The position numbers were made by a program, and so were the translations under genes. This document shows, piece by piece, positions 1 through 64,000 of a DNA stretch of 64,000 bases. Below the pieces are notes generated by a model, which had not been told where the DNA came from, did not search any database, and saw only the letters and a program-made list of their open reading frames with translations. The first letter of the stretch is position 1. Every line of letters begins with the position of its first letter. Source of the stretch: Parabacteroides faecis (GTDB taxonomy: Bacteria > Bacteroidota > Bacteroidia > Bacteroidales > Tannerellaceae); contig NZ_BMPB01000001.1 of the NCBI RefSeq assembly GCF_014647375.1, positions 186,001-250,000 of the forward strand, given 5' to 3'.

Positions 1-606
1 ATCGGCGACGGCCTGGACGAAATGGACCGTATCGCGGCTGAGACACTGGACGGAAGTTTCCGCACAGCTCTTTCCGGCGAATCGAAAGAGTTCCGCGAAA
101 GTTCTTCCAGCCTGATGTTCGCCATGATCCTCGCCTTGTTAATGATCTACCTGGTACTTGCCGCCCAGTTCGAGAGTTTCAAAGACCCGTTTGTGGTGAT
201 GTTCACCGTACCGCTTGCCATTGCCGGAGCTTTGATATTTATGAGCTACTCGGGTATTACAATGAATATATTCAGTCAGATCGGTATTATCATGCTGATC
301 GGTCTCGTGGCGAAGAACGGTATCCTGATCGTGGAGTTCGCCAACCAGCGCCAGGAAGCGGGATTGAGTATGGCGGAAGCAATCCGTTCGGCTTCTACAC
401 AGCGTCTGCGCCCGATCCTGATGACCAGTGTATCCACCATTCTCGGATTGGTTCCGCTGGTATATGCAAGCGGTGAAGGTGCACAGGGACGTATTGCGAT
501 GGGTATTGCCGTAGTAGGCGGTATGTTGGTTTCAACATTCCTTACCCTGTTTATCGTTCCGGCCATGTATAGTTTTATTTCAACAGACAGAGCAAAAAAG
601 ATATGA
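1..606 (+). CDS. RND efflux permease, C-terminal fragment
   Basis: The reading frame is open from base 1, so only the last 201 residues of an inner-membrane RND (AcrB/HAE1-type) proton-driven efflux pump are present. The fragment holds the late transmembrane bundle. It shows the family hallmark AAQFESFKDPFVVM followed by TVPLA and a small-residue helix, then GLVAKNGILIVEFAN and the RLRPILMTS loop, which are typical of the second RND repeat. It overlaps the TolC gene by four bases (ATGA), so pump and outer-membrane channel are translationally coupled. The membrane-fusion partner is presumably upstream of the window. Substrate cannot be told from this fragment. Confidence 0.95.
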   Translation: MGDGLDEMDRIAAETLDGSFRTALSGESKEFRESSSSLMFAMILALLMIYLVLAAQFESFKDPFVVMFTVPLAIAGALIFMSYSGITMNIFSQIGIIMLIGLVAKNGILIVEFANQRQEAGLSMAEAIRSASTQRLRPILMTSVSTILGLVPLVYASGEGAQGRIAMGIAVVGGMLVSTFLTLFIVPAMYSFISTDRAKKI

Positions 607-1943
607 AAAAGGTCTTATTAATGATACTGGCTGTTTCTGCTACCCTGAGTGTCAAGGCACAGGAAGTATACAGCCTGAAACAATGCATCGAAACCGGATT
701 GGAACGGAACTATTCCATCCGTATCATACGTAACGAGCAACTGATCAGTAACAATAACGCGACACTGGGTAATGCCGGTTATCTGCCGACGGTAGATATG
801 AGCGGCGGATTCAGCGGCTCGGTCAACAACAACCGTAACAAATTAGCCGACGGTACAACCGAGAAGCAAAACGGTGTCAAAAACGAGACGGGCGACATCG
901 GACTGAACGTGAACTGGACCGTGTTCGACGGCTTCGGCATCCAGGCAGAATATGCACGTCTTAAAGAATTGAAGCGGATGGGTGAGCTGGATACGCGCCT
1001 GACGATTGAAGATTTTGTCGCAACGCTTTCAGGCGAATATTACAACCTGATCCGCCAGCATATCCGATTGCGCAACCTGCGTTCTTCTCTCGACCTCTCC
1101 CGTGAGCGTGTACGTATTGCGGAAGAGCGTTACCACATCGGTTCCGGATCACGTATGGACCTGCAACAGGCACAGGTCGACTTCAATGCCGACAGTTCAA
1201 ATGTCCTGAACCAGCTGGAAGTAGTTCATACTTCCCGTATCCGGCTGAACGAACTCATGGCGCTTGATAATATAGACGAACAGATCGCCTTGAAAGATTC
1301 AGTAATACGTCCGAACATCTTTCTGGACGAAATAGATCTCTGGCAAAGTACCCTGGCATCGAACGCCTCTCTGTTGATCGCCCAAAAAAACCAGTCACTC
1401 TCCGAACTGGATTACAAAAAGGTGAAAAGCCGTGACTACCCGTATGTAAAACTAAATGCCGGTTACGGCTACACCGCTAACTGGTATGAAGTCGGAACAA
1501 CCGACCTGCAGCAACGTCTGGGGCTAAACTACGGACTGACAGTCGGCCTGAATCTGTTCGACGGTCTGAACCGCCGACGTGAACGCCGCAACGCCCGTAT
1601 CCAGATCGAAAACAGCCAGTTGAAGAAACAGGAACTCGAACTGGGCCTGCGTGCCGACATGAGCAACCTGTGGATGGCTTACCAAAACAACCTGGGCCTG
1701 TGGAACCTGGAAAAAGCCAATGTCGTCGTTGCCCTGGAAAATCACCGTATCGCGATCGACCGCTATAAACTGGGAGAATTATCCGGTATCGAACTGCGTG
1801 AAGCCCAGATAAGCTTGCTGGAAGCAGAAGAAAGGCAATCCATCGCAGAATACTCCACCAAGCTATGCGAGATATCTCTCCTGCAACTAAGCGGCCAGAT
1901 ACTGACCTATGTGGCGCCGGAGCCGGAGAAAGCCAGTTTTTAA
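603..1943 (+). CDS. TolC-family outer membrane efflux protein
   Basis: This is a 446-residue outer-membrane factor that forms the exit duct of the RND pump encoded immediately upstream. Residues 1-19 are a Sec signal peptide ending in KAQ. The mature start (YSLKQCIETGLERNYSIRI) is the usual TolC first helix. Two repeats of long amphipathic helices follow, rich in RLR, ARI and QLQQAQ-like heptads. Length matches the family. The start overlaps the RND stop in ATGA. It is probably co-transcribed with the oxidoreductase 29 bases downstream, because no promoter is seen in that gap. Confidence 0.95.
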   Translation: MKKVLLMILAVSATLSVKAQEVYSLKQCIETGLERNYSIRIIRNEQLISNNNATLGNAGYLPTVDMSGGFSGSVNNNRNKLADGTTEKQNGVKNETGDIGLNVNWTVFDGFGIQAEYARLKELKRMGELDTRLTIEDFVATLSGEYYNLIRQHIRLRNLRSSLDLSRERVRIAEERYHIGSGSRMDLQQAQVDFNADSSNVLNQLEVVHTSRIRLNELMALDNIDEQIALKDSVIRPNIFLDEIDLWQSTLASNASLLIAQKNQSLSELDYKKVKSRDYPYVKLNAGYGYTANWYEVGTTDLQQRLGLNYGLTVGLNLFDGLNRRRERRNARIQIENSQLKKQELELGLRADMSNLWMAYQNNLGLWNLEKANVVVALENHRIAIDRYKLGELSGIELREAQISLLEAEERQSIAEYSTKLCEISLLQLSGQILTYVAPEPEKASF

Positions 1944-1972
1944 AACAGTCGACAACCAAATAAGAACAACCT

Positions 1973-2989
1973 ATGAGATACAAGATTCTAATACTACTGA
2001 TCATTCCTCTGTTCGTCTGTTTCGATAACCAGGCTCAGAAAACGGTACGGCTGGGTATCATCGGCCTGGATACATCACATGCCGATGCTTTTATCAAACT
2101 GATAAACAGTGAACAACCTGATCCTGATTATGTAGGTTTCAAAGTAGTCGCTGCCTATCCGTATGGCTCCCGGACTATCGAATCCAGTATAGCACGCATA
2201 GCTGGCTATACTGAAACCGCTAAAAAGCACGGTGTACGGATATCTTCGTCGATTGCAGAACTGCTACAACAAGTGGATTGCGTACTGTTGGAAACCAACG
2301 ACGGTACCTTACATCTTGAACAGGCAACCGAAGTGATAAACAGTAAAAAAGCACTATTCATCGATAAGCCTGTAGCAGCCGGTCTTTCTGATGTATTGGC
2401 GATCTACAAATTAGCAGAAGAAAAGCAAGTTCCCGTATTTTCTTCTTCTGCACTACGTTTTTCTTCTCGTAACCAACTTTTGAGAGGCGGAAACGGGCCG
2501 GAAGGGAAAGTCGTAGGTGCCGATTGTTATTCCCCTTGCATAAACGAACCTTCACATGCCGGTTTCTTCTGGTACGGAATACACGGAGTTGAAATATTGT
2601 ACACACTTATGGGAAAGGGATGTCAATCTGTTTCCTGCACTTCAAATACAGATTCCGACCTGGTTGTAGGGGTTTGGGAAGACGGACGTATCGGAACATT
2701 CAGAGGCGTAAGGAACAGTGCTCATACATACGGTGGAACTGTTTTCTGTGAAAAAGAAGTAACGCAGGCAGGAGGATATGAGGGATATGAGGAATTATTA
2801 AAATCTATCCTTACTTTTTTCAGAACCGGCATTGCTCCCGTAGAGAAAGAAGAAACAATCGAGATATACACATTCATGGAAGCAGCCAATGAAAGCATAC
2901 GCCAAGGTGGCAAGCCTGTCAGTATCAAAGATGTATACAGAAAAGCAGTATCTTCCATAAATAAAGAGCAAGAGGTTATCCCGAATTAA
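1973..2989 (+). CDS. Exported Gfo/Idh/MocA-like oxidoreductase
   Basis: A 338-residue protein with a signal peptide (about residues 1-21, ending NQAQ) and a Gfo/Idh/MocA fold. An N-terminal Rossmann-like start (VRLGIIGLDTSHA) is followed by the family's lysine motif as FIDKPVAAG near residue 125. The C-terminal half is the alpha/beta dimerisation domain. The nucleotide-binding loop reads GLDTSHA rather than the classic glycine-rich GxGxxG, so cofactor use is uncertain. It follows the efflux genes without a visible promoter and ends in a strong hairpin that overlaps its stop codon. The substrate is probably a sugar derivative, which is an inference from the family only. Confidence 0.8.
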   Translation: MRYKILILLIIPLFVCFDNQAQKTVRLGIIGLDTSHADAFIKLINSEQPDPDYVGFKVVAAYPYGSRTIESSIARIAGYTETAKKHGVRISSSIAELLQQVDCVLLETNDGTLHLEQATEVINSKKALFIDKPVAAGLSDVLAIYKLAEEKQVPVFSSSALRFSSRNQLLRGGNGPEGKVVGADCYSPCINEPSHAGFFWYGIHGVEILYTLMGKGCQSVSCTSNTDSDLVVGVWEDGRIGTFRGVRNSAHTYGGTVFCEKEVTQAGGYEGYEELLKSILTFFRTGIAPVEKEETIEIYTFMEAANESIRQGGKPVSIKDVYRKAVSSINKEQEVIPN

Positions 2990-3006
2990 CCGGATAACCT
3001 CTTTTT
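2971..3006 (+). terminator. Rho-independent terminator of the efflux operon
   Basis: An 11-bp perfect stem, AGAGGTTATCC (2971-2981) with GGATAACCTCT (2992-3002), encloses a 10-base loop and runs into TTTTA. The stop codon of the oxidoreductase (2987-2989) lies in the loop, so the stem starts inside the coding sequence. It ends the plus-strand unit just before the convergent minus-strand metal-type operon. Confidence 0.85.
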
Positions 3007-3035
3007 ATATTGCTGATATTTCAGACTATAAACTA

Positions 3036-3503
3036 TTAATGCTCCCCGGTCTCCCCGTCTTTACTCAGCACAATGTTTCTCGCCACATACGACTCGTTCC
3101 CGGCCGCATCCGTACAATATACCATGAAATGATAATTACCTTCGGTTGCATTGGCAGGTATCTCGATCTCGTGATGATGGATATGGGTGCTCTTTTTATC
3201 CGATACATCCCACGAATTGTTATAAGCGAACGGAGTCGTTTCTCCCGCTTCCGCCTTCGTATGGGTATGGCCGTCGAAGTTATTATGTATCTCAACCTTA
3301 TAAGAGCCCAGCATCACATCGTCCTCCAGATCCATATCGAAATGAATATGGCTGCCCGGCTGCAGGGCAGCACCTTCTGCCGGTGCATTCAGCGTGATGA
3401 CAGGCTTCGTGGTATCTCCTTGTTTCTCATCATCGGAACAAGACACGAGCAAAACGGAGGACATCAGGACAATAACTATCGATAAATAAAACGTTGTTTT
3501 CAT
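3036..3503 (-). CDS. DUF4625-type His-rich lipoprotein
   Basis: A 155-residue lipoprotein. The signal peptide ends in a lipobox (VLLVSC), and the cysteine is followed by SDDE, the acidic signature that in Bacteroides sends lipoproteins to the cell surface. The mature part is a single Ig-like beta-sandwich of the DUF4625 type with many histidines (HIHFD, HTHT, HIHHHEIEIP), suited to binding a transition metal. Its start overlaps the receptor stop by one base (TAATG), so it is coupled to the TonB receptor. The likely role is surface capture or hand-over of a metal or metal complex to that receptor; this is inferred from context and composition. Confidence 0.85.
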   Translation of the reverse strand: MKTTFYLSIVIVLMSSVLLVSCSDDEKQGDTTKPVITLNAPAEGAALQPGSHIHFDMDLEDDVMLGSYKVEIHNNFDGHTHTKAEAGETTPFAYNNSWDVSDKKSTHIHHHEIEIPANATEGNYHFMVYCTDAAGNESYVARNIVLSKDGETGEH

Positions 3504-5656
3504 TAGAATAACTTTTTAAATGGTATTTTTATTAATAACTGGAAGTTGCGTCCCGGTTCCGGGATCTCCACCTTCCTGTAAAAACTCAGATGATTGTAAT
3601 ATTTCGTATTGAACAGATTCCGGGCAGACAGTGTCAGCTCCACATCCGTCCGGCCGACAGAGATACGGAAACCGGCCCCCAGGTGAAACAACTGCGCCCC
3701 CGGTGTCGGATCTTCATTCCGGGCAACCCTGTTCTGGTCGGCAATATACTGGTGTTCCACATAGAAGCGCATCCTCTTTTTCTCCCAGGAAAGCGTATTC
3801 CGCAAAGAACCCGGCGGAGAAAAACTCAATGGTATATGCTCGTCCAAGTTATAAGTATAGACATATTCACCTCCCAATTCATAACTGAAATACAAGGGAA
3901 GATCTACTTTTGCCGAGATCTCTCCTCCGGCAAACAAGGCTTCCGCCCCTGTATAACGGTAAATCTGTCCGGCATGGGGAAGGACGGACCACTCCCCTGT
4001 CGGTTTCAGGTAAATATAATTGCTGAACCAGCTGGCAAAAGGAGATACCGTGACGGAAAAGATAGTGCCGAAGAAAGAATAGGCAACATCCAGCTGCCAT
4101 CCCCGCTCCGACCCCAGGTCAGGATCACCTTGCTCATGCCGGAACGTACCATGATGTACCCCGTTGGATGCCAACTCATTCGCACCCGACAGCCGGAAAC
4201 TGTGACCGACATTCGCCTTCAGTAAATGCGCTTTTGCCGGAGCCCATACGATCCCCAGCGACCCGGAGAAATCACCGAAGTCCCGTTTGACCGGATAACT
4301 ACGCGTCTTGCTTTTCTCCACGATCTCTTCGCTATACCCTTGCTCACGAAGATACGTTTCCAGATAGGGGTCCGTAAACGAACGGATATCCGTTTTACCG
4401 AAGTCATACCGTAAACCTCCGCTGACAGACAGCATTTCATCCGGCTTCCAGGTCGTCAGCCAGCTTATCCCTGTCGTGAAACGGCTATACTCCGGCAAAA
4501 GAAAGGAATAACCGGAAATCGTATTCCGTTGGTACTGCACATCCCACCCCATACGGTGATCCCAGACAGAAGACCCGGTAAACCGTGCCTTCATACCCGA
4601 ACTAAAGGTATTCAGGACAAAAGCCAGCTCCTTGTCCGGGTCCGTTTCAGGGACGGGCTGCGAACCGTAATGTGTATGAAACAGGCTCCATTCCTCCCGG
4701 TGATTATTCTGGTACCCCAGGTCCCACTGAGCTAGGATATTCTCCCAGGCATATTCTTGATGGGTCGTCACCTTCAAATGATTGACAGTACTATAAGGCA
4801 ACCCGATATTCCGTGCACTCCCGTCATCCTCTACCCGCGACGGGTCGGGGATACCATGGGCACCCGGAAAGAATCCGACCTTCTGATAAGCGTTGCTCAC
4901 CATATAATCACTCATATACGCCCCTTTCCGGTATTGGGTAAACAAACTGGCATTACGTTCGAACCCCGCCGTATTCTTCAGCCTGCGGTCATGCACAGGC
5001 ATTTTCTGAGTCAGGTAAACGATCGTATCCGCCGGTATCCGGTAATCACCGAAATGCTGCTCCGAAAAGCGCAGCTTCGTGAACCAACGGTCCTTTTTAA
5101 CACCCAGCATCACAGAGCCGCCGAACAAACCGTTCACCGATTTGCCGAGCAAACTCACCTCGCCGAACACCTGGTCGTCAAACGGAGGAGCTGCCTGCGT
5201 GATCTCCACCACACCGCCCATCGCATCACTTCCGTAAAGCAACGAAGCCGGCCCTTTTCGTATATTGACCTGTTCGACATTAAAAGCATCTATCTCAAGC
5301 CCGTGATCGGCACCCCATTGCTGGCCTTCCTGCTTGATTCCGTTCTCCGTCACCGACACCCTGTTGAATCCCATACCCCGGATCACCGGCTTGGAAAAGC
5401 CGGAACCTATATCCATAGAATGGACACCGGGTAGTTGTTCCAAGGTCTGCATCAGATTGCCGGAAAAATGCTCTTTTAGAAATTCTTTCCCTACCACATC
5501 CAGATGAAGCGTCGTATTCCTGTTCCGCAGATACTGATAGTTTTCAGTAACCACGATCTCGGAAAGCGACACATTACGGAGTGAATCGGGTTCTTGGGCA
5601 TGAAGGGTACCTGTACAGCATACCACCAGCATACCCGGAATCATTCCGATACGCAT
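3503..5656 (-). CDS. TonB-dependent outer membrane receptor
   Basis: A 717-residue TonB-dependent receptor for active uptake across the outer membrane. It has a signal peptide (to about residue 20), a TonB-box-like segment (LSEIVVTENY) and a plug domain from about residue 45 to 155 containing QLPGVHSMDIGSGFSKPVIRG. A 22-strand-type barrel follows, ending in an aromatic residue (KKLF). It lacks the CarboxypepD_reg domain of SusC proteins, so it is a classical siderophore/metal/vitamin-type receptor. It sits between a His/Cys-rich small protein and a His-rich lipoprotein, which suggests zinc, copper or heme as cargo. The exact ligand cannot be read from the sequence. Confidence 0.92.
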   Translation of the reverse strand: MRIGMIPGMLVVCCTGTLHAQEPDSLRNVSLSEIVVTENYQYLRNRNTTLHLDVVGKEFLKEHFSGNLMQTLEQLPGVHSMDIGSGFSKPVIRGMGFNRVSVTENGIKQEGQQWGADHGLEIDAFNVEQVNIRKGPASLLYGSDAMGGVVEITQAAPPFDDQVFGEVSLLGKSVNGLFGGSVMLGVKKDRWFTKLRFSEQHFGDYRIPADTIVYLTQKMPVHDRRLKNTAGFERNASLFTQYRKGAYMSDYMVSNAYQKVGFFPGAHGIPDPSRVEDDGSARNIGLPYSTVNHLKVTTHQEYAWENILAQWDLGYQNNHREEWSLFHTHYGSQPVPETDPDKELAFVLNTFSSGMKARFTGSSVWDHRMGWDVQYQRNTISGYSFLLPEYSRFTTGISWLTTWKPDEMLSVSGGLRYDFGKTDIRSFTDPYLETYLREQGYSEEIVEKSKTRSYPVKRDFGDFSGSLGIVWAPAKAHLLKANVGHSFRLSGANELASNGVHHGTFRHEQGDPDLGSERGWQLDVAYSFFGTIFSVTVSPFASWFSNYIYLKPTGEWSVLPHAGQIYRYTGAEALFAGGEISAKVDLPLYFSYELGGEYVYTYNLDEHIPLSFSPPGSLRNTLSWEKKRMRFYVEHQYIADQNRVARNEDPTPGAQLFHLGAGFRISVGRTDVELTLSARNLFNTKYYNHLSFYRKVEIPEPGRNFQLLIKIPFKKLF

Positions 5657-5703
5657 AAATACAATCTGTTTTAATTTGAAAAATTAATTGGATAAGATAT
5701 GTA

Positions 5704-6030
5704 TCAGGCGGCAGGCGGCGCACGCAGGTAATGTGAGTAAGAAAGCAGATAGACTTTCTCATCCGGGTAATCGATCCGCCCAACGGGATTGAGCGTCAAT
5801 ATAAAATGTAAATCGAATGAATCGGTTGAAAGGAAAGGAGAAAGGAGCAAATTACAGAGCAGACAGTGATCCGGATTCTGCGAATGGCTATCCGTCTCAT
5901 GCGGGCCGGAAGAACAGCAAACCACCTCGTCGGGATCATGCCGGTGCGTGATCTTCGCGACAAAGAATGGAAGCATGGCCATGAATAACAACCATGCCAG
6001 AAAAATACGCTTTCTTCTTTCTGCCTTCAC
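5704..6030 (-). CDS. Small His/Cys-rich exported or membrane protein
   Basis: A 108-residue protein with one N-terminal hydrophobic segment (about residues 10-25) followed by HRHD, a CC pair, several His and Asp residues and an HCLLC motif near residue 57. These look like metal ligands. The only plausible start is GTG at 6030; no upstream ATG fits between it and the promoter-like box at 6071-6078. It leads a three-gene minus-strand operon with the TonB receptor (47-base gap) and the His-rich lipoprotein. Similar short proteins often precede metal-type receptors in Bacteroidota. I do not recognise a characterised homologue; a metal-sensing or periplasmic binding role is inferred. Confidence 0.7.
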   Translation of the reverse strand: MKAERRKRIFLAWLLFMAMLPFFVAKITHRHDPDEVVCCSSGPHETDSHSQNPDHCLLCNLLLSPFLSTDSFDLHFILTLNPVGRIDYPDEKVYLLSYSHYLRAPPAA

Positions 6031-6070
6031 AAACTCTTATATTACTGCAAAATAAACCTAAATCCGGCGA

Positions 6071-6078
6071 CAAATATA
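6071..6078 (-). promoter_or_regulatory. -7 box of the metal-type operon
   Basis: On the minus strand the bases read TATATTTG, an exact TAnnTTTG Bacteroidota -7 element, about 40 bases upstream of the GTG start at 6030. The -33 position (about 6097-6100) reads ATG, a weak match to TTG. Confidence 0.5.
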
Positions 6079-6119
6079 TAGATATTTTGTTTCCGACATG
6101 AATCTGTAGATGCTAATTA

Positions 6120-6149
6120 TTGCCAATAAATAAGAATATCTTACTTTTG
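6120..6149 (+). promoter_or_regulatory. Promoter of the methyltransferase gene
   Basis: TTG (6120-6122), a 19-base spacer and TACTTTTG (6142-6149) match the Bacteroidota sigma-ABfr consensus exactly. Transcription should start a few bases past 6149, which leaves no leader for the GTG at 6151. The ATG at 6172 is therefore the likely translation start. Confidence 0.7.
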
Positions 6150-6171
6150 TGTGACAAATACGAAAAGAGAA

Positions 6172-6960
6172 ATGCAAATCATTCCCAAAGCTAATACCTT
6201 ACGAAAAAGTGTACTTTTATACCGGGGCATCCGTTACCGCCGCGGTTACGGAGTACATTCGCCTTTCGTCTTCAACCTGATAACAAAGGTGATAGAAGAA
6301 CGCTGTTCCTATTATAGCTTTTATGATATAGAACTGATCCGGAAACAACTGCTTTTCCGCGACAATATCATCACCTATCCGGACCGACAGCAGAAAGGGA
6401 TACGCCGCCGTACGATCGGAGAGATTGTGGAGCGCGAAGCGATCAAACCCAAACACGGTGCTTTGCTTTTCCGCCTGGCGAACTATTTCAAGTCGCAAAA
6501 CATACTTCAACTGGGACCGTCGATGGGGTTATCCACCCTTTATCTGACCTCCTACGCCCCCGGACTGAAATGTATTGCCCTTGAGAATATCCCGGAGTTT
6601 GCCTCCATCGCCCGGATCGCTTTCGATAAAGCGGCACGCAACCCGGTGGACCTGCGCACAGGAACGTATAAAGAGCTGCTCCCCCAGGCATTGGAAGACA
6701 TGGGGAAAGTCGATTTTGTATTTTTTAATACATTATATGAACAACATAACAACGTTTGGTTGTTTAATGAATGTACAAAGCATATCCATAACGATACGAT
6801 CTTTGTTTTTGAAGGAATCAAGGCAAGCCGTAAGATGAGGGAGTTCTGGAAAGAAGTATGCGCCCATCCCGAGGTGACGGTAACGATAGACCTCTATTCG
6901 ATGGGTATCGTATTCTTTAACAAGAAATTGCACAAGCGAGACTATATAGTCTACTTCTAA
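6172..6960 (+). CDS. Class I SAM-dependent methyltransferase-like protein
   Basis: About 262 residues when started at ATG 6172. A GTG at 6151 would add seven residues but lies on the predicted transcription start. The Rossmann-like core begins near residue 110 with NILQLGPSMGLSTLYL, a motif I variant with the SAM-binding glycine, followed by CIALENIPE, where the acidic residue would hold the SAM ribose. An FVFFN strand and the C-terminal strand pair complete the fold. An N-terminal region rich in Arg and Tyr (YRRGYGVHSPFVFNLI) precedes it. The target of methylation is unknown. It has its own promoter and is followed by a palindromic repeat and the cobalamin adenosyltransferase. Confidence 0.75.
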   Translation: MQIIPKANTLRKSVLLYRGIRYRRGYGVHSPFVFNLITKVIEERCSYYSFYDIELIRKQLLFRDNIITYPDRQQKGIRRRTIGEIVEREAIKPKHGALLFRLANYFKSQNILQLGPSMGLSTLYLTSYAPGLKCIALENIPEFASIARIAFDKAARNPVDLRTGTYKELLPQALEDMGKVDFVFFNTLYEQHNNVWLFNECTKHIHNDTIFVFEGIKASRKMREFWKEVCAHPEVTVTIDLYSMGIVFFNKKLHKRDYIVYF

Positions 6961-6970
6961 CGGCGGTACT

Positions 6971-6998
6971 GTAAGGGCGGTTCGCGAACCGCCCCTAC
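6971..6998 (+). repeat. GTAGGGGCGG palindromic intergenic repeat, copy 1
   Basis: A 28-base almost perfect palindrome from GTAAGGGCGG through TTCGCGAA to CCGCCCCTAC, with one mismatch, fills most of the gap between the methyltransferase and the adenosyltransferase. It is the most complete of five related elements between 6.9 and 15.2 kb. Confidence 0.8.
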
Positions 6999-7040
6999 CA
7001 ACGACACTATATTAAGAATATTGAATAAAAAAAGAAGTAT

Positions 7041-7604
7041 ATGAAAAAAAGCCTTATTTATACCGGTGGCGGCGACAAGGGAAAGACCTCCCTCGTAGGA
7101 GGCCAGCGGGTATCGAAAGCGCACCAGCGCATCGAAAGTTACGGAACGATCGACGAACTGAACTCATTCATCGGCCTGCTTATCACGGCACTCGATGACC
7201 AGGCGGATATCGACTTCCTCTCTTTCATCCAGCATAAGCTGTTCACCATCGGATCTTACCTAGCAACCGACCAGGAGACGACCGAACTGAAAATAGAAAG
7301 CAAGGTTACTCCCGAAAGCATCGCACGCATCGAACGGGAGATCGACCGTCTCGACAACGAACTGCCTCCGATGAAGAACTTCATTTTGCCCGGTGGCAGC
7401 CGTTCCGCTTCACTGGCACATGTCTGCCGTACCGTCTGCCGTCGCGCGGAACGCCAGATATACCGTTTGGCCGAAACAAATCCGGTAGAAGAGCCTGTTC
7501 TTATTTTTGTAAACAGACTCTCTGATTATCTGTTTGTTCTGGCCCGGAAGGAATGTATAAAAAATAATGGCAAAGAAATTATTTGGGATTATACTTGCAT
7601 CTAA
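7041..7604 (+). CDS. Cob(I)alamin adenosyltransferase, PduO type
   Basis: A 187-residue ATP:cob(I)alamin adenosyltransferase of the PduO family, which transfers the 5'-deoxyadenosyl group of ATP to reduced cobalamin to make adenosylcobalamin. The N-terminal ATP loop ([12 protein letters not shown]) is intact, followed by [14 protein letters not shown]. The later helices carry the typical [12 protein letters not shown] arginines and the [12 protein letters not shown] motif. The length is normal. No promoter is seen in the 80 bases before it, so it is probably read from the methyltransferase promoter through the palindromic repeat. It would serve B12-dependent enzymes such as methylmalonyl-CoA mutase. 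Confidence 0.95.
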
Positions 7605-7624
7605 GAAATATTGTTTTATTTTTG
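7595..7624 (+). promoter_or_regulatory. Promoter of the DUF2795 gene
   Basis: TTG (7595-7597), a 19-base spacer and TATTTTTG (7617-7624) form a full consensus Bacteroidota promoter. It overlaps the end of the adenosyltransferase gene and leaves a leader of roughly 45-50 bases. Confidence 0.75.
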
Positions 7625-7643
7625 CGGAAAATTTGAGAACCTG

Positions 7644-7659
7644 ACTGCCTTCGGGCAGT
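7644..7659 (+). other. UUCG-capped hairpin in the DUF2795 leader
   Basis: ACTGCC-TTCG-GGCAGT is a six-pair stem with an extra-stable UUCG tetraloop in the short leader between the promoter and the ATG at 7678. There is no U-tract, so it is not a terminator. It may stabilise the mRNA 5' region. Confidence 0.6.
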
Positions 7660-7677
7660 TGTTAATACTAGATAACT

Positions 7678-7899
7678 ATGTATTGGACATTAGAGTTAGC
7701 TTCGAAGCTGGAAGACGCGCCCTGGCCTGCAACCAAGGATGAATTGATTGACTATGCACAACGTTCTGGTGCGCCGTTAGAAGTAATAGAAAATTTGCAG
7801 GAGATGGAAGACGAAGGTGAGATTTACGAATGCATGGAAGATATCTGGCCTGACTATCCTAGTAAAGAAGACTTCTTCTTCAACGAAGAGGAATATTGA
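7678..7899 (+). CDS. DUF2795 domain-containing small acidic protein
   Basis: A 73-residue, strongly acidic cytoplasmic protein of the DUF2795 type, very conserved in Bacteroidota. It starts MYWTLELASKLEDAPWPATKDELIDYA, a small helical fold in which the WPATK..LI.YA segment is the family mark, and ends in an acidic tail (FFFNEEEY). Function is unknown. It is monocistronic: its own consensus promoter and structured leader lie upstream and a strong terminator lies downstream. This arrangement suggests high, constitutive expression. Confidence 0.9.
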   Translation: MYWTLELASKLEDAPWPATKDELIDYAQRSGAPLEVIENLQEMEDEGEIYECMEDIWPDYPSKEDFFFNEEEY

Positions 7900-7930
7900 T
7901 GTGCTTTAACACAAAGTATTGAAATATAGG

Positions 7931-7974
7931 CGAGGTAGTGGGCTTGCGAAGTCCCCTGCCTCGTTTGTTTTTTT
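7931..7974 (+). terminator. Terminator after the DUF2795 gene
   Basis: CGAGGTAGTGGG (7931-7942) pairs with TCCCCTGCCTCG (7952-7963), with G-U pairs, and is followed by an 11-base T-rich tract. The -33 element of the T9SS promoter overlaps the end of that tract. Confidence 0.8.
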
Positions 7975-8001
7975 GCGGAAAATACAATTTATATACTTTT
8001 G
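7972..8001 (+). promoter_or_regulatory. Promoter of the T9SS porP-gldKLMN operon
   Basis: TTTG (7972-7975), an 18-base spacer and TACTTTTG (7994-8001) give a near-consensus promoter. The predicted transcript starts almost at the first base of the GTAGGGG hairpin (8012), which would form the 5' end of the operon mRNA. Confidence 0.7.
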
Positions 8002-8011
8002 CCGCGTTATT

Positions 8012-8036
8012 GTAGGGGTGAAACATCTTTCACCTC
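8012..8036 (+). repeat. GTAGGGG palindromic repeat, copy 2, in the T9SS leader
   Basis: GTAGGGGTGAAA-catc-TTTCACCTC is a degenerate member of the GTAGGGG palindrome family, with seven perfect pairs (GGTGAAA/TTTCACC). It is placed in the leader of the porP operon 16 bases before the ATG. Confidence 0.7.
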
Positions 8037-8051
8037 GTTAGTTATAGTTAA

Positions 8052-9002
8052 ATGAAGAGAGTCTTCCTGTTTATTATTGCATTGATTACCTGTACGATGA
8101 GCGTACGGGCCCAATCTGATATGCAGTTAAGCCAGTACTTCCTGGGAATGGGATATTACAACCCCGCCTATGCCGGAACAACCGGCGACCTGAATATGCT
8201 CGGTCTTTTCCGCCAGCAATGGATAGGCATACCCAATGCGGGTACCTCCTTCTTTGTCATTGCCGATATGCCGCTGAAACTAGGTAGCTTAAACAATGGT
8301 ATCGGATTGGTTGTCAACACGGAGAGCATCGGATTGTTCCAATTCACGAAGGTCGCTTTCCAATACGCCTATAAGCAGAAATTGTTCGGAGGGACATTGA
8401 GTATCGGACTGCAGGGAGGTATATACAACGTCGGTTTCGACGGAACAAAGATACATATCCCCGAAAGCCCGGACCATACCCCTGCTGAATCCGACCCGGC
8501 CCTGCCGACCACTTCGGTACAAGCGATGGCCCTCGATGTAAATGCCGGTATCTATTACACGCATAAGAATTTCTATGCGGGTTTCGGAGCCACTCACCTG
8601 ACAGCCCCGGAAATGGCATTGGGTGAAACGACAAATTATTACATTCCTATGGGATTAAATTTGACAGGCGGATACAATATTCAGCTAAGGAACCCGTTGT
8701 ATGAATTACAGCCTTCTGTTTTCTTGAAGACAGATATGCAAACCTTCCAGGCGGATATCACCGCACGGATGGTCTATAATAAAATGTTTAACGGAGGTCT
8801 TTCCTGGCGTATAAACGAGTCGGTAGTAGTATTATTGGGAGCCACATTCGGCAGATTGCAGGTTGGATATGCTTACGATTTCCCTACCACGGCCATGTTA
8901 AAAGGGAGTTCCGGTAGCCACGAAGTGTTGGTGCGCTACCAGTTGAAGTTGAAGAAGACAAAAACAGGAAAGAACAGACATAAAAGTGTACGTATATTAT
9001 AG
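8052..9002 (+). CDS. porP: T9SS outer membrane protein PorP/SprF family
   Basis: A 316-residue PorP/SprF-family beta-barrel of the type IX secretion system. It has a signal peptide ending VRAQ (about residue 20), then SQYFLGMGYYNPAYAGTTGDL, the family's conserved opening, and FRQQWIG. Alternating hydrophobic strands run to the C-terminus. The first position in a porP-gldK-gldL-gldM-gldN operon is the same order as in Porphyromonas gingivalis, which supports porP rather than one of the many stand-alone sprF paralogues. It would anchor the secretion or attachment machinery in the outer membrane with the GldK/GldN ring. Confidence 0.93.
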   Translation: MKRVFLFIIALITCTMSVRAQSDMQLSQYFLGMGYYNPAYAGTTGDLNMLGLFRQQWIGIPNAGTSFFVIADMPLKLGSLNNGIGLVVNTESIGLFQFTKVAFQYAYKQKLFGGTLSIGLQGGIYNVGFDGTKIHIPESPDHTPAESDPALPTTSVQAMALDVNAGIYYTHKNFYAGFGATHLTAPEMALGETTNYYIPMGLNLTGGYNIQLRNPLYELQPSVFLKTDMQTFQADITARMVYNKMFNGGLSWRINESVVVLLGATFGRLQVGYAYDFPTTAMLKGSSGSHEVLVRYQLKLKKTKTGKNRHKSVRIL

Positions 9003-9005
9003 TAT

Positions 9006-10433
9006 ATGAAAAAAGTATTATTAGTACTTATGGCAGTAGCCTTGCTTACCTCATGTGGTAAATCCCTTTCCGGAGCGGGAGGAGAAGTTACCGGGGTAAG
9101 ATCTGTGGCTTTTAACGAACCGTCACCTTATGGCATGGTTCTGATCAAAAGAGGTTCGTTCGAGATGGGACCGGCAGACAAAGACTCCTTGTGGGGGATC
9201 AATCCTGAAACAAAAGGTGTTTCGTTTGACGCTTTCTGGATGGACGAAACGGAAATAACCAACGCCAAATACCGCCAGTTCGTCTACTGGGTGCGCGACT
9301 CCATTATCCGCGAACGCCTGGCAGACCCGGCTTACGGTGGCAACGACCTGTTCAAGATTACCGAAGACCGGTATGGCGAACCTGTCACCCCGCATCTGGA
9401 CTGGAGCCGTCCGATCCCCTGGAAACGGGCGAACGAGGATGAGCTGCGCGCCATCGAAAGCGTTTATTACGTACACCCGATCACCGGCGAGAAACGTCTG
9501 GACGAAAAGCAGATGGTCTACAAATACGAATGGTATGACTATACCGGAGCCGCCCTTCGCAAAAACCGCCTGGACCCGGGCGAACGTGTCCGCAACACAG
9601 ATATCCAGGTAAACCCGAACGAGGTGATCATGATCTCCAAGGATACCGCCTATATCGACGACGACGGCAACATCATCAACGAAACCCTGACCCGCCCGCT
9701 GAGCGGTCCGTGGGACTTCCTTCACACCCGCATCGTAAACATTTACCCGGATGAAACCTGCTGGGTGAACGACTTCAATAATGCTTACAACGAGCCATAC
9801 ATGCGCATGTACTTCCAGCACCCGGGATATGACGATTATCCTGTCGTGGGTGTTTCCTGGGAACAGGCTACCGCATTCTGCGTATGGCGTACCGATATGT
9901 TCAAGCAATCGCTGAACTTCCCTGCCGGACAGGCTATCGAACCGTTCCGTCTACCGACGGAAGGCGAATGGGAATACGCCGCCCGTGCCGGAAAGAACGA
10001 GAACAAATACCCGTGGTCGACCGACGAACTGCAGAATGCCAAAGGTTGTTTCATGGCGAACTTCAAACCCGGAAAAGGAAATTATACGGAAGACGGTCAC
10101 CTGATCCCCTCACGTGTAGGCTCTTTCGCCCCGAACCAGTTCGGCCTGTATGACATGGCTGGTAACGTGGCAGAATGGACTTCTACCATGTATTCCGAAT
10201 CAGGACCGAGCCAAATGAGCGACATGAACCCGGATCTGCGCTACAACGCAGCGAAAGAAGACCCGTATGCCATGAAGAAGAAAGTCGTACGCGGCGGTTC
10301 ATGGAAAGACGTGGCACAATTCATCCGCTCGGATATGCGTACATTCGAATATCAGAACGAAACACGTTCGTATATCGGTTTCCGTTGCGCACGTACACAG
10401 ATCGGTTTCTCCCGTTCAAAAGGAAAGAAATAA
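9006..10433 (+). CDS. gldK: T9SS ring lipoprotein GldK/PorK
   Basis: A 475-residue outer-membrane lipoprotein with lipobox LLTSC. It has the formylglycine-generating-enzyme-like (SUMF1) fold of GldK/PorK: MVLIKRGSFEMGP, WMDETEITNAKYRQFVYWV, FRLPTEGEWEYAARAG and, at the C-terminus, VVRGGSWKD and IGFRCAR. With GldN it builds the periplasmic ring of the type IX secretion system under the outer membrane. It starts three bases after porP and is followed by gldL 20 bases on. Confidence 0.96.
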   Translation: MKKVLLVLMAVALLTSCGKSLSGAGGEVTGVRSVAFNEPSPYGMVLIKRGSFEMGPADKDSLWGINPETKGVSFDAFWMDETEITNAKYRQFVYWVRDSIIRERLADPAYGGNDLFKITEDRYGEPVTPHLDWSRPIPWKRANEDELRAIESVYYVHPITGEKRLDEKQMVYKYEWYDYTGAALRKNRLDPGERVRNTDIQVNPNEVIMISKDTAYIDDDGNIINETLTRPLSGPWDFLHTRIVNIYPDETCWVNDFNNAYNEPYMRMYFQHPGYDDYPVVGVSWEQATAFCVWRTDMFKQSLNFPAGQAIEPFRLPTEGEWEYAARAGKNENKYPWSTDELQNAKGCFMANFKPGKGNYTEDGHLIPSRVGSFAPNQFGLYDMAGNVAEWTSTMYSESGPSQMSDMNPDLRYNAAKEDPYAMKKKVVRGGSWKDVAQFIRSDMRTFEYQNETRSYIGFRCARTQIGFSRSKGKK

Positions 10434-10453
10434 TATAAGAAACATACAACATT

Positions 10454-11557
10454 ATGGGAAAATATAGAAGATATAAAAACAGAATAGAGATGTTCCTTTC
10501 CAGCGATATGGGAAAGAGAGTACTGAACTTCTGTTACAGCTGGGGAGCATCTATCGTTATTATAGGTGCCATGTTCAAATTGCTGCACCTGCCGTACGGT
10601 AACCAGATCCTGTTCATCGCCATGACAGTGGAAGCATTGGTATTCTTTATCTCTGCCTTTGAACATCCTTCAAACGAATATCACTGGGAAGAAGTATTCC
10701 CCGTCCTGAAATCGAAGAATCCGATGGACCGCCCGGACTTTGCCGGAACAGGCATGTCTAACCTGATCAATTCGTCGGAAAATATGGAAGACGACAATGC
10801 CGGCGGAGGTATCAATATAAATGTCGGTGCTGCCAAGAGAGCAGGTATTGCGGGCGACCTGAGCGGAGCATCCGTTCTGGGTAACCTCGATGTCAGCGAA
10901 GAAGATACAAAGAACCTGAGCGAAAGCATCAAGAAACTGAGTGGTGCCGCCGAACAGATCTCAAAGATGGCAGAACTGACCGAAGCAACCCAGAAATACC
11001 TGGAACAACTGTCGGGTATGTCGGAAAATATGGAACGTTTCAGCCATGTGACCAACTCGCTGACCAACGTATCCGACACGCTGCTTAATTCCTATAAGAG
11101 CATTACGGACAATTCAGACGGTATCAACCAGAACTCACGCGGTTACGTGCAGCAGATGGAAATGCTGAACCGTAATATTTCCGGCTTGAATACAATCTAC
11201 GAAATACAATTGAAAAGTATCAGTTCACAGATCGAATCCATCGAACATATCAACGGCGGCCTGAACCGCATCCGCGAAATGTACGACGGTTCGGTAACCG
11301 ACAGCTCTGTTTTCCGCAACGAAACGGAAAAGATGACCCGTCAGCTGGCCGAACTGAACCAGGTATACAGCCGTTTGCTACAGGCGATGACGGTCAACAT
11401 GGGTGCAGCCCCAGCCTACCAGCAACCGGCTTCGCAGCCCCAGCAGCCTAATTACCAGCAGCAGACTGCCTATCAGCAGCCGTACCAGCAACCGTACGGA
11501 TATCAGCAGCAGGCTCCGTATACAAATAATCCAGGCCAGCAACAAGCCGGTAGATAA
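10454..11557 (+). CDS. gldL: T9SS inner membrane motor protein GldL/PorL
   Basis: A 367-residue inner-membrane protein with two transmembrane helices in the first 75 residues (the [15 protein letters not shown] and [18 protein letters not shown] region), the stator-like part of the GldLM proton-powered motor. Helix 2 carries the buried glutamate (VEALVFF) expected for proton use. The cytoplasmic part is a long helical/coiled-coil region (about 130-300) rich in Ser, Asn and Gln. The last 45 residues form a Gln/Pro/Tyr-rich low-complexity tail (repeated YQQP) that is not required by the family's fold. Confidence 0.95.
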
Positions 11558-11580
11558 CAAACAAACGAAACAAAAGAAAG

Positions 11581-13149
11581 ATGTCCGGAATAGCTAATAA
11601 TCCCAACTCGCCCCGTCAGAAGATGATCAACCTGATGTATCTGGTGTTCATCGCCATGATGGCACTGAATGTGTCATCGGAGGTACTCGACGGTTTCGAG
11701 CTAGTGGAAGACAGTTTGCGCACTTCTATCGACAATTCTACGCATCGTAACGATATCGTGGCCGGCGAACTGAATACCTACTACCAGTCCAATCCCGAAA
11801 AGGTAAAAGAATGGTACGACAAAGGTATACAGGTAAAGCATGCCTCCGACAGCCTGTACAACTACGTACAGAACCTGAAAGAACGTATCGCAGAGATTGC
11901 CGACGGTAAAGATGCCAACGTAAATAAGATCGAACATAAAGACGACCTCGAAGCCGCTTCACGCATCATGCTCGGCCCGGTTACCGGCGAAGGTAAAAAG
12001 CTGCGCGAAGCCATCGACTCTTACCGTACCATGATGGGTGAAATGGTGGAAGATAGCGCCAAGACCCGCATCCTGGAAGCGAGCCTGAGCACAACCCCTC
12101 CCCACAAAGCCGGTATCAATACCCGTACCTGGGAAGAGGCGTTGTTTGAAAATATGCCGGTCGCAGCCGCTGTGACATTGCTGACCAAGTTGCAGAGCGA
12201 TATCCGTTATGCAGAAGGCGAAGTATTGAACAACCTGCTGAACAGCGTCGACGTAGGTGACTACCGTGTGAACCAGATGACCGCACAGGTCATCCCGGAA
12301 AGCCAGATCGTTATGCGCGGAGGACAGTACAAGGCGAACATCGTCCTGTCTGCCGTCGATTCGACGAAACGTCCGACCGTGTTTGTCAACGGTAAGGAAT
12401 TGCCAGCAGACAGCCGCGGCCAGTTTACAGCCATTGCCGGTGCTCCGGGTACTTATCCCGTCAAGGGATATATCGAGATGCCGAACAACGACGGCAGCGT
12501 GATGCACCAGGAGTTTGAAAGCGAATACTTCGTTACGGAGCCGAGTGCTACCGTAGCACCGTTGCTGATGAACGTATTATATGCCGGTATCGCCAACGAT
12601 ATGCGTATCGCCGTACCGGGTGTACCGAGCGGAAACATCACGGCCAGCATGACCAACGGAACCCTGACACGCAAAGGCGACATCTGGGAAGCCCGTCCGT
12701 CGAAAGTTGGAACCGATGCCGTCATATCGGTAAGCGCCCGTATGGCTGACGGCCGCAGTGTGGAAATGGCAAAGAATACGTTTCGCGTACGTGCCCTGCC
12801 CGACCCGATGCCGTATATCGAATATAAGGATCAGAATGGCAACATGCGTAAATTCCGCGGTGGAAACATGACCAAGCGTAACCTGGTCGACACCGAAGTC
12901 CTGCAGGCTGCTATCGACGACGACATATTGAATATCAAATTCGATGTATTACGTTTCGAATTGATCTTCTTCGACTCGATGGGAAATGCGATCCCTGAAG
13001 TATCACAGGGTCCCCGCTTCTCCGACGGTCAGAAGGAGAGGATCCGTCGTCTGACAAGAGGCAAACGTTTTTACATCAGAGGCGTGGTGGCCAAAGGTCC
13101 CGACGGTCTGGAACGTACCCTTACACCGATCGAAGTCATTGTAAATTAA
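11581..13149 (+). CDS. gldM: T9SS motor/periplasmic shaft protein GldM/PorM
   Basis: A 522-residue protein with one N-terminal transmembrane helix ([19 protein letters not shown], about residues 18-36) that pairs with GldL, and a large periplasmic part built of a helical domain and three beta-rich domains. The start ([16 protein letters not shown]) is diagnostic for GldM/PorM. It spans the periplasm to the GldK-GldN ring and passes motor energy to the translocon. The downstream gap to gldN holds a palindromic hairpin element. Confidence 0.96.
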
Positions 13150-13151
13150 AT

Positions 13152-13176
13152 GTAGGGGCGGTTTGCGAACTGTCCC
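13152..13176 (+). repeat. GTAGGGG palindromic repeat, copy 3, before gldN
   Basis: GTAGGGGCGGTTTGCGAACTGTCCC folds into a nine-pair stem (13155-13176) with a TGCG loop. Two positions that differ from copy 1 are still paired as G-U. It ends 17 bases before the gldN ATG, next to the AAGGA that would be its ribosome site. Confidence 0.7.
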
Positions 13177-13193
13177 AAATAAGGATATAAAAT

Positions 13194-14285
13194 ATGAAAC
13201 GTTTTTATTACATACTGGCAATTGCAAGCGCCCTGTTCTTCACTGCTACCTCCATGCAGGCACAGGAAGAATCGGAGAACACCCAGCAACGGGCAAGAAG
13301 AACCCCGCAAGCCTCCCGCGGAGAACGGGCAAACGATAAAAAAGACACCGGTATGCCCGAACTGACCGTACGGGCACAGGATATGAACGAGCGTATGACA
13401 CAGGAAGTGGGAAACGCCCGCTGGATGCGTGTCATCTATCGTCAGATCGACCTGATGAAAGAAAAGAATGCCCCGCTTTATTATCCCGTCACACCGATGA
13501 ACGGACAGATGAACCTTTTCTCCATCATCTTCAGTCTGATCAGTGAAGGCAAAATAGATGCGTACCAGTACGAAGACGGTTACGAAGATTTCAGCGAAGG
13601 TAACAAGATCGACCTGAAAAAGATGCTCGACAGCTTCGGTATCTACTACGAAGAAATAGCCGGACAAGGTAATCAGGGAACGACGTTCGTTATCAACGAA
13701 AGCGATATACCTTCCGAATATGTCCGTTCTTATTACGTGAAGGAAGCCTGGTATTTCGACCAGAACAATTCCGTATTCGACGTAAAGACACTGGCTATCT
13801 GCCCGATCATGACCACTTCCGGTGATGTCGGAGAGCTGACGATGCCGATGTTCTGGATCCCTTACGAAAATATCCGCCCGTATATCAATACAGCGTTCAT
13901 CATGACGTCGAACATCAACAACGCGATGACCTTCACACTCGACGATTATTTCCGCCGCCGTATGTTCGAAGGTGATATTTTCAAGACACAGAATCTGATG
14001 AACCTACCGTTGCAGGCATATTGTCCGACTCCGGATTCAATAAAGAAAGAGCAGGATCGTATCGAAGGCCAGTTGGTTGCCTTTGAAAAGTCACTCTGGT
14101 TCCAGCCCGACACTACCCAGGTAGAAGATCCGAAAGCAGCTAAGAAGGCCAGCAAGGCCTCCGCTCGCGGACAGAGAGGCGCAACCACCGAGAAAGCGAA
14201 AGAAACCAAAGAAAAGACCATCAAGACAAAAGCTCCGAAAGCCGAGAAATCCTCTCCGGTACGCAGCGTACGTCGCAGACGATAA
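13194..14285 (+). CDS. gldN: T9SS ring protein GldN/PorN
   Basis: A 363-residue periplasmic GldN/PorN protein, partner of the GldK ring in type IX secretion. It has a signal peptide to about residue 23 (SMQAQ) and a linker rich in Arg/Gln/Glu. The conserved GldN domain follows (WMRVIYRQIDL, NAPLYYPVTP, FSIIFSLI, VRSYYVKEAWYFD). The C-terminus is a 60-residue basic Lys/Ala-rich tail (from about 305) ending VRSVRRRR, which is longer and more basic than the core family and of unknown use. It is the last gene of the operon. No strong terminator is seen directly after it. Confidence 0.95.
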   Translation: MKRFYYILAIASALFFTATSMQAQEESENTQQRARRTPQASRGERANDKKDTGMPELTVRAQDMNERMTQEVGNARWMRVIYRQIDLMKEKNAPLYYPVTPMNGQMNLFSIIFSLISEGKIDAYQYEDGYEDFSEGNKIDLKKMLDSFGIYYEEIAGQGNQGTTFVINESDIPSEYVRSYYVKEAWYFDQNNSVFDVKTLAICPIMTTSGDVGELTMPMFWIPYENIRPYINTAFIMTSNINNAMTFTLDDYFRRRMFEGDIFKTQNLMNLPLQAYCPTPDSIKKEQDRIEGQLVAFEKSLWFQPDTTQVEDPKAAKKASKASARGQRGATTEKAKETKEKTIKTKAPKAEKSSPVRSVRRRR

Positions 14286-14287
14286 AG

Positions 14288-14322
14288 AATGTGCCAATAT
14301 GCCTATGAGGCAATGTGCCAAT
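14288..14322 (+). repeat. AATGTGCCAAT direct repeat
   Basis: Two identical 11-base copies (14288-14298 and 14312-14322) flank a small GCCT-ATG-AGGC hairpin just after the gldN stop. The first copy begins three bases past the stop. It is a short tandem-repeat element of unknown role. Confidence 0.6.
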
Positions 14323-14360
14323 GAAAATAGCAACTGGTTCAGTATTTATCAGAAATGAAT

Positions 14361-14388
14361 GTAGGGGCGGGGTCTGCCCGCCGCATAC
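14361..14388 (+). repeat. GTAGGGG palindromic repeat, copy 4
   Basis: GTAGGGGCGGGGTCTGCCCGCC: GGCGGG pairs with CCCGCC around a five-base loop. It shares the GTAGGGGCG start of the family but has a changed loop and right arm. It lies downstream of gldN. Confidence 0.65.
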
Positions 14389-14416
14389 ACCATCAACGCA
14401 TATCCGGCAAGAACGG

Positions 14417-14627
14417 TTAGTGACTGTCCGAATTCTCCTCTGAACTGCTTTCGCCGCTCTCCTTTGAACCGTTTCCGTACCCCGAGAGTGTCAACAAGGC
14501 CCCGATGCAAGCTAGGACGATTTCCGTACGGTCCGTCCACAAAGCCATCACATCCAGTATCACCAGATAACACACAAGCCACTTCGGGCTGATTGCCCGG
14601 TACAACCACTTCTTCGTTCTTCGTCAT
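14417..14627 (-). pseudogene. Small two-helix membrane protein, frameshifted
   Basis: From 14605 down to 14417 the minus strand encodes 62 residues with two hydrophobic segments (SPKWLVCYLVILDVMALW and EIVLACIGALLTL) and a polar Ser/Glu tail, a holin-like layout. No ATG exists in this frame. An ATG at 14627 lies in another frame, and between them a 7-base unit is exactly duplicated (14610-14616 and 14617-14623). Removing one copy gives an unbroken 67-residue protein starting MTKKWLYRAIS. Either the gene was broken by this duplication or it is phase-variable; a TTG start at 14605 is a weaker alternative. The family is not recognised. Confidence 0.55.
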
Positions 14628-14706
14628 TTGTTTCCTTCTTTTTCAGATTCAACAAAAAGCCCAGCAGAGCTTTAATAAATTGCAAGATTTGTCTTAGTTT
14701 GTTCAT
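14560..14706 (-). CDS. Possible small peptide with amphipathic N-terminus
   Basis: A 48-residue ORF starting ATG at 14706. It begins with a hydrophobic, amphipathic stretch (MNKLRQILQFIKALLGFLLN) followed by a Lys-rich turn. It overlaps the 5' end of the frameshifted small membrane protein gene in a different frame, and its C-terminal half is probably not native because of the 7-base duplication inside it. Evidence is limited to ORF shape and position in a cluster of small minus-strand ORFs. It could be a lysis-cassette-like remnant. Confidence 0.3.
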   Translation of the reverse strand: MNKLRQILQFIKALLGFLLNLKKKETNDEERRSGCTGQSARSGLCVIW

Positions 14707-14753
14707 AATGTTGTTGTTTTATATTATAGTCAGAAATAAAAACATCACTCGAT

Positions 14754-14977
14754 TCATGCCGCCTCCTTTCCTACCCAATCATACATATCCATCAGGCGGA
14801 CTATTTCTTCTCCTATCGAGATCAGGTTACGGCGGTACTGCTCGCGGTTATCGCCATTCTGCTCACTGATATAGGGGCTATAGGCGATCTCTACTCTCAT
14901 CCGGCGCAGACGTTCGATCTCGCCGACCAACGCATCCAATGAAAGGAGCGCTGTAGGTTGTTGTTGTTTTTGTCCAT
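14754..14977 (-). pseudogene. Small helical protein, frameshifted near its start
   Basis: The minus strand holds an open frame without an ATG that encodes a charged helical protein (LDALVGEIERLRRMRVEI through to MYDWVGKEAA, 61 residues from a TTG at 14939). The ATG at 14977, behind an A-rich leader, is in a different frame. It is joined to the ORF by a run of five A (14967-14971 on plus as T5). With six A the product would read MDKKQQQPTALLSLDALVGE and continue to the stop without a break. A one-base slip has probably broken, or reversibly switches, this gene. No function is recognised. Confidence 0.5.
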
Positions 14978-15025
14978 ATTATTTATTTTATGCCCGAAGG
15001 CAGTGATAAGGTCCACACAACGAAA

Positions 15026-15049
15026 CCCCGAAAGATATCTCTTCCGGGG
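15026..15049. terminator. Terminator-like hairpin downstream of the DUF6383 gene
   Basis: CCCCGAAAGA-TATC-TCTTCCGGGG is a ten-pair stem with one mismatch. It has T-rich sequence on both sides (CTTGTTTTG on plus, GTTTCGTTG on minus). It lies about 175 bases beyond the stop of the DUF6383 gene and could end that transcript. Confidence 0.5.
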
Positions 15050-15162
15050 CTTGTTTTGCCTGTTTTCGCTCTTCACAGAGCTAGAACAGAAGAACTTTAT
15101 TTCATTACTTTAGTATTAATATCGACCGCTTGTTCGCCTGTCGCAGGGTACTTGTCATGGAG

Positions 15163-15183
15163 GTGGGTGAACCCCACCCCTAC
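15163..15183 (-). repeat. GTAGGGG palindromic repeat, copy 5
   Basis: Read on the minus strand, GTAGGGGTGGGGTTCACCCAC shows the GTAGGGG start, with GGTGGG/CCCACC pairing. It is the only copy in this orientation and lies 42 bases past the stop of the DUF6383 gene. Confidence 0.6.
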
Positions 15184-15224
15184 GGCACACAGTCAATTTA
15201 AATTTATTGATTATAAATAATTTC

Positions 15225-18200
15225 TTATTTTACGATAGCAGGTACTGCTGCTTCACCTTCAACTTTCACATAAACTACTCCGGCAGGAACCGCAATTGTA
15301 GCTTCGCTTGAAGTAACTACTGTGTTAGCGATTGTCTGACCAAGGACGTTGTTGATAACAACTTTCTTACCTTCTGCACCCTTAACGATTACAGCACCGT
15401 TAGATGCAATTACAGTGATAGTAGAAGTTGTGATATCTTCGTTAGCGACAGATGAACCTTCTGAAGATTCTACATTGTAGATATCAGCAGATGAAGCATC
15501 GAAGTTTTCAAAGTTGTCTTTTACAATTACAGGAACACCGTTCTGGACTTTCAACCAACCGCCTTCAGTCATAGGACGAGCAGCACCGGCAAATGCATTG
15601 TCATTCTTCCAAGATTCAGATTCGATCAAGAAATCTTGAGCTTCATCATCATTGATCAAACGGAATTCAAACTTAGCAGCATTATGCTTGTTTTCAGCAA
15701 TAGTAACCTGTTTGCCATCAACAAACAATTTAGTATAGTTACCTGTACCCGGCATAGTACCTTCTTCTTTCACAACATACCCTTTCAGGAATGCCAGACG
15801 AGTATACTTGTTCTCCCAGTTATACTTGTTATATTTAGCATCGATCTTCAAGTTAACCAAGAAGTTACCAAAGAGTGTATCAGGAGTTACATGGGTATGA
15901 TCGCAAGACAAAGAATCAGCTAATGAAGTATGATCTTCACCACACCATTTAACAGAGCCTTTCTGTTCCGTTACATTACGAGCAATAAAGTACTGAGGCA
16001 TCAATACACCTGTTTCTGTTGTCGGTATTACTGTCATTTCAGCCAAAGCTTCGGCGTTATCGCCCTTACCTTCCACTGCCAACAAATTCAATTCAGCAGC
16101 TTCAGAAGCATACAGATATTCTTTATCAGTTGAACGTGTGCGATAGAACTTCAAGATATTCTTTTCACCCAGTTCTTCTTTAGTAAATTCACGATAGTAA
16201 CGAGTTGAATCAACGACTAAAGCAAATGCAGAAGTACGTGTTTCAGCAGTAATATCTTCAGCTTTGATCAAACCTGTTGCATCAACCACACCGGCTTTCT
16301 TATCCCAAGCAGCATTAATCAAAGCATAATAGTGAGTACCATCCACATCATTCACTTCTTTCAAATAGAAGTTAGTTGCAGAAGCGGCATTGGATACTAC
16401 CATCATTTCTGTTCCATCTACATTTGTGATCTGTACATATTTGTTATGTTGATTCAACTTATTCGGATTATAAAGGCTGATCTGATACAGACCACGTTCC
16501 AGAGAATTACCATAACCATATTCTTTGTTGTCTCCAATTCTGTGCAATCTGAATTTATCTTCAGAATCAGCAGATACAACTAAAACAGAATCATTATTGA
16601 TAGTTTTATTACCAACTTCAACATTCAATCCGGAAGAAATATTCAGATAACCCAGTGTAAAGAGAGCTCTCGGATCTCCTGTTGCTGTGCGGTAATAACC
16701 TTCTTCACTTTCAGGAGCAACACTCAATACGAATGTATCATTTTTCTCTTCAACAGAACCCTGATAGATATACTGGCTGATTGTTACATAATATTTACCG
16801 TCTTTTTCTTCTACAGTATAAGCACCCAGGTTCAGTTTTTCACCTGTTTCCATATTGTAAATATTCGGATAACCACCGAAGTCTGTCGGAGTAGCTTCTA
16901 CATACCATTTAGCAGCCGGAAGATGAGCAAAATCCATCTTACCCTGATCTGCCGGAGTCACTTTCGTCAATGAATAATTATCGACATCCAACATCAAACG
17001 GGCACCGTTTTCCTGAGTGTTTGCTTTTACAATATCCAGATAGTACAAACCTGCAGGAACATTAATAACATTTACAGGACCAGCCAGACTTAAACCGATA
17101 CGGTCATTGATTGTCCATTCCAATGCATTCGGACGTTTGATATATTCAGAGCTACCAACCGTTACTTCACGATGGTTACCCAGAACAGCTACTTTCACTA
17201 AATTCTGTTCGAAGCCCGGAGCGTAAGAAGCCTTGTAACGGATCTCGCTGTCTGCACGGTCTTTCCAATAAGTTGTTGTAACGTCTTTCTGGTTGTAACC
17301 GTCAGCTTCGATACGTAAAGAGTCCTGAGTCGGGAAATACAAGAAACGGAAGTTGAAACGACCATTAATATCACGAGCAGCAAGCGGTGCATTCGGATTT
17401 TCAAATTTCTTATATTCTCTTGTATTGAATGTCAGATGATTTATACCAGCTACTTCTTCAGACAGATAAGCCGTATCAACCATCAGGTATTTACCATCAT
17501 CAGCTTTTAGAGATAACCAGTACGGAGTTTTAACAGCATTCAAATTAGCATAAACTGCATACAATCCCTGGGCAGTACGGGCAGCTTTAGCGGCAGCTCT
17601 ATCAGCAAGGGCCCATTTATGCATGTGATAAATAACATCACCCTTGTCGAATTCAAGATCCTGGCTTAAGGCAAGAATTCTATCTATCGAAGTAGTACAA
17701 GATTTTCTCAGGGTAGCTTCCTCATTTTCTTCCTTTTCAATTGTAGCCTCCAGTTCAGATTTTTGATCTTCCAGTTTATTTAACAATGCTAAGAGGTCCT
17801 TATCTAATTCGTTATTATGAATAATACTATTTCTTACAGTGATGTATTCAGTACGTGCCTTTTCCTCTTTAGCCTTAGCTGTCTCTAAAGCCTCTTCTGC
17901 GTCAGCTTTATTAGCGACACTCTCATTTACAGCAACCGTACACTTTTCAAGTTCCGAAGCAGCATCTTCAGCTTCTTGTTCGGTAACCTTGTAAGCGTCA
18001 TTTACTGATGTTACATAATCGTTCGTTACTTTTCCTAAACCTGTATTTACATCATTGATATCAGATGTTATAGCAACTGTTTCATCAATACCAGCAGTCT
18101 TTGCATTATCATATAACTCTTTCGCAAGTTCAAAGAACAATTCTTTATCAGATTCAGTCGCAATATCTACAAGAGCAAAAAAATCATTCCAAGATTTTGT

Positions 18201-19553
18201 ATCATCAAGATATACAGTATTAAAAAGGGATAATGTTACTAAATCGAATTTGTTATCTGTATTTGTCTTTACTGCATCAAAATACTTCTTTGCTAATAAA
18301 TCTTTCTGATATGCAACATTTTTCTTACTCAATGCCACGCTCCATGCCTCTGTTGCAGCCATTACCTCTTCATTAGCTGCACTCAACTCATCATTACGAG
18401 TATCAACAAGAGCTTGAGCCTCTTCCAATGCATCTACCGCGTGGACTAAAGTTGTATGTAAACCTTCAATCTTCTTCTTCAGATCATCATTGATGTTTGC
18501 ATTGTTCTTTATGGATTCATCGATAGACTGCAATCTTTTATTAAGATCTTCTAGGTCATATCTATGTCCCCGCAAAGAAACGCTAATTTCCTGTAATTGT
18601 TTTACCAATTCATTATAGTTTCCTTTCTCTTCTTTCAGCATCTTCGCTGTTACAGCATAATCCTCTTTCTGATCATTTAATGCTTCCAAAGCGGCGTCTA
18701 CCAGTTTTACCTTAGCTTCGTAAACAGCATAAGCTTTTTCATAAGCTTCATAGGCATCAGCCACTTCACCATAAGACAATGTACCCGGCTTCGGATCAAC
18801 AGCTTCATATTCTTGTTCTACCCATTTGTTAGGCATACCATCGGAGACACCTTTTGCAAATGCGAAAGCTACTTTGTCATCAGCCTGAGTCTGAAGTTTA
18901 CTGTTCAAATCATACTTGCTTAACCATACCGGGCCAGCTACTACCGGTTTGATTCTGAAAAAATCGACTCTTTCCTGAACATCTTTTGTTGCATACTTGA
19001 CAGCAGCCACTTTACCAGAACCATCTGATGCAGGAAGCAAAGTCATGATAGAGTCTGCATGAATATATGTTTCCGGAGTTCTTGCGATTGTCAGGTTTTC
19101 ACCAGCCTCATCAAGCATCCATGTCCATGAAACATCCTTTCCGCCTAAATGGGAAGCAGTCCACGCTCCACCTTTATAATCCTGCGCCTTTGCAGGATCG
19201 AAAGACAAAGTAAGGTGATGAGCCAGGTTTCTGAAAATAAAAGCAGTTCTGGATTTGTCTACATTAGAATCTTTTTCTACAGTCCAAAGAGATTCTCCAA
19301 TATTAGCCTGAAAATAAGGAACAAAGGCCAATTCATAGTGGAAACCGCCGCCTTGCAGATCTTTTACTTTCTGCATAACCAGCACATTATAACCATCTGA
19401 TAACTGATAAGCTCTACCATCTGTAACTTTAGATACAGCTTCTATAGAAGGAGCCGTAGCTTTAGTATACACATCCTGAGTCTGAGCATAACCAGTCCCA
19501 ACAGTTGTCGCCAGTAACATACCGGCCACCAAAGTAGAAAACTTTTTGTTCAT
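15225..19553 (-). CDS. DUF6383-type large secreted surface protein with coiled coil
   Basis: A 1442-residue exported protein: signal peptide to about residue 23 (GTGYAQ), then beta-rich repeats with SDGYNVLVMQ-like and DGKYLMVDTAYL segments. The C-terminus (about 1370-1442) matches the DUF6383 domain: SNGAVIVKGAEGKKVVINNVLGQTIA split by short turns, then VPAGVVYVKV. Residues about 258-650 form a long, charged, largely helical coiled coil (heptads such as LEDLNKRLQSIDESI) inserted between beta-rich parts. DUF6383 proteins are numerous in Parabacteroides and are probably cell-surface or S-layer-like. No minus-strand TAnnTTTG promoter occurs between the ATG and 20040. The only consensus promoter there faces away, between 18-bp inverted repeats, so expression is probably switched by inversion and off in this orientation. 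Confidence 0.85.
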   Translation of the reverse strand: MNKKFSTLVAGMLLATTVGTGYAQTQDVYTKATAPSIEAVSKVTDGRAYQLSDGYNVLVMQKVKDLQGGGFHYELAFVPYFQANIGESLWTVEKDSNVDKSRTAFIFRNLAHHLTLSFDPAKAQDYKGGAWTASHLGGKDVSWTWMLDEAGENLTIARTPETYIHADSIMTLLPASDGSGKVAAVKYATKDVQERVDFFRIKPVVAGPVWLSKYDLNSKLQTQADDKVAFAFAKGVSDGMPNKWVEQEYEAVDPKPGTLSYGEVADAYEAYEKAYAVYEAKVKLVDAALEALNDQKEDYAVTAKMLKEEKGNYNELVKQLQEISVSLRGHRYDLEDLNKRLQSIDESIKNNANINDDLKKKIEGLHTTLVHAVDALEEAQALVDTRNDELSAANEEVMAATEAWSVALSKKNVAYQKDLLAKKYFDAVKTNTDNKFDLVTLSLFNTVYLDDTKSWNDFFALVDIATESDKELFFELAKELYDNAKTAGIDETVAITSDINDVNTGLGKVTNDYVTSVNDAYKVTEQEAEDAASELEKCTVAVNESVANKADAEEALETAKAKEEKARTEYITVRNSIIHNNELDKDLLALLNKLEDQKSELEATIEKEENEEATLRKSCTTSIDRILALSQDLEFDKGDVIYHMHKWALADRAAAKAARTAQGLYAVYANLNAVKTPYWLSLKADDGKYLMVDTAYLSEEVAGINHLTFNTREYKKFENPNAPLAARDINGRFNFRFLYFPTQDSLRIEADGYNQKDVTTTYWKDRADSEIRYKASYAPGFEQNLVKVAVLGNHREVTVGSSEYIKRPNALEWTINDRIGLSLAGPVNVINVPAGLYYLDIVKANTQENGARLMLDVDNYSLTKVTPADQGKMDFAHLPAAKWYVEATPTDFGGYPNIYNMETGEKLNLGAYTVEEKDGKYYVTISQYIYQGSVEEKNDTFVLSVAPESEEGYYRTATGDPRALFTLGYLNISSGLNVEVGNKTINNDSVLVVSADSEDKFRLHRIGDNKEYGYGNSLERGLYQISLYNPNKLNQHNKYVQITNVDGTEMMVVSNAASATNFYLKEVNDVDGTHYYALINAAWDKKAGVVDATGLIKAEDITAETRTSAFALVVDSTRYYREFTKEELGEKNILKFYRTRSTDKEYLYASEAAELNLLAVEGKGDNAEALAEMTVIPTTETGVLMPQYFIARNVTEQKGSVKWCGEDHTSLADSLSCDHTHVTPDTLFGNFLVNLKIDAKYNKYNWENKYTRLAFLKGYVVKEEGTMPGTGNYTKLFVDGKQVTIAENKHNAAKFEFRLINDDEAQDFLIESESWKNDNAFAGAARPMTEGGWLKVQNGVPVIVKDNFENFDASSADIYNVESSEGSSVANEDITTSTITVIASNGAVIVKGAEGKKVVINNVLGQTIANTVVTSSEATIAVPAGVVYVKVEGEAAVPAIVK

Positions 19554-19645
19554 AATCTTTTGTTTAATATTAATAATAGTGTTACTTAAAAAGCCTTTTA
19601 ACCTTAGATTTGGAACGCCTCTGAGAGTAAATGACTAGATTAAAC

Positions 19646-19822
19646 GTTCCTTTTTTCTCGCCATTTTTCAGGTAGTATCTTGTCTTGGTAATAAGAAGTC
19701 CGATTTTTGTACTCTAATTGCTATTCAATTGATAAGAAAGAGGATAGGATTGAAAAAAAATTATGGGAAAGAATTGTAGGTTTAAAACTTATGTCTAACT
19801 TTGCTGGCGAGAAAAAAGGAAC
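19646..19822. promoter_or_regulatory. Candidate invertible promoter segment (inverton)
   Basis: GTTCCTTTTTTCTCGCCA (19646-19663) and its exact reverse complement (19805-19822) bound a 141-base spacer. Similarity continues outward imperfectly to TGACTA/TAGTCA (19632 and 19836). The spacer holds one full consensus promoter that points right, away from the DUF6383 gene. Inversion about these repeats would put its -7 box at about 19665-19672 on the minus strand, giving a leader of about 105 bases to the ATG at 19553. The rest of the 636-base gap (19823-20034) is AT-rich with no ORF or promoter that I can see. No recombinase gene is in the window. Confidence 0.7.
19774..19803 (+). promoter_or_regulatory. 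Promoter inside the candidate inverton
   Basis: TTG (19774-19776), 19 bases, TAACTTTG (19796-19803) is an exact Bacteroidota consensus promoter. It ends one base before the right inverted repeat. In the present orientation it drives no ORF and would make RNA antisense to the transglutaminase-like gene. Confidence 0.75.
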
Positions 19823-20034
19823 CTTTCTTTTAGTCACTACTTAGACTTCGTAATTAATTATATTACTTCACATTAAACCATTATTCAAGCTATCTATATT
19901 TAGAGTTAAATAGGTTATCTACGATTCATAACTTACTATTAATCAATATGCTTCATTTTAGCTATTCCAAAGGAATTGTTAAATGGAGATATTTTAGTCT
20001 GTTTGCATGGAGAAAAACAGGTATTTTCAATCAC

Positions 20035-20063
20035 AAAAAAGGCCATCGTTCGAAACGACAGCC
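20035..20063 (-). terminator. Second minus-strand terminator
   Basis: On the minus strand GGCTGTCGTT-TCG-AACGATGGCC is followed by six T. G-U pairs complete the stem. It lies about 65 bases beyond the first terminator of the transglutaminase-like gene. Confidence 0.75.
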
Positions 20064-20123
20064 TTGGTTCATTATTCTTATAAAAAGTTGATGTGTACAA
20101 AAAATGTAAAAATACACTAACAC

Positions 20124-20165
20124 AAAAACCCCGATTATCAATAGTTCATCTACTGACAACCGGGG
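20124..20165 (-). terminator. Main terminator of the transglutaminase-like gene
   Basis: Minus-strand RNA forms a 16-pair stem, CCCCGGUUGUCAGUAG with CUAUUGAUAAUCGGGG, in which three pairs are G-U. It has a five-base loop and then UUUUUGUG. The wobble pairs exist only in the minus-strand RNA, which fixes its direction. Confidence 0.85.
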
Positions 20166-20189
20166 TCGGATATTTATTTCAGAAGTATT

Positions 20190-22880
20190 TTACAACTTAT
20201 GTATCACCTTCATCAACTGTTCACCCAAACCAATGGTATATCCCTGAGAGACGAACACAACACGGTTGAAAGTATCTGCAATGATAAAGATAGGGAGCTG
20301 GCTGGCATTTGCCAGTTTCATGGCCGATGCAATCTCCTTCTGGATATGGTTGTCAGCATCGATACCGTAAGTGATCGTGCTAGGCAGATCGCCGAACTCT
20401 TTCGGATCGAAGTTCTGGTAACCCTTTTCGTCCGGGAACAGAAGTACCATACTGCGGCCCCATTCTTCCAGGTCTTTCTTCACAGCTGCTATGTCGCGCA
20501 TAGCGTGGTTGGTCGGTTCCTGACGGGCACCCAGGATAGCGACAACGAAATAACCACGGCCTGTCGTTGCCAGTACGCTGGTTTCTTCGCCGTTGTCGGC
20601 ACGTTTGAACTTGTTTTCCGAATTGAAATTACCGATCACCTGTACTTCGTCAGTGTTTTCACGCATTTCCAGTTTTGTGGAGGTCGTCTTGTCAGGTTCC
20701 ACATTAAAGAAAGAAACTTCAGCCAATACGCTGCCGTTAGCCATACGGGTTCCGGTAACCATCATATAGTTACCTTCGTCCATGCTCAACGGAGTCTTCA
20801 ACATGCTGCTCCAGGTGTCGCCTACACCCATATCCACATTGCCGCGGCGTTCAAAGTTCAGGGTCTGCAACTTAGCATCCGGTAATATCTTAGCAATAGT
20901 GAAATGGCTGTAATATTTCGGATCCTGCAATGCTTTGATCGGAGCATAGGATGCGACAACCTTACCCTGTTTAGCCGTCGTCTGAACAGCAGCTTCAAAA
21001 TCCACGTCCATCCAGTTGCCGTCTTTCCAATATTGCACCTTGCGGGCAACCGGTTCGATACGTGCGGGGATACCCAGACTACGGGCAACGGCTACAAAGA
21101 AGATATCACGCGATCCGGTATCAGCCACACGCGATTTGAATACACCCATCGGCATAATCGGGATGCGCTGTGAATTGAGTTCGTTCTTGATGGTGATATT
21201 CTTCTTCACCCAATCTACCAATGCCATCGGATCATTGATAGCCTTATCCGATAAATCCTTATCGATATTCTCTGCAAAGAATTTCTTATACGGAGTCAGG
21301 AACTCATTCTGAACACGAGGATTCATGACATAACGTACATAGATATCTCCAAATTCTTCTTTTTCTTTTGGAGGCATATAATCGGTAAGAATAGCAACCG
21401 TATTGTTCAAATGATCCGATAAAACAGAGGCAGGAGTATCTCTCAGGTCTTTTGCAGAAATCACATCCAACAAGGCCATTGCTCTCCCATAATTTTTATT
21501 CTCACGCAGGAACTTCTCAATTTCCATCCAGTTACCACGGCTACCGATCATAAAATCAGCTGTTTTCAACGGATCGAGTCCTAGCTCTTTTGCCAATGCT
21601 TCGGCCTTTTCTTCCGTATAGAAAGTGGCAACGTATTTATTACGGATCGCATCCTCTTCCAACAAGCGGGCTGCATTCGCTTCCTTTTGTTCAGGAGTTA
21701 CTTCGACAGCGATAGAACCTTCAACCGGAGGAATAACATCGAGGGCTACAGCTCCGATGGCATCACCAGGCTTCTTATCCAGCTTGATGGTTGCATCGCC
21801 TTTACCGAAGGAGACTTTATCGAAACCGAATTTGCCGTCTTTGGTTGCCCATACGAACATATCCCCTTTACCGGCTGTCAAGAATGTCTTTCCTTCGGCA
21901 TCTGTTTTCTTATTGGCAACAGTATAAAACTCGGCATAATTGTAGATTTTGAATTCCACATCGGCACCGGATACCGGCTTGCCTTCCTCATCCACTACAG
22001 TAACAATCGCTTTACCTGTCGGAGCATAGTTGTCGATCACATTGATCTCTGTATAACCGTCTGTTTCAAGCATGACTTCTTCCGGACCATGATATTTACC
22101 GAATACTTTCGTATGCATCAACATACCACGATAAGCCGGGCCGTTAAACCATCCCAGGTTCAGAACCGGTTCCGGTTCGCAAGCACCCAGGAAATACCAT
22201 TTACCATTTACCCAGGCTTCTACCCAGGCATGGTTGTCGTCGGTATGTGCCCAACGCGGAGTATATACCTGGCGGGCAGGGATGCCTACCGAGCGAAGTG
22301 CTGCCACCGTAAAAGTCGACTCCTCACCACAACGTCCGTAAGCAGTCTTTACAGAAGCCAGCGGAGAACTTGTACGGGCATCCGACGGCGTATAAATTAC
22401 TTTTTCATGACACCAGTGGTTCACTTCCAGCACGGCATCATATAAAGACAAGCCTTTCACACGATCTTTCAGTTCATCGAAAAAGACCATACGGCTTTCA
22501 TCCAGGTTCTCGTTGTTCACGCGGATAGGCAGAACGAAATGGCGAAAGATCTCCTCAGGGATGCTGTCGCCCCAGGGCATTTCTTCTTTTGCCTTGAAAG
22601 AACTGCGGATATTATCCAGATAAAGTTTTCCATCATAATCGGTGATGTCGCCTATCGGCATATAGGCATACAGAAATGTAAGTGCCTCTTTTTCTTCCGG
22701 CGTCATTTGTTGATTGAAAACTGTGAACAGATCTCCGTCAGGCAAAGCCGCCTGTTTGGCCTGGAAATCTTTCTCCACTTCAGCTCTGAATGCATCGTCA
22801 GAGATGAAATGCTGCTGTTTGTTACATGCCGTCCCTATCAGGAGGATGAACAATAGTGCGAATAATTGTGTTTTATGCAT
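20190..22880 (-). CDS. Transglutaminase-like lipoprotein with degenerate second domain
   Basis: An 896-residue lipoprotein when started at ATG 22880; the lipobox is LLIGTAC. A further 24 in-frame codons upstream run through the promoter and are not used. The first transglutaminase-like domain keeps the catalytic Cys (about 184, in YGRCGEES) and His (about 217, in DNHAWVEAW). An Ig-like/carboxypeptidase-regulatory segment follows (GKAIVTVVDEEGKPVSGADV). A second domain (VARSLGIPARIEPV) keeps the scaffold, but the Cys position reads within TGSRD, so it should be inactive. The C-terminus resembles a thioredoxin-like fold (PIFIIADTFNRVVFVSQGY). It probably remodels or cleaves envelope peptides; the substrate is unknown. 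Confidence 0.85.
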   Translation of the reverse strand: MHKTQLFALLFILLIGTACNKQQHFISDDAFRAEVEKDFQAKQAALPDGDLFTVFNQQMTPEEKEALTFLYAYMPIGDITDYDGKLYLDNIRSSFKAKEEMPWGDSIPEEIFRHFVLPIRVNNENLDESRMVFFDELKDRVKGLSLYDAVLEVNHWCHEKVIYTPSDARTSSPLASVKTAYGRCGEESTFTVAALRSVGIPARQVYTPRWAHTDDNHAWVEAWVNGKWYFLGACEPEPVLNLGWFNGPAYRGMLMHTKVFGKYHGPEEVMLETDGYTEINVIDNYAPTGKAIVTVVDEEGKPVSGADVEFKIYNYAEFYTVANKKTDAEGKTFLTAGKGDMFVWATKDGKFGFDKVSFGKGDATIKLDKKPGDAIGAVALDVIPPVEGSIAVEVTPEQKEANAARLLEEDAIRNKYVATFYTEEKAEALAKELGLDPLKTADFMIGSRGNWMEIEKFLRENKNYGRAMALLDVISAKDLRDTPASVLSDHLNNTVAILTDYMPPKEKEEFGDIYVRYVMNPRVQNEFLTPYKKFFAENIDKDLSDKAINDPMALVDWVKKNITIKNELNSQRIPIMPMGVFKSRVADTGSRDIFFVAVARSLGIPARIEPVARKVQYWKDGNWMDVDFEAAVQTTAKQGKVVASYAPIKALQDPKYYSHFTIAKILPDAKLQTLNFERRGNVDMGVGDTWSSMLKTPLSMDEGNYMMVTGTRMANGSVLAEVSFFNVEPDKTTSTKLEMRENTDEVQVIGNFNSENKFKRADNGEETSVLATTGRGYFVVAILGARQEPTNHAMRDIAAVKKDLEEWGRSMVLLFPDEKGYQNFDPKEFGDLPSTITYGIDADNHIQKEIASAMKLANASQLPIFIIADTFNRVVFVSQGYTIGLGEQLMKVIHKL

Positions 22881-22899
22881 AGTGTTAATTTTATCCCGA

Positions 22900-22907
22900 C
22901 AAATATA
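22900..22907 (-). promoter_or_regulatory. -7 box of the transglutaminase-like gene
   Basis: The minus strand reads TATATTTG, an exact TAnnTTTG element, 20 bases before the ATG at 22880. The -33 region does not show TTG. Its position rules out the longer upstream start at 22952. Confidence 0.5.
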
Positions 22908-23019
22908 CGTAATATATTCATTAGTCAGTATATGAGCCATATATTTCGGCATTCATTCCATTGTTGTTTCAGATTTTTTTTGTTATTTTGAAGGATAATT
23001 GAGTAAACCGTTTCCGCTT

Positions 23020-24537
23020 ATGTTCCATGATTTAGAACTCTTACACAATGCGGAGGGAATCTTGTTGATTGCTTCCGTCATTCTTTTTTTCAGTATTTTC
23101 GCCGGTAAGGCAGGTTATCGTTTCGGACTTCCCGCATTGTTGCTGTTTCTGGGAGTCGGTATGTTATTCGGTAGCGACGGGCTGGGAATCCAGTTCAGTA
23201 ATCCAAATATTGCGCAGTTCATCGGTATGCTAGCGTTGAGTATCATCCTGTTCTCAGGTGGTATGGACACGAAGATATCCGAGGTAAAACCCATTGCGTC
23301 GCAAGGGGTCATTCTGGCAACAGTCGGTGTACTGGCAACTACGTTCATTACGGGGGGATTCATTTATTATCTGTCCAAACTCGTGACCGGTTATGAAACG
23401 CTCACACTCCCCGAGTCCCTGCTGATGGCTGCCGTTATGTCGTCAACCGATTCGGCCTCCGTATTCTCCATCCTGCGAAGCAAGGGAGTCTACCTGAAAG
23501 AGCGTCTCCGACCAACCTTGGAGTTGGAAAGTGGTAGTAACGACCCGATGGCGTATATGCTTACCCTACTGTTGATCGCTTATATCCAGACAGCCGGCAT
23601 GAATCTGGCCGATGCTGCTTTGTCGTTGGTGATCCAATTGTCGGTAGGTGCCATAGCCGGATTCTTATTCGGAAAACTGGCCGTAATCATTATCAATAAA
23701 ATTGACATCGATAATGAGTCGCTGTATCCGATCCTGTTGCTGGCAACAGCCTTCTTTACTTTCGCCGCTACCTCGCTCTGCAAGGGGAACGGTTACCTGG
23801 CTGTATATATCGCTGGCCTGGTAGTCGGAAATGCGAAGATCGTACACAAGAAGAGTATCGGTACTTTCTTCGACGGTTTTGCCTGGTTATGGCAGATCGT
23901 GATGTTCCTTACGCTGGGATTACTTGTCAATCCGCACGAACTGTTGCCGGTAGCTCCCATCGGTCTGACGGTCGGTATCTTTATGATCATTTTCGCCCGT
24001 CCGATCAGTGTTTTCCTCTGCCTGCTCCCATATAAGAACTTCTCTTTCAAAGGGAAACTATATATTTCGTGGGTAGGGCTTCGAGGAGCCGTACCGATTA
24101 TCTTCGCCACCTATCCGCTGATTGCAGGAGTAGAGCATGCCGGGCTGATATTCAACGTGGTATTCTTTATCACGATCTTGTCACTGCTGATACAGGGCAC
24201 AACAGTAACACAGGCTGCCAAATGGCTGGATATGATAGATGAACCGGAACGAAAGGATGTATTCGGTATCGAACTGCCGGAAGGTATCAAGAGCGCGATG
24301 AGCGAGATCGATGTAACTCCCGAAGTACTTACGCATGGGAATAAACTGATGGAACTCACCCTGCCCGACCATACGCTGGCGGTAATGGTCATGCGTGACG
24401 GACGTTATTTCATACCTAAAGGGAATACGGTCCTGATGGAGAATGATAAGCTACTGATGATTTCCGATAATGACGAAGCACTGCTTCAGGCTTATGAGGC
24501 GCTGGGAATTACAGATTACACGCTGAAGAAGAATTAA
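23020..24537 (+). CDS. Potassium/proton antiporter, CPA1 NhaP2/CvrA type
   Basis: About 505 residues from ATG 23020; a TTG at 22999 would add seven residues but lies only nine bases past a -7-like TTATTTTG. It has about 12 transmembrane helices with the CPA1 core: the ILFSGGMDTK loop, the SSTDSASVF segment, LELESGSNDPMAYMLTL (the Asn-Asp ion site) and WVGLRGAVPI. A soluble TrkA_C-like tail (about 420-505, ending near NDEALLQAYEAL) suggests ligand gating. The family exchanges K+ or Na+ for H+ at the inner membrane and protects against high cell potassium or alkaline pH. It is monocistronic, divergent from the transglutaminase gene, and ends at a bidirectional hairpin. Confidence 0.9.
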   Translation: MFHDLELLHNAEGILLIASVILFFSIFAGKAGYRFGLPALLLFLGVGMLFGSDGLGIQFSNPNIAQFIGMLALSIILFSGGMDTKISEVKPIASQGVILATVGVLATTFITGGFIYYLSKLVTGYETLTLPESLLMAAVMSSTDSASVFSILRSKGVYLKERLRPTLELESGSNDPMAYMLTLLLIAYIQTAGMNLADAALSLVIQLSVGAIAGFLFGKLAVIIINKIDIDNESLYPILLLATAFFTFAATSLCKGNGYLAVYIAGLVVGNAKIVHKKSIGTFFDGFAWLWQIVMFLTLGLLVNPHELLPVAPIGLTVGIFMIIFARPISVFLCLLPYKNFSFKGKLYISWVGLRGAVPIIFATYPLIAGVEHAGLIFNVVFFITILSLLIQGTTVTQAAKWLDMIDEPERKDVFGIELPEGIKSAMSEIDVTPEVLTHGNKLMELTLPDHTLAVMVMRDGRYFIPKGNTVLMENDKLLMISDNDEALLQAYEALGITDYTLKKN

Positions 24538-24540
24538 AAG

Positions 24541-24617
24541 GATAAGGGGTGTGTTAAAGCTAGTTATATAACAAAGCAATAACACACCCCTTGCTCCCTT
24601 CCAGAAGGGAAAGTTTA
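24541..24617. terminator. Two-hairpin convergent terminator element, copy 1
   Basis: A 13-bp perfect stem AAGGGGTGTGTTA (24544-24556) with TAACACACCCCTT (24580-24592) is followed by a second small hairpin TCCCTT-CCAG-AAGGGA (24595-24610). It sits between the convergent antiporter and GH3 genes. A clearly related element is found at 41728-41801. Confidence 0.75.
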
Positions 24618-26816
24618 CTACTGGATTTCGATAGACATATCAGACTTTATATTTTCTGCAGAGGTAGCCAAATGTAAGACAAAAGTACCCGGTTCTACAA
24701 CGAATCGTTTCTGTGCTTCGCTGTAAAAAGCCAAAGAACTTACCGGAATATCTATTTCTACCTGTTTACTTTCACCTGCTTTCAGAAAAACTTTCCTGAA
24801 ACCTTTCAGTTCTTTTACCGGACGCATGACTGAACATTCCGGATCGCTTACGTAGAGTTGGGCAACTTCGGCACCATCTCTTTTTCCGGTATTCGTCAAT
24901 GTGAAAGTGGCTTTGATCGTTTCCCCCTGGCCATACGTTTTCTTGTCGGTAGCCAGATTTCCAAAAGAGAAGTCAGTATAAGACAGACCATAGCCGAACG
25001 GATAGACCACCGGTAACCGTTTCGTGTCATACCAGCGATAACCTACCAGGATATCTTCTTCATATTTTACTTTCAGATCTCTTCCGGGGAAATTACCTAA
25101 AGCCATATCCGGAGATTGTTCCAGTGTAACAGGGGTGGTAAAAGGCATTTTGCCACTGGGATTCACCTTCCCGGTAATGGCATCCACCAAGGCATTTCCA
25201 CCTTCCATTCCGTTATACCATCCCCAAAGGATTGCCGGGGCACAGATATCCAAAGCAGCCATATTCACCGGCGAACCGGCAACGATCACCACGATCGTTC
25301 TGGGATTGGCTTTGATCACTTCCTGGATCAATTGCACCTGACCGTAAGGCAATTCCATATATTGACGATCTGCCGATTCCGTATCATAATCATGATTTAA
25401 CCCTCCGACAACGATCGCCACATCGCTGTTGCGGGCTGCGTCGACTGCTTCCTTCAATAACTTCTCGTTTACCTGATTTCCATCAGTAAAACTGCCGGCA
25501 TTCTGCCCGTTATTACTTCCTTCGATAAAAGTGGATAGTTTTTCATATCCCTGTGCAAAATTGACTTTCACACGGTCACCCAGTTTCATACGGATTGCTT
25601 CCAGCGGAGTGACTTCATACAAAGACTTGATCTCGGAACTCAGTCCACCATCCGAATGCCGACGGGTAGCATTATCGCCGATCACAGCAATGCTTTTCAC
25701 CGACGAGATATCCAACGGCAGCAGGTTTTCTTTATTCTTCAATAACACAATCGCTTCGGCAGCGGCCTGATAAGCAGCCTGCTGATGCTCCGGCGTATTG
25801 ATAGAACCCCGGTTAAAACGTTTCTTTGGGTCCAGAACTTTCGTTTTGATCATGACACGGAGTACATTACCTACTTTTTCATCCACCAGGCTTTCAGCCA
25901 CTTCACCCTTCTTTACCGCCTCTATCAGAGGATTGGCAAAATACCAGTCATCATAATTTTCAATATTGGTCCCCATTTCCAGATCCAGACCGGCAATAGC
26001 GGATTTTACCGTACTGTGGGCTGCCCCCCAATCGGTCACATACACTCCTTTAAAGCCCCATTCATCACGAAGGATGTCGCGTGCCAGATATTTGTTTTCT
26101 GCACACCAATCGCCTTTATATTTGTTATAGGCGGCCATCACGGTCAGGGCACCGCCTTCCTGTACTGCTGCTTTGAATGCAGGCAGATAGATTTCACGGA
26201 GGGCACGTTCGCTACATTCCACCTCGACAGTGGTACGGTCCGTTTCCTGGTTGTTCAAAGCGAAATGCTTCACGCTGCATGCGACATCACGGCTTTGCAG
26301 TCCCTGGATATACTGAACGGCGAGTACAGAGTTCAGATAAGGGTCCTCGCTCATATATTCGAAGTTACGTCCGCACAACGGGCTACGGATAATATTCACA
26401 CCGGGACCGAGCAATACGTCTTTTTTACGCCAGCGGGCTTCTTCACCCAGTACTTCCCCACGGTAATAGGCAAGCTCCGGATTCCAGGCAGCCGCAAAAG
26501 CCGTACCTGTCGGAAAATAGGTCGACGAATCGGTAGTCCAGTTGGCATATCCCCAGTCATGCCGGTTAATCTCTGCACGGACCCCATGAGGACCGTCGCT
26601 CAGGCTCCATTCCGGAATACCTAAACGCTTGATTTCCGAGACATAAAACTTGGAATTTCCATGTAACAAACTAACTTTTTCTTCCAGTGTCATCCGACGG
26701 ATCAGCTTCTCGATCTGTTTTTCTATCTGCTGATCCTCTTTATTTATAGGCTGTGTACCCGATACCCCAGTGGTCATACAAAAGGAAAGCACAGCCATAG
26801 TCATTAATTTCTTCAT
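24618..26816 (-). CDS. GH3 beta-glucosidase
   Basis: A 732-residue exported GH3 enzyme that removes non-reducing-end beta-glucose from oligosaccharides, probably in the periplasm. Residues 1-20 are a signal peptide. The (beta/alpha)8 domain carries LSDGPHGVR, the KH pair (about 183-184) and the nucleophile Asp262 in VYVTDWGAA. The alpha/beta sandwich starts near 375 (SIAVIGDNA) and a fibronectin-III-like domain closes the chain (from about 640, DGAEVAQLYVSDPE). It is the last gene of the PUL, ten bases after the GH2 gene. In xyloglucan breakdown it would remove backbone glucose once xylose is gone. Confidence 0.93.
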   Translation of the reverse strand: MKKLMTMAVLSFCMTTGVSGTQPINKEDQQIEKQIEKLIRRMTLEEKVSLLHGNSKFYVSEIKRLGIPEWSLSDGPHGVRAEINRHDWGYANWTTDSSTYFPTGTAFAAAWNPELAYYRGEVLGEEARWRKKDVLLGPGVNIIRSPLCGRNFEYMSEDPYLNSVLAVQYIQGLQSRDVACSVKHFALNNQETDRTTVEVECSERALREIYLPAFKAAVQEGGALTVMAAYNKYKGDWCAENKYLARDILRDEWGFKGVYVTDWGAAHSTVKSAIAGLDLEMGTNIENYDDWYFANPLIEAVKKGEVAESLVDEKVGNVLRVMIKTKVLDPKKRFNRGSINTPEHQQAAYQAAAEAIVLLKNKENLLPLDISSVKSIAVIGDNATRRHSDGGLSSEIKSLYEVTPLEAIRMKLGDRVKVNFAQGYEKLSTFIEGSNNGQNAGSFTDGNQVNEKLLKEAVDAARNSDVAIVVGGLNHDYDTESADRQYMELPYGQVQLIQEVIKANPRTIVVIVAGSPVNMAALDICAPAILWGWYNGMEGGNALVDAITGKVNPSGKMPFTTPVTLEQSPDMALGNFPGRDLKVKYEEDILVGYRWYDTKRLPVVYPFGYGLSYTDFSFGNLATDKKTYGQGETIKATFTLTNTGKRDGAEVAQLYVSDPECSVMRPVKELKGFRKVFLKAGESKQVEIDIPVSSLAFYSEAQKRFVVEPGTFVLHLATSAENIKSDMSIEIQ

Positions 26817-26826
26817 GTTTTCTTAT

Positions 26827-29328
26827 TTATTCAACTTCTATTTCAGTGACAGCATCCGGTAGTCCGGCAGCTGTTGCTTTTACACGGATAACCCCTTTTT
26901 TGCCTGTGTTTTGAACAACGACAAGAGCTTTTCCGTAAAACGCATTCCTCTCCGGTTTTTTCAGGCTGTTGGGATCATTCTGATCACCGTTGTCCGTTCC
27001 GGCAATAAACCCGTCTCCTTCCACCGAGAAACGAATCAGGTTATCGGCACGGGGAACCAGGTTACCGGCTTTGTCCCTCACTTCAACGGTTATAAAAGAG
27101 AGATCCGTACCATCTGCCTGAATAACCCGACGGTCAGGGAGTAATGCTAGCTCGGCAGCCTCGCCTGCAGTATGGATTTCCTGTGCCAGCACTTCTTTTC
27201 CGGCTTTACGCGATACGGCTTTCAGCGTACCCGGTGTAAATGGAACACGCCAGGATACATGGTAGGTACTGTCATTCTTACTTTTCGTGCCGAGACTCTT
27301 ACCATTCAGGAATAGTTCCACCTCATCCGCCTGGTTGTAATAGGCCCAGACATCTACCTCTTCACCCTCTTTCCAGTTCCAATGCGGGAACAGATGCAGG
27401 GTCGGCTGGTCAGTCCATTCACTCCGGTACATATAATAAACGTTTTTCGGGAATCCTGCCAGGTCGACGACTCCAAAGAAACTGCTGCGACTCGGCCACC
27501 AGTAAGGTGTCGGCTCACCCAGGTAATCAAAACCAGTCCAGATAAACATTCCGGAAGCATACGGCAAACGTTTTACCTCGTGCCAGGTTACTTCATGGGT
27601 CGATCCCCAGGGAACATGGCAGTTGTCGTAAGAAGAACAAAGGTGTTCAGGACGATCGAAAGGCTTGTCCCATGATTCGGGCCAGATATACATTTCGTCG
27701 GATGGCATCTGGTAATAACCGCGTGTCATCAAAGCCGATGTAGATTCACTGACGATCAGCTTCTTGCCCGGATAGACCTGTGGGAAAGGGGCATAGTCTT
27801 TCTCATGGTAGTTGAAACCATACACATCGAGTGCACCGGAACGGAATAGATGGTTGGCCGGATCTACACCGTTATTCCCGGCAGTTACCGGACGGGTAGT
27901 ATCCAACTTTCTGACAATATCAGCCAAAGCGATCGTGATCAACGACTGGACACTCATTGTGCTATCCTCCAGCAAAGCCGGATCTATCTTATGACCGGCA
28001 TTCAGGATCAGGTTCGCTTCCTGCAGGCTCAGTGTATCGGCATCCGCATGCGACCATTGTTCAAGTACCTCATTTCCGATACTCCACATGAAAACGGAGG
28101 CATGGTTACGGTCACGCTTGATCTGGTCGGTCAGGTCCCGTTCATGCCATTCGTCAAAGTATTGTGCATAATCGTAAGGCGATTTTCGTTTTCTCCACAT
28201 ATCGAACGACTCATCCTGTACCAGCAGTCCCATCCGGTCGCATAGTTCCAGTAATTCGGGAGCCGGTGGATTATGGCTGGTACGGATCGCATTGACACCC
28301 ATATCTTTCATTATCTGCAACTGACGCTCGATCGCACGTTTATTAACGGCCGTACCCAGGCATCCCAGGTCATGATGCAGACAAACACCCAACACCTTTG
28401 TCGGTTCTCCGTTCAGATAAAAACCGGTTGCCTCATCCCACCGGAAAGTACGGATACCGAAGGTTGTTTCATATCGGTCGGTCAGTTGATTTCCGGATCT
28501 TACTTCAGTTACAGCAGTATATAATGCGGGATTTTTTATTCCCCACAATTCAGGGGCTTTTACCTCAAGAGTCTGTTTAATAATATCGCTACCGTTCTCC
28601 GGTAGTTCGACCGGAAGAGAGGTATGTGCAATAACTTTTCCGGAAGGGGCTTTAATGATTGTCGTCAACTCGGCAGTAACTACAGCTGCATAAGTATTCT
28701 TCAGTGTCGTTTCAATCACTACCGTCGCCCTCTCCTGTGCGACATCCGGAGTTGTAATATTCGTTCCGTACTGATCCACATGAACCTGACCGGTTTTAAC
28801 CAACCAGACATTCCGGTAGATACCTGATCCCGAATACCAGCGTGAGTTAGGTTGCTGCGAGTTGTCAGCCTGTACAACCAGTACATTCTCTTCCTGACCG
28901 TATTTCAAATAAGGAGTCATATCATAACGGAACGAGATATATCCGTTCGGACGGAATCCCAGCAGATGACCGTTCAGCCATACCTTACTGCAACGGTAAA
29001 CACCGTCGAAGTCGATATAGACCTGCTTTCCCCGGTCACTTTCCGGTATCTTGAAATGCTTCCTGTACCAGCCCATACCACCGGGCAAGGCTCCGCCCCC
29101 GGGTGTCGCCGGATTCTCTTTGGAGAAATCTGCTTCGATGCTCCAATCATGCGGAAGGTTCAGTTGCCTCCAGCCGCTATCGTCGGCATCCGGAGCGGAA
29201 AGATCCGCCTGGTTGTCTGTCAGCGAGAATAGCCAGTCGTTGTTAAAGGAGGTTCTCTCACGTCCCTGCCGGTCGGCCGAACAGGCCGCCAACAAGAGAC
29301 TAAAGAATACAATTGCTAATTGTTTCAT
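26827..29328 (-). CDS. GH2 beta-galactosidase-type lipoprotein
   Basis: An 833-residue GH2 enzyme with a lipobox (LLLAAC). It has the sugar-binding jelly roll (about 28-180, HDWSIEADF and GGGALPGGMGWYRKHF), an immunoglobulin-like domain and a TIM barrel with acid/base Glu420 (WSIGNE) and nucleophile Glu528 (IVSES). C-terminal DUF4982-like and Ig-like domains follow (VELFLNGKSLGTK; VRDKAGNLVPRADNLI). In this context it most likely removes beta-1,2-galactose from xyloglucan side chains. The lipobox is followed by SADR rather than a strong acidic export signal, so it could face the periplasm. Confidence 0.92.
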   Translation of the reverse strand: MKQLAIVFFSLLLAACSADRQGRERTSFNNDWLFSLTDNQADLSAPDADDSGWRQLNLPHDWSIEADFSKENPATPGGGALPGGMGWYRKHFKIPESDRGKQVYIDFDGVYRCSKVWLNGHLLGFRPNGYISFRYDMTPYLKYGQEENVLVVQADNSQQPNSRWYSGSGIYRNVWLVKTGQVHVDQYGTNITTPDVAQERATVVIETTLKNTYAAVVTAELTTIIKAPSGKVIAHTSLPVELPENGSDIIKQTLEVKAPELWGIKNPALYTAVTEVRSGNQLTDRYETTFGIRTFRWDEATGFYLNGEPTKVLGVCLHHDLGCLGTAVNKRAIERQLQIMKDMGVNAIRTSHNPPAPELLELCDRMGLLVQDESFDMWRKRKSPYDYAQYFDEWHERDLTDQIKRDRNHASVFMWSIGNEVLEQWSHADADTLSLQEANLILNAGHKIDPALLEDSTMSVQSLITIALADIVRKLDTTRPVTAGNNGVDPANHLFRSGALDVYGFNYHEKDYAPFPQVYPGKKLIVSESTSALMTRGYYQMPSDEMYIWPESWDKPFDRPEHLCSSYDNCHVPWGSTHEVTWHEVKRLPYASGMFIWTGFDYLGEPTPYWWPSRSSFFGVVDLAGFPKNVYYMYRSEWTDQPTLHLFPHWNWKEGEEVDVWAYYNQADEVELFLNGKSLGTKSKNDSTYHVSWRVPFTPGTLKAVSRKAGKEVLAQEIHTAGEAAELALLPDRRVIQADGTDLSFITVEVRDKAGNLVPRADNLIRFSVEGDGFIAGTDNGDQNDPNSLKKPERNAFYGKALVVVQNTGKKGVIRVKATAAGLPDAVTEIEVE

Positions 29329-29341
29329 ACATGTTAGTTTA

Positions 29342-32161
29342 TCAGGGTAACGAAATGGTTAACTGTTCGCCTTTATATACAGCAGAGACTTCCTTTCCCG
29401 CCGGATATTCAGGTGTAACAAAGATAACTTTTATATTCCGTTCCATAGCCATTTCAGGGAAAGAACCGGAACGGGTTCCGATAGTCAGTTCCTTTCCTGA
29501 TTCTTCATAAGAAAACGGAATCGTACTGTATTCACCTTTTTCATAGGCATAAGTCACCCCATTATCCTCATATAAGGAGAAAGAGGCATCGGCACCGGTA
29601 TACACGTAGACCGTCAGGTCCTTTTGTTCTTCGGCAGTCGACTGGATCAGTTTACCTGCAGGGATAATGGAGCCGCCGCGTACAAATAACGGCATTTGTT
29701 CATACGGAGCAGCTATAGTGCGGGAAGTTCCTCCGGTCATACTTTTACCGGTATAGTAATCGTACCAGACTCCGGCAGGGAAATAGACCTCCCGGTCCCG
29801 TTTCTTGTACTGATGAACCGGACAAGCCATAAAGGCCGGACCGAACATAAACTGGTCATCAATAGTATAGGTCTTCTTATCTTCCGCATAATCCATCACC
29901 AGGGCACGCATGATCGTATAGTCATTGAAATAGGTCATACCTGCCAGGCTATAGATATAAGGCATCAGGCGATATCGTAATTCGGTATAATATTTCATTG
30001 ACTTGTAGGTAGGTGTTCCTTCCGGTGCGATATTATAGATTTCCCGGCACGGATACTGACCATGGCTACGGAACAACGGGCAGAATGCACCGAACTGATA
30101 CCAACGGGTATTCAATTCGCGCCATTCGTTCAGGTCTTCGCTTCCTTCTTCCGCGTGCTCATAACGTTTCTCCACACAGAATCCGCCGATATCCATCGTC
30201 CAGTAAGGGACACCCGACATCGCAAAGTTCAAACCGGCACTTATCTGAGCTTTCATATCTTCCCAACGGGTACCGATATCACCGCTCCAGGTAGCTGTCG
30301 AATACCGCTGCTGTCCGGCAAAACCGGAACGGGTTAACAGGAAAACACGGTTATCCGGGTTTACGCCACGCTGTCCGTCATAGATTGCCTCCGCATTCAT
30401 CAGGGCATAGGCATTGAAATATTTGGTAGAAGGGCCCAGATAAGTCGGTCCGCACAACTTCTTCCGGTAATTCATATCCGTATTGTCCTGTACATTCGGT
30501 TCGGAGGCATCCATCCACCAGGCATCGACACCCAGGCTGTAGAGATGTTCATTCATCTGATTCCAGAACAATTTACGTGCTTCCGGATTGTAGGCGTCAT
30601 AGAATGAGCCGATATATCCCGGATAGATCCAGTCGCGGATGCTGTCTTTAATCGCTTGCTGATACATAGCTCCCAGTTGGTCCAGTTCCTTGTAATGCTC
30701 TGTCGTCATATAAAATTTAGGCCATACGGAGATCATGAAACGGGCATCCTTCTCGTGTATCTCCCTGATCATTCCGGCAGGGTCCGGGAAACGTTCCTTG
30801 TCGAATTCATGGCTTCCCCAGGCATCTACCGGCCAATAACTCCAGTCCTGAACGATCACATCCAATGGGACCTGGCGTTTCCGGTATTCATTCAATGCGG
30901 TCAGCAATTCATCCTGTGTTTTATAACGCTCACGGCTTAACCAATACCCCATGGCCCATTTAGGCATCACCTGGCTTTTTCCGGTTACGGAACGATATCC
31001 ACTGATCACCTCATCCATATTTTTACCGTTGATAAAGTAATAGTCGATCTGATCACCCATCTCGCTCCAGAATGCCAAACGGTTCTGTTCGGCCTCGGGT
31101 AACGGACTCAGCACCTTCAATCCCAAATAAGAGACACCACCATCCGGAAGCCATTCGACCCGGATCGGATAACGCTTTCCTTTTTCCAGACGAACTTTGG
31201 TTTTATAATCGTTCGGGTTCCAGGCAGTACGCCAGCGTTCGGCGACCACTTCTTTCCCATCGATAAAGACTTTCGTATATCCGGCATAATGTAGTTTGAA
31301 ATGATGTACACCACTTTCTGTTGGTTCTATCTCTCCTTCCCAGGTGGCATAAGCCTCATTGGAAGGAAATTTCTCCGGGAAATTCTTGATCGTTACCAGA
31401 TCTTCATAATTGATTTTGTCCTCTTTTCGGATCAAAGGTTGTACCGAAGAGGTCCGATCCTTATAATAAGTAGCGGTCAATGCACCGGCCTGCCCTTCCT
31501 TATCATACAGTTTAAAGACATCGCCCAGTTCAGCATAGGGGCGTTTATCCCCGAAACGGCTCAGGGAATAGTTATGCCAGAGTATTCCATACCCTTTGGT
31601 GGAAACGATAAAAGGAACGCTTACTTTCGTATTGTACTGGAACAGTTCTTCGTTTTTTCCTTTATAATTGAACTCGTCGCTCTGATGTTGTCCCAGACCA
31701 TACAATCCTTCCTCTTCGTCATTTTCAAAAACCTGACGAAACGAATAACCATTGGTTCCTTCCACCCGTACCGGGGTGAATTCTTTCCCACCTCCATTCT
31801 GTTCACGGAGGATCAGGTTCCCTGCCTTATCCGTGAACCAGACTTCGCCTGTTCTCTGTAATAGACGGGCCTGTAAAGTAGCTGTTCCAAGCGTGATGGT
31901 ATCCCCGTTCCGGGTGATCTCAAAAGCAGGGACAGGTAACTGGTGCGTGTCTTTGATCAGATTTACACTTTCTTCAAATATGCCTGTTGGCGATGCCATC
32001 ACCCGGATTACATCGTCGGTAATCACTTCCAGTTTAACGGCTTTTGTCTCGCCGGAAGTAATAGGGACGATTATTCCATTCTCTGTCTGCCGGACAGCAT
32101 CCGAATGGCAGGCAAAGAACAACAGCGTTCCGAAGGTAAGACATACAATCGCTTGTTTCAT
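29342..32161 (-). CDS. GH31 alpha-xylosidase with PA14 insert
   Basis: A 939-residue GH31 lipoprotein (lipobox LLFFAC). The N-terminal beta-sandwich contains a PA14-like domain (about 230-355, with WEGEIEPTESGVHHFKLHYAG and KVFIDGKEV), the same insert found in alpha-xylosidases of characterised xyloglucan loci. The catalytic barrel shows the nucleophile Asp551 in WWMDASEP and the acid/base Asp628 in TWSGDIG. It would release alpha-1,6-xylose from the non-reducing end of xyloglucan oligosaccharides. It is packed 11-13 bases from its neighbours in the operon. Confidence 0.92.
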   Translation of the reverse strand: MKQAIVCLTFGTLLFFACHSDAVRQTENGIIVPITSGETKAVKLEVITDDVIRVMASPTGIFEESVNLIKDTHQLPVPAFEITRNGDTITLGTATLQARLLQRTGEVWFTDKAGNLILREQNGGGKEFTPVRVEGTNGYSFRQVFENDEEEGLYGLGQHQSDEFNYKGKNEELFQYNTKVSVPFIVSTKGYGILWHNYSLSRFGDKRPYAELGDVFKLYDKEGQAGALTATYYKDRTSSVQPLIRKEDKINYEDLVTIKNFPEKFPSNEAYATWEGEIEPTESGVHHFKLHYAGYTKVFIDGKEVVAERWRTAWNPNDYKTKVRLEKGKRYPIRVEWLPDGGVSYLGLKVLSPLPEAEQNRLAFWSEMGDQIDYYFINGKNMDEVISGYRSVTGKSQVMPKWAMGYWLSRERYKTQDELLTALNEYRKRQVPLDVIVQDWSYWPVDAWGSHEFDKERFPDPAGMIREIHEKDARFMISVWPKFYMTTEHYKELDQLGAMYQQAIKDSIRDWIYPGYIGSFYDAYNPEARKLFWNQMNEHLYSLGVDAWWMDASEPNVQDNTDMNYRKKLCGPTYLGPSTKYFNAYALMNAEAIYDGQRGVNPDNRVFLLTRSGFAGQQRYSTATWSGDIGTRWEDMKAQISAGLNFAMSGVPYWTMDIGGFCVEKRYEHAEEGSEDLNEWRELNTRWYQFGAFCPLFRSHGQYPCREIYNIAPEGTPTYKSMKYYTELRYRLMPYIYSLAGMTYFNDYTIMRALVMDYAEDKKTYTIDDQFMFGPAFMACPVHQYKKRDREVYFPAGVWYDYYTGKSMTGGTSRTIAAPYEQMPLFVRGGSIIPAGKLIQSTAEEQKDLTVYVYTGADASFSLYEDNGVTYAYEKGEYSTIPFSYEESGKELTIGTRSGSFPEMAMERNIKVIFVTPEYPAGKEVSAVYKGEQLTISLP

Positions 32162-32172
32162 ATTCTATCTTA

Positions 32173-34560
32173 TTAGTCTGTCACTTTAAATTTCACTTTT
32201 CCTTCCAGGCCGTCGGCTTTCACCTGATGCCCTTTTACAGAGACTGTCAACGGATGAAGCTGATTGTCTGACGGCAGGCAAACCAGTCCGGTTGCTTCGG
32301 TTGCATCGGAAGCATAGACTTTCAGTTCGAGCTGGCTCCAATCCATCTCATCTGTATTTTGTGCCAGTTTGATATGTGGCAATACGGAACCGTCACGAAC
32401 CAGGATCACAGCAGGTATTGTTCCTGTCTGAATAGTATGCCAACCTCCGGCATACGTTTTTCCGGTCTGGTAATCGATCCATTTACCTTCCGGCAGATAG
32501 ACATCGCGTTCGGAACCGCTTTCCATCATCGGGGCGACCAACATCTGGCTACCGAACAAGTATTCATCTTCAACCAGCCATGCACCGGCATCATGCGGGT
32601 ATTCCACAAAGAGAGCACGCATCATCGGAAGACCTTTCTCCGTACATTCTTTTGCCTGTGCATAGACATACGGCATCAGTTTATATTTCAATTCCGCATT
32701 CTGACGGAAAGCTTTCAGGAATCCTTCATTATACAACCAGGGTTCTGTAGGAGGTGCACCGTGTGCACGGGTGTGAGAGCATAGGAATCCCATCGGCAAC
32801 CAGCGGCGATAGAGTTCCTCCGGAGTAGATGTTACAAAGCCTCCGATATCATGGCTCCAGAAAGAGAATCCGCTCAAACCGAAGGACAGACCGCCACGCA
32901 ATGTTCCCAACATACCCATATCTGTATTCTCTGCATCACCGCCCCAATGCAACGGGTAACGCTGTGAGCCTGCCCAGGCACTACGCGCCCAAATAATATT
33001 TTCGCCATGTACTTCCTTGATAATATCGGCAACAGCCTTATTATATCTCAACGGATAAAGATTATGCTCATAAAACCCGCTTTTACCGGAAGCATAAATG
33101 CCATTGAACGGAGCGGCTTCACCGAAATCGACCTTGATAGCGCCTACCCCCATCTTAATCAGGTTGGTCAGTTTGTCCTGGTACCACTTAACCGTATTCG
33201 GATTGGAGAAATCCAATACAACATCTTCATAAGGAAGTTCTCCTTTACCATTCTTCACATACAGGTCCTTTTCAATCAACTCGCTAAAGAAACGGTTCTT
33301 CGGCGTGAAATAAGGCAACTGCCACAAACAAGTATGGAAGCCTTTCTTTTTCAGATCATCCAACATCAGTTGCGGATCGGAGAAGCGGTTCGGAGCAAAC
33401 TGGTAATCGCACTGCCAGTCGGTTTCAAACCAGCCGGTATCAAAGTGAATCACATCAGAGGGGATCTTATGCTTACGCAGGTTTTCTGCTACGTCGTATC
33501 CGTCTTTTTGTGAGAAATAAGTGATGCGGCTCATCCAGGTTCCGAACGACCACAGAGGCGGCATTCCCGGCTTACCCACAATCTCCGTATATTCATTCAG
33601 AATATCTTTCGGTTCTCCGAAGAAAACGAAAAAGTCCATTGTCTCATCACCCATGAATAGCTTATTGACATTGATATTGGTCGCACCAAAGTCGCAGGTC
33701 ACCGGGGCGGAGGTATGCATGAACATACCATAGCCGCGGTTACTCATAAAGAAAGGAATGGGTTTATATTGCTGGTCGGTTTCGGGTCCTTGGGGGTCGG
33801 TTACAAACAGGTGTACTTTCTGTCCCACTTTATTCAGAGGGCCGAAAGACTCACCGCAACCGAAAATCTTTTCGTTCGGAGCCAGAGAGAATACTGGATT
33901 AATGCTCCGGCTGTTATCCGATCCGCGTTTGATAAAATTGAACGGGACAATCTTAGCCTGGGTCGAGTCGTTATCATGCAATGTACGGGTCTGCGTCATA
34001 ATCTTGCCCTTCGCATCACGCAAAACGATACGCCACGGGTTCTTTTCAATGGTTATACTGCCGTTGGCATTTGCATATGTCACGGCATTCCCCGTTTCTG
34101 TTCCCTTCCAGGAGCTGTCTTTGCCTGGTTCTTTGGCAAGCATCAGGGAGGTTTCATCCTTCGGTTCCACCGGTGTCGTTAACATCCGGACACGGACCGT
34201 ACGGGGAGAGACAAAGTCGATAGAGAATCTTAATTCGGGATCATTTACATAAGCTGTAAAGGGGAAATCCTGCATTTTCAGCGGTACAGGCAATACTGTA
34301 TTTGTATTGAACGCCTGGCGGCTTTCCAGCGTGTACCGTTTCCATCGAACGGTACCGCTGGCTTTTGCTACATCAAATGACGACAATTCATCTGCAAAGA
34401 AAAAGATGTTGGTGAAATCACCGAAATCGGTGCTCATATCTTTCGCCTGGTTCATCAGATACTGTGAACCCGAATTAATCTGAAGCTGTGCCTGTGACTG
34501 CAAAGGTAATCCACCCAAAGCAGCCAAAGTTAATGACAGAAATAATTTCTTATTTTTCAT
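32173..34560 (-). CDS. GH31 alpha-xylosidase, YicI-like
   Basis: A 795-residue exported GH31 enzyme with a signal peptide ending QSQAQ. The active-site sequence follows the YicI branch closely: nucleophile Asp478 in IKVDFGEAAPF, then ARSAWAGSQRYPLHWGGD with acid/base Asp542, GFSFWSHDIGGF and SHTRAHG. This branch is alpha-xylosidase rather than alpha-glucosidase, so the PUL holds two alpha-xylosidases of different subtypes. They may act on plain xylose versus xylose freed of galactose, or on different positions along the backbone. That division of labour is inferred. Confidence 0.9.
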   Translation of the reverse strand: MKNKKLFLSLTLAALGGLPLQSQAQLQINSGSQYLMNQAKDMSTDFGDFTNIFFFADELSSFDVAKASGTVRWKRYTLESRQAFNTNTVLPVPLKMQDFPFTAYVNDPELRFSIDFVSPRTVRVRMLTTPVEPKDETSLMLAKEPGKDSSWKGTETGNAVTYANANGSITIEKNPWRIVLRDAKGKIMTQTRTLHDNDSTQAKIVPFNFIKRGSDNSRSINPVFSLAPNEKIFGCGESFGPLNKVGQKVHLFVTDPQGPETDQQYKPIPFFMSNRGYGMFMHTSAPVTCDFGATNINVNKLFMGDETMDFFVFFGEPKDILNEYTEIVGKPGMPPLWSFGTWMSRITYFSQKDGYDVAENLRKHKIPSDVIHFDTGWFETDWQCDYQFAPNRFSDPQLMLDDLKKKGFHTCLWQLPYFTPKNRFFSELIEKDLYVKNGKGELPYEDVVLDFSNPNTVKWYQDKLTNLIKMGVGAIKVDFGEAAPFNGIYASGKSGFYEHNLYPLRYNKAVADIIKEVHGENIIWARSAWAGSQRYPLHWGGDAENTDMGMLGTLRGGLSFGLSGFSFWSHDIGGFVTSTPEELYRRWLPMGFLCSHTRAHGAPPTEPWLYNEGFLKAFRQNAELKYKLMPYVYAQAKECTEKGLPMMRALFVEYPHDAGAWLVEDEYLFGSQMLVAPMMESGSERDVYLPEGKWIDYQTGKTYAGGWHTIQTGTIPAVILVRDGSVLPHIKLAQNTDEMDWSQLELKVYASDATEATGLVCLPSDNQLHPLTVSVKGHQVKADGLEGKVKFKVTD

Positions 34561-34573
34561 AATCTATCTGTTT

Positions 34574-36418
34574 TTAATATTTGAATACACGGTACGAATG
34601 AGGCATAAGCGTCAGGCGGAACCTTTTGGACGAAGTTTCTTCACTCACCGGAACCACAACGGAATCGTCGACGATATCAGTCAGTTGCTTTATTCCCTCA
34701 TCTGTGATCACCCGGATCGTGACAGGCTCATCATTGAATGATTCCACAATGAATGTCCCGTTATCATAAAGAAACAGGCTCACTTTGGACGGTGCCTCGA
34801 TACGCACAGGCAGATCCTGGCTCATCACCCGGCGGAATATATTCAGTACGCCTTCGGGAAGATCGTATAGACTTCCCATATCGTCCGGAATAGTGATCAC
34901 GTACAAACTACCTTTCGAATAAAGAGCCCGAAGCAACATCGGATATCCACTGACACCACCTTTGAGAGGACGCCCGGCACTTGCCAGCTCCCAGGCATCG
35001 TTTGTCTGGTAGCGAACCTGAGGAATCAACAGGTCACGACCGGATTTACCCAAAGACCCGAAATCATTCACCAATGCTTTCAGATCTGAACAACGCAATT
35101 CAGCAATCTCGGCGATCTGTTCCGGTATAGCTTTCAACAGGTTACTGGTAATCACTATATCTCCGCCTTTCTGTAACTGGGCCTTCATCTTTGGAAGCAG
35201 CACCGGATCATATTTAGCCTGTTCAGTCAGCAAAACGACTTGCTGATCTGTCGGAAATTCGGGATACATATCCATCGGCAGGCCGATCATTCCCAGATAA
35301 TTCGGAAGAAAGTCATCCCCCAGCGAATGATAAGGTTTGTAAGACTTAATCCCGATCGGCTTCCCGAGCTTATGGACAAACTTATCTATTTGTTCGAAAG
35401 TCACACCGGCTGCACGGGCAATCGTAGTTGGCTGCACCTGTTGTCCGGCGGCTGATCTGACCGGCTTCATCATCTCATCGTAATTAAAACTGGTCCCTTG
35501 TCCCTGCCAGGGAGTACGGTGCTCCGGTTTGATCTTTACATCCAGCAGTTGGTTATAGGCAAAAAGGATCATTTCAGGGGCTTTGGCGAACATGGTCAGC
35601 CAAAGTTGTTCAGCATACCGGTCCATCCCCAGTTCGGAACCACCGGCATCCACCCAACCACCTCCGTTATGACCGGGGCGCAGATTCTCATAATACCGAA
35701 CCACGTTATAGCTCAGGTAATTTTGCAAATGCTGTGCATTACCCGGATCACGGGTTTCCGTTCCGGTCCATACACCGTCAAACAACCGGGGACCGTTCTT
35801 CAGATCGAATCCCAATCCCTGGAAATGATCGTACCAGTTCGGATATTTGATAATCACCTTTACATTCGGATTGACTTTCTTTGCCGGTTTCAGAACCAAC
35901 GTCTGACCGGCTTCAGTCATCAGTTTAGTGCGGTAATCACTCCAGCTCTGACTGCCTTTGGCCTTGATTTCTATATCCGATTTACAGCTGGTAAAGAAGA
36001 AATCATCCAGGATAAAGTCATCGAAATGCCTGGCTGTATGTTCAGCTATCTCCTGTACCATCTTCCGATGTTCGGGATCGGAATAACAGAAGGTTTCAAA
36101 GTTATTCGCTTCATTGATCGTATAGGTGATGCCGCCACCCACTTCGATTCCCCGATCAAGGAAGTACTTCTTTGCCTGTTCCAGGGTTTCATCGGGAACG
36201 ATCAACAGGTCACGGTGCGTCTCCAAATAGATTTTATCGACCTTTACCTGTTGAGAGATTATATTCCAGGTGGAATCCAGCCACGCAAGATCTTTCATCT
36301 TCTCTACCTCATATGCACGGGTATAAACCGAGACTTTGAAGCTCCGGTAATTACCGGCAAAAATGGAAGAAGAGATCAGCAATGCTGACAGAAGATAATA
36401 TATTCGTTTCATATTCAT
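34574..36418 (-). CDS. Unrecognised exported protein, candidate glycoside hydrolase
   Basis: A 614-residue exported protein (signal peptide to about residue 22) that I cannot place in a family. Residues about 25-330 alternate strands and helices like a TIM barrel and hold clustered acids (DDFILDDFFF, Asp133-Asp139; Glu221 in WTGTETRDPG; GGWVDAGGSELG). About 355-530 looks like an alpha/beta, glutamine-amidotransferase-like domain, and the last 70 residues are a small beta-sandwich. This three-part layout resembles GH42-type enzymes. It lies in the middle of the hydrolase operon (13 bases from GH31, 23 from GH9). It may supply a missing side-chain activity, such as fucose or arabinose removal; this is speculative. 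Confidence 0.7.
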   Translation of the reverse strand: MNMKRIYYLLSALLISSSIFAGNYRSFKVSVYTRAYEVEKMKDLAWLDSTWNIISQQVKVDKIYLETHRDLLIVPDETLEQAKKYFLDRGIEVGGGITYTINEANNFETFCYSDPEHRKMVQEIAEHTARHFDDFILDDFFFTSCKSDIEIKAKGSQSWSDYRTKLMTEAGQTLVLKPAKKVNPNVKVIIKYPNWYDHFQGLGFDLKNGPRLFDGVWTGTETRDPGNAQHLQNYLSYNVVRYYENLRPGHNGGGWVDAGGSELGMDRYAEQLWLTMFAKAPEMILFAYNQLLDVKIKPEHRTPWQGQGTSFNYDEMMKPVRSAAGQQVQPTTIARAAGVTFEQIDKFVHKLGKPIGIKSYKPYHSLGDDFLPNYLGMIGLPMDMYPEFPTDQQVVLLTEQAKYDPVLLPKMKAQLQKGGDIVITSNLLKAIPEQIAEIAELRCSDLKALVNDFGSLGKSGRDLLIPQVRYQTNDAWELASAGRPLKGGVSGYPMLLRALYSKGSLYVITIPDDMGSLYDLPEGVLNIFRRVMSQDLPVRIEAPSKVSLFLYDNGTFIVESFNDEPVTIRVITDEGIKQLTDIVDDSVVVPVSEETSSKRFRLTLMPHSYRVFKY

Positions 36419-36441
36419 TGAAATAAATGCGTTTTACAATC

Positions 36442-38964
36442 CTATTTTTCATTTAGTATCTTCCGGGCAGCCAACACCATATACATAAAGTAAGAAGCCT
36501 CGCCCCCCATACAATACTCACCTTCCTGCCAGATGAACGGATACGGCACCAGTTCCGGCAGGTCGGGACGGATCAGGACTGTTCCCGGAGTAACTCCACC
36601 CGGTATATAAGAACCATCGGCGCGATTCACCCCATAAGCCACTGTTGCCGAATTCGCTCCGATACCGGAAGCAAAAGAGACCGTGTTACTTCCCGGATGG
36701 CAGCCCAGGATAAAGTTGATTGCATTGAAAATATAGTCTGGAGTGAACAGATCAGGATAAGCATCCTGCAGGAAGCAGTAATAATAGCCTAGCGTCTGCA
36801 CATCCCAGGAACCAGAACTCAGGTTTCCACGATCTTCAGGTACGCCGTATGGAGTCTGCAACTTCATTTTCTCATACTGGTCACGAACGGTAACCAATGC
36901 TTTACGGATAGACTGCGAGAATTTCTTATCATTCACCGCTTTATCGAAACGACCGATAAACCAGCCGAGACGATCGATGTGCTGAACGATATAATCCTGT
37001 TCGGCCAGCACATATTCCTTATAGGAATTATCGCCGGTTGTCAGATACAGTTCGACTGCCGCATGTATTTTAGCTCCTTTGGTCCGCTCATCAGTCCGGG
37101 TGATCCGGTACAGTTCTTTCGCAGCATCCAATGCCTGTGTACTCAATGTATCGTTAAAGTTTTTCAAAACCCGGGAGATTGCTGACAACTGGGCAGCAGT
37201 CGTCAGTTCGCGATACGGGTTATCCTCTGTGAATACCCAACGATCGTCTTCATTTCCAGTCACATTGTCGGTGTGGGCACTGGCATCTCCCAGATGGACA
37301 TACTGGCGGACACTGTTACAGATAATCCCGCGGTAAAGACGTCCGAGAGCACGATAACCTGCCACAACGGTCAATGCACCGTTCTCCACCTGCTGCAATA
37401 AATCCGGTTTGCCGTCCGGCTGATGAATTTCGGTAACCCTTTTATGATGGTCGATCGTTGTCGCGTCGTAATCGATACCGAAATGTTCATACGCCAATGC
37501 CAGGATATAAGCCTCTCCCGCCTGCGATTCCACGCGGAGGTCATAGTCACCGGCATCATGCCAGCCACCGATGGTCAGACCGGGTACGATATCACCCGGC
37601 TGGTATTTAGTAAGTGTAGACGCACCTGAAGAATATCCGTCGATATGGCTCAGGTTCACAGGAGCCATACGGGCATCATCCATATGACAAAGGTCATGCC
37701 AGACACGGTATTTTTCGTTCACCCGCATATGACACATCTGGATCGGCAGGAAGTACTCCAGTTCCGGCTGCCAGACGCCACGTTCATAAACGTCTTCGGC
37801 AATACGGAATACAGGAGAAACGGATTCACCGTAACGAACCTGATACAAACCTTCTTCCCGGATAGACGAAAAGTCGAAACGGAGATAGTTGTACCGCAAG
37901 AATTTACCCCATTCCTGTACCGGTCCGTCCAGGATAAGCTCTTCACCTGCATCCGTAATTTTATAAAGAGCCGGTTCACCGATCTGCTTATCACGGCTAT
38001 CCAGTTCGATCACAGCCATCTTCGGCTGATCCGGATGGTAACCGACCTGCGAGGTCTGTACTACCGGCGTATACATCCAGTCTTTTACTACATTCGGAGT
38101 GATCACCCACTTGATCGCATTCCTGGAAACGCCCGCCGGTATCTCTGTCCGCAGAACGAACCAGCCGTTGTTATGATTCATACGTCCGTCATAGAGGATC
38201 AGGTCTCCGATTTCTGAACGGACCGTCACTTTGTTGTAAGGATCAGCCGGATTCATGGTGAATTTCTTACCGTGGGCATAAGGGGCGGCTATGATATCGT
38301 CGGCAATCATCGGGTTGTAGGTGCCGTCACCCAAAAGATGTTTCAGGTCGACCTTTCCTTCCGGATTAAAGTTACCGAGCCATTGGGTATTCGATTCGCA
38401 GGAGATTGTCGGACCATTCGCCTGTGCAGGAAAAATACCGGCCTTGTGATCCATGATCCAGGGTTTTCCCAGAAGGGAACCCGGGTAAAGCTCGAGGTTA
38501 AAACCTATTTTTCCTTCATATTTCTGAGGGACGGGGGTATCCAGATCGACTGTTACGATGACATTGTCACCCTCTCCTGCTACACGGATCGTGTACTGGA
38601 ATACAAAATCCGGATAAAGGGTCGGGTTAAAACCTGTCATGTGCCTGGACGAATCGGGATAACTTAACGTAACAGTTATACTGTTATCCGCCTCATTCAC
38701 CTGGCGGCTCCGCAGAACGGGAAGCGGTTGCCATTGCCCCTGAGAGGTCTCCAGACGGATATCGCCACTGGCAGCCACACGGTTGTTGTTCATAATAATA
38801 GTTACGCCGGTTTGTTTGCCCTCCGGATAGACATCGCTGAAAGCCATTACATCTACACCTTCATTACGAAGATAACCGGCAGGATCGAGTTTGAATTCCT
38901 GCGCCTGAAGAGGGTGGAATTGTATCAATGCTAATAAGCCGATGCTTGTCAATATGTTCTTCAT
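36442..38964 (-). CDS. GH9 glucanase with N-terminal Ig-like domain, copy A
   Basis: An 840-residue exported GH9 protein (signal peptide ending PLQAQ). An N-terminal beta-sandwich region (to about 320) precedes the CelD_N-type Ig-like domain that begins VQTSQVGYHPDQPK. The (alpha/alpha)6 barrel contains GGWHDAGDYDLRVESQAG, which holds the catalytic Asp pair, then HQPDGKPDLLQQVENG, FILGCHPGSNTVSFASG and, near the C-terminus, EYCMGGEASYFMY with Glu822 as a candidate proton donor. It would cut beta-1,4-glucan backbones. It is a paralogue of the next gene upstream. The signal peptide lacks a lipobox, so the enzyme is probably periplasmic. Confidence 0.9.
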   Translation of the reverse strand: MKNILTSIGLLALIQFHPLQAQEFKLDPAGYLRNEGVDVMAFSDVYPEGKQTGVTIIMNNNRVAASGDIRLETSQGQWQPLPVLRSRQVNEADNSITVTLSYPDSSRHMTGFNPTLYPDFVFQYTIRVAGEGDNVIVTVDLDTPVPQKYEGKIGFNLELYPGSLLGKPWIMDHKAGIFPAQANGPTISCESNTQWLGNFNPEGKVDLKHLLGDGTYNPMIADDIIAAPYAHGKKFTMNPADPYNKVTVRSEIGDLILYDGRMNHNNGWFVLRTEIPAGVSRNAIKWVITPNVVKDWMYTPVVQTSQVGYHPDQPKMAVIELDSRDKQIGEPALYKITDAGEELILDGPVQEWGKFLRYNYLRFDFSSIREEGLYQVRYGESVSPVFRIAEDVYERGVWQPELEYFLPIQMCHMRVNEKYRVWHDLCHMDDARMAPVNLSHIDGYSSGASTLTKYQPGDIVPGLTIGGWHDAGDYDLRVESQAGEAYILALAYEHFGIDYDATTIDHHKRVTEIHQPDGKPDLLQQVENGALTVVAGYRALGRLYRGIICNSVRQYVHLGDASAHTDNVTGNEDDRWVFTEDNPYRELTTAAQLSAISRVLKNFNDTLSTQALDAAKELYRITRTDERTKGAKIHAAVELYLTTGDNSYKEYVLAEQDYIVQHIDRLGWFIGRFDKAVNDKKFSQSIRKALVTVRDQYEKMKLQTPYGVPEDRGNLSSGSWDVQTLGYYYCFLQDAYPDLFTPDYIFNAINFILGCHPGSNTVSFASGIGANSATVAYGVNRADGSYIPGGVTPGTVLIRPDLPELVPYPFIWQEGEYCMGGEASYFMYMVLAARKILNEK

Positions 38965-39005
38965 GATATGTATTCTTTTATATGTTGGTATCTGTTTGTT
39001 AGCCT

Positions 39006-41534
39006 TTATTTATTTCCCAATAACTGACGGGCGGCGAGTACCAGGAACATATAGTGCGAGGAACCTCCTCCCATCACATATTCTGTCTGTTGCCAGAGGA
39101 AAGGGAAAGTCAACAGTTCGGGGAAGTCGGGACGGATCATGGCAGTCCCGGAGATCACACCACCGGGGATATAAGACCAATCTGCACGGTTCAATCCATA
39201 GGCTACCGTTGCCGAATTGGCTCCCACACCCGAAGCGAAGGAGGCGGTATTGCTGCCCGGATGACAACCCAGCACGAAGTTGAGCGCGCTGTAAAGCAAC
39301 TCCGGCCCGAACAGGTCAGGGTAAGCCTGCACGAGAAAATATTGTTGATAGCCGAACGACTGGATATCCCAGCCTGCTCCCCAAATGCTCGGCTTATAAG
39401 GGACGCCATACGGGGTTTCCTTTTTCTGTTCTTCCAGTTCACGGCGGAAAGCGGCGAGTGCCTTGCGTATGTTCTCTGTAAATTTTTTATCCTTGATGGC
39501 CTGATCGGCGCGTCCGATAAACCAGCCTGTACGGGCGATGTTATCAACGATCAGTTTCTGTTGGCCAAGGATATATTTTTTGTATCCATCCTCGTGAGTT
39601 GCCAGATAAAGTTCTACGGCAGCCTGTAACTTATTTATTTCCGAACGATCGGTCACACGAGTCCGATCAAACAATTCGCGGGCGGCCTGCAAAGATTGTA
39701 CGCTCAGGGTATCGTTGAAGCCTTTCAACACACGGGAGACGGTAGCCAGGGCGGCGGCAGTGCTTAATTCGCGGGAAGGGTTATCTTCGGTGAATACCCA
39801 GCGGTCGTCGGCATTACCGATCACATTGTCGGTCATGGCACCGGCATCGCCCAGCATGACATACTGGCGCAGGTCGGTGCAAATAATTCCACGATACAGG
39901 CGGCCCAGGGCACGATAGCCTCCCACTACGGTTAAGGCACCATTCTCGACCTGTTGTAACAGGTCCGGTTTACCATCCGGCTGATGGATCTCGGTAATCC
40001 GGTTATGATGATCGATGGAGGTGACATCATAATCCTCGCGAAAAGCCTCATAAGCCAATGCCAGGATATAAGATTCACCGGCTTGCGATTCTACGCGCAG
40101 GTCGAAATCACCCGCGTCATGCCATCCGCCGATATTTAATCCCGGAACGATATCCCCCGGGGCATACTTTGTCAAAGTAGAAGCATTCTGCGTATATCCG
40201 TCGATATGATTCAGGGCGGGAGCCATACGGGCATCGTCCAAATGACAATAGTCGTGCCATACCCGATATTTTTCGTTCACCCGCATGTGGCACATTTGTA
40301 CCGGAAGAAAATATTCCAGGACCGGCTGCCATACGCCCCGTTCATAGATATTCCGGGCGATGCGGAAAACAGAAGAGACCGAGTTTCCGTAACGAATCCG
40401 GTAAAGCCCTTCCTCCTTCACGTCCGTGAAATCAAATTTAAGATAGTTGTAACGCAGGAAGTTTCCCCACGGCTGTGGGGCTACGGCATGGATTTTCTCC
40501 TCTCCTTTTGCCGTAAGACGGTATAATATAGCTTCAGGACGTGCGCTATCGCGGCTATCCAACTCGATTATCGCCTCTTTCGGCTGCGCCGGGTGGTAAC
40601 CGACCTGTGAAGTCTGGATAACAGGCGTATACAGCCAATCTTTTACTACATTCGGAGTGATAGTCCAGCAGACAGCGCCTTTCGTCACTCCGGCAGGAAT
40701 TTCGCTGCGGACGACAAACCAACCGTTATTATGGTTCATACGTCCGTCGTATAATTTTAATTCTGTGTTTTCCGATAAGATGGTAAATTTGTTGTAAGCA
40801 TCGTCAGGGCGGACGGTGAAACAATGTCCAACCGCATAAGGTTCGGCTATCAGATCGTCGGCGACGATGGGATTATAAGATGAACCGTCTCCCGCCAGCT
40901 GTTTCCGGTCAGCCAAGAGGCCGCTTTCTTTCGTAAAAGAACAGTAATCACCTGTATGCTGATGATTGGAACGTACATTTAAAGTAGGTCCGTTAGGCTG
41001 TTGTGGAAAAATACCGTCCTGTTCATCCATGATCCAGGGTTTGCCGAAAAGATCGCCCGGAAAAAGTTCGAGATTAAAACCGACCTTACCTGCGAAGTCT
41101 GCCGGGATAGGTCCGTCGAGGTCGACTGTCACTACGATATTCCCGCCTTTCCCTTCTACACGGACCGTATAATTGAATTGGAGGTCAGGGTAGATCATCG
41201 GATTAAAACCTGTCATATGACGGGAAGAATCGGGATAGGAAAGTCGCGTGATGATCGTGTTGGAAGTATTATCTACAATGCGATCCAGTTGTTTTGGCAC
41301 CGGCTGCCATTGTCCCGGTGTTGCTTCGAGACGGATATCACCGTTGGTAGCGATCCGGTTACCATGCATGATAAGGCTGACGCCTCCCTGATGGCCTTCG
41401 GGATAGAAATCGTTGAACGACATTACATCTACTCCCCCGTTGTTGAAGTATCCGGATGAATTGAGCTTGAACTCCTGAGCCGTCAAGGAGAAGACAGAAG
41501 CCAGTAAATATATGCCGATAAGTGTTCGTTTCAT
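39006..41534 (-). CDS. GH9 glucanase paralogue, copy B
   Basis: About 842 residues from ATG 41534, where a proper signal peptide begins (MKRTLIGIYLLASVFSLTAQ). Nineteen further in-frame codons upstream are not needed. The domain order and most motifs match copy A (FNDFYPEGHQGG, QTSQVGYHPAQPK, GGWHDAGDFDLRVESQAG, FVLGCHPGSN). At the C-terminus the segment reads EYVMGGGSSHYMF, so the Glu present in copy A at this place is Gly. Either the catalytic acid is the shared Glu of EY.MGG, or copy B has altered activity. It is the first gene of the hydrolase sub-operon, behind a 290-base gap with direct repeats. Confidence 0.9.
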   Translation of the reverse strand: MKRTLIGIYLLASVFSLTAQEFKLNSSGYFNNGGVDVMSFNDFYPEGHQGGVSLIMHGNRIATNGDIRLEATPGQWQPVPKQLDRIVDNTSNTIITRLSYPDSSRHMTGFNPMIYPDLQFNYTVRVEGKGGNIVVTVDLDGPIPADFAGKVGFNLELFPGDLFGKPWIMDEQDGIFPQQPNGPTLNVRSNHQHTGDYCSFTKESGLLADRKQLAGDGSSYNPIVADDLIAEPYAVGHCFTVRPDDAYNKFTILSENTELKLYDGRMNHNNGWFVVRSEIPAGVTKGAVCWTITPNVVKDWLYTPVIQTSQVGYHPAQPKEAIIELDSRDSARPEAILYRLTAKGEEKIHAVAPQPWGNFLRYNYLKFDFTDVKEEGLYRIRYGNSVSSVFRIARNIYERGVWQPVLEYFLPVQMCHMRVNEKYRVWHDYCHLDDARMAPALNHIDGYTQNASTLTKYAPGDIVPGLNIGGWHDAGDFDLRVESQAGESYILALAYEAFREDYDVTSIDHHNRITEIHQPDGKPDLLQQVENGALTVVGGYRALGRLYRGIICTDLRQYVMLGDAGAMTDNVIGNADDRWVFTEDNPSRELSTAAALATVSRVLKGFNDTLSVQSLQAARELFDRTRVTDRSEINKLQAAVELYLATHEDGYKKYILGQQKLIVDNIARTGWFIGRADQAIKDKKFTENIRKALAAFRRELEEQKKETPYGVPYKPSIWGAGWDIQSFGYQQYFLVQAYPDLFGPELLYSALNFVLGCHPGSNTASFASGVGANSATVAYGLNRADWSYIPGGVISGTAMIRPDFPELLTFPFLWQQTEYVMGGGSSHYMFLVLAARQLLGNK

Positions 41535-41638
41535 GTGAATAAGATTTAATAAAGACCTATCAATCCCAAATAGCATAATGAAATGCAACAAGTTATTTTA
41601 CCGTCTTTTTGATACGTTAAAAAATATTACCCGGTGAG

Positions 41639-41674
41639 GTAATCTGAAATACATGGTATAGTAATCTGATTTAC
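41639..41674. promoter_or_regulatory. Direct repeats upstream of the GH9 sub-operon
   Basis: GTAATCTGAAATAC (41639-41652) and GTAATCTGATTTAC (41661-41674) differ at two bases and start 22 bases apart, two helical turns. TTACC/GGTAA pairing (41627-41642) and TTTACCC flank them. They lie about 105-140 bases before the GH9 start and look like a tandem activator site, plausibly for the HTCS of this PUL. I could not find a good TAnnTTTG box between them and the gene. Confidence 0.45.
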
Positions 41675-41727
41675 CCGATAGGGCAATGTCATTTTGATAG
41701 TAACGTTTTTCCTCCGCAAAAGGAAAT

Positions 41728-41801
41728 AAAGGGGGTGTTATAGGTCTTTCCTACAACAGACTTTAACACCCCTGCCTCCTCTCCAAAGGGAAGAGTTACT
41801 A
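41728..41801 (-). terminator. Two-hairpin element downstream of susD, copy 2
   Basis: GGGGTGTTA (41732-41740) pairs with TAACACCCC (41764-41772), followed by an imperfect CTCTCC-AAA-GGAAGAG hairpin. The sequence aligns with the element at 24541-24617 over most of its length, including the CCCCT..C.TCC and AAGGGAA blocks and the trailing TTACTACT. It probably dampens read-through from susCD into the hydrolase genes. Confidence 0.55.
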
Positions 41802-41825
41802 CTAAACTACAATAAACACTTACAA

Positions 41826-43526
41826 TCAATAACCAGGATTCTGATCTTCCGGTCCGATCTCCGCATTCGTTAAGATTTCCTGATAAGGAATCGGATAAAG
41901 CATCTTATCCTTGTTATAATCGAATGTACGATAAGTGCGCCAGTCCTGATAAGCAGCATCCGATCCCGGAGCAGTACCTACTCCCTTCGGATATTCCAGG
42001 TTGATAAACTCCTCGATCATTCCGGTACGCTTCAAATCATAAAACAGGCTAAATTCCGCATTGAACTCATGGCGACGTTCCATATTGACGGCAACCATCC
42101 AGGTTTCGGAAGAGTAACCTTTTTCCGCTTTGTATTTCGTGTAATAGGTTTTAGCGTCAGGCACTGCCACTGTTTCAGTCTGCATCGGAATCGGATATTC
42201 AGCATCGCTCAGACTGACCTCATGGTTACCCCAGGCACGTTCGCGTATCTGGCGGATCGCATCCCAACCACTTGTTTCGTCGCCGGTCTGGAAGCTACAT
42301 TCTGCATAATTCAGCAAGATGGCGGCATAACGCAGCAGGTGCATGGTAAACGGCTGGTTGATCGTCGTCCAATAGTCGCAGTTGGCGCGCCAGTATTTCA
42401 AACTGGAGATATTCGGCATATATTCGGAACCAGTCTTCACATTCGGGGCACCGTTTGCACCGATCGTTTGCCCTGTCCAGGGGTTTGTTTCTCCCAAAGC
42501 CACCATAGAGGCAGCACGGCGGCGGTCGCCATCCTCAAACGAGTTGTAACATTCCCAGGAAACAAATAAGGAACCCCAACCGTTATACTCCATCGAAGCG
42601 GCACAATAGCATGCTGTCATATAATGATCTTCCGTTGGCGACCACCCTTGCACACCCGACATGTTATTACCATTGTCTGTCCACATCACTGTGGCAAAGA
42701 CGTCTTCTGTTTGCCATGCTTTTTCAGGATCATACAAATAACTGAAGCATGGAACCAGTGAATAGGTGTTGCTGTCGATTATTTCTTTCAGCAAAGTCTT
42801 AGCTTCGGCATATTTTTCCTGATACATCAGGGCCTCGGCCTGATAACCTAAACAGAAACCTTTTGTTATACGTCCGTATTCGCCATTGATCGGTGTCCAG
42901 TCGAGAACGGAAGCACCAAATGCAAGGTCGTCGATAATCACCTGCCATGTTTCATCTTCCGTATCCGGGCGCGGCTTGGAAGGTGTATTTACATACGTCT
43001 CGCCAGCCATCAGCATGGGCACACGTCCGAAGTTTTTCGCCAGAGCCAGGTAGTTGTAAGCACGGATAGCACGTGCCTGCGCTTCGATCTTCTTCTTGCC
43101 GGCTTCGCCTTCGCTGAAAAGATCGTTGTCCATACTTTCCAGGCCGTCGAGTAAGGTGTTGCAACGGGAAATCGCCTTATAACAGCCTACCCATAAAGAG
43201 AGGAATTCGGAACTGGAAGAGGTCCAATCTTCCGTACAATAGGCTTTATCCCAACCGCTTGCCTGTGTGTCGAGGGTCGGATGGTTCGACAGCATGTATT
43301 GTGGCTTAAAGCCCCACATGGAACCGTCGGCACCGGCCTCGTTGTCTTCTTTGGAGGGATAGAAGGTATCGTAACAACCGATCAGGCCACCTTCCACGTT
43401 GTCTTCACTTTGAAACATGAAGTCGCCCGGCAAAATATCGTAATGGTCTACTTCCAGATAATCCTTACAGCTGTTTGTCGTAAGCAAAAGGAGTAACGAT
43501 AAGGCAGATATAACTATTTTTTTCAT
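41826..43526 (-). CDS. SusD-like outer membrane glycan-binding lipoprotein
   Basis: A 566-residue RagB/SusD-family lipoprotein (lipobox TTNSC, then KDYLEVDHYD, the usual SusD opening). The N-terminal TPR-like helices include ARAIRAYNYLALAKNFGRVP. The C-terminal half contains the ILNYAECSFQTG and DAIRQIRERA motifs and ends in the common Tyr-rich segment (PYQEILTNAEIGPEDQNPGY). It caps the SusC channel and captures glycan at the cell surface. It follows susC by 26 bases. No second surface glycan-binding lipoprotein follows, unlike most xyloglucan loci. Confidence 0.95.
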   Translation of the reverse strand: MKKIVISALSLLLLLTTNSCKDYLEVDHYDILPGDFMFQSEDNVEGGLIGCYDTFYPSKEDNEAGADGSMWGFKPQYMLSNHPTLDTQASGWDKAYCTEDWTSSSSEFLSLWVGCYKAISRCNTLLDGLESMDNDLFSEGEAGKKKIEAQARAIRAYNYLALAKNFGRVPMLMAGETYVNTPSKPRPDTEDETWQVIIDDLAFGASVLDWTPINGEYGRITKGFCLGYQAEALMYQEKYAEAKTLLKEIIDSNTYSLVPCFSYLYDPEKAWQTEDVFATVMWTDNGNNMSGVQGWSPTEDHYMTACYCAASMEYNGWGSLFVSWECYNSFEDGDRRRAASMVALGETNPWTGQTIGANGAPNVKTGSEYMPNISSLKYWRANCDYWTTINQPFTMHLLRYAAILLNYAECSFQTGDETSGWDAIRQIRERAWGNHEVSLSDAEYPIPMQTETVAVPDAKTYYTKYKAEKGYSSETWMVAVNMERRHEFNAEFSLFYDLKRTGMIEEFINLEYPKGVGTAPGSDAAYQDWRTYRTFDYNKDKMLYPIPYQEILTNAEIGPEDQNPGY

Positions 43527-43552
43527 AAGACTCGAATTATAAGATTAAATAA

Positions 43553-46500
43553 TTAGAATTGTACGCTCAAACCAAATGTGAATGTACGCGGATAGGGGTA
43601 ACGGCCGCCGTCGAAACCGGTTTGCAGGACTGCTGCATTGCCGACTTCCGGATCGCCGAATTTATTATAGCCGGAGAAGCATGCAAGGTTCTCGACAGAG
43701 GCGAAGATACGTGCATTGTCCATGCGGAGCGGCTGCAACCAACGTTTCGGGAAGGTATAACCGATCTGGATGTTCGCTATTTTCAGGAAATCACCTTTCT
43801 TCACGTAGGCATCGGAGGCTTTCATGTTTGTATTGTTATCATTCATTGTCATGCGCGGATACATCGTATTCGTGTTCGATTCGCTCCAGGCATTGTTGAT
43901 GTATTCTTTCAATGTGTTCTGTACACCACCGCCCGTCTTATACAATTGCGTCATTTTCATGGCGGCATACGAGTTGATCTTCATACCGGCAACACCGTAC
44001 ATGTAGATCATGGCGTCCCAGTTCTTCCAGCTGGCATTCAGGGTGAGGCCATAGTTCAGCTTCGGGAAACCGTTCCCCAATACTTTCTGGTCGTCACCGT
44101 CGATATGACCATCGCCGTTCAGGTCTTTGTATTTAAAATCGCCCACGGTGGTAGCATTTACCTGGTAAGCGTCGTATCCGTTCTCCTTTGCCAGGGCATT
44201 CGCAGCATCTACTTCGGCCTGGTTCTGGAAGATACCTTCCACTACATAACCGTAATAGGAACCGACTGCGTGACCTTCCATCGTTACAGAGTGGTTAGTC
44301 CAGTTATCGCCGTCGTCGGTGATCAAATCGCCGTTCGCATCGAGGTTGTTGTAGATAGGGTCGCCCACTTCGATTACTTTGTTCTTCAACGTAGAGCCGG
44401 TCAGTGTAGCACCGAGGTTCCAGTCGCCGAAACGTTTGTTATAGGACACACTGAACTCGAATCCTTTGTTCTGGATATGTCCGGCGTTGGTATAAACCTG
44501 TCCGTGTCCGGTAGACGGGCGCATGTTGCGATAAAGCAGAAGGTCTTTGGAGTCACGGATGAAATAATCCATCGTAATGTTCAGGTCGTTGTTAAGCAAG
44601 CCCAGGTCGAGACCGATATTTGTCTGTGTATTCGTTTCCCATTTCAGGTTGGTGTCGATTTCTTTCAGTTGGGCGAAGCCGACTACCTTGTTATAGTTGG
44701 AAGATGAACCGCCTAATTGTCCCCAGTCGTAAGCAATGCGGTTGGAAGAGAGTTGGGCAACGGAAAGGCTGGTCGCACTGCCTGCATTACCGGTTTGTCC
44801 CCAACCGAAACGTAGCTTCATGTTGCTGAATATATCCAGATTCTTGATAAAGTCTTCTTCAGACAGACGCCATGCCAAAGCGGCAGAAGGGAAAGTACCC
44901 CAACGGTTACCCGATCCGAAGTTGGATGAACCGTCACGACGTACGGTAGCGGTAACGATATAACGGTCCATCAGGGTGTACATGGCACGGCCGTACCAGG
45001 AGATGTAACGCGTCTTCAGATTATAACCGCCGTCGCCGATGCGTGAAGTCTGGTCGCTGGTCAACGACATCTGGCGATAAGTGTCTGCCAGGAAATTGCT
45101 TGCATTGGAAGAGACCCAATGGCCCCAGTAATTGGTGACCGAATTACCTGCCATGACCGTCAGGTTATGGATATCGTTCTTCCAGTTATAGGTGAAATAG
45201 CTTTCGATCTCGATATTATTATCCTGCGACTGGTTCATCCAGAAGGAGTTGGTCTGTGCTGCGGTGATGCTTCGCGGATTGACGACATTGAAACCGCTTC
45301 CGTCTACTGTCGAAAGCGTATAGGAGCCGATCGTACGGAATTGCAATCCCTTGAACAGATTCAGGTTCAGATAGGCACTGCCGACAAATTTGTTTTCATA
45401 GGTAGGGGTCTTATCTTCTTCCATCTTGGCGGCATAGGGGTTATCCTGACCTTTCTGGATATCGCCTTCACCGCTGATCTGCATGAAAGCGTTGTAAGTT
45501 CCGTCTGCATTGGCGCGCCAGTCGTTGCTGATGAACTGGCCGGTGGTTTCATCCACATAATCCATAGTCGGAGTCAATGTCGCATAGCTGCGGAGGTTTC
45601 CGCCTCCCACCTTTTCAGAATGAACGAAAGCGACGTTACCGCCTACTTCGATAAAGTCTTTTACCTTGTGAGTTACATTGGCACGGGCCGTCAGACGGGA
45701 GAAGTTGGAATCCAGTATCACGCCGTCGTTATTCAGGTAACCGACCGAGAAAGTCGATTGTGTCTTATCGTTGCCACCGGAAACGGATAGCATGTAATTC
45801 TGCTGCAAAGCGGTACGGGTCATAACGTCCTGCCAGTCGATGGTGCGCAGGCGGCCTGCATAGTCTGCACCGAAGGCTTTGTTCTGGATAGAGGCGGCAT
45901 CGTTGGCACGTCCCTGGCGAACAGAGTAGGCAAAAAGGTCGGCATCGGCTACGTCCAGCTTACCGGTCATGTTCTGGATACCGAAGTTTGCAGAGAAGTT
46001 GAGTTGGGTTGCCCCTTTCACCCCTTTCTTCGTCGTGATCATAACGACACCGTTCGCACCACGGGCACCGTAGATAGCGGTGGCGGAAGCGTCTTTCAGG
46101 ACTTCGATGCTTTCCACATCGGCTGGATTTACAAAGTTGGCATTACTGCCGACCTGTACTCCGTCGACTACATACAACGGATCGGCCGAGCCGTTCACCG
46201 TCGCGACACCACGGATACGGATTGTCGCCGTCCCTTCCGGGTCACCCGAGTTCTTGGAAACCATCACACCGGCGGCAGAGCCCTGCAACCCTTGCGCGAG
46301 GTTCAGCGGATTACGTTTCATCATCTGTTCCTTGTCGACCGAAACAACGGAACCGGAAATGTCGCTTTTCTTGATCGTACCGTAACCGACAACGACTACT
46401 TCGTCGATCATCTCGGAGTCTTCTTTTAATATTATATTATAAGAAGTCTTCTGGGTTACTTTAAAACTTTGAGGATTATAACCGATATAGGAGACTTTCA

Positions 46501-46777
46501 CCTCAGCGCCTTCCGGAACTTCCAGTTCGTACTTGCCATCCATATCACTGATTATACCGATCGTTGTACCGACTACAGCAATGTTCGCCCCGATAATTGG
46601 TTCGCCCTTCTCATCTGTAATGATACCAGAGATTTTTTTCGACTGCTGCATAGCAGTTGTGCTTGCCGGATTCACATCACCGTTATCTACTGCCGCATGG
46701 GCAACAAGACCGGTACTAAATAAGAATGCAAATCCCAAAGACTTCAGCGTCAACAAAATTTTAACGTGTTTATTCAT
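43553..46777 (-). CDS. SusC-like TonB-dependent glycan importer
   Basis: A 1074-residue SusC/RagA-family receptor that imports oligosaccharides through the outer membrane using TonB energy. It has a signal peptide (to about residue 29), a CarboxypepD_reg-like domain (about 48-130, GIITDEKGEPIIGANI) and the TonB-box region DEVVVVGYGTIKKSD. The plug follows with LQGSAAGVMVSKNSG and YVVDGVQVG, then the barrel ending FTFGLSVQF. A -7 box stands about 42 bases before the ATG. It pairs with the SusD gene downstream and sits directly behind the GH74 gene. Confidence 0.96.
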   Translation of the reverse strand: MNKHVKILLTLKSLGFAFLFSTGLVAHAAVDNGDVNPASTTAMQQSKKISGIITDEKGEPIIGANIAVVGTTIGIISDMDGKYELEVPEGAEVKVSYIGYNPQSFKVTQKTSYNIILKEDSEMIDEVVVVGYGTIKKSDISGSVVSVDKEQMMKRNPLNLAQGLQGSAAGVMVSKNSGDPEGTATIRIRGVATVNGSADPLYVVDGVQVGSNANFVNPADVESIEVLKDASATAIYGARGANGVVMITTKKGVKGATQLNFSANFGIQNMTGKLDVADADLFAYSVRQGRANDAASIQNKAFGADYAGRLRTIDWQDVMTRTALQQNYMLSVSGGNDKTQSTFSVGYLNNDGVILDSNFSRLTARANVTHKVKDFIEVGGNVAFVHSEKVGGGNLRSYATLTPTMDYVDETTGQFISNDWRANADGTYNAFMQISGEGDIQKGQDNPYAAKMEEDKTPTYENKFVGSAYLNLNLFKGLQFRTIGSYTLSTVDGSGFNVVNPRSITAAQTNSFWMNQSQDNNIEIESYFTYNWKNDIHNLTVMAGNSVTNYWGHWVSSNASNFLADTYRQMSLTSDQTSRIGDGGYNLKTRYISWYGRAMYTLMDRYIVTATVRRDGSSNFGSGNRWGTFPSAALAWRLSEEDFIKNLDIFSNMKLRFGWGQTGNAGSATSLSVAQLSSNRIAYDWGQLGGSSSNYNKVVGFAQLKEIDTNLKWETNTQTNIGLDLGLLNNDLNITMDYFIRDSKDLLLYRNMRPSTGHGQVYTNAGHIQNKGFEFSVSYNKRFGDWNLGATLTGSTLKNKVIEVGDPIYNNLDANGDLITDDGDNWTNHSVTMEGHAVGSYYGYVVEGIFQNQAEVDAANALAKENGYDAYQVNATTVGDFKYKDLNGDGHIDGDDQKVLGNGFPKLNYGLTLNASWKNWDAMIYMYGVAGMKINSYAAMKMTQLYKTGGGVQNTLKEYINNAWSESNTNTMYPRMTMNDNNTNMKASDAYVKKGDFLKIANIQIGYTFPKRWLQPLRMDNARIFASVENLACFSGYNKFGDPEVGNAAVLQTGFDGGRYPYPRTFTFGLSVQF

Positions 46778-46818
46778 ACTGAATTGATTTAAAGTAAAAA
46801 ATAAATTTTTAACTGAAA

Positions 46819-46826
46819 CAAAATTA
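46819..46826 (-). promoter_or_regulatory. -7 box of the susCD unit
   Basis: The minus strand reads TAATTTTG, an exact TAnnTTTG element about 42 bases upstream of the susC ATG. The -33 region (TTC or CTT) is weak, as expected for an activator-dependent promoter. Upstream, TTTACCG and TTTTACCC (about 46868-46885, minus strand) could be activator contacts. Confidence 0.55.
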
Positions 46827-46912
46827 GTTCATGTACCTCTAACACGAAGGAAATAATGTTTCACGATGCGGGTAAAACGGTAAATGAAGAGGGATAAATT
46901 GTGTTTTTTATG

Positions 46913-46933
46913 GGGGAATTTTGTTCATTCCCC
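46913..46933. other. Hairpin between the GH74 gene and susC
   Basis: GGGGAAT (46913-46919) pairs with ATTCCCC (46927-46933) around a seven-base loop. In the minus (operon) direction it is followed by A-rich, not U-rich, sequence, so it is more likely an mRNA processing or stabilising stem than a terminator. The rest of the 213-base gap holds only the susC promoter region. Confidence 0.45.
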
Positions 46934-46990
46934 TGTTTTTACCTCCATCATTAGTGGAAAAACACATAGATTTATCAATCTGATATATAG

Positions 46991-49258
46991 CTAATAAGGG
47001 TCGGCATAAACAATTCCGCGCCCATGCGAACCGACGTATACTCTCCCATATCTTTTCGGATCTCCGGAGATCTGCAACACCAATCCGTATTGGTGGTCAT
47101 CATCATTGATACGTACCCAGCTGCGGGCGGCATCGTCGGAACGGAAAAAGCCGGATACTCCGTTCACGATCCCTGCCAGATATAATGACGGATAATCCGA
47201 ACCGGGCGCGGCTTTTCCAAAACCGAAAGCGTAGATGCGACGCACCTTATCCAGGGGTACGAATGCTTCTCCGGAAAGACCATGATATAGGCCGTCAAAA
47301 GCGGCAATCCATAAGTCGCCTTCCTTTCCCGGCGTAGCATACACACGGTCCTGTCCTCCCCGGCGATCACCACGGGCATTGCGTGCCTTACTGTCGAATG
47401 GGGTAAAAGGCAATGGGTGGGACCGGAAACTGACACCGCCATCCATACTTTCATATAAAACAGCGGCAGAAAGATCGAGAGCGTAAAAACGTTTCGGATT
47501 GACACGGTCGGCAATCACACGGAGATTCTCTGGGATTCCCTCTGCAGTCGACCAGGTTACCCCCCGGTCATTCGTATAATAGACAGGCATGCGGTCGGGT
47601 GTCCATATCCAGGTTCGTCCGTCAGAAGAAACAGCGACATGTCCATTTTGAGCTTTTTCCTGAGGCAGGGAAACCGACTCCAGCCAACTCTTTCCCCCAT
47701 CCATCGAATAGGCTAACGGCTTGCCTTCAGGGTGATGATGCGAAACAGTCCCCACACGGACAACCAGATCCGGTTGATCTTCTGCCCCGGTAATACCGGT
47801 CGTATTGGAATAATAGGGATCGGCATGGCTACCGGACGGAACGGGACGATCCAAATCCAAATGGGTAAAGCCGCCATAGTCACCTATCGCACTGATCAGT
47901 TGCGCACCCTGTTTCGGGCTGTATAATTCCAAAGGAACAGTTTCCTCTATCCCCGTACTCATCACTTGCCACTGTGTCGGTTCTTTTTTATCCATATTAC
48001 CGAGATTGAATGTCTCCCAACCGCCATATCCGGTTGTAAACAGGGCATGATCGGGATCAAACGGGTCTATTTCAATATCGAACATCCAATGTAATGGGGT
48101 AAACTCCACATAAGGAGCTTTGCCATAATCGAAGCGGGCACCTCCTGCAAAGACCGGCTTCCAGGTTTTACCGCCATCGGTAGTCCGGTAAATATCATCT
48201 TCCGCATACGAACCGGCGACCGGACGGTTGAAGGTACTGACAATAAGATGCTTCGGATTCTGCCGGTCGACAGACACTGCGGCATATCCAAAAGCAGCCC
48301 CTTTATCCGGATCAGCCTTTACCGGAGAAATATCCTGCCATTTTTCACTACGAGGATCATATTTCCAGACCGCCCCGTCATTCATCCGCATCGGGCCGGG
48401 ATTACTGCCATACGTAATATACAGATAGCCGTCTTCTGAAAGGGTTGCCTGAGTAGGTCGGTACTGTACCGGCTGTCCCGCAAGTGGCCGCCAGCTTTCT
48501 CCATAATCATGGCTGACAAAGAAATTATCACGATCTTTTAGCGAAACACCGATATACAAAGTCGAACAACCTTTACCGGCTGTGCCGCCCGATGGATTAA
48601 ACAAAACTAAATTAATACCGCAACCACGATCCTGCATCCACGGATTACCTCCTTCGGGAATAACTTCCGCCACATCCGGGAATGAACAGACCTGTTGCCA
48701 GCTTCTTCCCCGGTCTGCTGAACGCCAAAGACCATCCAGACGGGTACCCAGATAGATTATATCGCTATTCAAAGGGTCTACCATCATGCGTTCGCCATTA
48801 CCACGGCCATTTTCATTTCCTCCCATGGTAAAAGGCATGTCAGTACGGGTAAAAGTACGTCCGCCGTCATTTGAACAAAGGACAGCGCCGTTCGTACTAC
48901 GGGTATAGGTTCCGCATGAAAGATAAACGGTTTGAGGATCATTGGGATCGACCGCAATACTCTCCACACCGACCAGATTGTTATCGTCATAAGTGATCCA
49001 GTCGAGCATAGAAACCCACTGTTGCGTTTCTTTATCCCAACGATAGGCACCCCCCATATCGGTACGGCAATAGCGTACATCTTTTTCCTTCGGATGAAAA
49101 ACAATCCCGTCTACAAATCCTCCGCCTACGATCTGAACACTTTTCCAGCGATAGTGTTCCACAGGAACGGAAGGGCGAAGCGATTGGGCAATAATTCCCT
49201 GGCTGCCCATTGACAAAAGAATCAGAAGTCCTGTAATGGTCATTGAAATGGCTTTCAT
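46991..49258 (-). CDS. GH74 xyloglucanase-type enzyme
   Basis: A 755-residue exported GH74 protein (signal peptide ending GIIAQ) made of two seven-bladed propellers. The N-terminus matches characterised GH74 enzymes closely: YRWKSVQIVGGGFVDGIVFHP, then CRTDMGGAYRWD with the first catalytic Asp. Asp-box/BNR-like turns recur (SNDGGRTFTRT, SADRGRSWQQV, TTDGGKTWKPV, TNDRGVTWSTA). GH74 enzymes are almost all xyloglucan-specific, either endo-acting or releasing units from the reducing end. This gene is the best single clue to the PUL's substrate. There is no lipobox, which argues against simple surface anchoring. It starts 19 bases after the HTCS gene. Confidence 0.92.
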   Translation of the reverse strand: MKAISMTITGLLILLSMGSQGIIAQSLRPSVPVEHYRWKSVQIVGGGFVDGIVFHPKEKDVRYCRTDMGGAYRWDKETQQWVSMLDWITYDDNNLVGVESIAVDPNDPQTVYLSCGTYTRSTNGAVLCSNDGGRTFTRTDMPFTMGGNENGRGNGERMMVDPLNSDIIYLGTRLDGLWRSADRGRSWQQVCSFPDVAEVIPEGGNPWMQDRGCGINLVLFNPSGGTAGKGCSTLYIGVSLKDRDNFFVSHDYGESWRPLAGQPVQYRPTQATLSEDGYLYITYGSNPGPMRMNDGAVWKYDPRSEKWQDISPVKADPDKGAAFGYAAVSVDRQNPKHLIVSTFNRPVAGSYAEDDIYRTTDGGKTWKPVFAGGARFDYGKAPYVEFTPLHWMFDIEIDPFDPDHALFTTGYGGWETFNLGNMDKKEPTQWQVMSTGIEETVPLELYSPKQGAQLISAIGDYGGFTHLDLDRPVPSGSHADPYYSNTTGITGAEDQPDLVVRVGTVSHHHPEGKPLAYSMDGGKSWLESVSLPQEKAQNGHVAVSSDGRTWIWTPDRMPVYYTNDRGVTWSTAEGIPENLRVIADRVNPKRFYALDLSAAVLYESMDGGVSFRSHPLPFTPFDSKARNARGDRRGGQDRVYATPGKEGDLWIAAFDGLYHGLSGEAFVPLDKVRRIYAFGFGKAAPGSDYPSLYLAGIVNGVSGFFRSDDAARSWVRINDDDHQYGLVLQISGDPKRYGRVYVGSHGRGIVYADPY

Positions 49259-49277
49259 GGTAATTGTATATTAATGG

Positions 49278-52200
49278 TTACTCTCTTTTCATGTAGTCGG
49301 ACGGCAACGTCCCGAATTCATCTTTGAAATATTTACGGAATAATTTGATGTCGTTGAAACCGACCTCACTGGCAACCTCGTTGATACGCATCTGACTTTT
49401 CTCCAGCAATTGCGCTGCCCGTTTCATACGGATTGCACGAATCAGTTCGACCGGTGTTTTACCCGTTATCGAAAGTGTTTTCTTATAAAAGTTCACACGG
49501 CTCATCCCCATCTCCCGGCTCAACCGCTCGACAGAAAGTTCCGGATTAGCTATTTGTTCTTCGATATAGGCTATCGCTTTCCGCATCAGCTGCTCATCCA
49601 TCGAACTGATCGGGATATCGGCCAATTGAATACCAGTTTGCGATGATTGCATGAACTGCTTCTGCAACCGTTTCTTCATTTCTACCAGATGCTGTATCTT
49701 CAGAATCAACATATCCATATTGAACGGTTTGCCGATATAATCGTCGGCTCCTGCTTCCAGACCGGTCATTTTACTCTCTTCTGCCGATTTCGCCGTTAAA
49801 AGAATTACCGGAATATGAGATGTACGGATATCCTGTTTGATTCGTTTACACAAAACGATCCCATCCGTTACCGGCATCATCACATCGCTGACTACCATAT
49901 CCGGAAGTTCTGCCAGAATAACTTTCCAGGCCTGTTCACCGTCATCAGCCGTAAAGACATGGTACAAGCCACTCAAACTCAACTTCATGAATTCACGGAA
50001 ATCAGCATTATCATCGACAATGAGTAAAGTCGGTTTATTCGGTTCCGTACGCATCTCCGTATTTTCTTGCTGTGCCTGTCCGAGTATTTCGTTTTCTTCC
50101 CATATTCCTGTCCTTTCCCCGACTCCGGTCGTATCCGATTTATCCGGCGAAGAGATAATCTCCTGTATCTCCGGAAGTTCGATCGGAAGCGATACCGTAA
50201 ACGTACTTCCTTTTCCAACCTGGCTCCTAACGGAAATCGCCCCGTTATGCAACTTGACAAACTCACGGCATAAATGTAATCCGATGCCTGTTCCAACCAC
50301 CGTTCCGGATTTATCTTCCGACGGTATCTGATAGAAGCGATTGAAGATCAGATCGTATTTATCTTCTTCAATCCCTATTCCCGTATCAATGACCTGGATC
50401 AATAACATGCTTTTTCCTTCCTCATCCTGCTGCATGCTCAGGTTAACAGATATCTCCCCTCCTTCAGGTGTGAACTTGAAAGCGTTACTTAATAAATTGG
50501 ATACGATCTTAAAAACCTTATCCGTATCGAATTTCATGACCAACGAAGGGAAGGAAGTCGTATACGAAAAACGAATATTCTTTTTCTCCGACAGTTCCTT
50601 AAATGAATAAGTAATATTCCTGACAAACAACACGATATCTCCGGAGGATAAAAGCAACTGGACACCCTGCACATCGATCTTCCTGAAATCGAGTAACTGG
50701 TTTACCAAACGTAATAACTGGTTCGCATTCTGGTAGATCAACTTCAGTATCATCTGATTCTCCGGGTTACTTTCGCTCTTCATCAGCTTCTCTATCGGTG
50801 TAATGATCAGGGATAAAGGCGTACGGAACTCATGGCTGACATTGGTGAAGAAGCGTAATTTCATCTCATCCATCTCATGAAGCTGGTTGGCCCGTATCCG
50901 TTCCTGTTCTTTCTCGAATTTACGCTTCTGAATATGAAGAATACCCCGGATAATGGCGAACACGATAATGGCAGCCAGGATACAATATAAAAAGATCGCC
51001 CAGTTGGTCGCCCAGAAAGGAGGCATGATCGTTATCTTTAGTTTTATCGGCTCCTGCCCCCAAACACCGTCATTATTTTCTGCTTTCAACAGAAAGGTAT
51101 AGGTTCCGGGAGAAAGATTGGTATAAGTAATATTCCGGTTTACCGCATCGATGGTAGCCCATTTTTTGTCGAAGCCTTCCATTATATACGAAAAGCGGTT
51201 CTTCTCCGGAAGAAAATAGCTAAGAGCCGCGATATTCAAAGAAAAACTACGTTCATCATATTGCAACGACAACTCGTTGCAATAGCTGATATCATCCTGC
51301 AGGATGATACGCCCGTTATAGGGCTGTCCGGGCAAAATCTGATCATTCTGTACCAGGAAACCCGTAACGGCAACTGCCGGAGGATAGAAATTATATTTTA
51401 TCCGGGAAGGATTAAAAACCGTCAGTCCGTTCGTTCCTCCGAAGATCAGTTCTCCTGAAGCAGAGCGGCATACACTGTTCCGGTTAAAAACACGACCCTG
51501 CACACCCTCATTCTCATAATAAGTGACACAATTAAACCGATATGTTCCGTCCTTCTTATAATGTGGGGTTAGCTGGAGTAAACCGTTCTTCGTCCCAAGC
51601 CACAAAACATAAGTATCATCTTCCCGGATAGACATAATATCGTTGTCAGGCAAACCATTCGTTTTATCCAGTTGATATAGTTTATCGTGGGAAGGGTCAT
51701 AAACGGTCAGCCCGTTATTACTGCCGATCCACAACAGATTACGGCTATCCCGGTAAACTGTATTGATCGCTTTATCATTGAACACTTTCCCCCTGTTCAT
51801 CTCCCCTTTAAAAGAAGATACACGCCCGCTTTTCGTATCGAGCATATTCACACCCAACGAGGTACCTATCAGTAATTCATCCTTATTACCTTTGGATATG
51901 GAATAAATATAATCGGAGCCCAATGGATTCTCCGGGTCGCCCGAATGGAAATGTGACCATTCCCCCGTCTTCAGCTCCAGACAATCCATACCTCCTCCCA
52001 GCGTGCCGATCCAAAGATTGCCGACCTCATCTGCATAAAGACTGTAGACACTGTTATTCGATAACTCTTTCAAACTGTCGGTCTGAGGACGGTAATGTTT
52101 AAAACGGTTCCCGTCAAAACAATCCAGTCCACCGACATAAGTACCTATCCAGAGATTACCGCTGGCATCATTTTCCAGACAAACAACAATGTTACTGCTG

Positions 52201-53420
52201 ATACTCGACGGATCAGCCGGATCATGGCGATACTTCCGGTATTGTCCGGTTGTCCGGTTATAATATAACAATCCGTTCCCGTTAGTCCCGATCCACAAAT
52301 TCCCGGAACGATCTTCCAGGACGCAATTACAGTCATTGATCTCCGCATCCTCAGCCTCCATAACCGGATAACGGAGCGAACGGAACTTAAAGATACTTTC
52401 ATGATAATAGTTGATACCGTTCTTGTAAGTACCTGTCCAGATAATCCCTGTATCATCCTTATATAAACTGATCACACTGTTTTGACTGATACTCCGCAGG
52501 TCGAACGGGTTATTCTTCAGGTAACGGATCGTTTCCGTCTTCTTGTCCAGCAGATTCAGGCCACCATGATCGGCAGCAATCCAGATCACGCCTTCCGAAT
52601 CTTCCTCCACTCCCCGTATCAGCGAAGAATTCAGGGGAAGAGGAGAAGAAGTATTATATTGTTTCCACCTGCCATTCCGCGGAGTGAAACGGTACAATCC
52701 CCCATAACTTTCCGGATCCGGATAAACCCAGATCTCATTATCACTATCTACGAACAGCATGAATCGTCTGGCCTTACACGCCTTTTTCAGATGGTCGTTC
52801 TTCAAGATGGACTTTCCCTGCTGCAAATCGATCATCTCGATCACACCGGACGTATGGATCACATACAGGATCTCTCCCTTCTGATATACATCGCACACCT
52901 GCCCTTCCGACGGATCAACCGGATAAACAACCGCTTTTCCGGTAGAATAATCATAGGCATACAATTGATTATCTGAAGTACTGAAAATCAATTGCAGGTC
53001 TTTCCCTTGAAAGACACCTGATATATTAGCTGGCAAACCCAATTCTTTCCGGGCCTCTTCCAATGTCAGAAATATATTTTTAACCGGATTATAGACTCCA
53101 ACCTTTCCGTCTTCATAAGAGATCCACAGATTTCTGTCTGCCGTTTCCGTGATCTGGGTCACATAAGCTTCCGAAAATAGCGCACCGTCCACTTCATGCC
53201 GGAAGGCGCGGAACTCATAGCCGTCGAAACGGCTCAGTCCCGAACTCGAACCAAACCACATAAATCCTTTCCGGTCTTTATAGATACAGGTCACTTCATT
53301 AGACGATAACCCGTTGTTTACATCCAGACGGTTAAACAGGATTTTATTCTCTACCCCTTGTACGAGAGTAACCGTACAGAGTAAACAAACAATAATATAT
53401 ATAAATCGCGTTCTATTCAT
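49278..53420 (-). CDS. Hybrid two-component system regulator (HTCS) of the PUL
   Basis: A 1380-residue one-protein signalling system in the inner membrane. After the signal peptide come about 14 periplasmic propeller repeats (GNLWIGTYVGGLDCFD-type) and a Y_Y_Y domain (near 700-790). A transmembrane helix (about 805-825) leads to the HisKA domain with the His of FFTNVSHEFRTPLS, an ATPase domain with DTGIGI and GTGIGLHLC, and a receiver (LLIVDDNADFREF, SDVMMPVTDG). A C-terminal AraC-type helix-turn-helix follows (AQLLEKSQMRINEVASEVG). Such proteins bind an oligosaccharide in the periplasm and activate their PUL. It is divergent from porX, and its promoter overlaps a perfect palindrome. Confidence 0.96.
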   Translation of the reverse strand: MNRTRFIYIIVCLLCTVTLVQGVENKILFNRLDVNNGLSSNEVTCIYKDRKGFMWFGSSSGLSRFDGYEFRAFRHEVDGALFSEAYVTQITETADRNLWISYEDGKVGVYNPVKNIFLTLEEARKELGLPANISGVFQGKDLQLIFSTSDNQLYAYDYSTGKAVVYPVDPSEGQVCDVYQKGEILYVIHTSGVIEMIDLQQGKSILKNDHLKKACKARRFMLFVDSDNEIWVYPDPESYGGLYRFTPRNGRWKQYNTSSPLPLNSSLIRGVEEDSEGVIWIAADHGGLNLLDKKTETIRYLKNNPFDLRSISQNSVISLYKDDTGIIWTGTYKNGINYYHESIFKFRSLRYPVMEAEDAEINDCNCVLEDRSGNLWIGTNGNGLLYYNRTTGQYRKYRHDPADPSSISSNIVVCLENDASGNLWIGTYVGGLDCFDGNRFKHYRPQTDSLKELSNNSVYSLYADEVGNLWIGTLGGGMDCLELKTGEWSHFHSGDPENPLGSDYIYSISKGNKDELLIGTSLGVNMLDTKSGRVSSFKGEMNRGKVFNDKAINTVYRDSRNLLWIGSNNGLTVYDPSHDKLYQLDKTNGLPDNDIMSIREDDTYVLWLGTKNGLLQLTPHYKKDGTYRFNCVTYYENEGVQGRVFNRNSVCRSASGELIFGGTNGLTVFNPSRIKYNFYPPAVAVTGFLVQNDQILPGQPYNGRIILQDDISYCNELSLQYDERSFSLNIAALSYFLPEKNRFSYIMEGFDKKWATIDAVNRNITYTNLSPGTYTFLLKAENNDGVWGQEPIKLKITIMPPFWATNWAIFLYCILAAIIVFAIIRGILHIQKRKFEKEQERIRANQLHEMDEMKLRFFTNVSHEFRTPLSLIITPIEKLMKSESNPENQMILKLIYQNANQLLRLVNQLLDFRKIDVQGVQLLLSSGDIVLFVRNITYSFKELSEKKNIRFSYTTSFPSLVMKFDTDKVFKIVSNLLSNAFKFTPEGGEISVNLSMQQDEEGKSMLLIQVIDTGIGIEEDKYDLIFNRFYQIPSEDKSGTVVGTGIGLHLCREFVKLHNGAISVRSQVGKGSTFTVSLPIELPEIQEIISSPDKSDTTGVGERTGIWEENEILGQAQQENTEMRTEPNKPTLLIVDDNADFREFMKLSLSGLYHVFTADDGEQAWKVILAELPDMVVSDVMMPVTDGIVLCKRIKQDIRTSHIPVILLTAKSAEESKMTGLEAGADDYIGKPFNMDMLILKIQHLVEMKKRLQKQFMQSSQTGIQLADIPISSMDEQLMRKAIAYIEEQIANPELSVERLSREMGMSRVNFYKKTLSITGKTPVELIRAIRMKRAAQLLEKSQMRINEVASEVGFNDIKLFRKYFKDEFGTLPSDYMKRE

Positions 53421-53474
53421 ACAACAGTAATAGACTAATCGGTTTCATATCCTTTATCCCTGATAACAGGTTTA

Positions 53475-53482
53475 CAAACTTA
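53475..53482 (-). promoter_or_regulatory. -7 box of the HTCS gene
   Basis: The minus strand reads TAAGTTTG, an exact TAnnTTTG element 55 bases upstream of the HTCS ATG. The -33 position falls inside the palindrome at 53491-53504 and reads TGT instead of TTG. Confidence 0.55.
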
Positions 53483-53490
53483 TCATTTTT

Positions 53491-53504
53491 TGTCTGTACA
53501 GACA
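53491..53504. promoter_or_regulatory. Perfect 14-bp palindrome at the HTCS promoter
   Basis: TGTCTGTACAGACA is its own reverse complement and covers the -33 region of the HTCS promoter, a typical operator position. Around it, TTATCCCTGATA (53454-53465) and its reverse complement (53553-53564) form a second, wider inverted repeat. The 303-base intergenic region otherwise contains only the two divergent promoters. Confidence 0.5.
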
Positions 53505-53671
53505 GGGGGTATTTGTAACTTTTTACAGGTTATTTTGTTATTGTAATCAGAATATCAGGGATAATAAGTATTATTATTCACCTATTATCATGATATTTAC
53601 AAAATAAAACACAAGGATATAAAAGACCGTAAAAAAACAGGGATCAATATACAAAACCGGAACAAGCATCG

Positions 53672-53701
53672 TTATTATGTAAACTATTCCGATTAAATTT
53701 G
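53672..53701 (+). promoter_or_regulatory. Promoter of porX
   Basis: TTA (53672-53674), a 19-base spacer and TAAATTTG (53694-53701) match the consensus with one change in the -33 triplet. The leader to the ATG at 53724 is short, roughly 15 bases. Confidence 0.6.
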
Positions 53702-53723
53702 TAAGAAATAATTTAGGTAACAT

Positions 53724-55274
53724 ATGGCAGTAAAAAAAGACAGAGTACTTTGGGCAGATGATGAGATCGATTTGTTGAAACCTCACATTTTGTTTCTACA
53801 GGATAAAGGATATGAAGTGATTCCGGTGATCAGCGGGCAGGATGCTATCGACTGTTGCAGGGATCAATCGTTCGATATCATATTCCTGGACGAGAACATG
53901 CCGGGTCTGACCGGTTTGGAGACACTGGCACAGATCAAAGAGATCAATCCCAACGTTCCGGTCGTCATGGTTACCAAAAGCGAGGAAGAGAGCATCATGA
54001 ACCAGGCTATCGGGAATAAGATTGCCGATTACCTGATCAAGCCGGTCAACCCGAATCAACTGCTTCTTTCCATCAAAAAGAACGTTCATAAAAATGTGAT
54101 TATTTCGGAAACGACGACAGTCGGCTACCAGCAGGAATTCAACCGTATCGGCATGCAGATCAACGATTCGCTAACCACCGACGATTGGATGGAGTTATAC
54201 AAAAAACTGGTCTACTGGGAGCTGGAGCTGGAAAGCAGCCAGGTACAAATGACCGATATGCTCCGGATGCAGAAAGAAGAAGCGAATAAAGCTTTCGGCA
54301 AATTCGTAAAGAAGAATTACGTAAACTGGATACAGAACCCAGCCGAGCGTCCTTTGATGAGTCCGGACCTGTTCAAGAAAAAAGTATTCCCGTTGCTGGA
54401 TAACGACGAGAAGGTCTTTTTCATCCTGATCGATAACTTCCGCCTGGACCAGTGGCGCGTGGTAAAAGACCTGCTGGCTGAATATTTCACTTTCGATGAA
54501 GGATTATATTACAGTATTCTGCCTACTGCTACCCAATATGCACGCAATTCCATCTTCTCCGGCCTGATGCCTTTGCAGATAGAGAAAATGTTCCCGGATT
54601 TATGGGTGGATGAGGAAAGTGAAGAAGGCAAGAACCTGAACGAAGAGCCTTTGATCCAGACACAGATCGACCGCTTCCGTAAGAAATATAGCTTCTCTTA
54701 CAACAAAGTACACGATTCGCAATACGGAGAAAAGCTATTGAATATGATCTCTTCTCTGACACATAACCAGTTGAATGTCGTCGTCCTCAACTTCGTGGAT
54801 ATGTTGTCGCATGCCCGTACGGAAATGAAAATGATCCGTGAACTGGCACAGAGCGAAGCAGCTTACCGCAGCCTGACCCGTTCCTGGTTCCAGCATTCCA
54901 CCACTTTGGAGCTGTTCAAACGTATCTCCGACAAAGGTTATAAAGTAATTGTGACCACCGACCACGGGACCATTCGTGTCAACAACCCGATCAAAGTGAT
55001 CGGTGACCGGAACACGAATACAAATCTCCGTTATAAAGTCGGTAAGAATTTGAATTACAACCCGAAGGAGGTACTGGAAATACGTGACCCGGAAAAAGTG
55101 GGCCTGCCCTCTCCCAACCTGAGCAGTAAATACATTTTTGCGATGAACGATGACTTCTTCGCCTATCCGAACAACTACAATTATTATGTTTCTTATTACA
55201 AGAATACATTCCAGCACGGAGGGATCTCTATGGAGGAAATGATGGTACCGTTTATCACCATGATACCAAAATAA
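53724..55274 (+). CDS. porX: T9SS response regulator PorX with PglZ domain
   Basis: A 516-residue PorX orthologue. Residues 1-120 are a receiver domain with the acidic pair in WADDEID, the phospho-acceptor Asp56 (FLDENMPG) and the Lys of YLIKPV. A helical linker follows, and residues about 200-510 are a PglZ-type alkaline-phosphatase-fold domain (FILIDNFRLDQW, SILPTATQYARNSIFSG, TTDHGTIRVNNP). In Porphyromonas PorX works with the PorY kinase and the SigP sigma factor and is needed for type IX secretion. Here it lies 40 kb from the porP-gldN operon, alone behind its own promoter. It is followed by tsaE after an ATTGAGA-type heptamer repeat. Confidence 0.95.
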   Translation: MAVKKDRVLWADDEIDLLKPHILFLQDKGYEVIPVISGQDAIDCCRDQSFDIIFLDENMPGLTGLETLAQIKEINPNVPVVMVTKSEEESIMNQAIGNKIADYLIKPVNPNQLLLSIKKNVHKNVIISETTTVGYQQEFNRIGMQINDSLTTDDWMELYKKLVYWELELESSQVQMTDMLRMQKEEANKAFGKFVKKNYVNWIQNPAERPLMSPDLFKKKVFPLLDNDEKVFFILIDNFRLDQWRVVKDLLAEYFTFDEGLYYSILPTATQYARNSIFSGLMPLQIEKMFPDLWVDEESEEGKNLNEEPLIQTQIDRFRKKYSFSYNKVHDSQYGEKLLNMISSLTHNQLNVVVLNFVDMLSHARTEMKMIRELAQSEAAYRSLTRSWFQHSTTLELFKRISDKGYKVIVTTDHGTIRVNNPIKVIGDRNTNTNLRYKVGKNLNYNPKEVLEIRDPEKVGLPSPNLSSKYIFAMNDDFFAYPNNYNYYVSYYKNTFQHGGISMEEMMVPFITMIPK

Positions 55275-55308
55275 TTGAAAATTGAGAATTGAGAATTGAA
55301 AATTAATA
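55274..55308 (+). repeat. ATTGARA heptamer array
   Basis: Five consecutive 7-base units, ATTGAAA, ATTGAGA, ATTGAGA, ATTGAAA and ATTAATA, start on the last base of the porX gene and fill the first part of the gap before tsaE. Confidence 0.75.
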
Positions 55309-55353
55309 TACCTTTGCAGGTAGATTACAAATGATCAATAATCAACAGACATC

Positions 55354-55773
55354 ATGAGTATTATCAAGATTGAGAATTTAGATACCATCCGCCAGGCAGC
55401 CAAAGAGTTCATTGCCGGAATGGATGACCGTACCGTTTTTGCTTTCCATGGTAATATGGGAGCAGGTAAAACGACTTTCATCAAAGCTATTTGCGAAGAG
55501 TTGGGAGTAGAAGATGTTATCAACAGTCCGACATTTGCTATCATCAATGAATACCGTAGCGACACGACCGGCGAACTGATCTACCATTTCGATTTCTACC
55601 GTATCAACAAACTGAGCGAAGCAGAAGACATAGGAACCGAAGATTATTTCTATAGCGGTGCCCTTTGCTTTATCGAATGGCCGGAAAAGATCGAAGATTT
55701 ACTTCCCGGCGATGTGGTGGATGTAACGATCAGTGAAAATCCTGACGGCTCACGGACCGTAGAAGTAAAATAA
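55354..55773 (+). CDS. tsaE: tRNA threonylcarbamoyladenosine ATPase TsaE
   Basis: A 139-residue TsaE protein, the ATPase that drives turnover of the TsaB-TsaD complex making t6A at position 37 of ANN-decoding tRNAs. The Walker A loop is intact ([15 protein letters not shown]), followed by [11 protein letters not shown] and HFDFYRI, with FIEWPEKI before the C-terminal strands. The length is normal. It is followed after three bases by the small Imm17-like gene, so the two form a unit. Confidence 0.95.
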
Positions 55774-55776
55774 CCG

Positions 55777-55989
55777 ATGGAACCGACCGATTATTTCATA
55801 TTAGTCATCTTTATGGCTCTGGGAGCCTTCTCTCTGATTGCCGCGATCTTCAATTTCGACTGGTATTTTGAAACCAGCGGAGCAACTACCTTTGTCAACA
55901 AATTCGGCAGAAAAGGAGCACGTATCTTTTATGCCTTGTTGGGACTGGCATTGATCGGATGCGGCGTACTTGGTCTGATTTATTGGTAA
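55777..55989 (+). CDS. Imm17-like small membrane protein
   Basis: A 70-residue protein with two transmembrane helices (ILVIFMALGAFSLIAAIFNF and IFYALLGLALIGCGVLGLIY) and a short polar loop between them (NKFGRKGAR). It resembles the proteins annotated as immunity protein 17 family in Bacteroidota. There is no toxin gene nearby, and conserved linkage to tsaE points to a housekeeping membrane role rather than toxin immunity. It ends before a perfect bidirectional terminator. Confidence 0.75.
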   Translation: MEPTDYFILVIFMALGAFSLIAAIFNFDWYFETSGATTFVNKFGRKGARIFYALLGLALIGCGVLGLIYW

Positions 55990-56045
55990 TAAAAGATATT
56001 AGTGAGATTTCCGAAAAGAAACAAAAATACCTTTCCTACAAATAA

Positions 56046-56086
56046 AAAAGAGACAACTAATTCACGATGGATTAGTTGTCTCTTTT
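56046..56086. terminator. Bidirectional terminator between the Imm17-like gene and rnr
   Basis: A 16-bp perfect stem, AAAAGAGACAACTAAT (56046-56061) with ATTAGTTGTCTCTTTT (56071-56086), encloses a nine-base loop. A and T runs at both feet serve both convergent transcripts. Confidence 0.9.
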
Positions 56087-56106
56087 ATTTTATAGTTATC
56101 CGGTTC

Positions 56107-58287
56107 TTACTCCATCAACATAAAGTCCAATTGCTTGCGTTCCAGATTGGCATTTGCAATCTTCACGGTCACCGGGTCACCCAGACGGAAACGACGTTTC
56201 TTGCGACGACCGATCAGGCTGTATGTTTCTTCATCCATGTCGTAGAAGTCGTCACCAAGGTCACGGATAGGCACAAGCCCTTCGCATTTGTTCTCGTTCA
56301 GTTCCACATACAATCCCCACTCCGTAACACCGGAGATCACACCATCGAACACCATGCCCAGCTTATCCTGCATAAACTCGACTTGTTTGTATTTGATAGA
56401 AGCACGTTCGGCATTAGCTGCAACCTGCTCCATCGTTGAACAATGGTCACATTTCTCTTCATACTTCACTTTTACCACGCTACGTCCGCCATCCAGATAA
56501 CGTTCCAGCAAACGGTGCACCATCATATCCGGATAACGACGGATAGGAGAAGTAAAATGCGTATAATATTCAAATGCCAGACCATAATGGCCAATATTCT
56601 CTGTCGTATAACGGGCTTTCTGCATCGAACGGATAGCCAACGTCTCGATCAGGTTTTCTTCCGGTTTATCATGCACTTCATCCAGCAAACGGTTCAGGTT
56701 GCGTGAAATATCGATCTTACTGCTTCCTTCCGTTTTCATCTTATAACCGAAGCGGCGGATAAAGGCGGCAAAGTTCTCCAGTTTGTCCGGATCAGGCAGA
56801 TCATGGACACGGTAAACAAAGGTCTTCTTCGTCTTCCCTTTAGGCACTTTACCGACAAATTCAGCCACCGTACGGTTGGCCAGCAACATAAACTCTTCGA
56901 TCAGTTTGTTGGCATCTTTCGATTCCTTGATATATGTACTGATCGGCTTTCCGGTCTCATCGATCTCGAACCTTACTTCAAAGCGGTCGAAATTGACGGC
57001 TCCGTTCTGGAAACGTTTATCCCGCAATTTCTTAGCTAATCTGTCCAGTACCAGTATTTCATCTTTATAGTCACCTTCTCCTGTCTCGATCACCAGCTGT
57101 GCCTCTTCATACGTAAAGCGGCGGTCGCTTTTGATCACGGTACGTCCGATATGCGATTTCTTTACATTCGCATCGTCATCCAGTTCAAAGACAGCAGAGA
57201 AACATAACTTCTCTTCATCCGGACGTAACGAACAGATCTGATTACACAAACGTTCGGGTAACATCGGAATAGTACGGTCTACCAGATAAACAGATGTTGC
57301 CCGGCTTTCTGCCTCCCGGTCGATCAGACTTTCCGGTTTTACATAATGAGTTACATCCGCGATATGCACACCTACTTCCCAGCTTCCGTTATCCAGTTGA
57401 CGGATAGACAGAGCATCGTCGAAGTCTTTTGCATCTTTCGGGTCGATGGTAAAGGTCAGGACTTTACGGAAGTCTTCACGCTTGGCGATCTCTTCCTCCG
57501 GAATGGCATCCGGTATTTTATTTGCAGCCTTCTCCACACTCTCCGGATAAGTATACGGCAGACCGAATTCAGCCAGTATCGCGTGCATTTCTGCCGTGTT
57601 CTGACCGGCCACACCTAAAATGTCGACCACCTCACCGAGCGGATTCTTTGCCTCATCCGGCCATTCCACAATACGGACAATGGCCTTATCGCCGTTCTTT
57701 CCACCCTTCAGTTTGTCTTTCGGGATAAATATATCGTTTGCGAGTGTCTTGTTCTCGGTGATCAGGAAGGCAAAACCTTTCGTCACCTGCAACTTACCGA
57801 CAAATGTCTTTTTCTGACTTTCCAGCACCTCGATCACTTCGGCTTCCGGTTCAGCGCCTTTGCGCTTAGCAAACAACTGCACTTTCACCTTGTCTCCGTC
57901 CATCGCATGTCCGGAATTTCGTTCTGCCACGAAAACCGGCGCACCGCCGTCTTCCGGTATAAACGAGTTCTTCCCGTTACTCCGGCGTCCGAATGTACCG
58001 ATCGCAGTGGTACCCAAGCCGTTATAACGATAACGGCCGCGGTCTATTTCCGTAATAAAGTTCTCGGCCGAAAGATCATACAGCAGGTCTACCACCTGTA
58101 ATTTCTGTACCTGGCTTTCCACGCCGATCAGTTTGCTTATTTGTTTATAGTTAAATGGTTCCTTGGGAGAGGATTGAAAGACAGACATCACAGAATGAAG
58201 CATAGCTTCTTTCTTCATACGTTTTGCCTTGTTCTTCTTCGGTTTGTTTTCTTTATTATCCTTCTTCCCGGATTTGTTTTTCGTCAT
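56107..58287 (-). CDS. rnr: Ribonuclease R
   Basis: About 726 residues from ATG 58287; a TTG nine codons upstream lies in a leader hairpin and is unlikely. This is a processive 3'-5' exoribonuclease. A Lys-rich N-terminus (about residues 1-30) is followed by a winged-helix region (FNYKQISKLIGV), cold-shock domains, the RNB domain with IDPKDAKDFDDALSI-type metal-binding Asp residues split over about 270-285, HFTSPIRRYPD, and a C-terminal S1 domain (VFDGVISGVTEWGLYVEL). It degrades structured RNA and takes part in RNA quality control. It is monocistronic. Confidence 0.95.
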   Translation of the reverse strand: MTKNKSGKKDNKENKPKKNKAKRMKKEAMLHSVMSVFQSSPKEPFNYKQISKLIGVESQVQKLQVVDLLYDLSAENFITEIDRGRYRYNGLGTTAIGTFGRRSNGKNSFIPEDGGAPVFVAERNSGHAMDGDKVKVQLFAKRKGAEPEAEVIEVLESQKKTFVGKLQVTKGFAFLITENKTLANDIFIPKDKLKGGKNGDKAIVRIVEWPDEAKNPLGEVVDILGVAGQNTAEMHAILAEFGLPYTYPESVEKAANKIPDAIPEEEIAKREDFRKVLTFTIDPKDAKDFDDALSIRQLDNGSWEVGVHIADVTHYVKPESLIDREAESRATSVYLVDRTIPMLPERLCNQICSLRPDEEKLCFSAVFELDDDANVKKSHIGRTVIKSDRRFTYEEAQLVIETGEGDYKDEILVLDRLAKKLRDKRFQNGAVNFDRFEVRFEIDETGKPISTYIKESKDANKLIEEFMLLANRTVAEFVGKVPKGKTKKTFVYRVHDLPDPDKLENFAAFIRRFGYKMKTEGSSKIDISRNLNRLLDEVHDKPEENLIETLAIRSMQKARYTTENIGHYGLAFEYYTHFTSPIRRYPDMMVHRLLERYLDGGRSVVKVKYEEKCDHCSTMEQVAANAERASIKYKQVEFMQDKLGMVFDGVISGVTEWGLYVELNENKCEGLVPIRDLGDDFYDMDEETYSLIGRRKKRRFRLGDPVTVKIANANLERKQLDFMLME

Positions 58288-58305
58288 ATATTTCTCGTTA
58301 TTAAT

Positions 58306-58325
58306 GAGAGACAATAATCTCTCTC
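58306..58325. other. Hairpin in the rnr leader
   Basis: GAGAGA-CAATAATC-TCTCTC, a six-pair stem, lies about 20-40 bases upstream of the rnr ATG (58287), with a TTATTTTG -7-like box just beyond it on the minus strand. A structured leader on an RNase gene could serve feedback control. Confidence 0.4.
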
Positions 58326-58381
58326 ACAAAATAAACAATTATAACTGATATTCTGTTTACAAACAGGTTAAATTATATTGC

Positions 58382-59341
58382 CTATTCTGTCTGTTGTTTA
58401 AATTTGTAAGGCTTCGGTCCGCTTGTTCCGGGTTTACAAACAAAAAGACTACCGCTAAGGGGGTATTCTTCCAATTGTTCTTTCGAAAGTCCGGCCCGTG
58501 CCGTTGTTATGTAGAGCGTATCCATGTCCTTGCCTCCGAATGCACAGGAAGCGACGTTAGGAGCCGGTACTTCTACTTTTGCCAGCAGCTCACCAGTATA
58601 GGGACAATAGCAATACACACCGAAACCGCCCCACTGAGCCACCCATAAATTATCATTGCCATCGATTGTCATCCCGTCAGGAGCACCACTTCCTGCAGGT
58701 AAAGTGACGGCAATACCATCGAACAAGATCTCTCCTGTCTTTTCATCATACCGGTAACGGGCAATTTTACCGGTCGGTGTATCGTTATAATACATGAACT
58801 TCTTATTCGCCGACCAAACAATCCCATTGGATATAGTCACTTTTTCCAATTTGGTCGTCACGGTTCCGTCGGGTACAACCGTGTATAATGTCCCTGCCCC
58901 TTTAGGAGCACCGAATCCCATAGTCCCTATCCACAGGCGGCCTGCCGGATCGCATTTGCCGTCGTTACACCTGACTTTCCCGTCCTTATCCGGGATCGGA
59001 GCGATAGACGATAAACTCCCGTCATTCAGATTCACCCGTACGATCTCATCCTGAAGGGAAACGACGACCGTACTGTCTGTTTCCGGAACGACAGTCGAAA
59101 CCATGCGATCGAATTCCCATGTTTTACAATCTTGTTTATCCGGATAATATTCGTATAATTTCTGTCCTTCGATGTCAACCCAGAACAACGTATTCCTGTC
59201 CGGATGCCAGATAGAGCCTTCGCCGGTTGTTGCTTCCACTTTAAAGGCCAGATTCGAATTCAATTCTTTCGGAGTAAAGTTGCATGATGAACCCGTGATA
59301 AAAGGTACTGTCAACATAATTATTTTAATTAAGTTTTTCAT
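58382..59341 (-). CDS. SMP-30/gluconolactonase-like lipoprotein
   Basis: A 319-residue lipoprotein (lipobox ITGSSC) with the six-bladed propeller of the SMP-30/gluconolaconase/LRE family. The metal-binding acid opens the domain (EATTGEGSIWHP), followed by LFWVDIEGQKLYEY, VRCNDGKCDPAGRLWIGTMG, VTISNGIVWSANKKFMYYNDT and PDGMTIDGNDNLWVAQWGG, which carry the Asn and Asp metal ligands. It probably hydrolyses a sugar lactone in the periplasm or at the surface; the substrate is not determined. Its minus-strand -7 box TATATTTG lies at 59376-59383. Confidence 0.88.
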   Translation of the reverse strand: MKNLIKIIMLTVPFITGSSCNFTPKELNSNLAFKVEATTGEGSIWHPDRNTLFWVDIEGQKLYEYYPDKQDCKTWEFDRMVSTVVPETDSTVVVSLQDEIVRVNLNDGSLSSIAPIPDKDGKVRCNDGKCDPAGRLWIGTMGFGAPKGAGTLYTVVPDGTVTTKLEKVTISNGIVWSANKKFMYYNDTPTGKIARYRYDEKTGEILFDGIAVTLPAGSGAPDGMTIDGNDNLWVAQWGGFGVYCYCPYTGELLAKVEVPAPNVASCAFGGKDMDTLYITTARAGLSKEQLEEYPLSGSLFVCKPGTSGPKPYKFKQQTE

Positions 59342-59524
59342 GGTGAATAATCTATTTCGCCGCTTGTTATATATGCAAATATAATGCTAATTTAACAATC
59401 CTAGGTAAGTATAATCGATTAATTTCCTAAAAGCAAGGAGTATTTATCACAGTACATCCGTTTGCCACTCCGAATCCTTTACCAGAACATACAAGAGTCA
59501 ACTGAATTTATAAGTAACCCCAAA

Positions 59525-59597
59525 AGTGTTTCACCCTAATGGAACAGTTGTTTCTTCATAGTGAAACACTTGTTTCATTACTATGAAACAGTTTCTA
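59525..59597. repeat. GTTTCA/TGAAAC hairpin cluster
   Basis: AGTGTTTCA (59525-59533) is complementary to TGAAACACT (59562-59570). TGTTTCAT-TACT-ATGAAACA (59571-59590) is a perfect eight-pair hairpin, and GGAACA/TGTTTC pairs between them. It lies in the 409-base gap between the divergent SMP-30-like and GNAT genes. No ORF was seen there. Confidence 0.65.
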
Positions 59598-59640
59598 CAA
59601 TACAGCCTCGGATAAAGTCTTCCCGGTCTCCGGACAACTA

Positions 59641-59718
59641 ATTAACTAATTAACCAAGTAACTAATTAACTAATTAACAAATTAACTAAGTAGCGAATTA
59701 TTAAGTAACGAATTAATT
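59641..59718 (+). repeat. ATTAACTA octamer tandem array
   Basis: About eight degenerate 8-base units (ATTAACTA, ATTAACCA, AGTAACTA, ATTAACTA, ATTAACAA, ATTAACTA, AGTAGCGA, ATTATTAA) run directly into the promoter of the GNAT gene. They cover the place of its -33 element. Confidence 0.75.
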
Positions 59719-59721
59719 ATG

Positions 59722-59729
59722 TAAATTTG
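59722..59729 (+). promoter_or_regulatory. -7 box of the GNAT gene
   Basis: TAAATTTG is an exact TAnnTTTG element 22 bases before the ATG at 59751. The -33 triplet (TTA at 59701-59703, 18-base spacing) lies inside the octamer array. Confidence 0.6.
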
Positions 59730-59750
59730 CCGTTCTAATAAAATGAACCA

Positions 59751-60881
59751 ATGAGCGTAGTAATTAAAGAAGTTACCAGCAAAAAGGAACTGAAGAAATT
59801 CGTTAAGTTCAATATTGATTTATACAAAGGTAACCCCTATCATATACCGGGATTGATCGAAGAGGAGATGGTTACACTGGATAAGAAAAAGAATCCGGCA
59901 TTCGAAGTTTGCGATGCCGTCTATTTTCTTGCCTACAAGGATGACCGGATCGTCGGGCGTATTGCCGGGATGATCAACCGCCGCAGTAACGAAGTATGGA
60001 ACCAGGAACGTGCCCGTTTCGGTTTTCTTGATTTCATTGATGATGCCGAGGTAGTCGACGCTCTGTTCAGTGCCGTTGAAAAATGGGCGAAAGAACAAGG
60101 GATGAAGGAGATACACGGACCGATGGGATTCACCGATATGGACCATGAGGGAATGCTGATCGAAGGATTCGACCAACTCGGAACGATGGCCGCGATCTAT
60201 AACTATCCCTATTATCCAAAACATATTGAACGTATCGGTTATGAGAAAGATCAGGACTGGCACGAGTTTAAGATATATATTCCGGAAGGTGTTCCTGAAA
60301 AACATTTGCGCATCGGAGAAATCGTAAAAAAGAAATACGGCCTGAAAACTATGAAGTTCAAAAAGACAAAGGAGATATGGCCGTATGCACAGAAAATATT
60401 CGAAACACTGAACGAAGCCTACGCTCCATTGTACGGCTTTGCTCCGCTGACACAGAAGCAGATCGATTATTATGTGAAGCAATATATCCCGATGATCCGT
60501 TTGGACCTGGTAACCCTTATTATCCGGGAAGAAGACGATACCGTGGTAGGTTTCGGGATTTCACTGCCCAGCCTTTCACACGCCATGCAGAAAGCGAAAG
60601 GACACTTGTTCCCGTTCGGCTGGATACATCTGCTGAAGGCATTGAAGACAAAACCCAAAGTAATCGACCTGTATCTGACAGGTGTATTGCCGGAATATCA
60701 GAACAAGGGAGTCAACGCATTATTATTCAACGACCTGATTCCTGTATACATCGGTTTGGGAGTCGAATATGCCGAGAGTAACCCGGAGCTGGCAAGCAAC
60801 AATGCCGTACAGGCCCAATGGGATTATTTCAAACGTGAACATCATAAAACGAGAAGAGCATTTATCAAAAAATTAAAATAA
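59751..60881 (+). CDS. GNAT-fold N-acetyltransferase-like protein
   Basis: A 376-residue cytoplasmic protein conserved in Bacteroidota. The N-terminal half has a GNAT-like shape (VYFLAYKDDRIVGRIAGMIN, then GFLDFIDD and MKEIHGPMGFTDMDHEGML), and a second GNAT-like lobe holds VGFGISLPSLSHAM and YLTGVLPEYQNKGVNALLF, where the Gln/Asn-Lys-Gly loop fits acetyl-CoA binding. Its two-lobe length is about double a plain GNAT. The substrate is unknown. It is followed nine bases later by parE and probably shares its mRNA. Confidence 0.8.
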   Translation: MSVVIKEVTSKKELKKFVKFNIDLYKGNPYHIPGLIEEEMVTLDKKKNPAFEVCDAVYFLAYKDDRIVGRIAGMINRRSNEVWNQERARFGFLDFIDDAEVVDALFSAVEKWAKEQGMKEIHGPMGFTDMDHEGMLIEGFDQLGTMAAIYNYPYYPKHIERIGYEKDQDWHEFKIYIPEGVPEKHLRIGEIVKKKYGLKTMKFKKTKEIWPYAQKIFETLNEAYAPLYGFAPLTQKQIDYYVKQYIPMIRLDLVTLIIREEDDTVVGFGISLPSLSHAMQKAKGHLFPFGWIHLLKALKTKPKVIDLYLTGVLPEYQNKGVNALLFNDLIPVYIGLGVEYAESNPELASNNAVQAQWDYFKREHHKTRRAFIKKLK

Positions 60882-60890
60882 GGATTTTCT

Positions 60891-62756
60891 ATGGAAGAAC
60901 TGAATTCGACAATGCAACAACCGACAGCGTATAATGACGACGATATCAAGACGCTGGACTGGATGGAACATATCCGCCGACGCCCTGGTATGTATATCGG
61001 TAAACTGGGAGATGGAAGCTATCCGGACGATGGAATCTATGTATTGCTGAAAGAAGTACTCGATAACTCCATCGACGAATACATGATGGGGTATGGTAAA
61101 ACCATAGAAGTCACCGTGGAAGAAGGTACGGTTTCCGTCAGGGACTACGGTCGCGGTGTTCCTCTTGGAAAGGTAGTCGACGTTTCCAGCAAGATGAATA
61201 CAGGAGCCAAGTACGACAGTAAGGCTTTTAAAAAGTCTGTCGGACTGAACGGTGTCGGTATCAAAGCCGTAAACGCCCTGAGCAGCTATTTCCTGATCAC
61301 CAGTTTCCGTGACGGAGAATGTAAGCGGGTTGAATACAACAAGGCGATCGTCACTGAAGAGTCCGGTATCCAACCGACTACCGAAGCAAACGGGACACTG
61401 ACTTATTTCATCCCCGACAAGGAAATATTCAAGGAATATCAGTATAAAGACGAGTTCATCGAGAGTCTTCTGAAGAATTATGTCTTTCTGAACTCGGGAC
61501 TGACCATTATGTACAACGGAAAAAAATTCCACTCACGTAATGGACTGGTCGATCTGCTGAACGAAAATATGACCACCGAACCTTTATATCCGATCATTCA
61601 CCTGAACGGAGAAGACATCGAGGTGGTTATCACCCATAGCAACCAGTACGGCGAAGAATATTACTCTTTCGTGAACGGTCAGTACACGACACAGGGAGGA
61701 ACGCATCTTTCCGCTTTCCGTGAAACGCTGGGACGTGTTATTAAAGAGTATTACAACAAGAACTTCGAATATTCGGACATCCGTGCGGGTATCGTTGCCG
61801 CCATCAGCATCAAGGTAGAAGAGCCGGTGTTCGAGAGCCAGACAAAAACCAAGCTGGGTTCCAAAGATATAGGTCCCGAAGGCCCGACAGTCGCTAAATT
61901 TGTCGGCGACTTTATCAAGAAAGAGCTGGATAACTACCTGCACAAGAACACCGATACTTCGGAAGCCCTGCTCCGTAAGATACTGGAATCGGAAAAAGAA
62001 CGCAAGGCCATTGCCGGTGTTACCAAGCTGGCACGCGAAAGAGCCAAGAAAGCCAATCTGCATAACAAGAAATTGCGTGATTGCCGTATCCACCTGAACG
62101 ATGCCAAAGGCGACCGTACGGAAGATAGTTGCATCTTCATCACCGAGGGTGACTCGGCGAGCGGATCCATCACAAAGAGCCGCGATCCGAACCTGCAGGC
62201 TGTTTTCAGTTTGCGCGGTAAGCCGCTGAACAGTTTCGGCCTGACTAAAAAGATCGTTTACGAGAACGAAGAATTCAACCTGCTTCAAGCCGCTCTCAAT
62301 ATCGAAGATGGCCTGGAAGGTCTGAGATATAACAAAGTCATCATAGCAACCGATGCCGATGTCGACGGTATGCACATCCGTCTGCTGCTGATCACTTTCT
62401 TCTTGCAGTTCTTCCCCGACCTGATCAAACGGAATCATGTCTATATCCTGCAAACTCCGCTTTTCCGTGTACGTAACAAGCAGAAGACGTATTATTGCTA
62501 CTCGGAAGAAGAACGGTTGGCCGCCATCCAGGCCGTAGGAAAGAATCCGGAGATCACCCGATTTAAAGGTCTGGGAGAAATCTCACCGGACGAGTTCCGC
62601 AATTTTATCGGCAAAGACATGCGTCTCGACCCGGTAACAATGAAGAAAGAAGACCTGGTGAAGGAGATGCTTGAATTCTATATGGGTAAGAACACCATGG
62701 AAAGACAGAACTTTATCATCGACAACCTGGTTGTAGAAGAAGACGTTGTCAGTTGA
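60891..62756 (+). CDS. parE: DNA topoisomerase IV subunit B
   Basis: A 621-residue type IIA topoisomerase ATPase subunit. It has the GHKL ATPase domain with EVLDNSIDE (catalytic Glu and Mg2+ Asn), the YGRGVPLG loop and [16 protein letters not shown]. The transducer domain and the TOPRIM domain follow with [22 protein letters not shown] and [13 protein letters not shown]. It acts with ParC to decatenate daughter chromosomes; length and motifs fit ParE better than GyrB. The last sense codon and stop (AGT TGA) already belong to the GTTGACA heptamer array that follows, so the native C-terminus may have been trimmed or replaced. Confidence 0.92.
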
Positions 62757-62897
62757 CGGTTGACAAGTGACAGTTGACAGTTATAGATGCAACAAAAGAA
62801 AATATGGAAAATAAAGATATTATGCGCAATAATCAGAACAGTGTAGAGAATATAGACCGTGACAAAACCTGTCAACCGTCAACTGTCAACTGTCAAC
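62752..62897. repeat. Inverted GTTGACA heptamer arrays between parE and coaD
   Basis: Four 7-base units GTTGACG, GTTGACA, AGTGACA, GTTGACA (62752-62779) face four inverted units TGTCAAC, CGTCAAC, TGTCAAC, TGTCAAC (62870-62897). They match as inverted arms at about 24 of 28 positions, around a 90-base AT-rich centre. The left arm holds the parE stop; the right arm is read as coding sequence of coaD. Confidence 0.8.
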
Positions 62898-63358
62898 TGA
62901 ATAAGCGTATCGCCCTTTTCCCCGGAACGTTCGATCCTTTTACGGTCGGGCATCAATCGCTGGTAAGCCGCGGGCTGGCACTGGTCGACGAGATCATTAT
63001 TTCTATCGGTATCAACGACAAGAAACAGACATATTTCTCGCTCGAAAAACGGATCGAAGCCATCCGCAGCCTTTATAAAGACGAACCACGGGTAAAAGTA
63101 ATGTCGTACAACTCGCTGACTGTCGATTTTGCCACAGAAGTCGGCGCCGAATTTATCATGCGAGGCATCCGTACCGTCAACGATTTCGAATACGAGAAGA
63201 GCATCGCCGATGTCAACCGCAAACTGAGTGGTATCGAGACGTTCATTCTTTTTACAGAACCCGAACATACTCACATCAGTTCCAGCATTGTACGCGAACT
63301 GTTGCGGTATGGCAAAGATATTTCACTGTTCGTTCCGAAGGGAACCAACTTATATTGA
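62804..63358 (+). CDS. coaD: Phosphopantetheine adenylyltransferase with repeat-derived N-terminus
   Basis: CoaD catalyses the ATP-dependent adenylylation of 4'-phosphopantetheine in coenzyme A synthesis. The catalytic core is complete: [16 protein letters not shown] (nucleotide-binding T/HxGH), [15 protein letters not shown] and the C-terminal ISSSIVREL. Normal CoaD begins at about this RIALF, but here no ATG, GTG or TTG is available next to it. The frame runs back through TGTCAAC heptamers to ATG at 62822 or 62804, or TTG at 62774. I chose 62804, which gives 184 residues with about 34 extra, unlikely-looking residues. A CTG start at about 62896 cannot be excluded. Confidence 0.85.
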
Positions 63359-63381
63359 CTATTTACGAAACAAAGATTAAA

Positions 63382-64000
63382 ATGAAACGAATCGTAGTAT
63401 CCCTGCTCGCCCTGATGATCGCCATCACGACGGCAGTGGCCCAGAAACCGAATCAGGATGCCCGCAAATTATCCATGGCATTATATGCTATCTCGAATCT
63501 GTACGTAGATCCGGTGGATGATTCCAAGCTGGTGGAAGATGCAATCACCGGTATGCTGGAAAAACTGGACCCGCATTCCAACTATATGGATCCGGAAGAG
63601 ACAAAAGAGATGACCGAACCGCTGCAAGGGAATTTTGACGGCATCGGTATCCAGTTCAATATGCTGACAGATACATTATATGTTATCCAGGTAATACCCG
63701 GCGGTCCTTCCGAAAAGGTAGGCCTGGTAGCCGGCGACCGTATTATCATGGTCGACGATACATTGATTGCCGGTGTTAAAATGAAAACAACGGACATCAT
63801 GAAACGCCTGCGGGGACCGAAAGGGACCGAGGTCAGCATAAAGGTGTTACGTAATAAGAATCCGGAGCTGATCGAATTCAAGATCATCCGTGGTAAGATC
63901 CCTGTAACCAGCCTGGATGCCGCCTATATGGCAGACAAGCAGACCGGATATATCAAACTGAACCGTTTTGCCGCTTCTTCGGCCGACGAATTCCGTGACG
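63382..64000 (+). CDS. S41-family C-terminal processing protease, N-terminal part
   Basis: The gene starts at ATG 63382 and runs off the window after 206 codons. It has a signal peptide to about residue 20 (TTAVAQ), then a helical cap (LSMALYAISNLYVDPVDDSKLVEDAITGML, read in parts) and the LDPHSNYMDPEE segment. A PDZ domain follows (about 85-165) with GIGIQFNM, VIPGGPSEKVGLVAGDRI and RGPKGTEV. The beginning of the peptidase domain follows (TGYIKLNRFAASSADEF). The catalytic Ser-Lys pair is beyond the window. The family trims or degrades exported proteins in the periplasm. Confidence 0.92.
   Translation, partial: MKRIVVSLLALMIAITTAVAQKPNQDARKLSMALYAISNLYVDPVDDSKLVEDAITGMLEKLDPHSNYMDPEETKEMTEPLQGNFDGIGIQFNMLTDTLYVIQVIPGGPSEKVGLVAGDRIIMVDDTLIAGVKMKTTDIMKRLRGPKGTEVSIKVLRNKNPELIEFKIIRGKIPVTSLDAAYMADKQTGYIKLNRFAASSADEFRD

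Follow-up and report, generated by a model that had tools for sequence, protein, structure and literature searches.

A probable Mpi-type promoter switch ahead of a giant DUF6383 gene in Parabacteroides faecis

Gut Bacteroidales alter their surface molecules through promoter inversion. In the window, that is, the whole 64,000-nucleotide stretch of Parabacteroides faecis DNA analyzed here, a promoter enclosed by inverted repeats lies ahead of a giant DUF6383 gene, and the original prediction read it as an invertible promoter in the OFF orientation. This raises the questions of whether such a segment is a switch, which enzyme might flip it, and in which state this element and its relatives are found.

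The element, its gene, and the neighborhood

The starting point was an 18-bp perfect inverted repeat, whose coordinates and exactness were reproduced (GTTCCTTTTTTCTCGCCA at 19646-19663 and its exact reverse complement at 19805-19822); however, the 18-mer is just the inner part of a 32-bp dyad. The repeat search lengthened the arms to 32 nt with 88% complementarity (19632-19663 and 19805-19836). Allowing up to three mismatches, the GTTCCTTTTTTCTCGCCA motif occurs twice in the window, compared with a mean of 0.09 in 100 shuffles, one of which reached two. The matrix score of the proximal site (Table 1) compares with a maximum of 6.1 in one mononucleotide shuffle. At the dyad centers, there is a TT/AA dinucleotide (19647-19648 and 19820-19821), the predicted crossover positions.

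Table 1. Features of the window discussed in the text (window coordinates)
Feature	Position	Strand	Remarks
PorP/SprF, FGE-sulfatase-domain, GldL, GldM, GldN genes	8052..14285	+	part of type IX secretion system (T9SS)
DUF6383 gene, 1,442 aa	15225..19553	-	signal-peptide-like N-terminus (by eye), coiled-coil-like middle, C-terminal DUF6383
Gene-proximal predicted recombination site, 32-bp dyad TGACTAGATTAAACG-TT-CCTTTTTTCTCGCCA	19632..19663	+	matrix score 46.8
Segment predicted to invert, between crossover dinucleotides	19649..19819	.	deduced from dyad centers
Conserved GATAAGAAA element within the segment	19731..19739	+	56 bases upstream of -7 box; putative role
Bacteroidales-type promoter TTG-N19-TAACTTTG, directed away from DUF6383 gene (OFF)	19774..19803	+	TTG 19774-19776, N19, TAACTTTG 19796-19803
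Gene-distal predicted recombination site, same dyad inverted	19805..19836	-	matrix score 43.0
Terminator-like hairpins past the OFF-facing promoter, minus-strand type	20039-20065, 20127-20167
Terminator-like hairpin past the OFF-facing promoter, plus-strand type	20153-20169

The inverted repeats enclose one TTG-N19-TAACTTTG promoter, and its coordinates and strand agree with the earlier description of a promoter directed away from the DUF6383 gene, which is on the minus strand. The reported lack of a TAnnTTTG box facing the gene was also borne out, as none was found between 19554 and 20045. When the inner segment was flipped in silico, the -7 box started at -119, with 111 bases from the box end to the ATG, close to the roughly 105 bases first estimated. 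The promoter layout is consistent with the OFF state as drawn, in which the DUF6383 gene would be silent; the gene is predicted to be phase-variable in this strain. A point against is that a scan for E. coli-type promoters in 19500-20300 gave six, five of them on the DUF6383 gene strand, although the chance expectation is 3.5 (sd 1.9). Three terminator-like hairpins were found in the same interval vs 0.4 expected in shuffles. The GATAAGAAA element is probably part of the promoter rather than of the recombination machinery, because it is retained in the promoters of dyad-free paralogues.

The DUF6383 domain (PF19910) covers residues 1369-1441 of the product (E 2.6e-25; 88.8 bits vs the Pfam gathering cut-off of 23.7). 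Weak matches to SMC-type coiled-coil models in the middle of the protein (about residues 265-413) imply that it may contain a long rod. The gene adjoins porP, gldL, gldM, and gldN homologues, and the FGE-sulfatase-domain gene among them would, by its position, be GldK-like. Export of the product by T9SS is predicted as likely, and DUF6383 proteins are probably located at the cell surface. A P. gingivalis protein with DUF6383 is listed in one source as having a putative T9SS targeting domain (PMC9722745). In five DUF6383 proteins, the T9SS type A model TIGR04183 gave weak matches in three (best 13.8 bits vs a cut-off of 23) and no match in the window protein; PF18962 had no match in four DUF6383 C-termini at E up to 10. 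The profile comparison of DUF6383 with 13 PF18962 domains and the comparison with PDB sequences for T9SS membership gave nothing significant, so the T9SS label rests on the published listing, the weak matches, and the neighboring T9SS genes. Elsewhere in the window, glycoside hydrolase family 3 and family 2 genes stand in tandem (24618-29328) and open a run of large minus-strand ORFs reaching 53420.

A dyad family and a candidate invertase

The host genome (G000; 6.66 Mb, 33 contigs) was searched for other copies of the repeat, a check proposed with the original prediction, and at least 24 dyad pairs were found. The arms of 14 elements yield a 32-bp dyad, roughly TGACTAGAnnAAACG-NN-CCTTTTTTCTCGTCA, which is perfectly symmetric in some elements at other genes and whose center dinucleotide is identical within all 14 pairs. 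The sequence model of the dyad was built from 26 of the 28 arms. Genome-wide scoring covered 150 of 5,507 first-look candidates, so weaker dyads elsewhere may be missed, and a lone dyad on contig C13 was absent from its result. The regions retrieved from this genome (675,569 bases, with overlap between some loci) contain 24 pairs and two lone dyads (C12 and C13); 52 sites (50 distinct) have scores above 20, and the range from 8 to 20 is empty. Eleven of the 24 pairs precede DUF6383 genes, and the other 13 are in front of, or close to, genes of capsule type, SusC/SusD type, and other kinds (labels assigned by reading the proteins). The genome has 16 DUF6383 matches, 11 of them behind a dyad switch. 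At all 11, the promoter signals are directed away from the gene, in nine cases on the evidence of a complete promoter close to the distal arm and in two (C5_99 and C10_269) on that of the -7 box and GATAAGAAA.

Some elements of this genome have other settings. At L080:8953-9138 (G000:C13:233952-234137), a promoter with a dyad on either side separates two divergent capsule-type operons and is assembled facing the right-hand one; flipping it would move expression from one operon to the other. The lone dyad at L160:2687-2718 (G000:C12) is placed between a 673-aa ORF and a 199-aa ORF, with no partner within the 12 kb fetched. By eye, the centers of the G000 pairs (L070-L082 and L152-L163) are TT in 8 of 11 DUF6383 elements and AT in 8 of 13 others, and this difference might be an address code.

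Across six genomes, all 75 DUF6383 pairs have the same two central bases in both partners, while shuffled partners agree in a mean of 24.3 and at most 40 (1,000 shuffles), with the reservation that related genes in this set are not independent. What was found is the form of a serine-invertase site, namely a dyad with a 2-bp center that is the same in both partners. The recommended search for a matching invertase gene also returned a candidate, whose pairing with the sites is predicted. The genome contains PF00239 in four genes and PF00589 at 23 places, 22 of them over the cut-off. The 200-aa product of G000:C13:214216-214815 exceeds the cut-off of NCBIfam NF009949, the master DNA invertase Mpi family (323 bits vs 272), and its ATG is preceded, at a distance of 57 bases, by a dyad with a score of 31.4. 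This dyad is identical in G000, G019, G022, and G024, and the relatives' enzymes are 95-97% identical to that of G000; in more distant Mpi-family homologues, the dyad before the gene is weak or absent. No dyad was found within about 1.5 kb of the other 26 recombinase loci (23 PF00589, 3 PF00239), where the best score was 3.1. The Mpi-family enzyme may act on these dyads, and the pairing is supported by the 2-bp center rule and by the likeness to the B. fragilis Mpi repeat (PMC8375218). A tyrosine recombinase, the first guess from the imperfectly palindromic arms, became less likely given the 2-bp center and the Mpi-family gene. Some genomes of the same genus also encode Mpi-family homologues yet do not match the dyad model (for instance G005, 67%; G012, 81%), so that enzyme and site track imperfectly.

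The dyad model, at E up to 0.01, matched 23 of 60 genomes: 22 of the 36 from the same genus, in some cases through a single weak match, and one of the 24 outside it (G042, E 0.009). The exact arm pattern, made from the arms of this genome and stricter than the model, was found in 37 stretches among 84,980 species genomes, a scan that may omit records very near the window's genome. All are from Parabacteroides (P. gordonii DSM 23371, P. goldsteinii 1001217B_150727_C5, and one Parabacteroides MAG).

Orientation of DUF6383 elements in six genomes

In five relatives, 82 of 120 DUF6383 matches were examined, giving 96 genes over all six genomes; 75 have a dyad pair, two have a single recognized site with an outward promoter, and 19 have none. 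Among those examined, each genome has 7 to 20 paralogues predicted to be invertible. The 75 pairs comprise 68 OFF, called from a complete promoter close to the distal arm, two ON, and five undecided; in four of these five, GATAAGAAA points to OFF, and in one (L199) it is present both ways. A ratio of 68 to 2 fits poorly with random orientation, although no probability is attached to it, because related genes are not independent. With two of 70 scored elements ON, the segments may invert seldom or with a strong bias.

The most direct evidence of inversion comes from comparing assemblies of sister species. The segment of L208 (G022, ON) and that of L244 (G024, OFF) are 95% identical when one is flipped and 34% when it is not, with flanks of 94% and 78% gapped identity (84% and 34% ungapped). 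For L222 (G013, ON) and L213 (G014, OFF), whose distal site is under the automatic threshold yet at the same place, the values are 81% flipped and 36% unflipped, with flanks of 81% and 75%. Stretches of the relatives with runs of N were excluded from the evidence. L177 (G019) was considered as an orthologue of L208 (89% flipped vs 31%), but its flanks are 65% and 59%, and it was not counted. For the window gene, no evident orthologue was found near gldN in G019, G022, and G024, so a flipped counterpart of the window element is unseen; the DUF6383 genes nearest gldN there were dropped as candidates, with 39-47% identity over the last 148-278 residues of the window protein.

Among the 19 dyad-free genes, GATAAGAAA faces the gene in eight and faces away in none, and each of the six genomes has at least one dyad-free paralogue with GATAAGAAA or a promoter facing the gene. 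In the aligned dyad-free promoters, GATAAGAAA, the -7 box, and the leader follow in the order expected of the ON form. These members would be fixed ON, the word "fixed" being drawn from the missing dyads. Directly after some of these promoters, there is a core-like CGATCG or CGTACG, a hint that they may be former switches frozen ON.

Explanations and comparison with known systems

It is likely that the window element is an Mpi-type phase-variation switch of the DUF6383 family. In the proposed mechanism, an Mpi-family serine invertase, for which G000:C13:214216-214815 is the best candidate, would bind both 32-bp dyads, cut at the central TT/AA dinucleotide, and flip the intervening segment. In the assembled orientation, the sole Bacteroidales-type promoter found is directed away from the DUF6383 gene, which would be the OFF state; inversion would bring the start of the -7 box to 119 bases before the ATG, a layout like that of the promoters of dyad-free paralogues, and the gene would be ON. 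Its product would probably be exported via T9SS to the cell surface. The idea of an invertible promoter is supported by the dyad pairs, the agreement of all 75 centers, the two elements flipped between sister species, the paralogues with the ON layout, and the Mpi-family gene. Inversion of the window element in this strain, and the action of the Mpi-family invertase on its sites, are predicted from these comparisons of sequence.

Another recombinase, tyrosine-type or another serine enzyme, might flip the promoters while the Mpi-family enzyme serves other sites. Tyrosine invertases can serve Bacteroides surface promoters (PMC12118408, PMC4747536), and the 23 PF00589 matches, 22 over the cut-off, offer candidates; however, an identical 2-bp center in an otherwise symmetric dyad suits a serine invertase, and among 27 recombinase loci the dyad is found only at the Mpi-family gene, which leaves this explanation improbable. 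The excess of OFF elements (68 of 70 scored) could also mean that the promoters have become fixed OFF, with dyads that are relics or serve for protein binding and DUF6383 genes that form a silent archive. We give this a slim chance: two elements were found flipped between species, and partner centers agree in 75 of 75 pairs yet vary among elements, which suggests continuing constraint or exchange. It is very improbable that the outward promoter has a target of its own, in which case inversion would switch between two genes rather than between ON and OFF. The C13 element does sit between two divergent capsule-type operons, but the gene that follows in the window (20190-22952) is encoded on the minus strand and would be read in antisense by outward transcription; it is also preceded by a terminator-like hairpin of the plus-strand type.

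The best reading is thus a phase-variable family of the Mpi type: probable T9SS proteins, most of them OFF and one fixed ON. One switch design before many giant DUF6383 genes offers a candidate enzyme, a defined site, and clear predictions for ON and OFF. The 68:2 bias, together with a dyad-free gene-facing paralogue in each genome, raises the question of whether one surface protein is the default and the rest are held in reserve. We tentatively suggest, as a possibility that may well prove wrong, that every genome keeps one or more DUF6383 proteins fixed ON while its invertible paralogues are OFF in nearly every cell, that OFF is maintained non-randomly (e.g., by autorepression of the invertase via the dyad at its own gene), and that the 2-bp centers form an address code limiting recombination between unlike elements. 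If true, such a reserve of surface proteins could be used against immunity or phages, for instance.

The literature searched showed no earlier description of this DUF6383 switch, though Fletcher et al. (2007) might contain one. That work reports a surface glycoprotein family under phase variation in Parabacteroides distasonis, which is alike in genus and in concerning a surface protein family; for the capsule loci of P. distasonis, a tyrosine-type recombinase gene is named (PMC8400631). In Bacteroides thetaiotaomicron, S-layer protein genes lie behind promoters flanked by inverted repeats, likewise surface-protein genes with promoters between repeats. The repeat there differs (CCGTTACCTABVRAGTAAC) and is near site-specific integrase genes, and near-identical capsule repeats adjoin tyrosine-type invertases (PMC12118408). 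The design also resembles the B. fragilis Mpi system, in which an Mpi-family serine invertase serves many surface-locus promoters, as is predicted here: Mpi inverts 13 regions, seven of them capsule promoters (PMC4747536), with PSC outside its control (PMC8068183). The repeat cores are related, ARACGTTCGTN in B. fragilis (PMC8375218) and AAACGTTCCTT or AAACGATCGTT here. In contrast to B. fragilis, the site here is a 32-bp dyad, the largest target class found is DUF6383 genes, and almost every DUF6383 element was assembled in the OFF state. The mechanism is already known; the addition is the large, clearly defined target set, the strong OFF bias, and the dyad-free gene-facing member in each genome.
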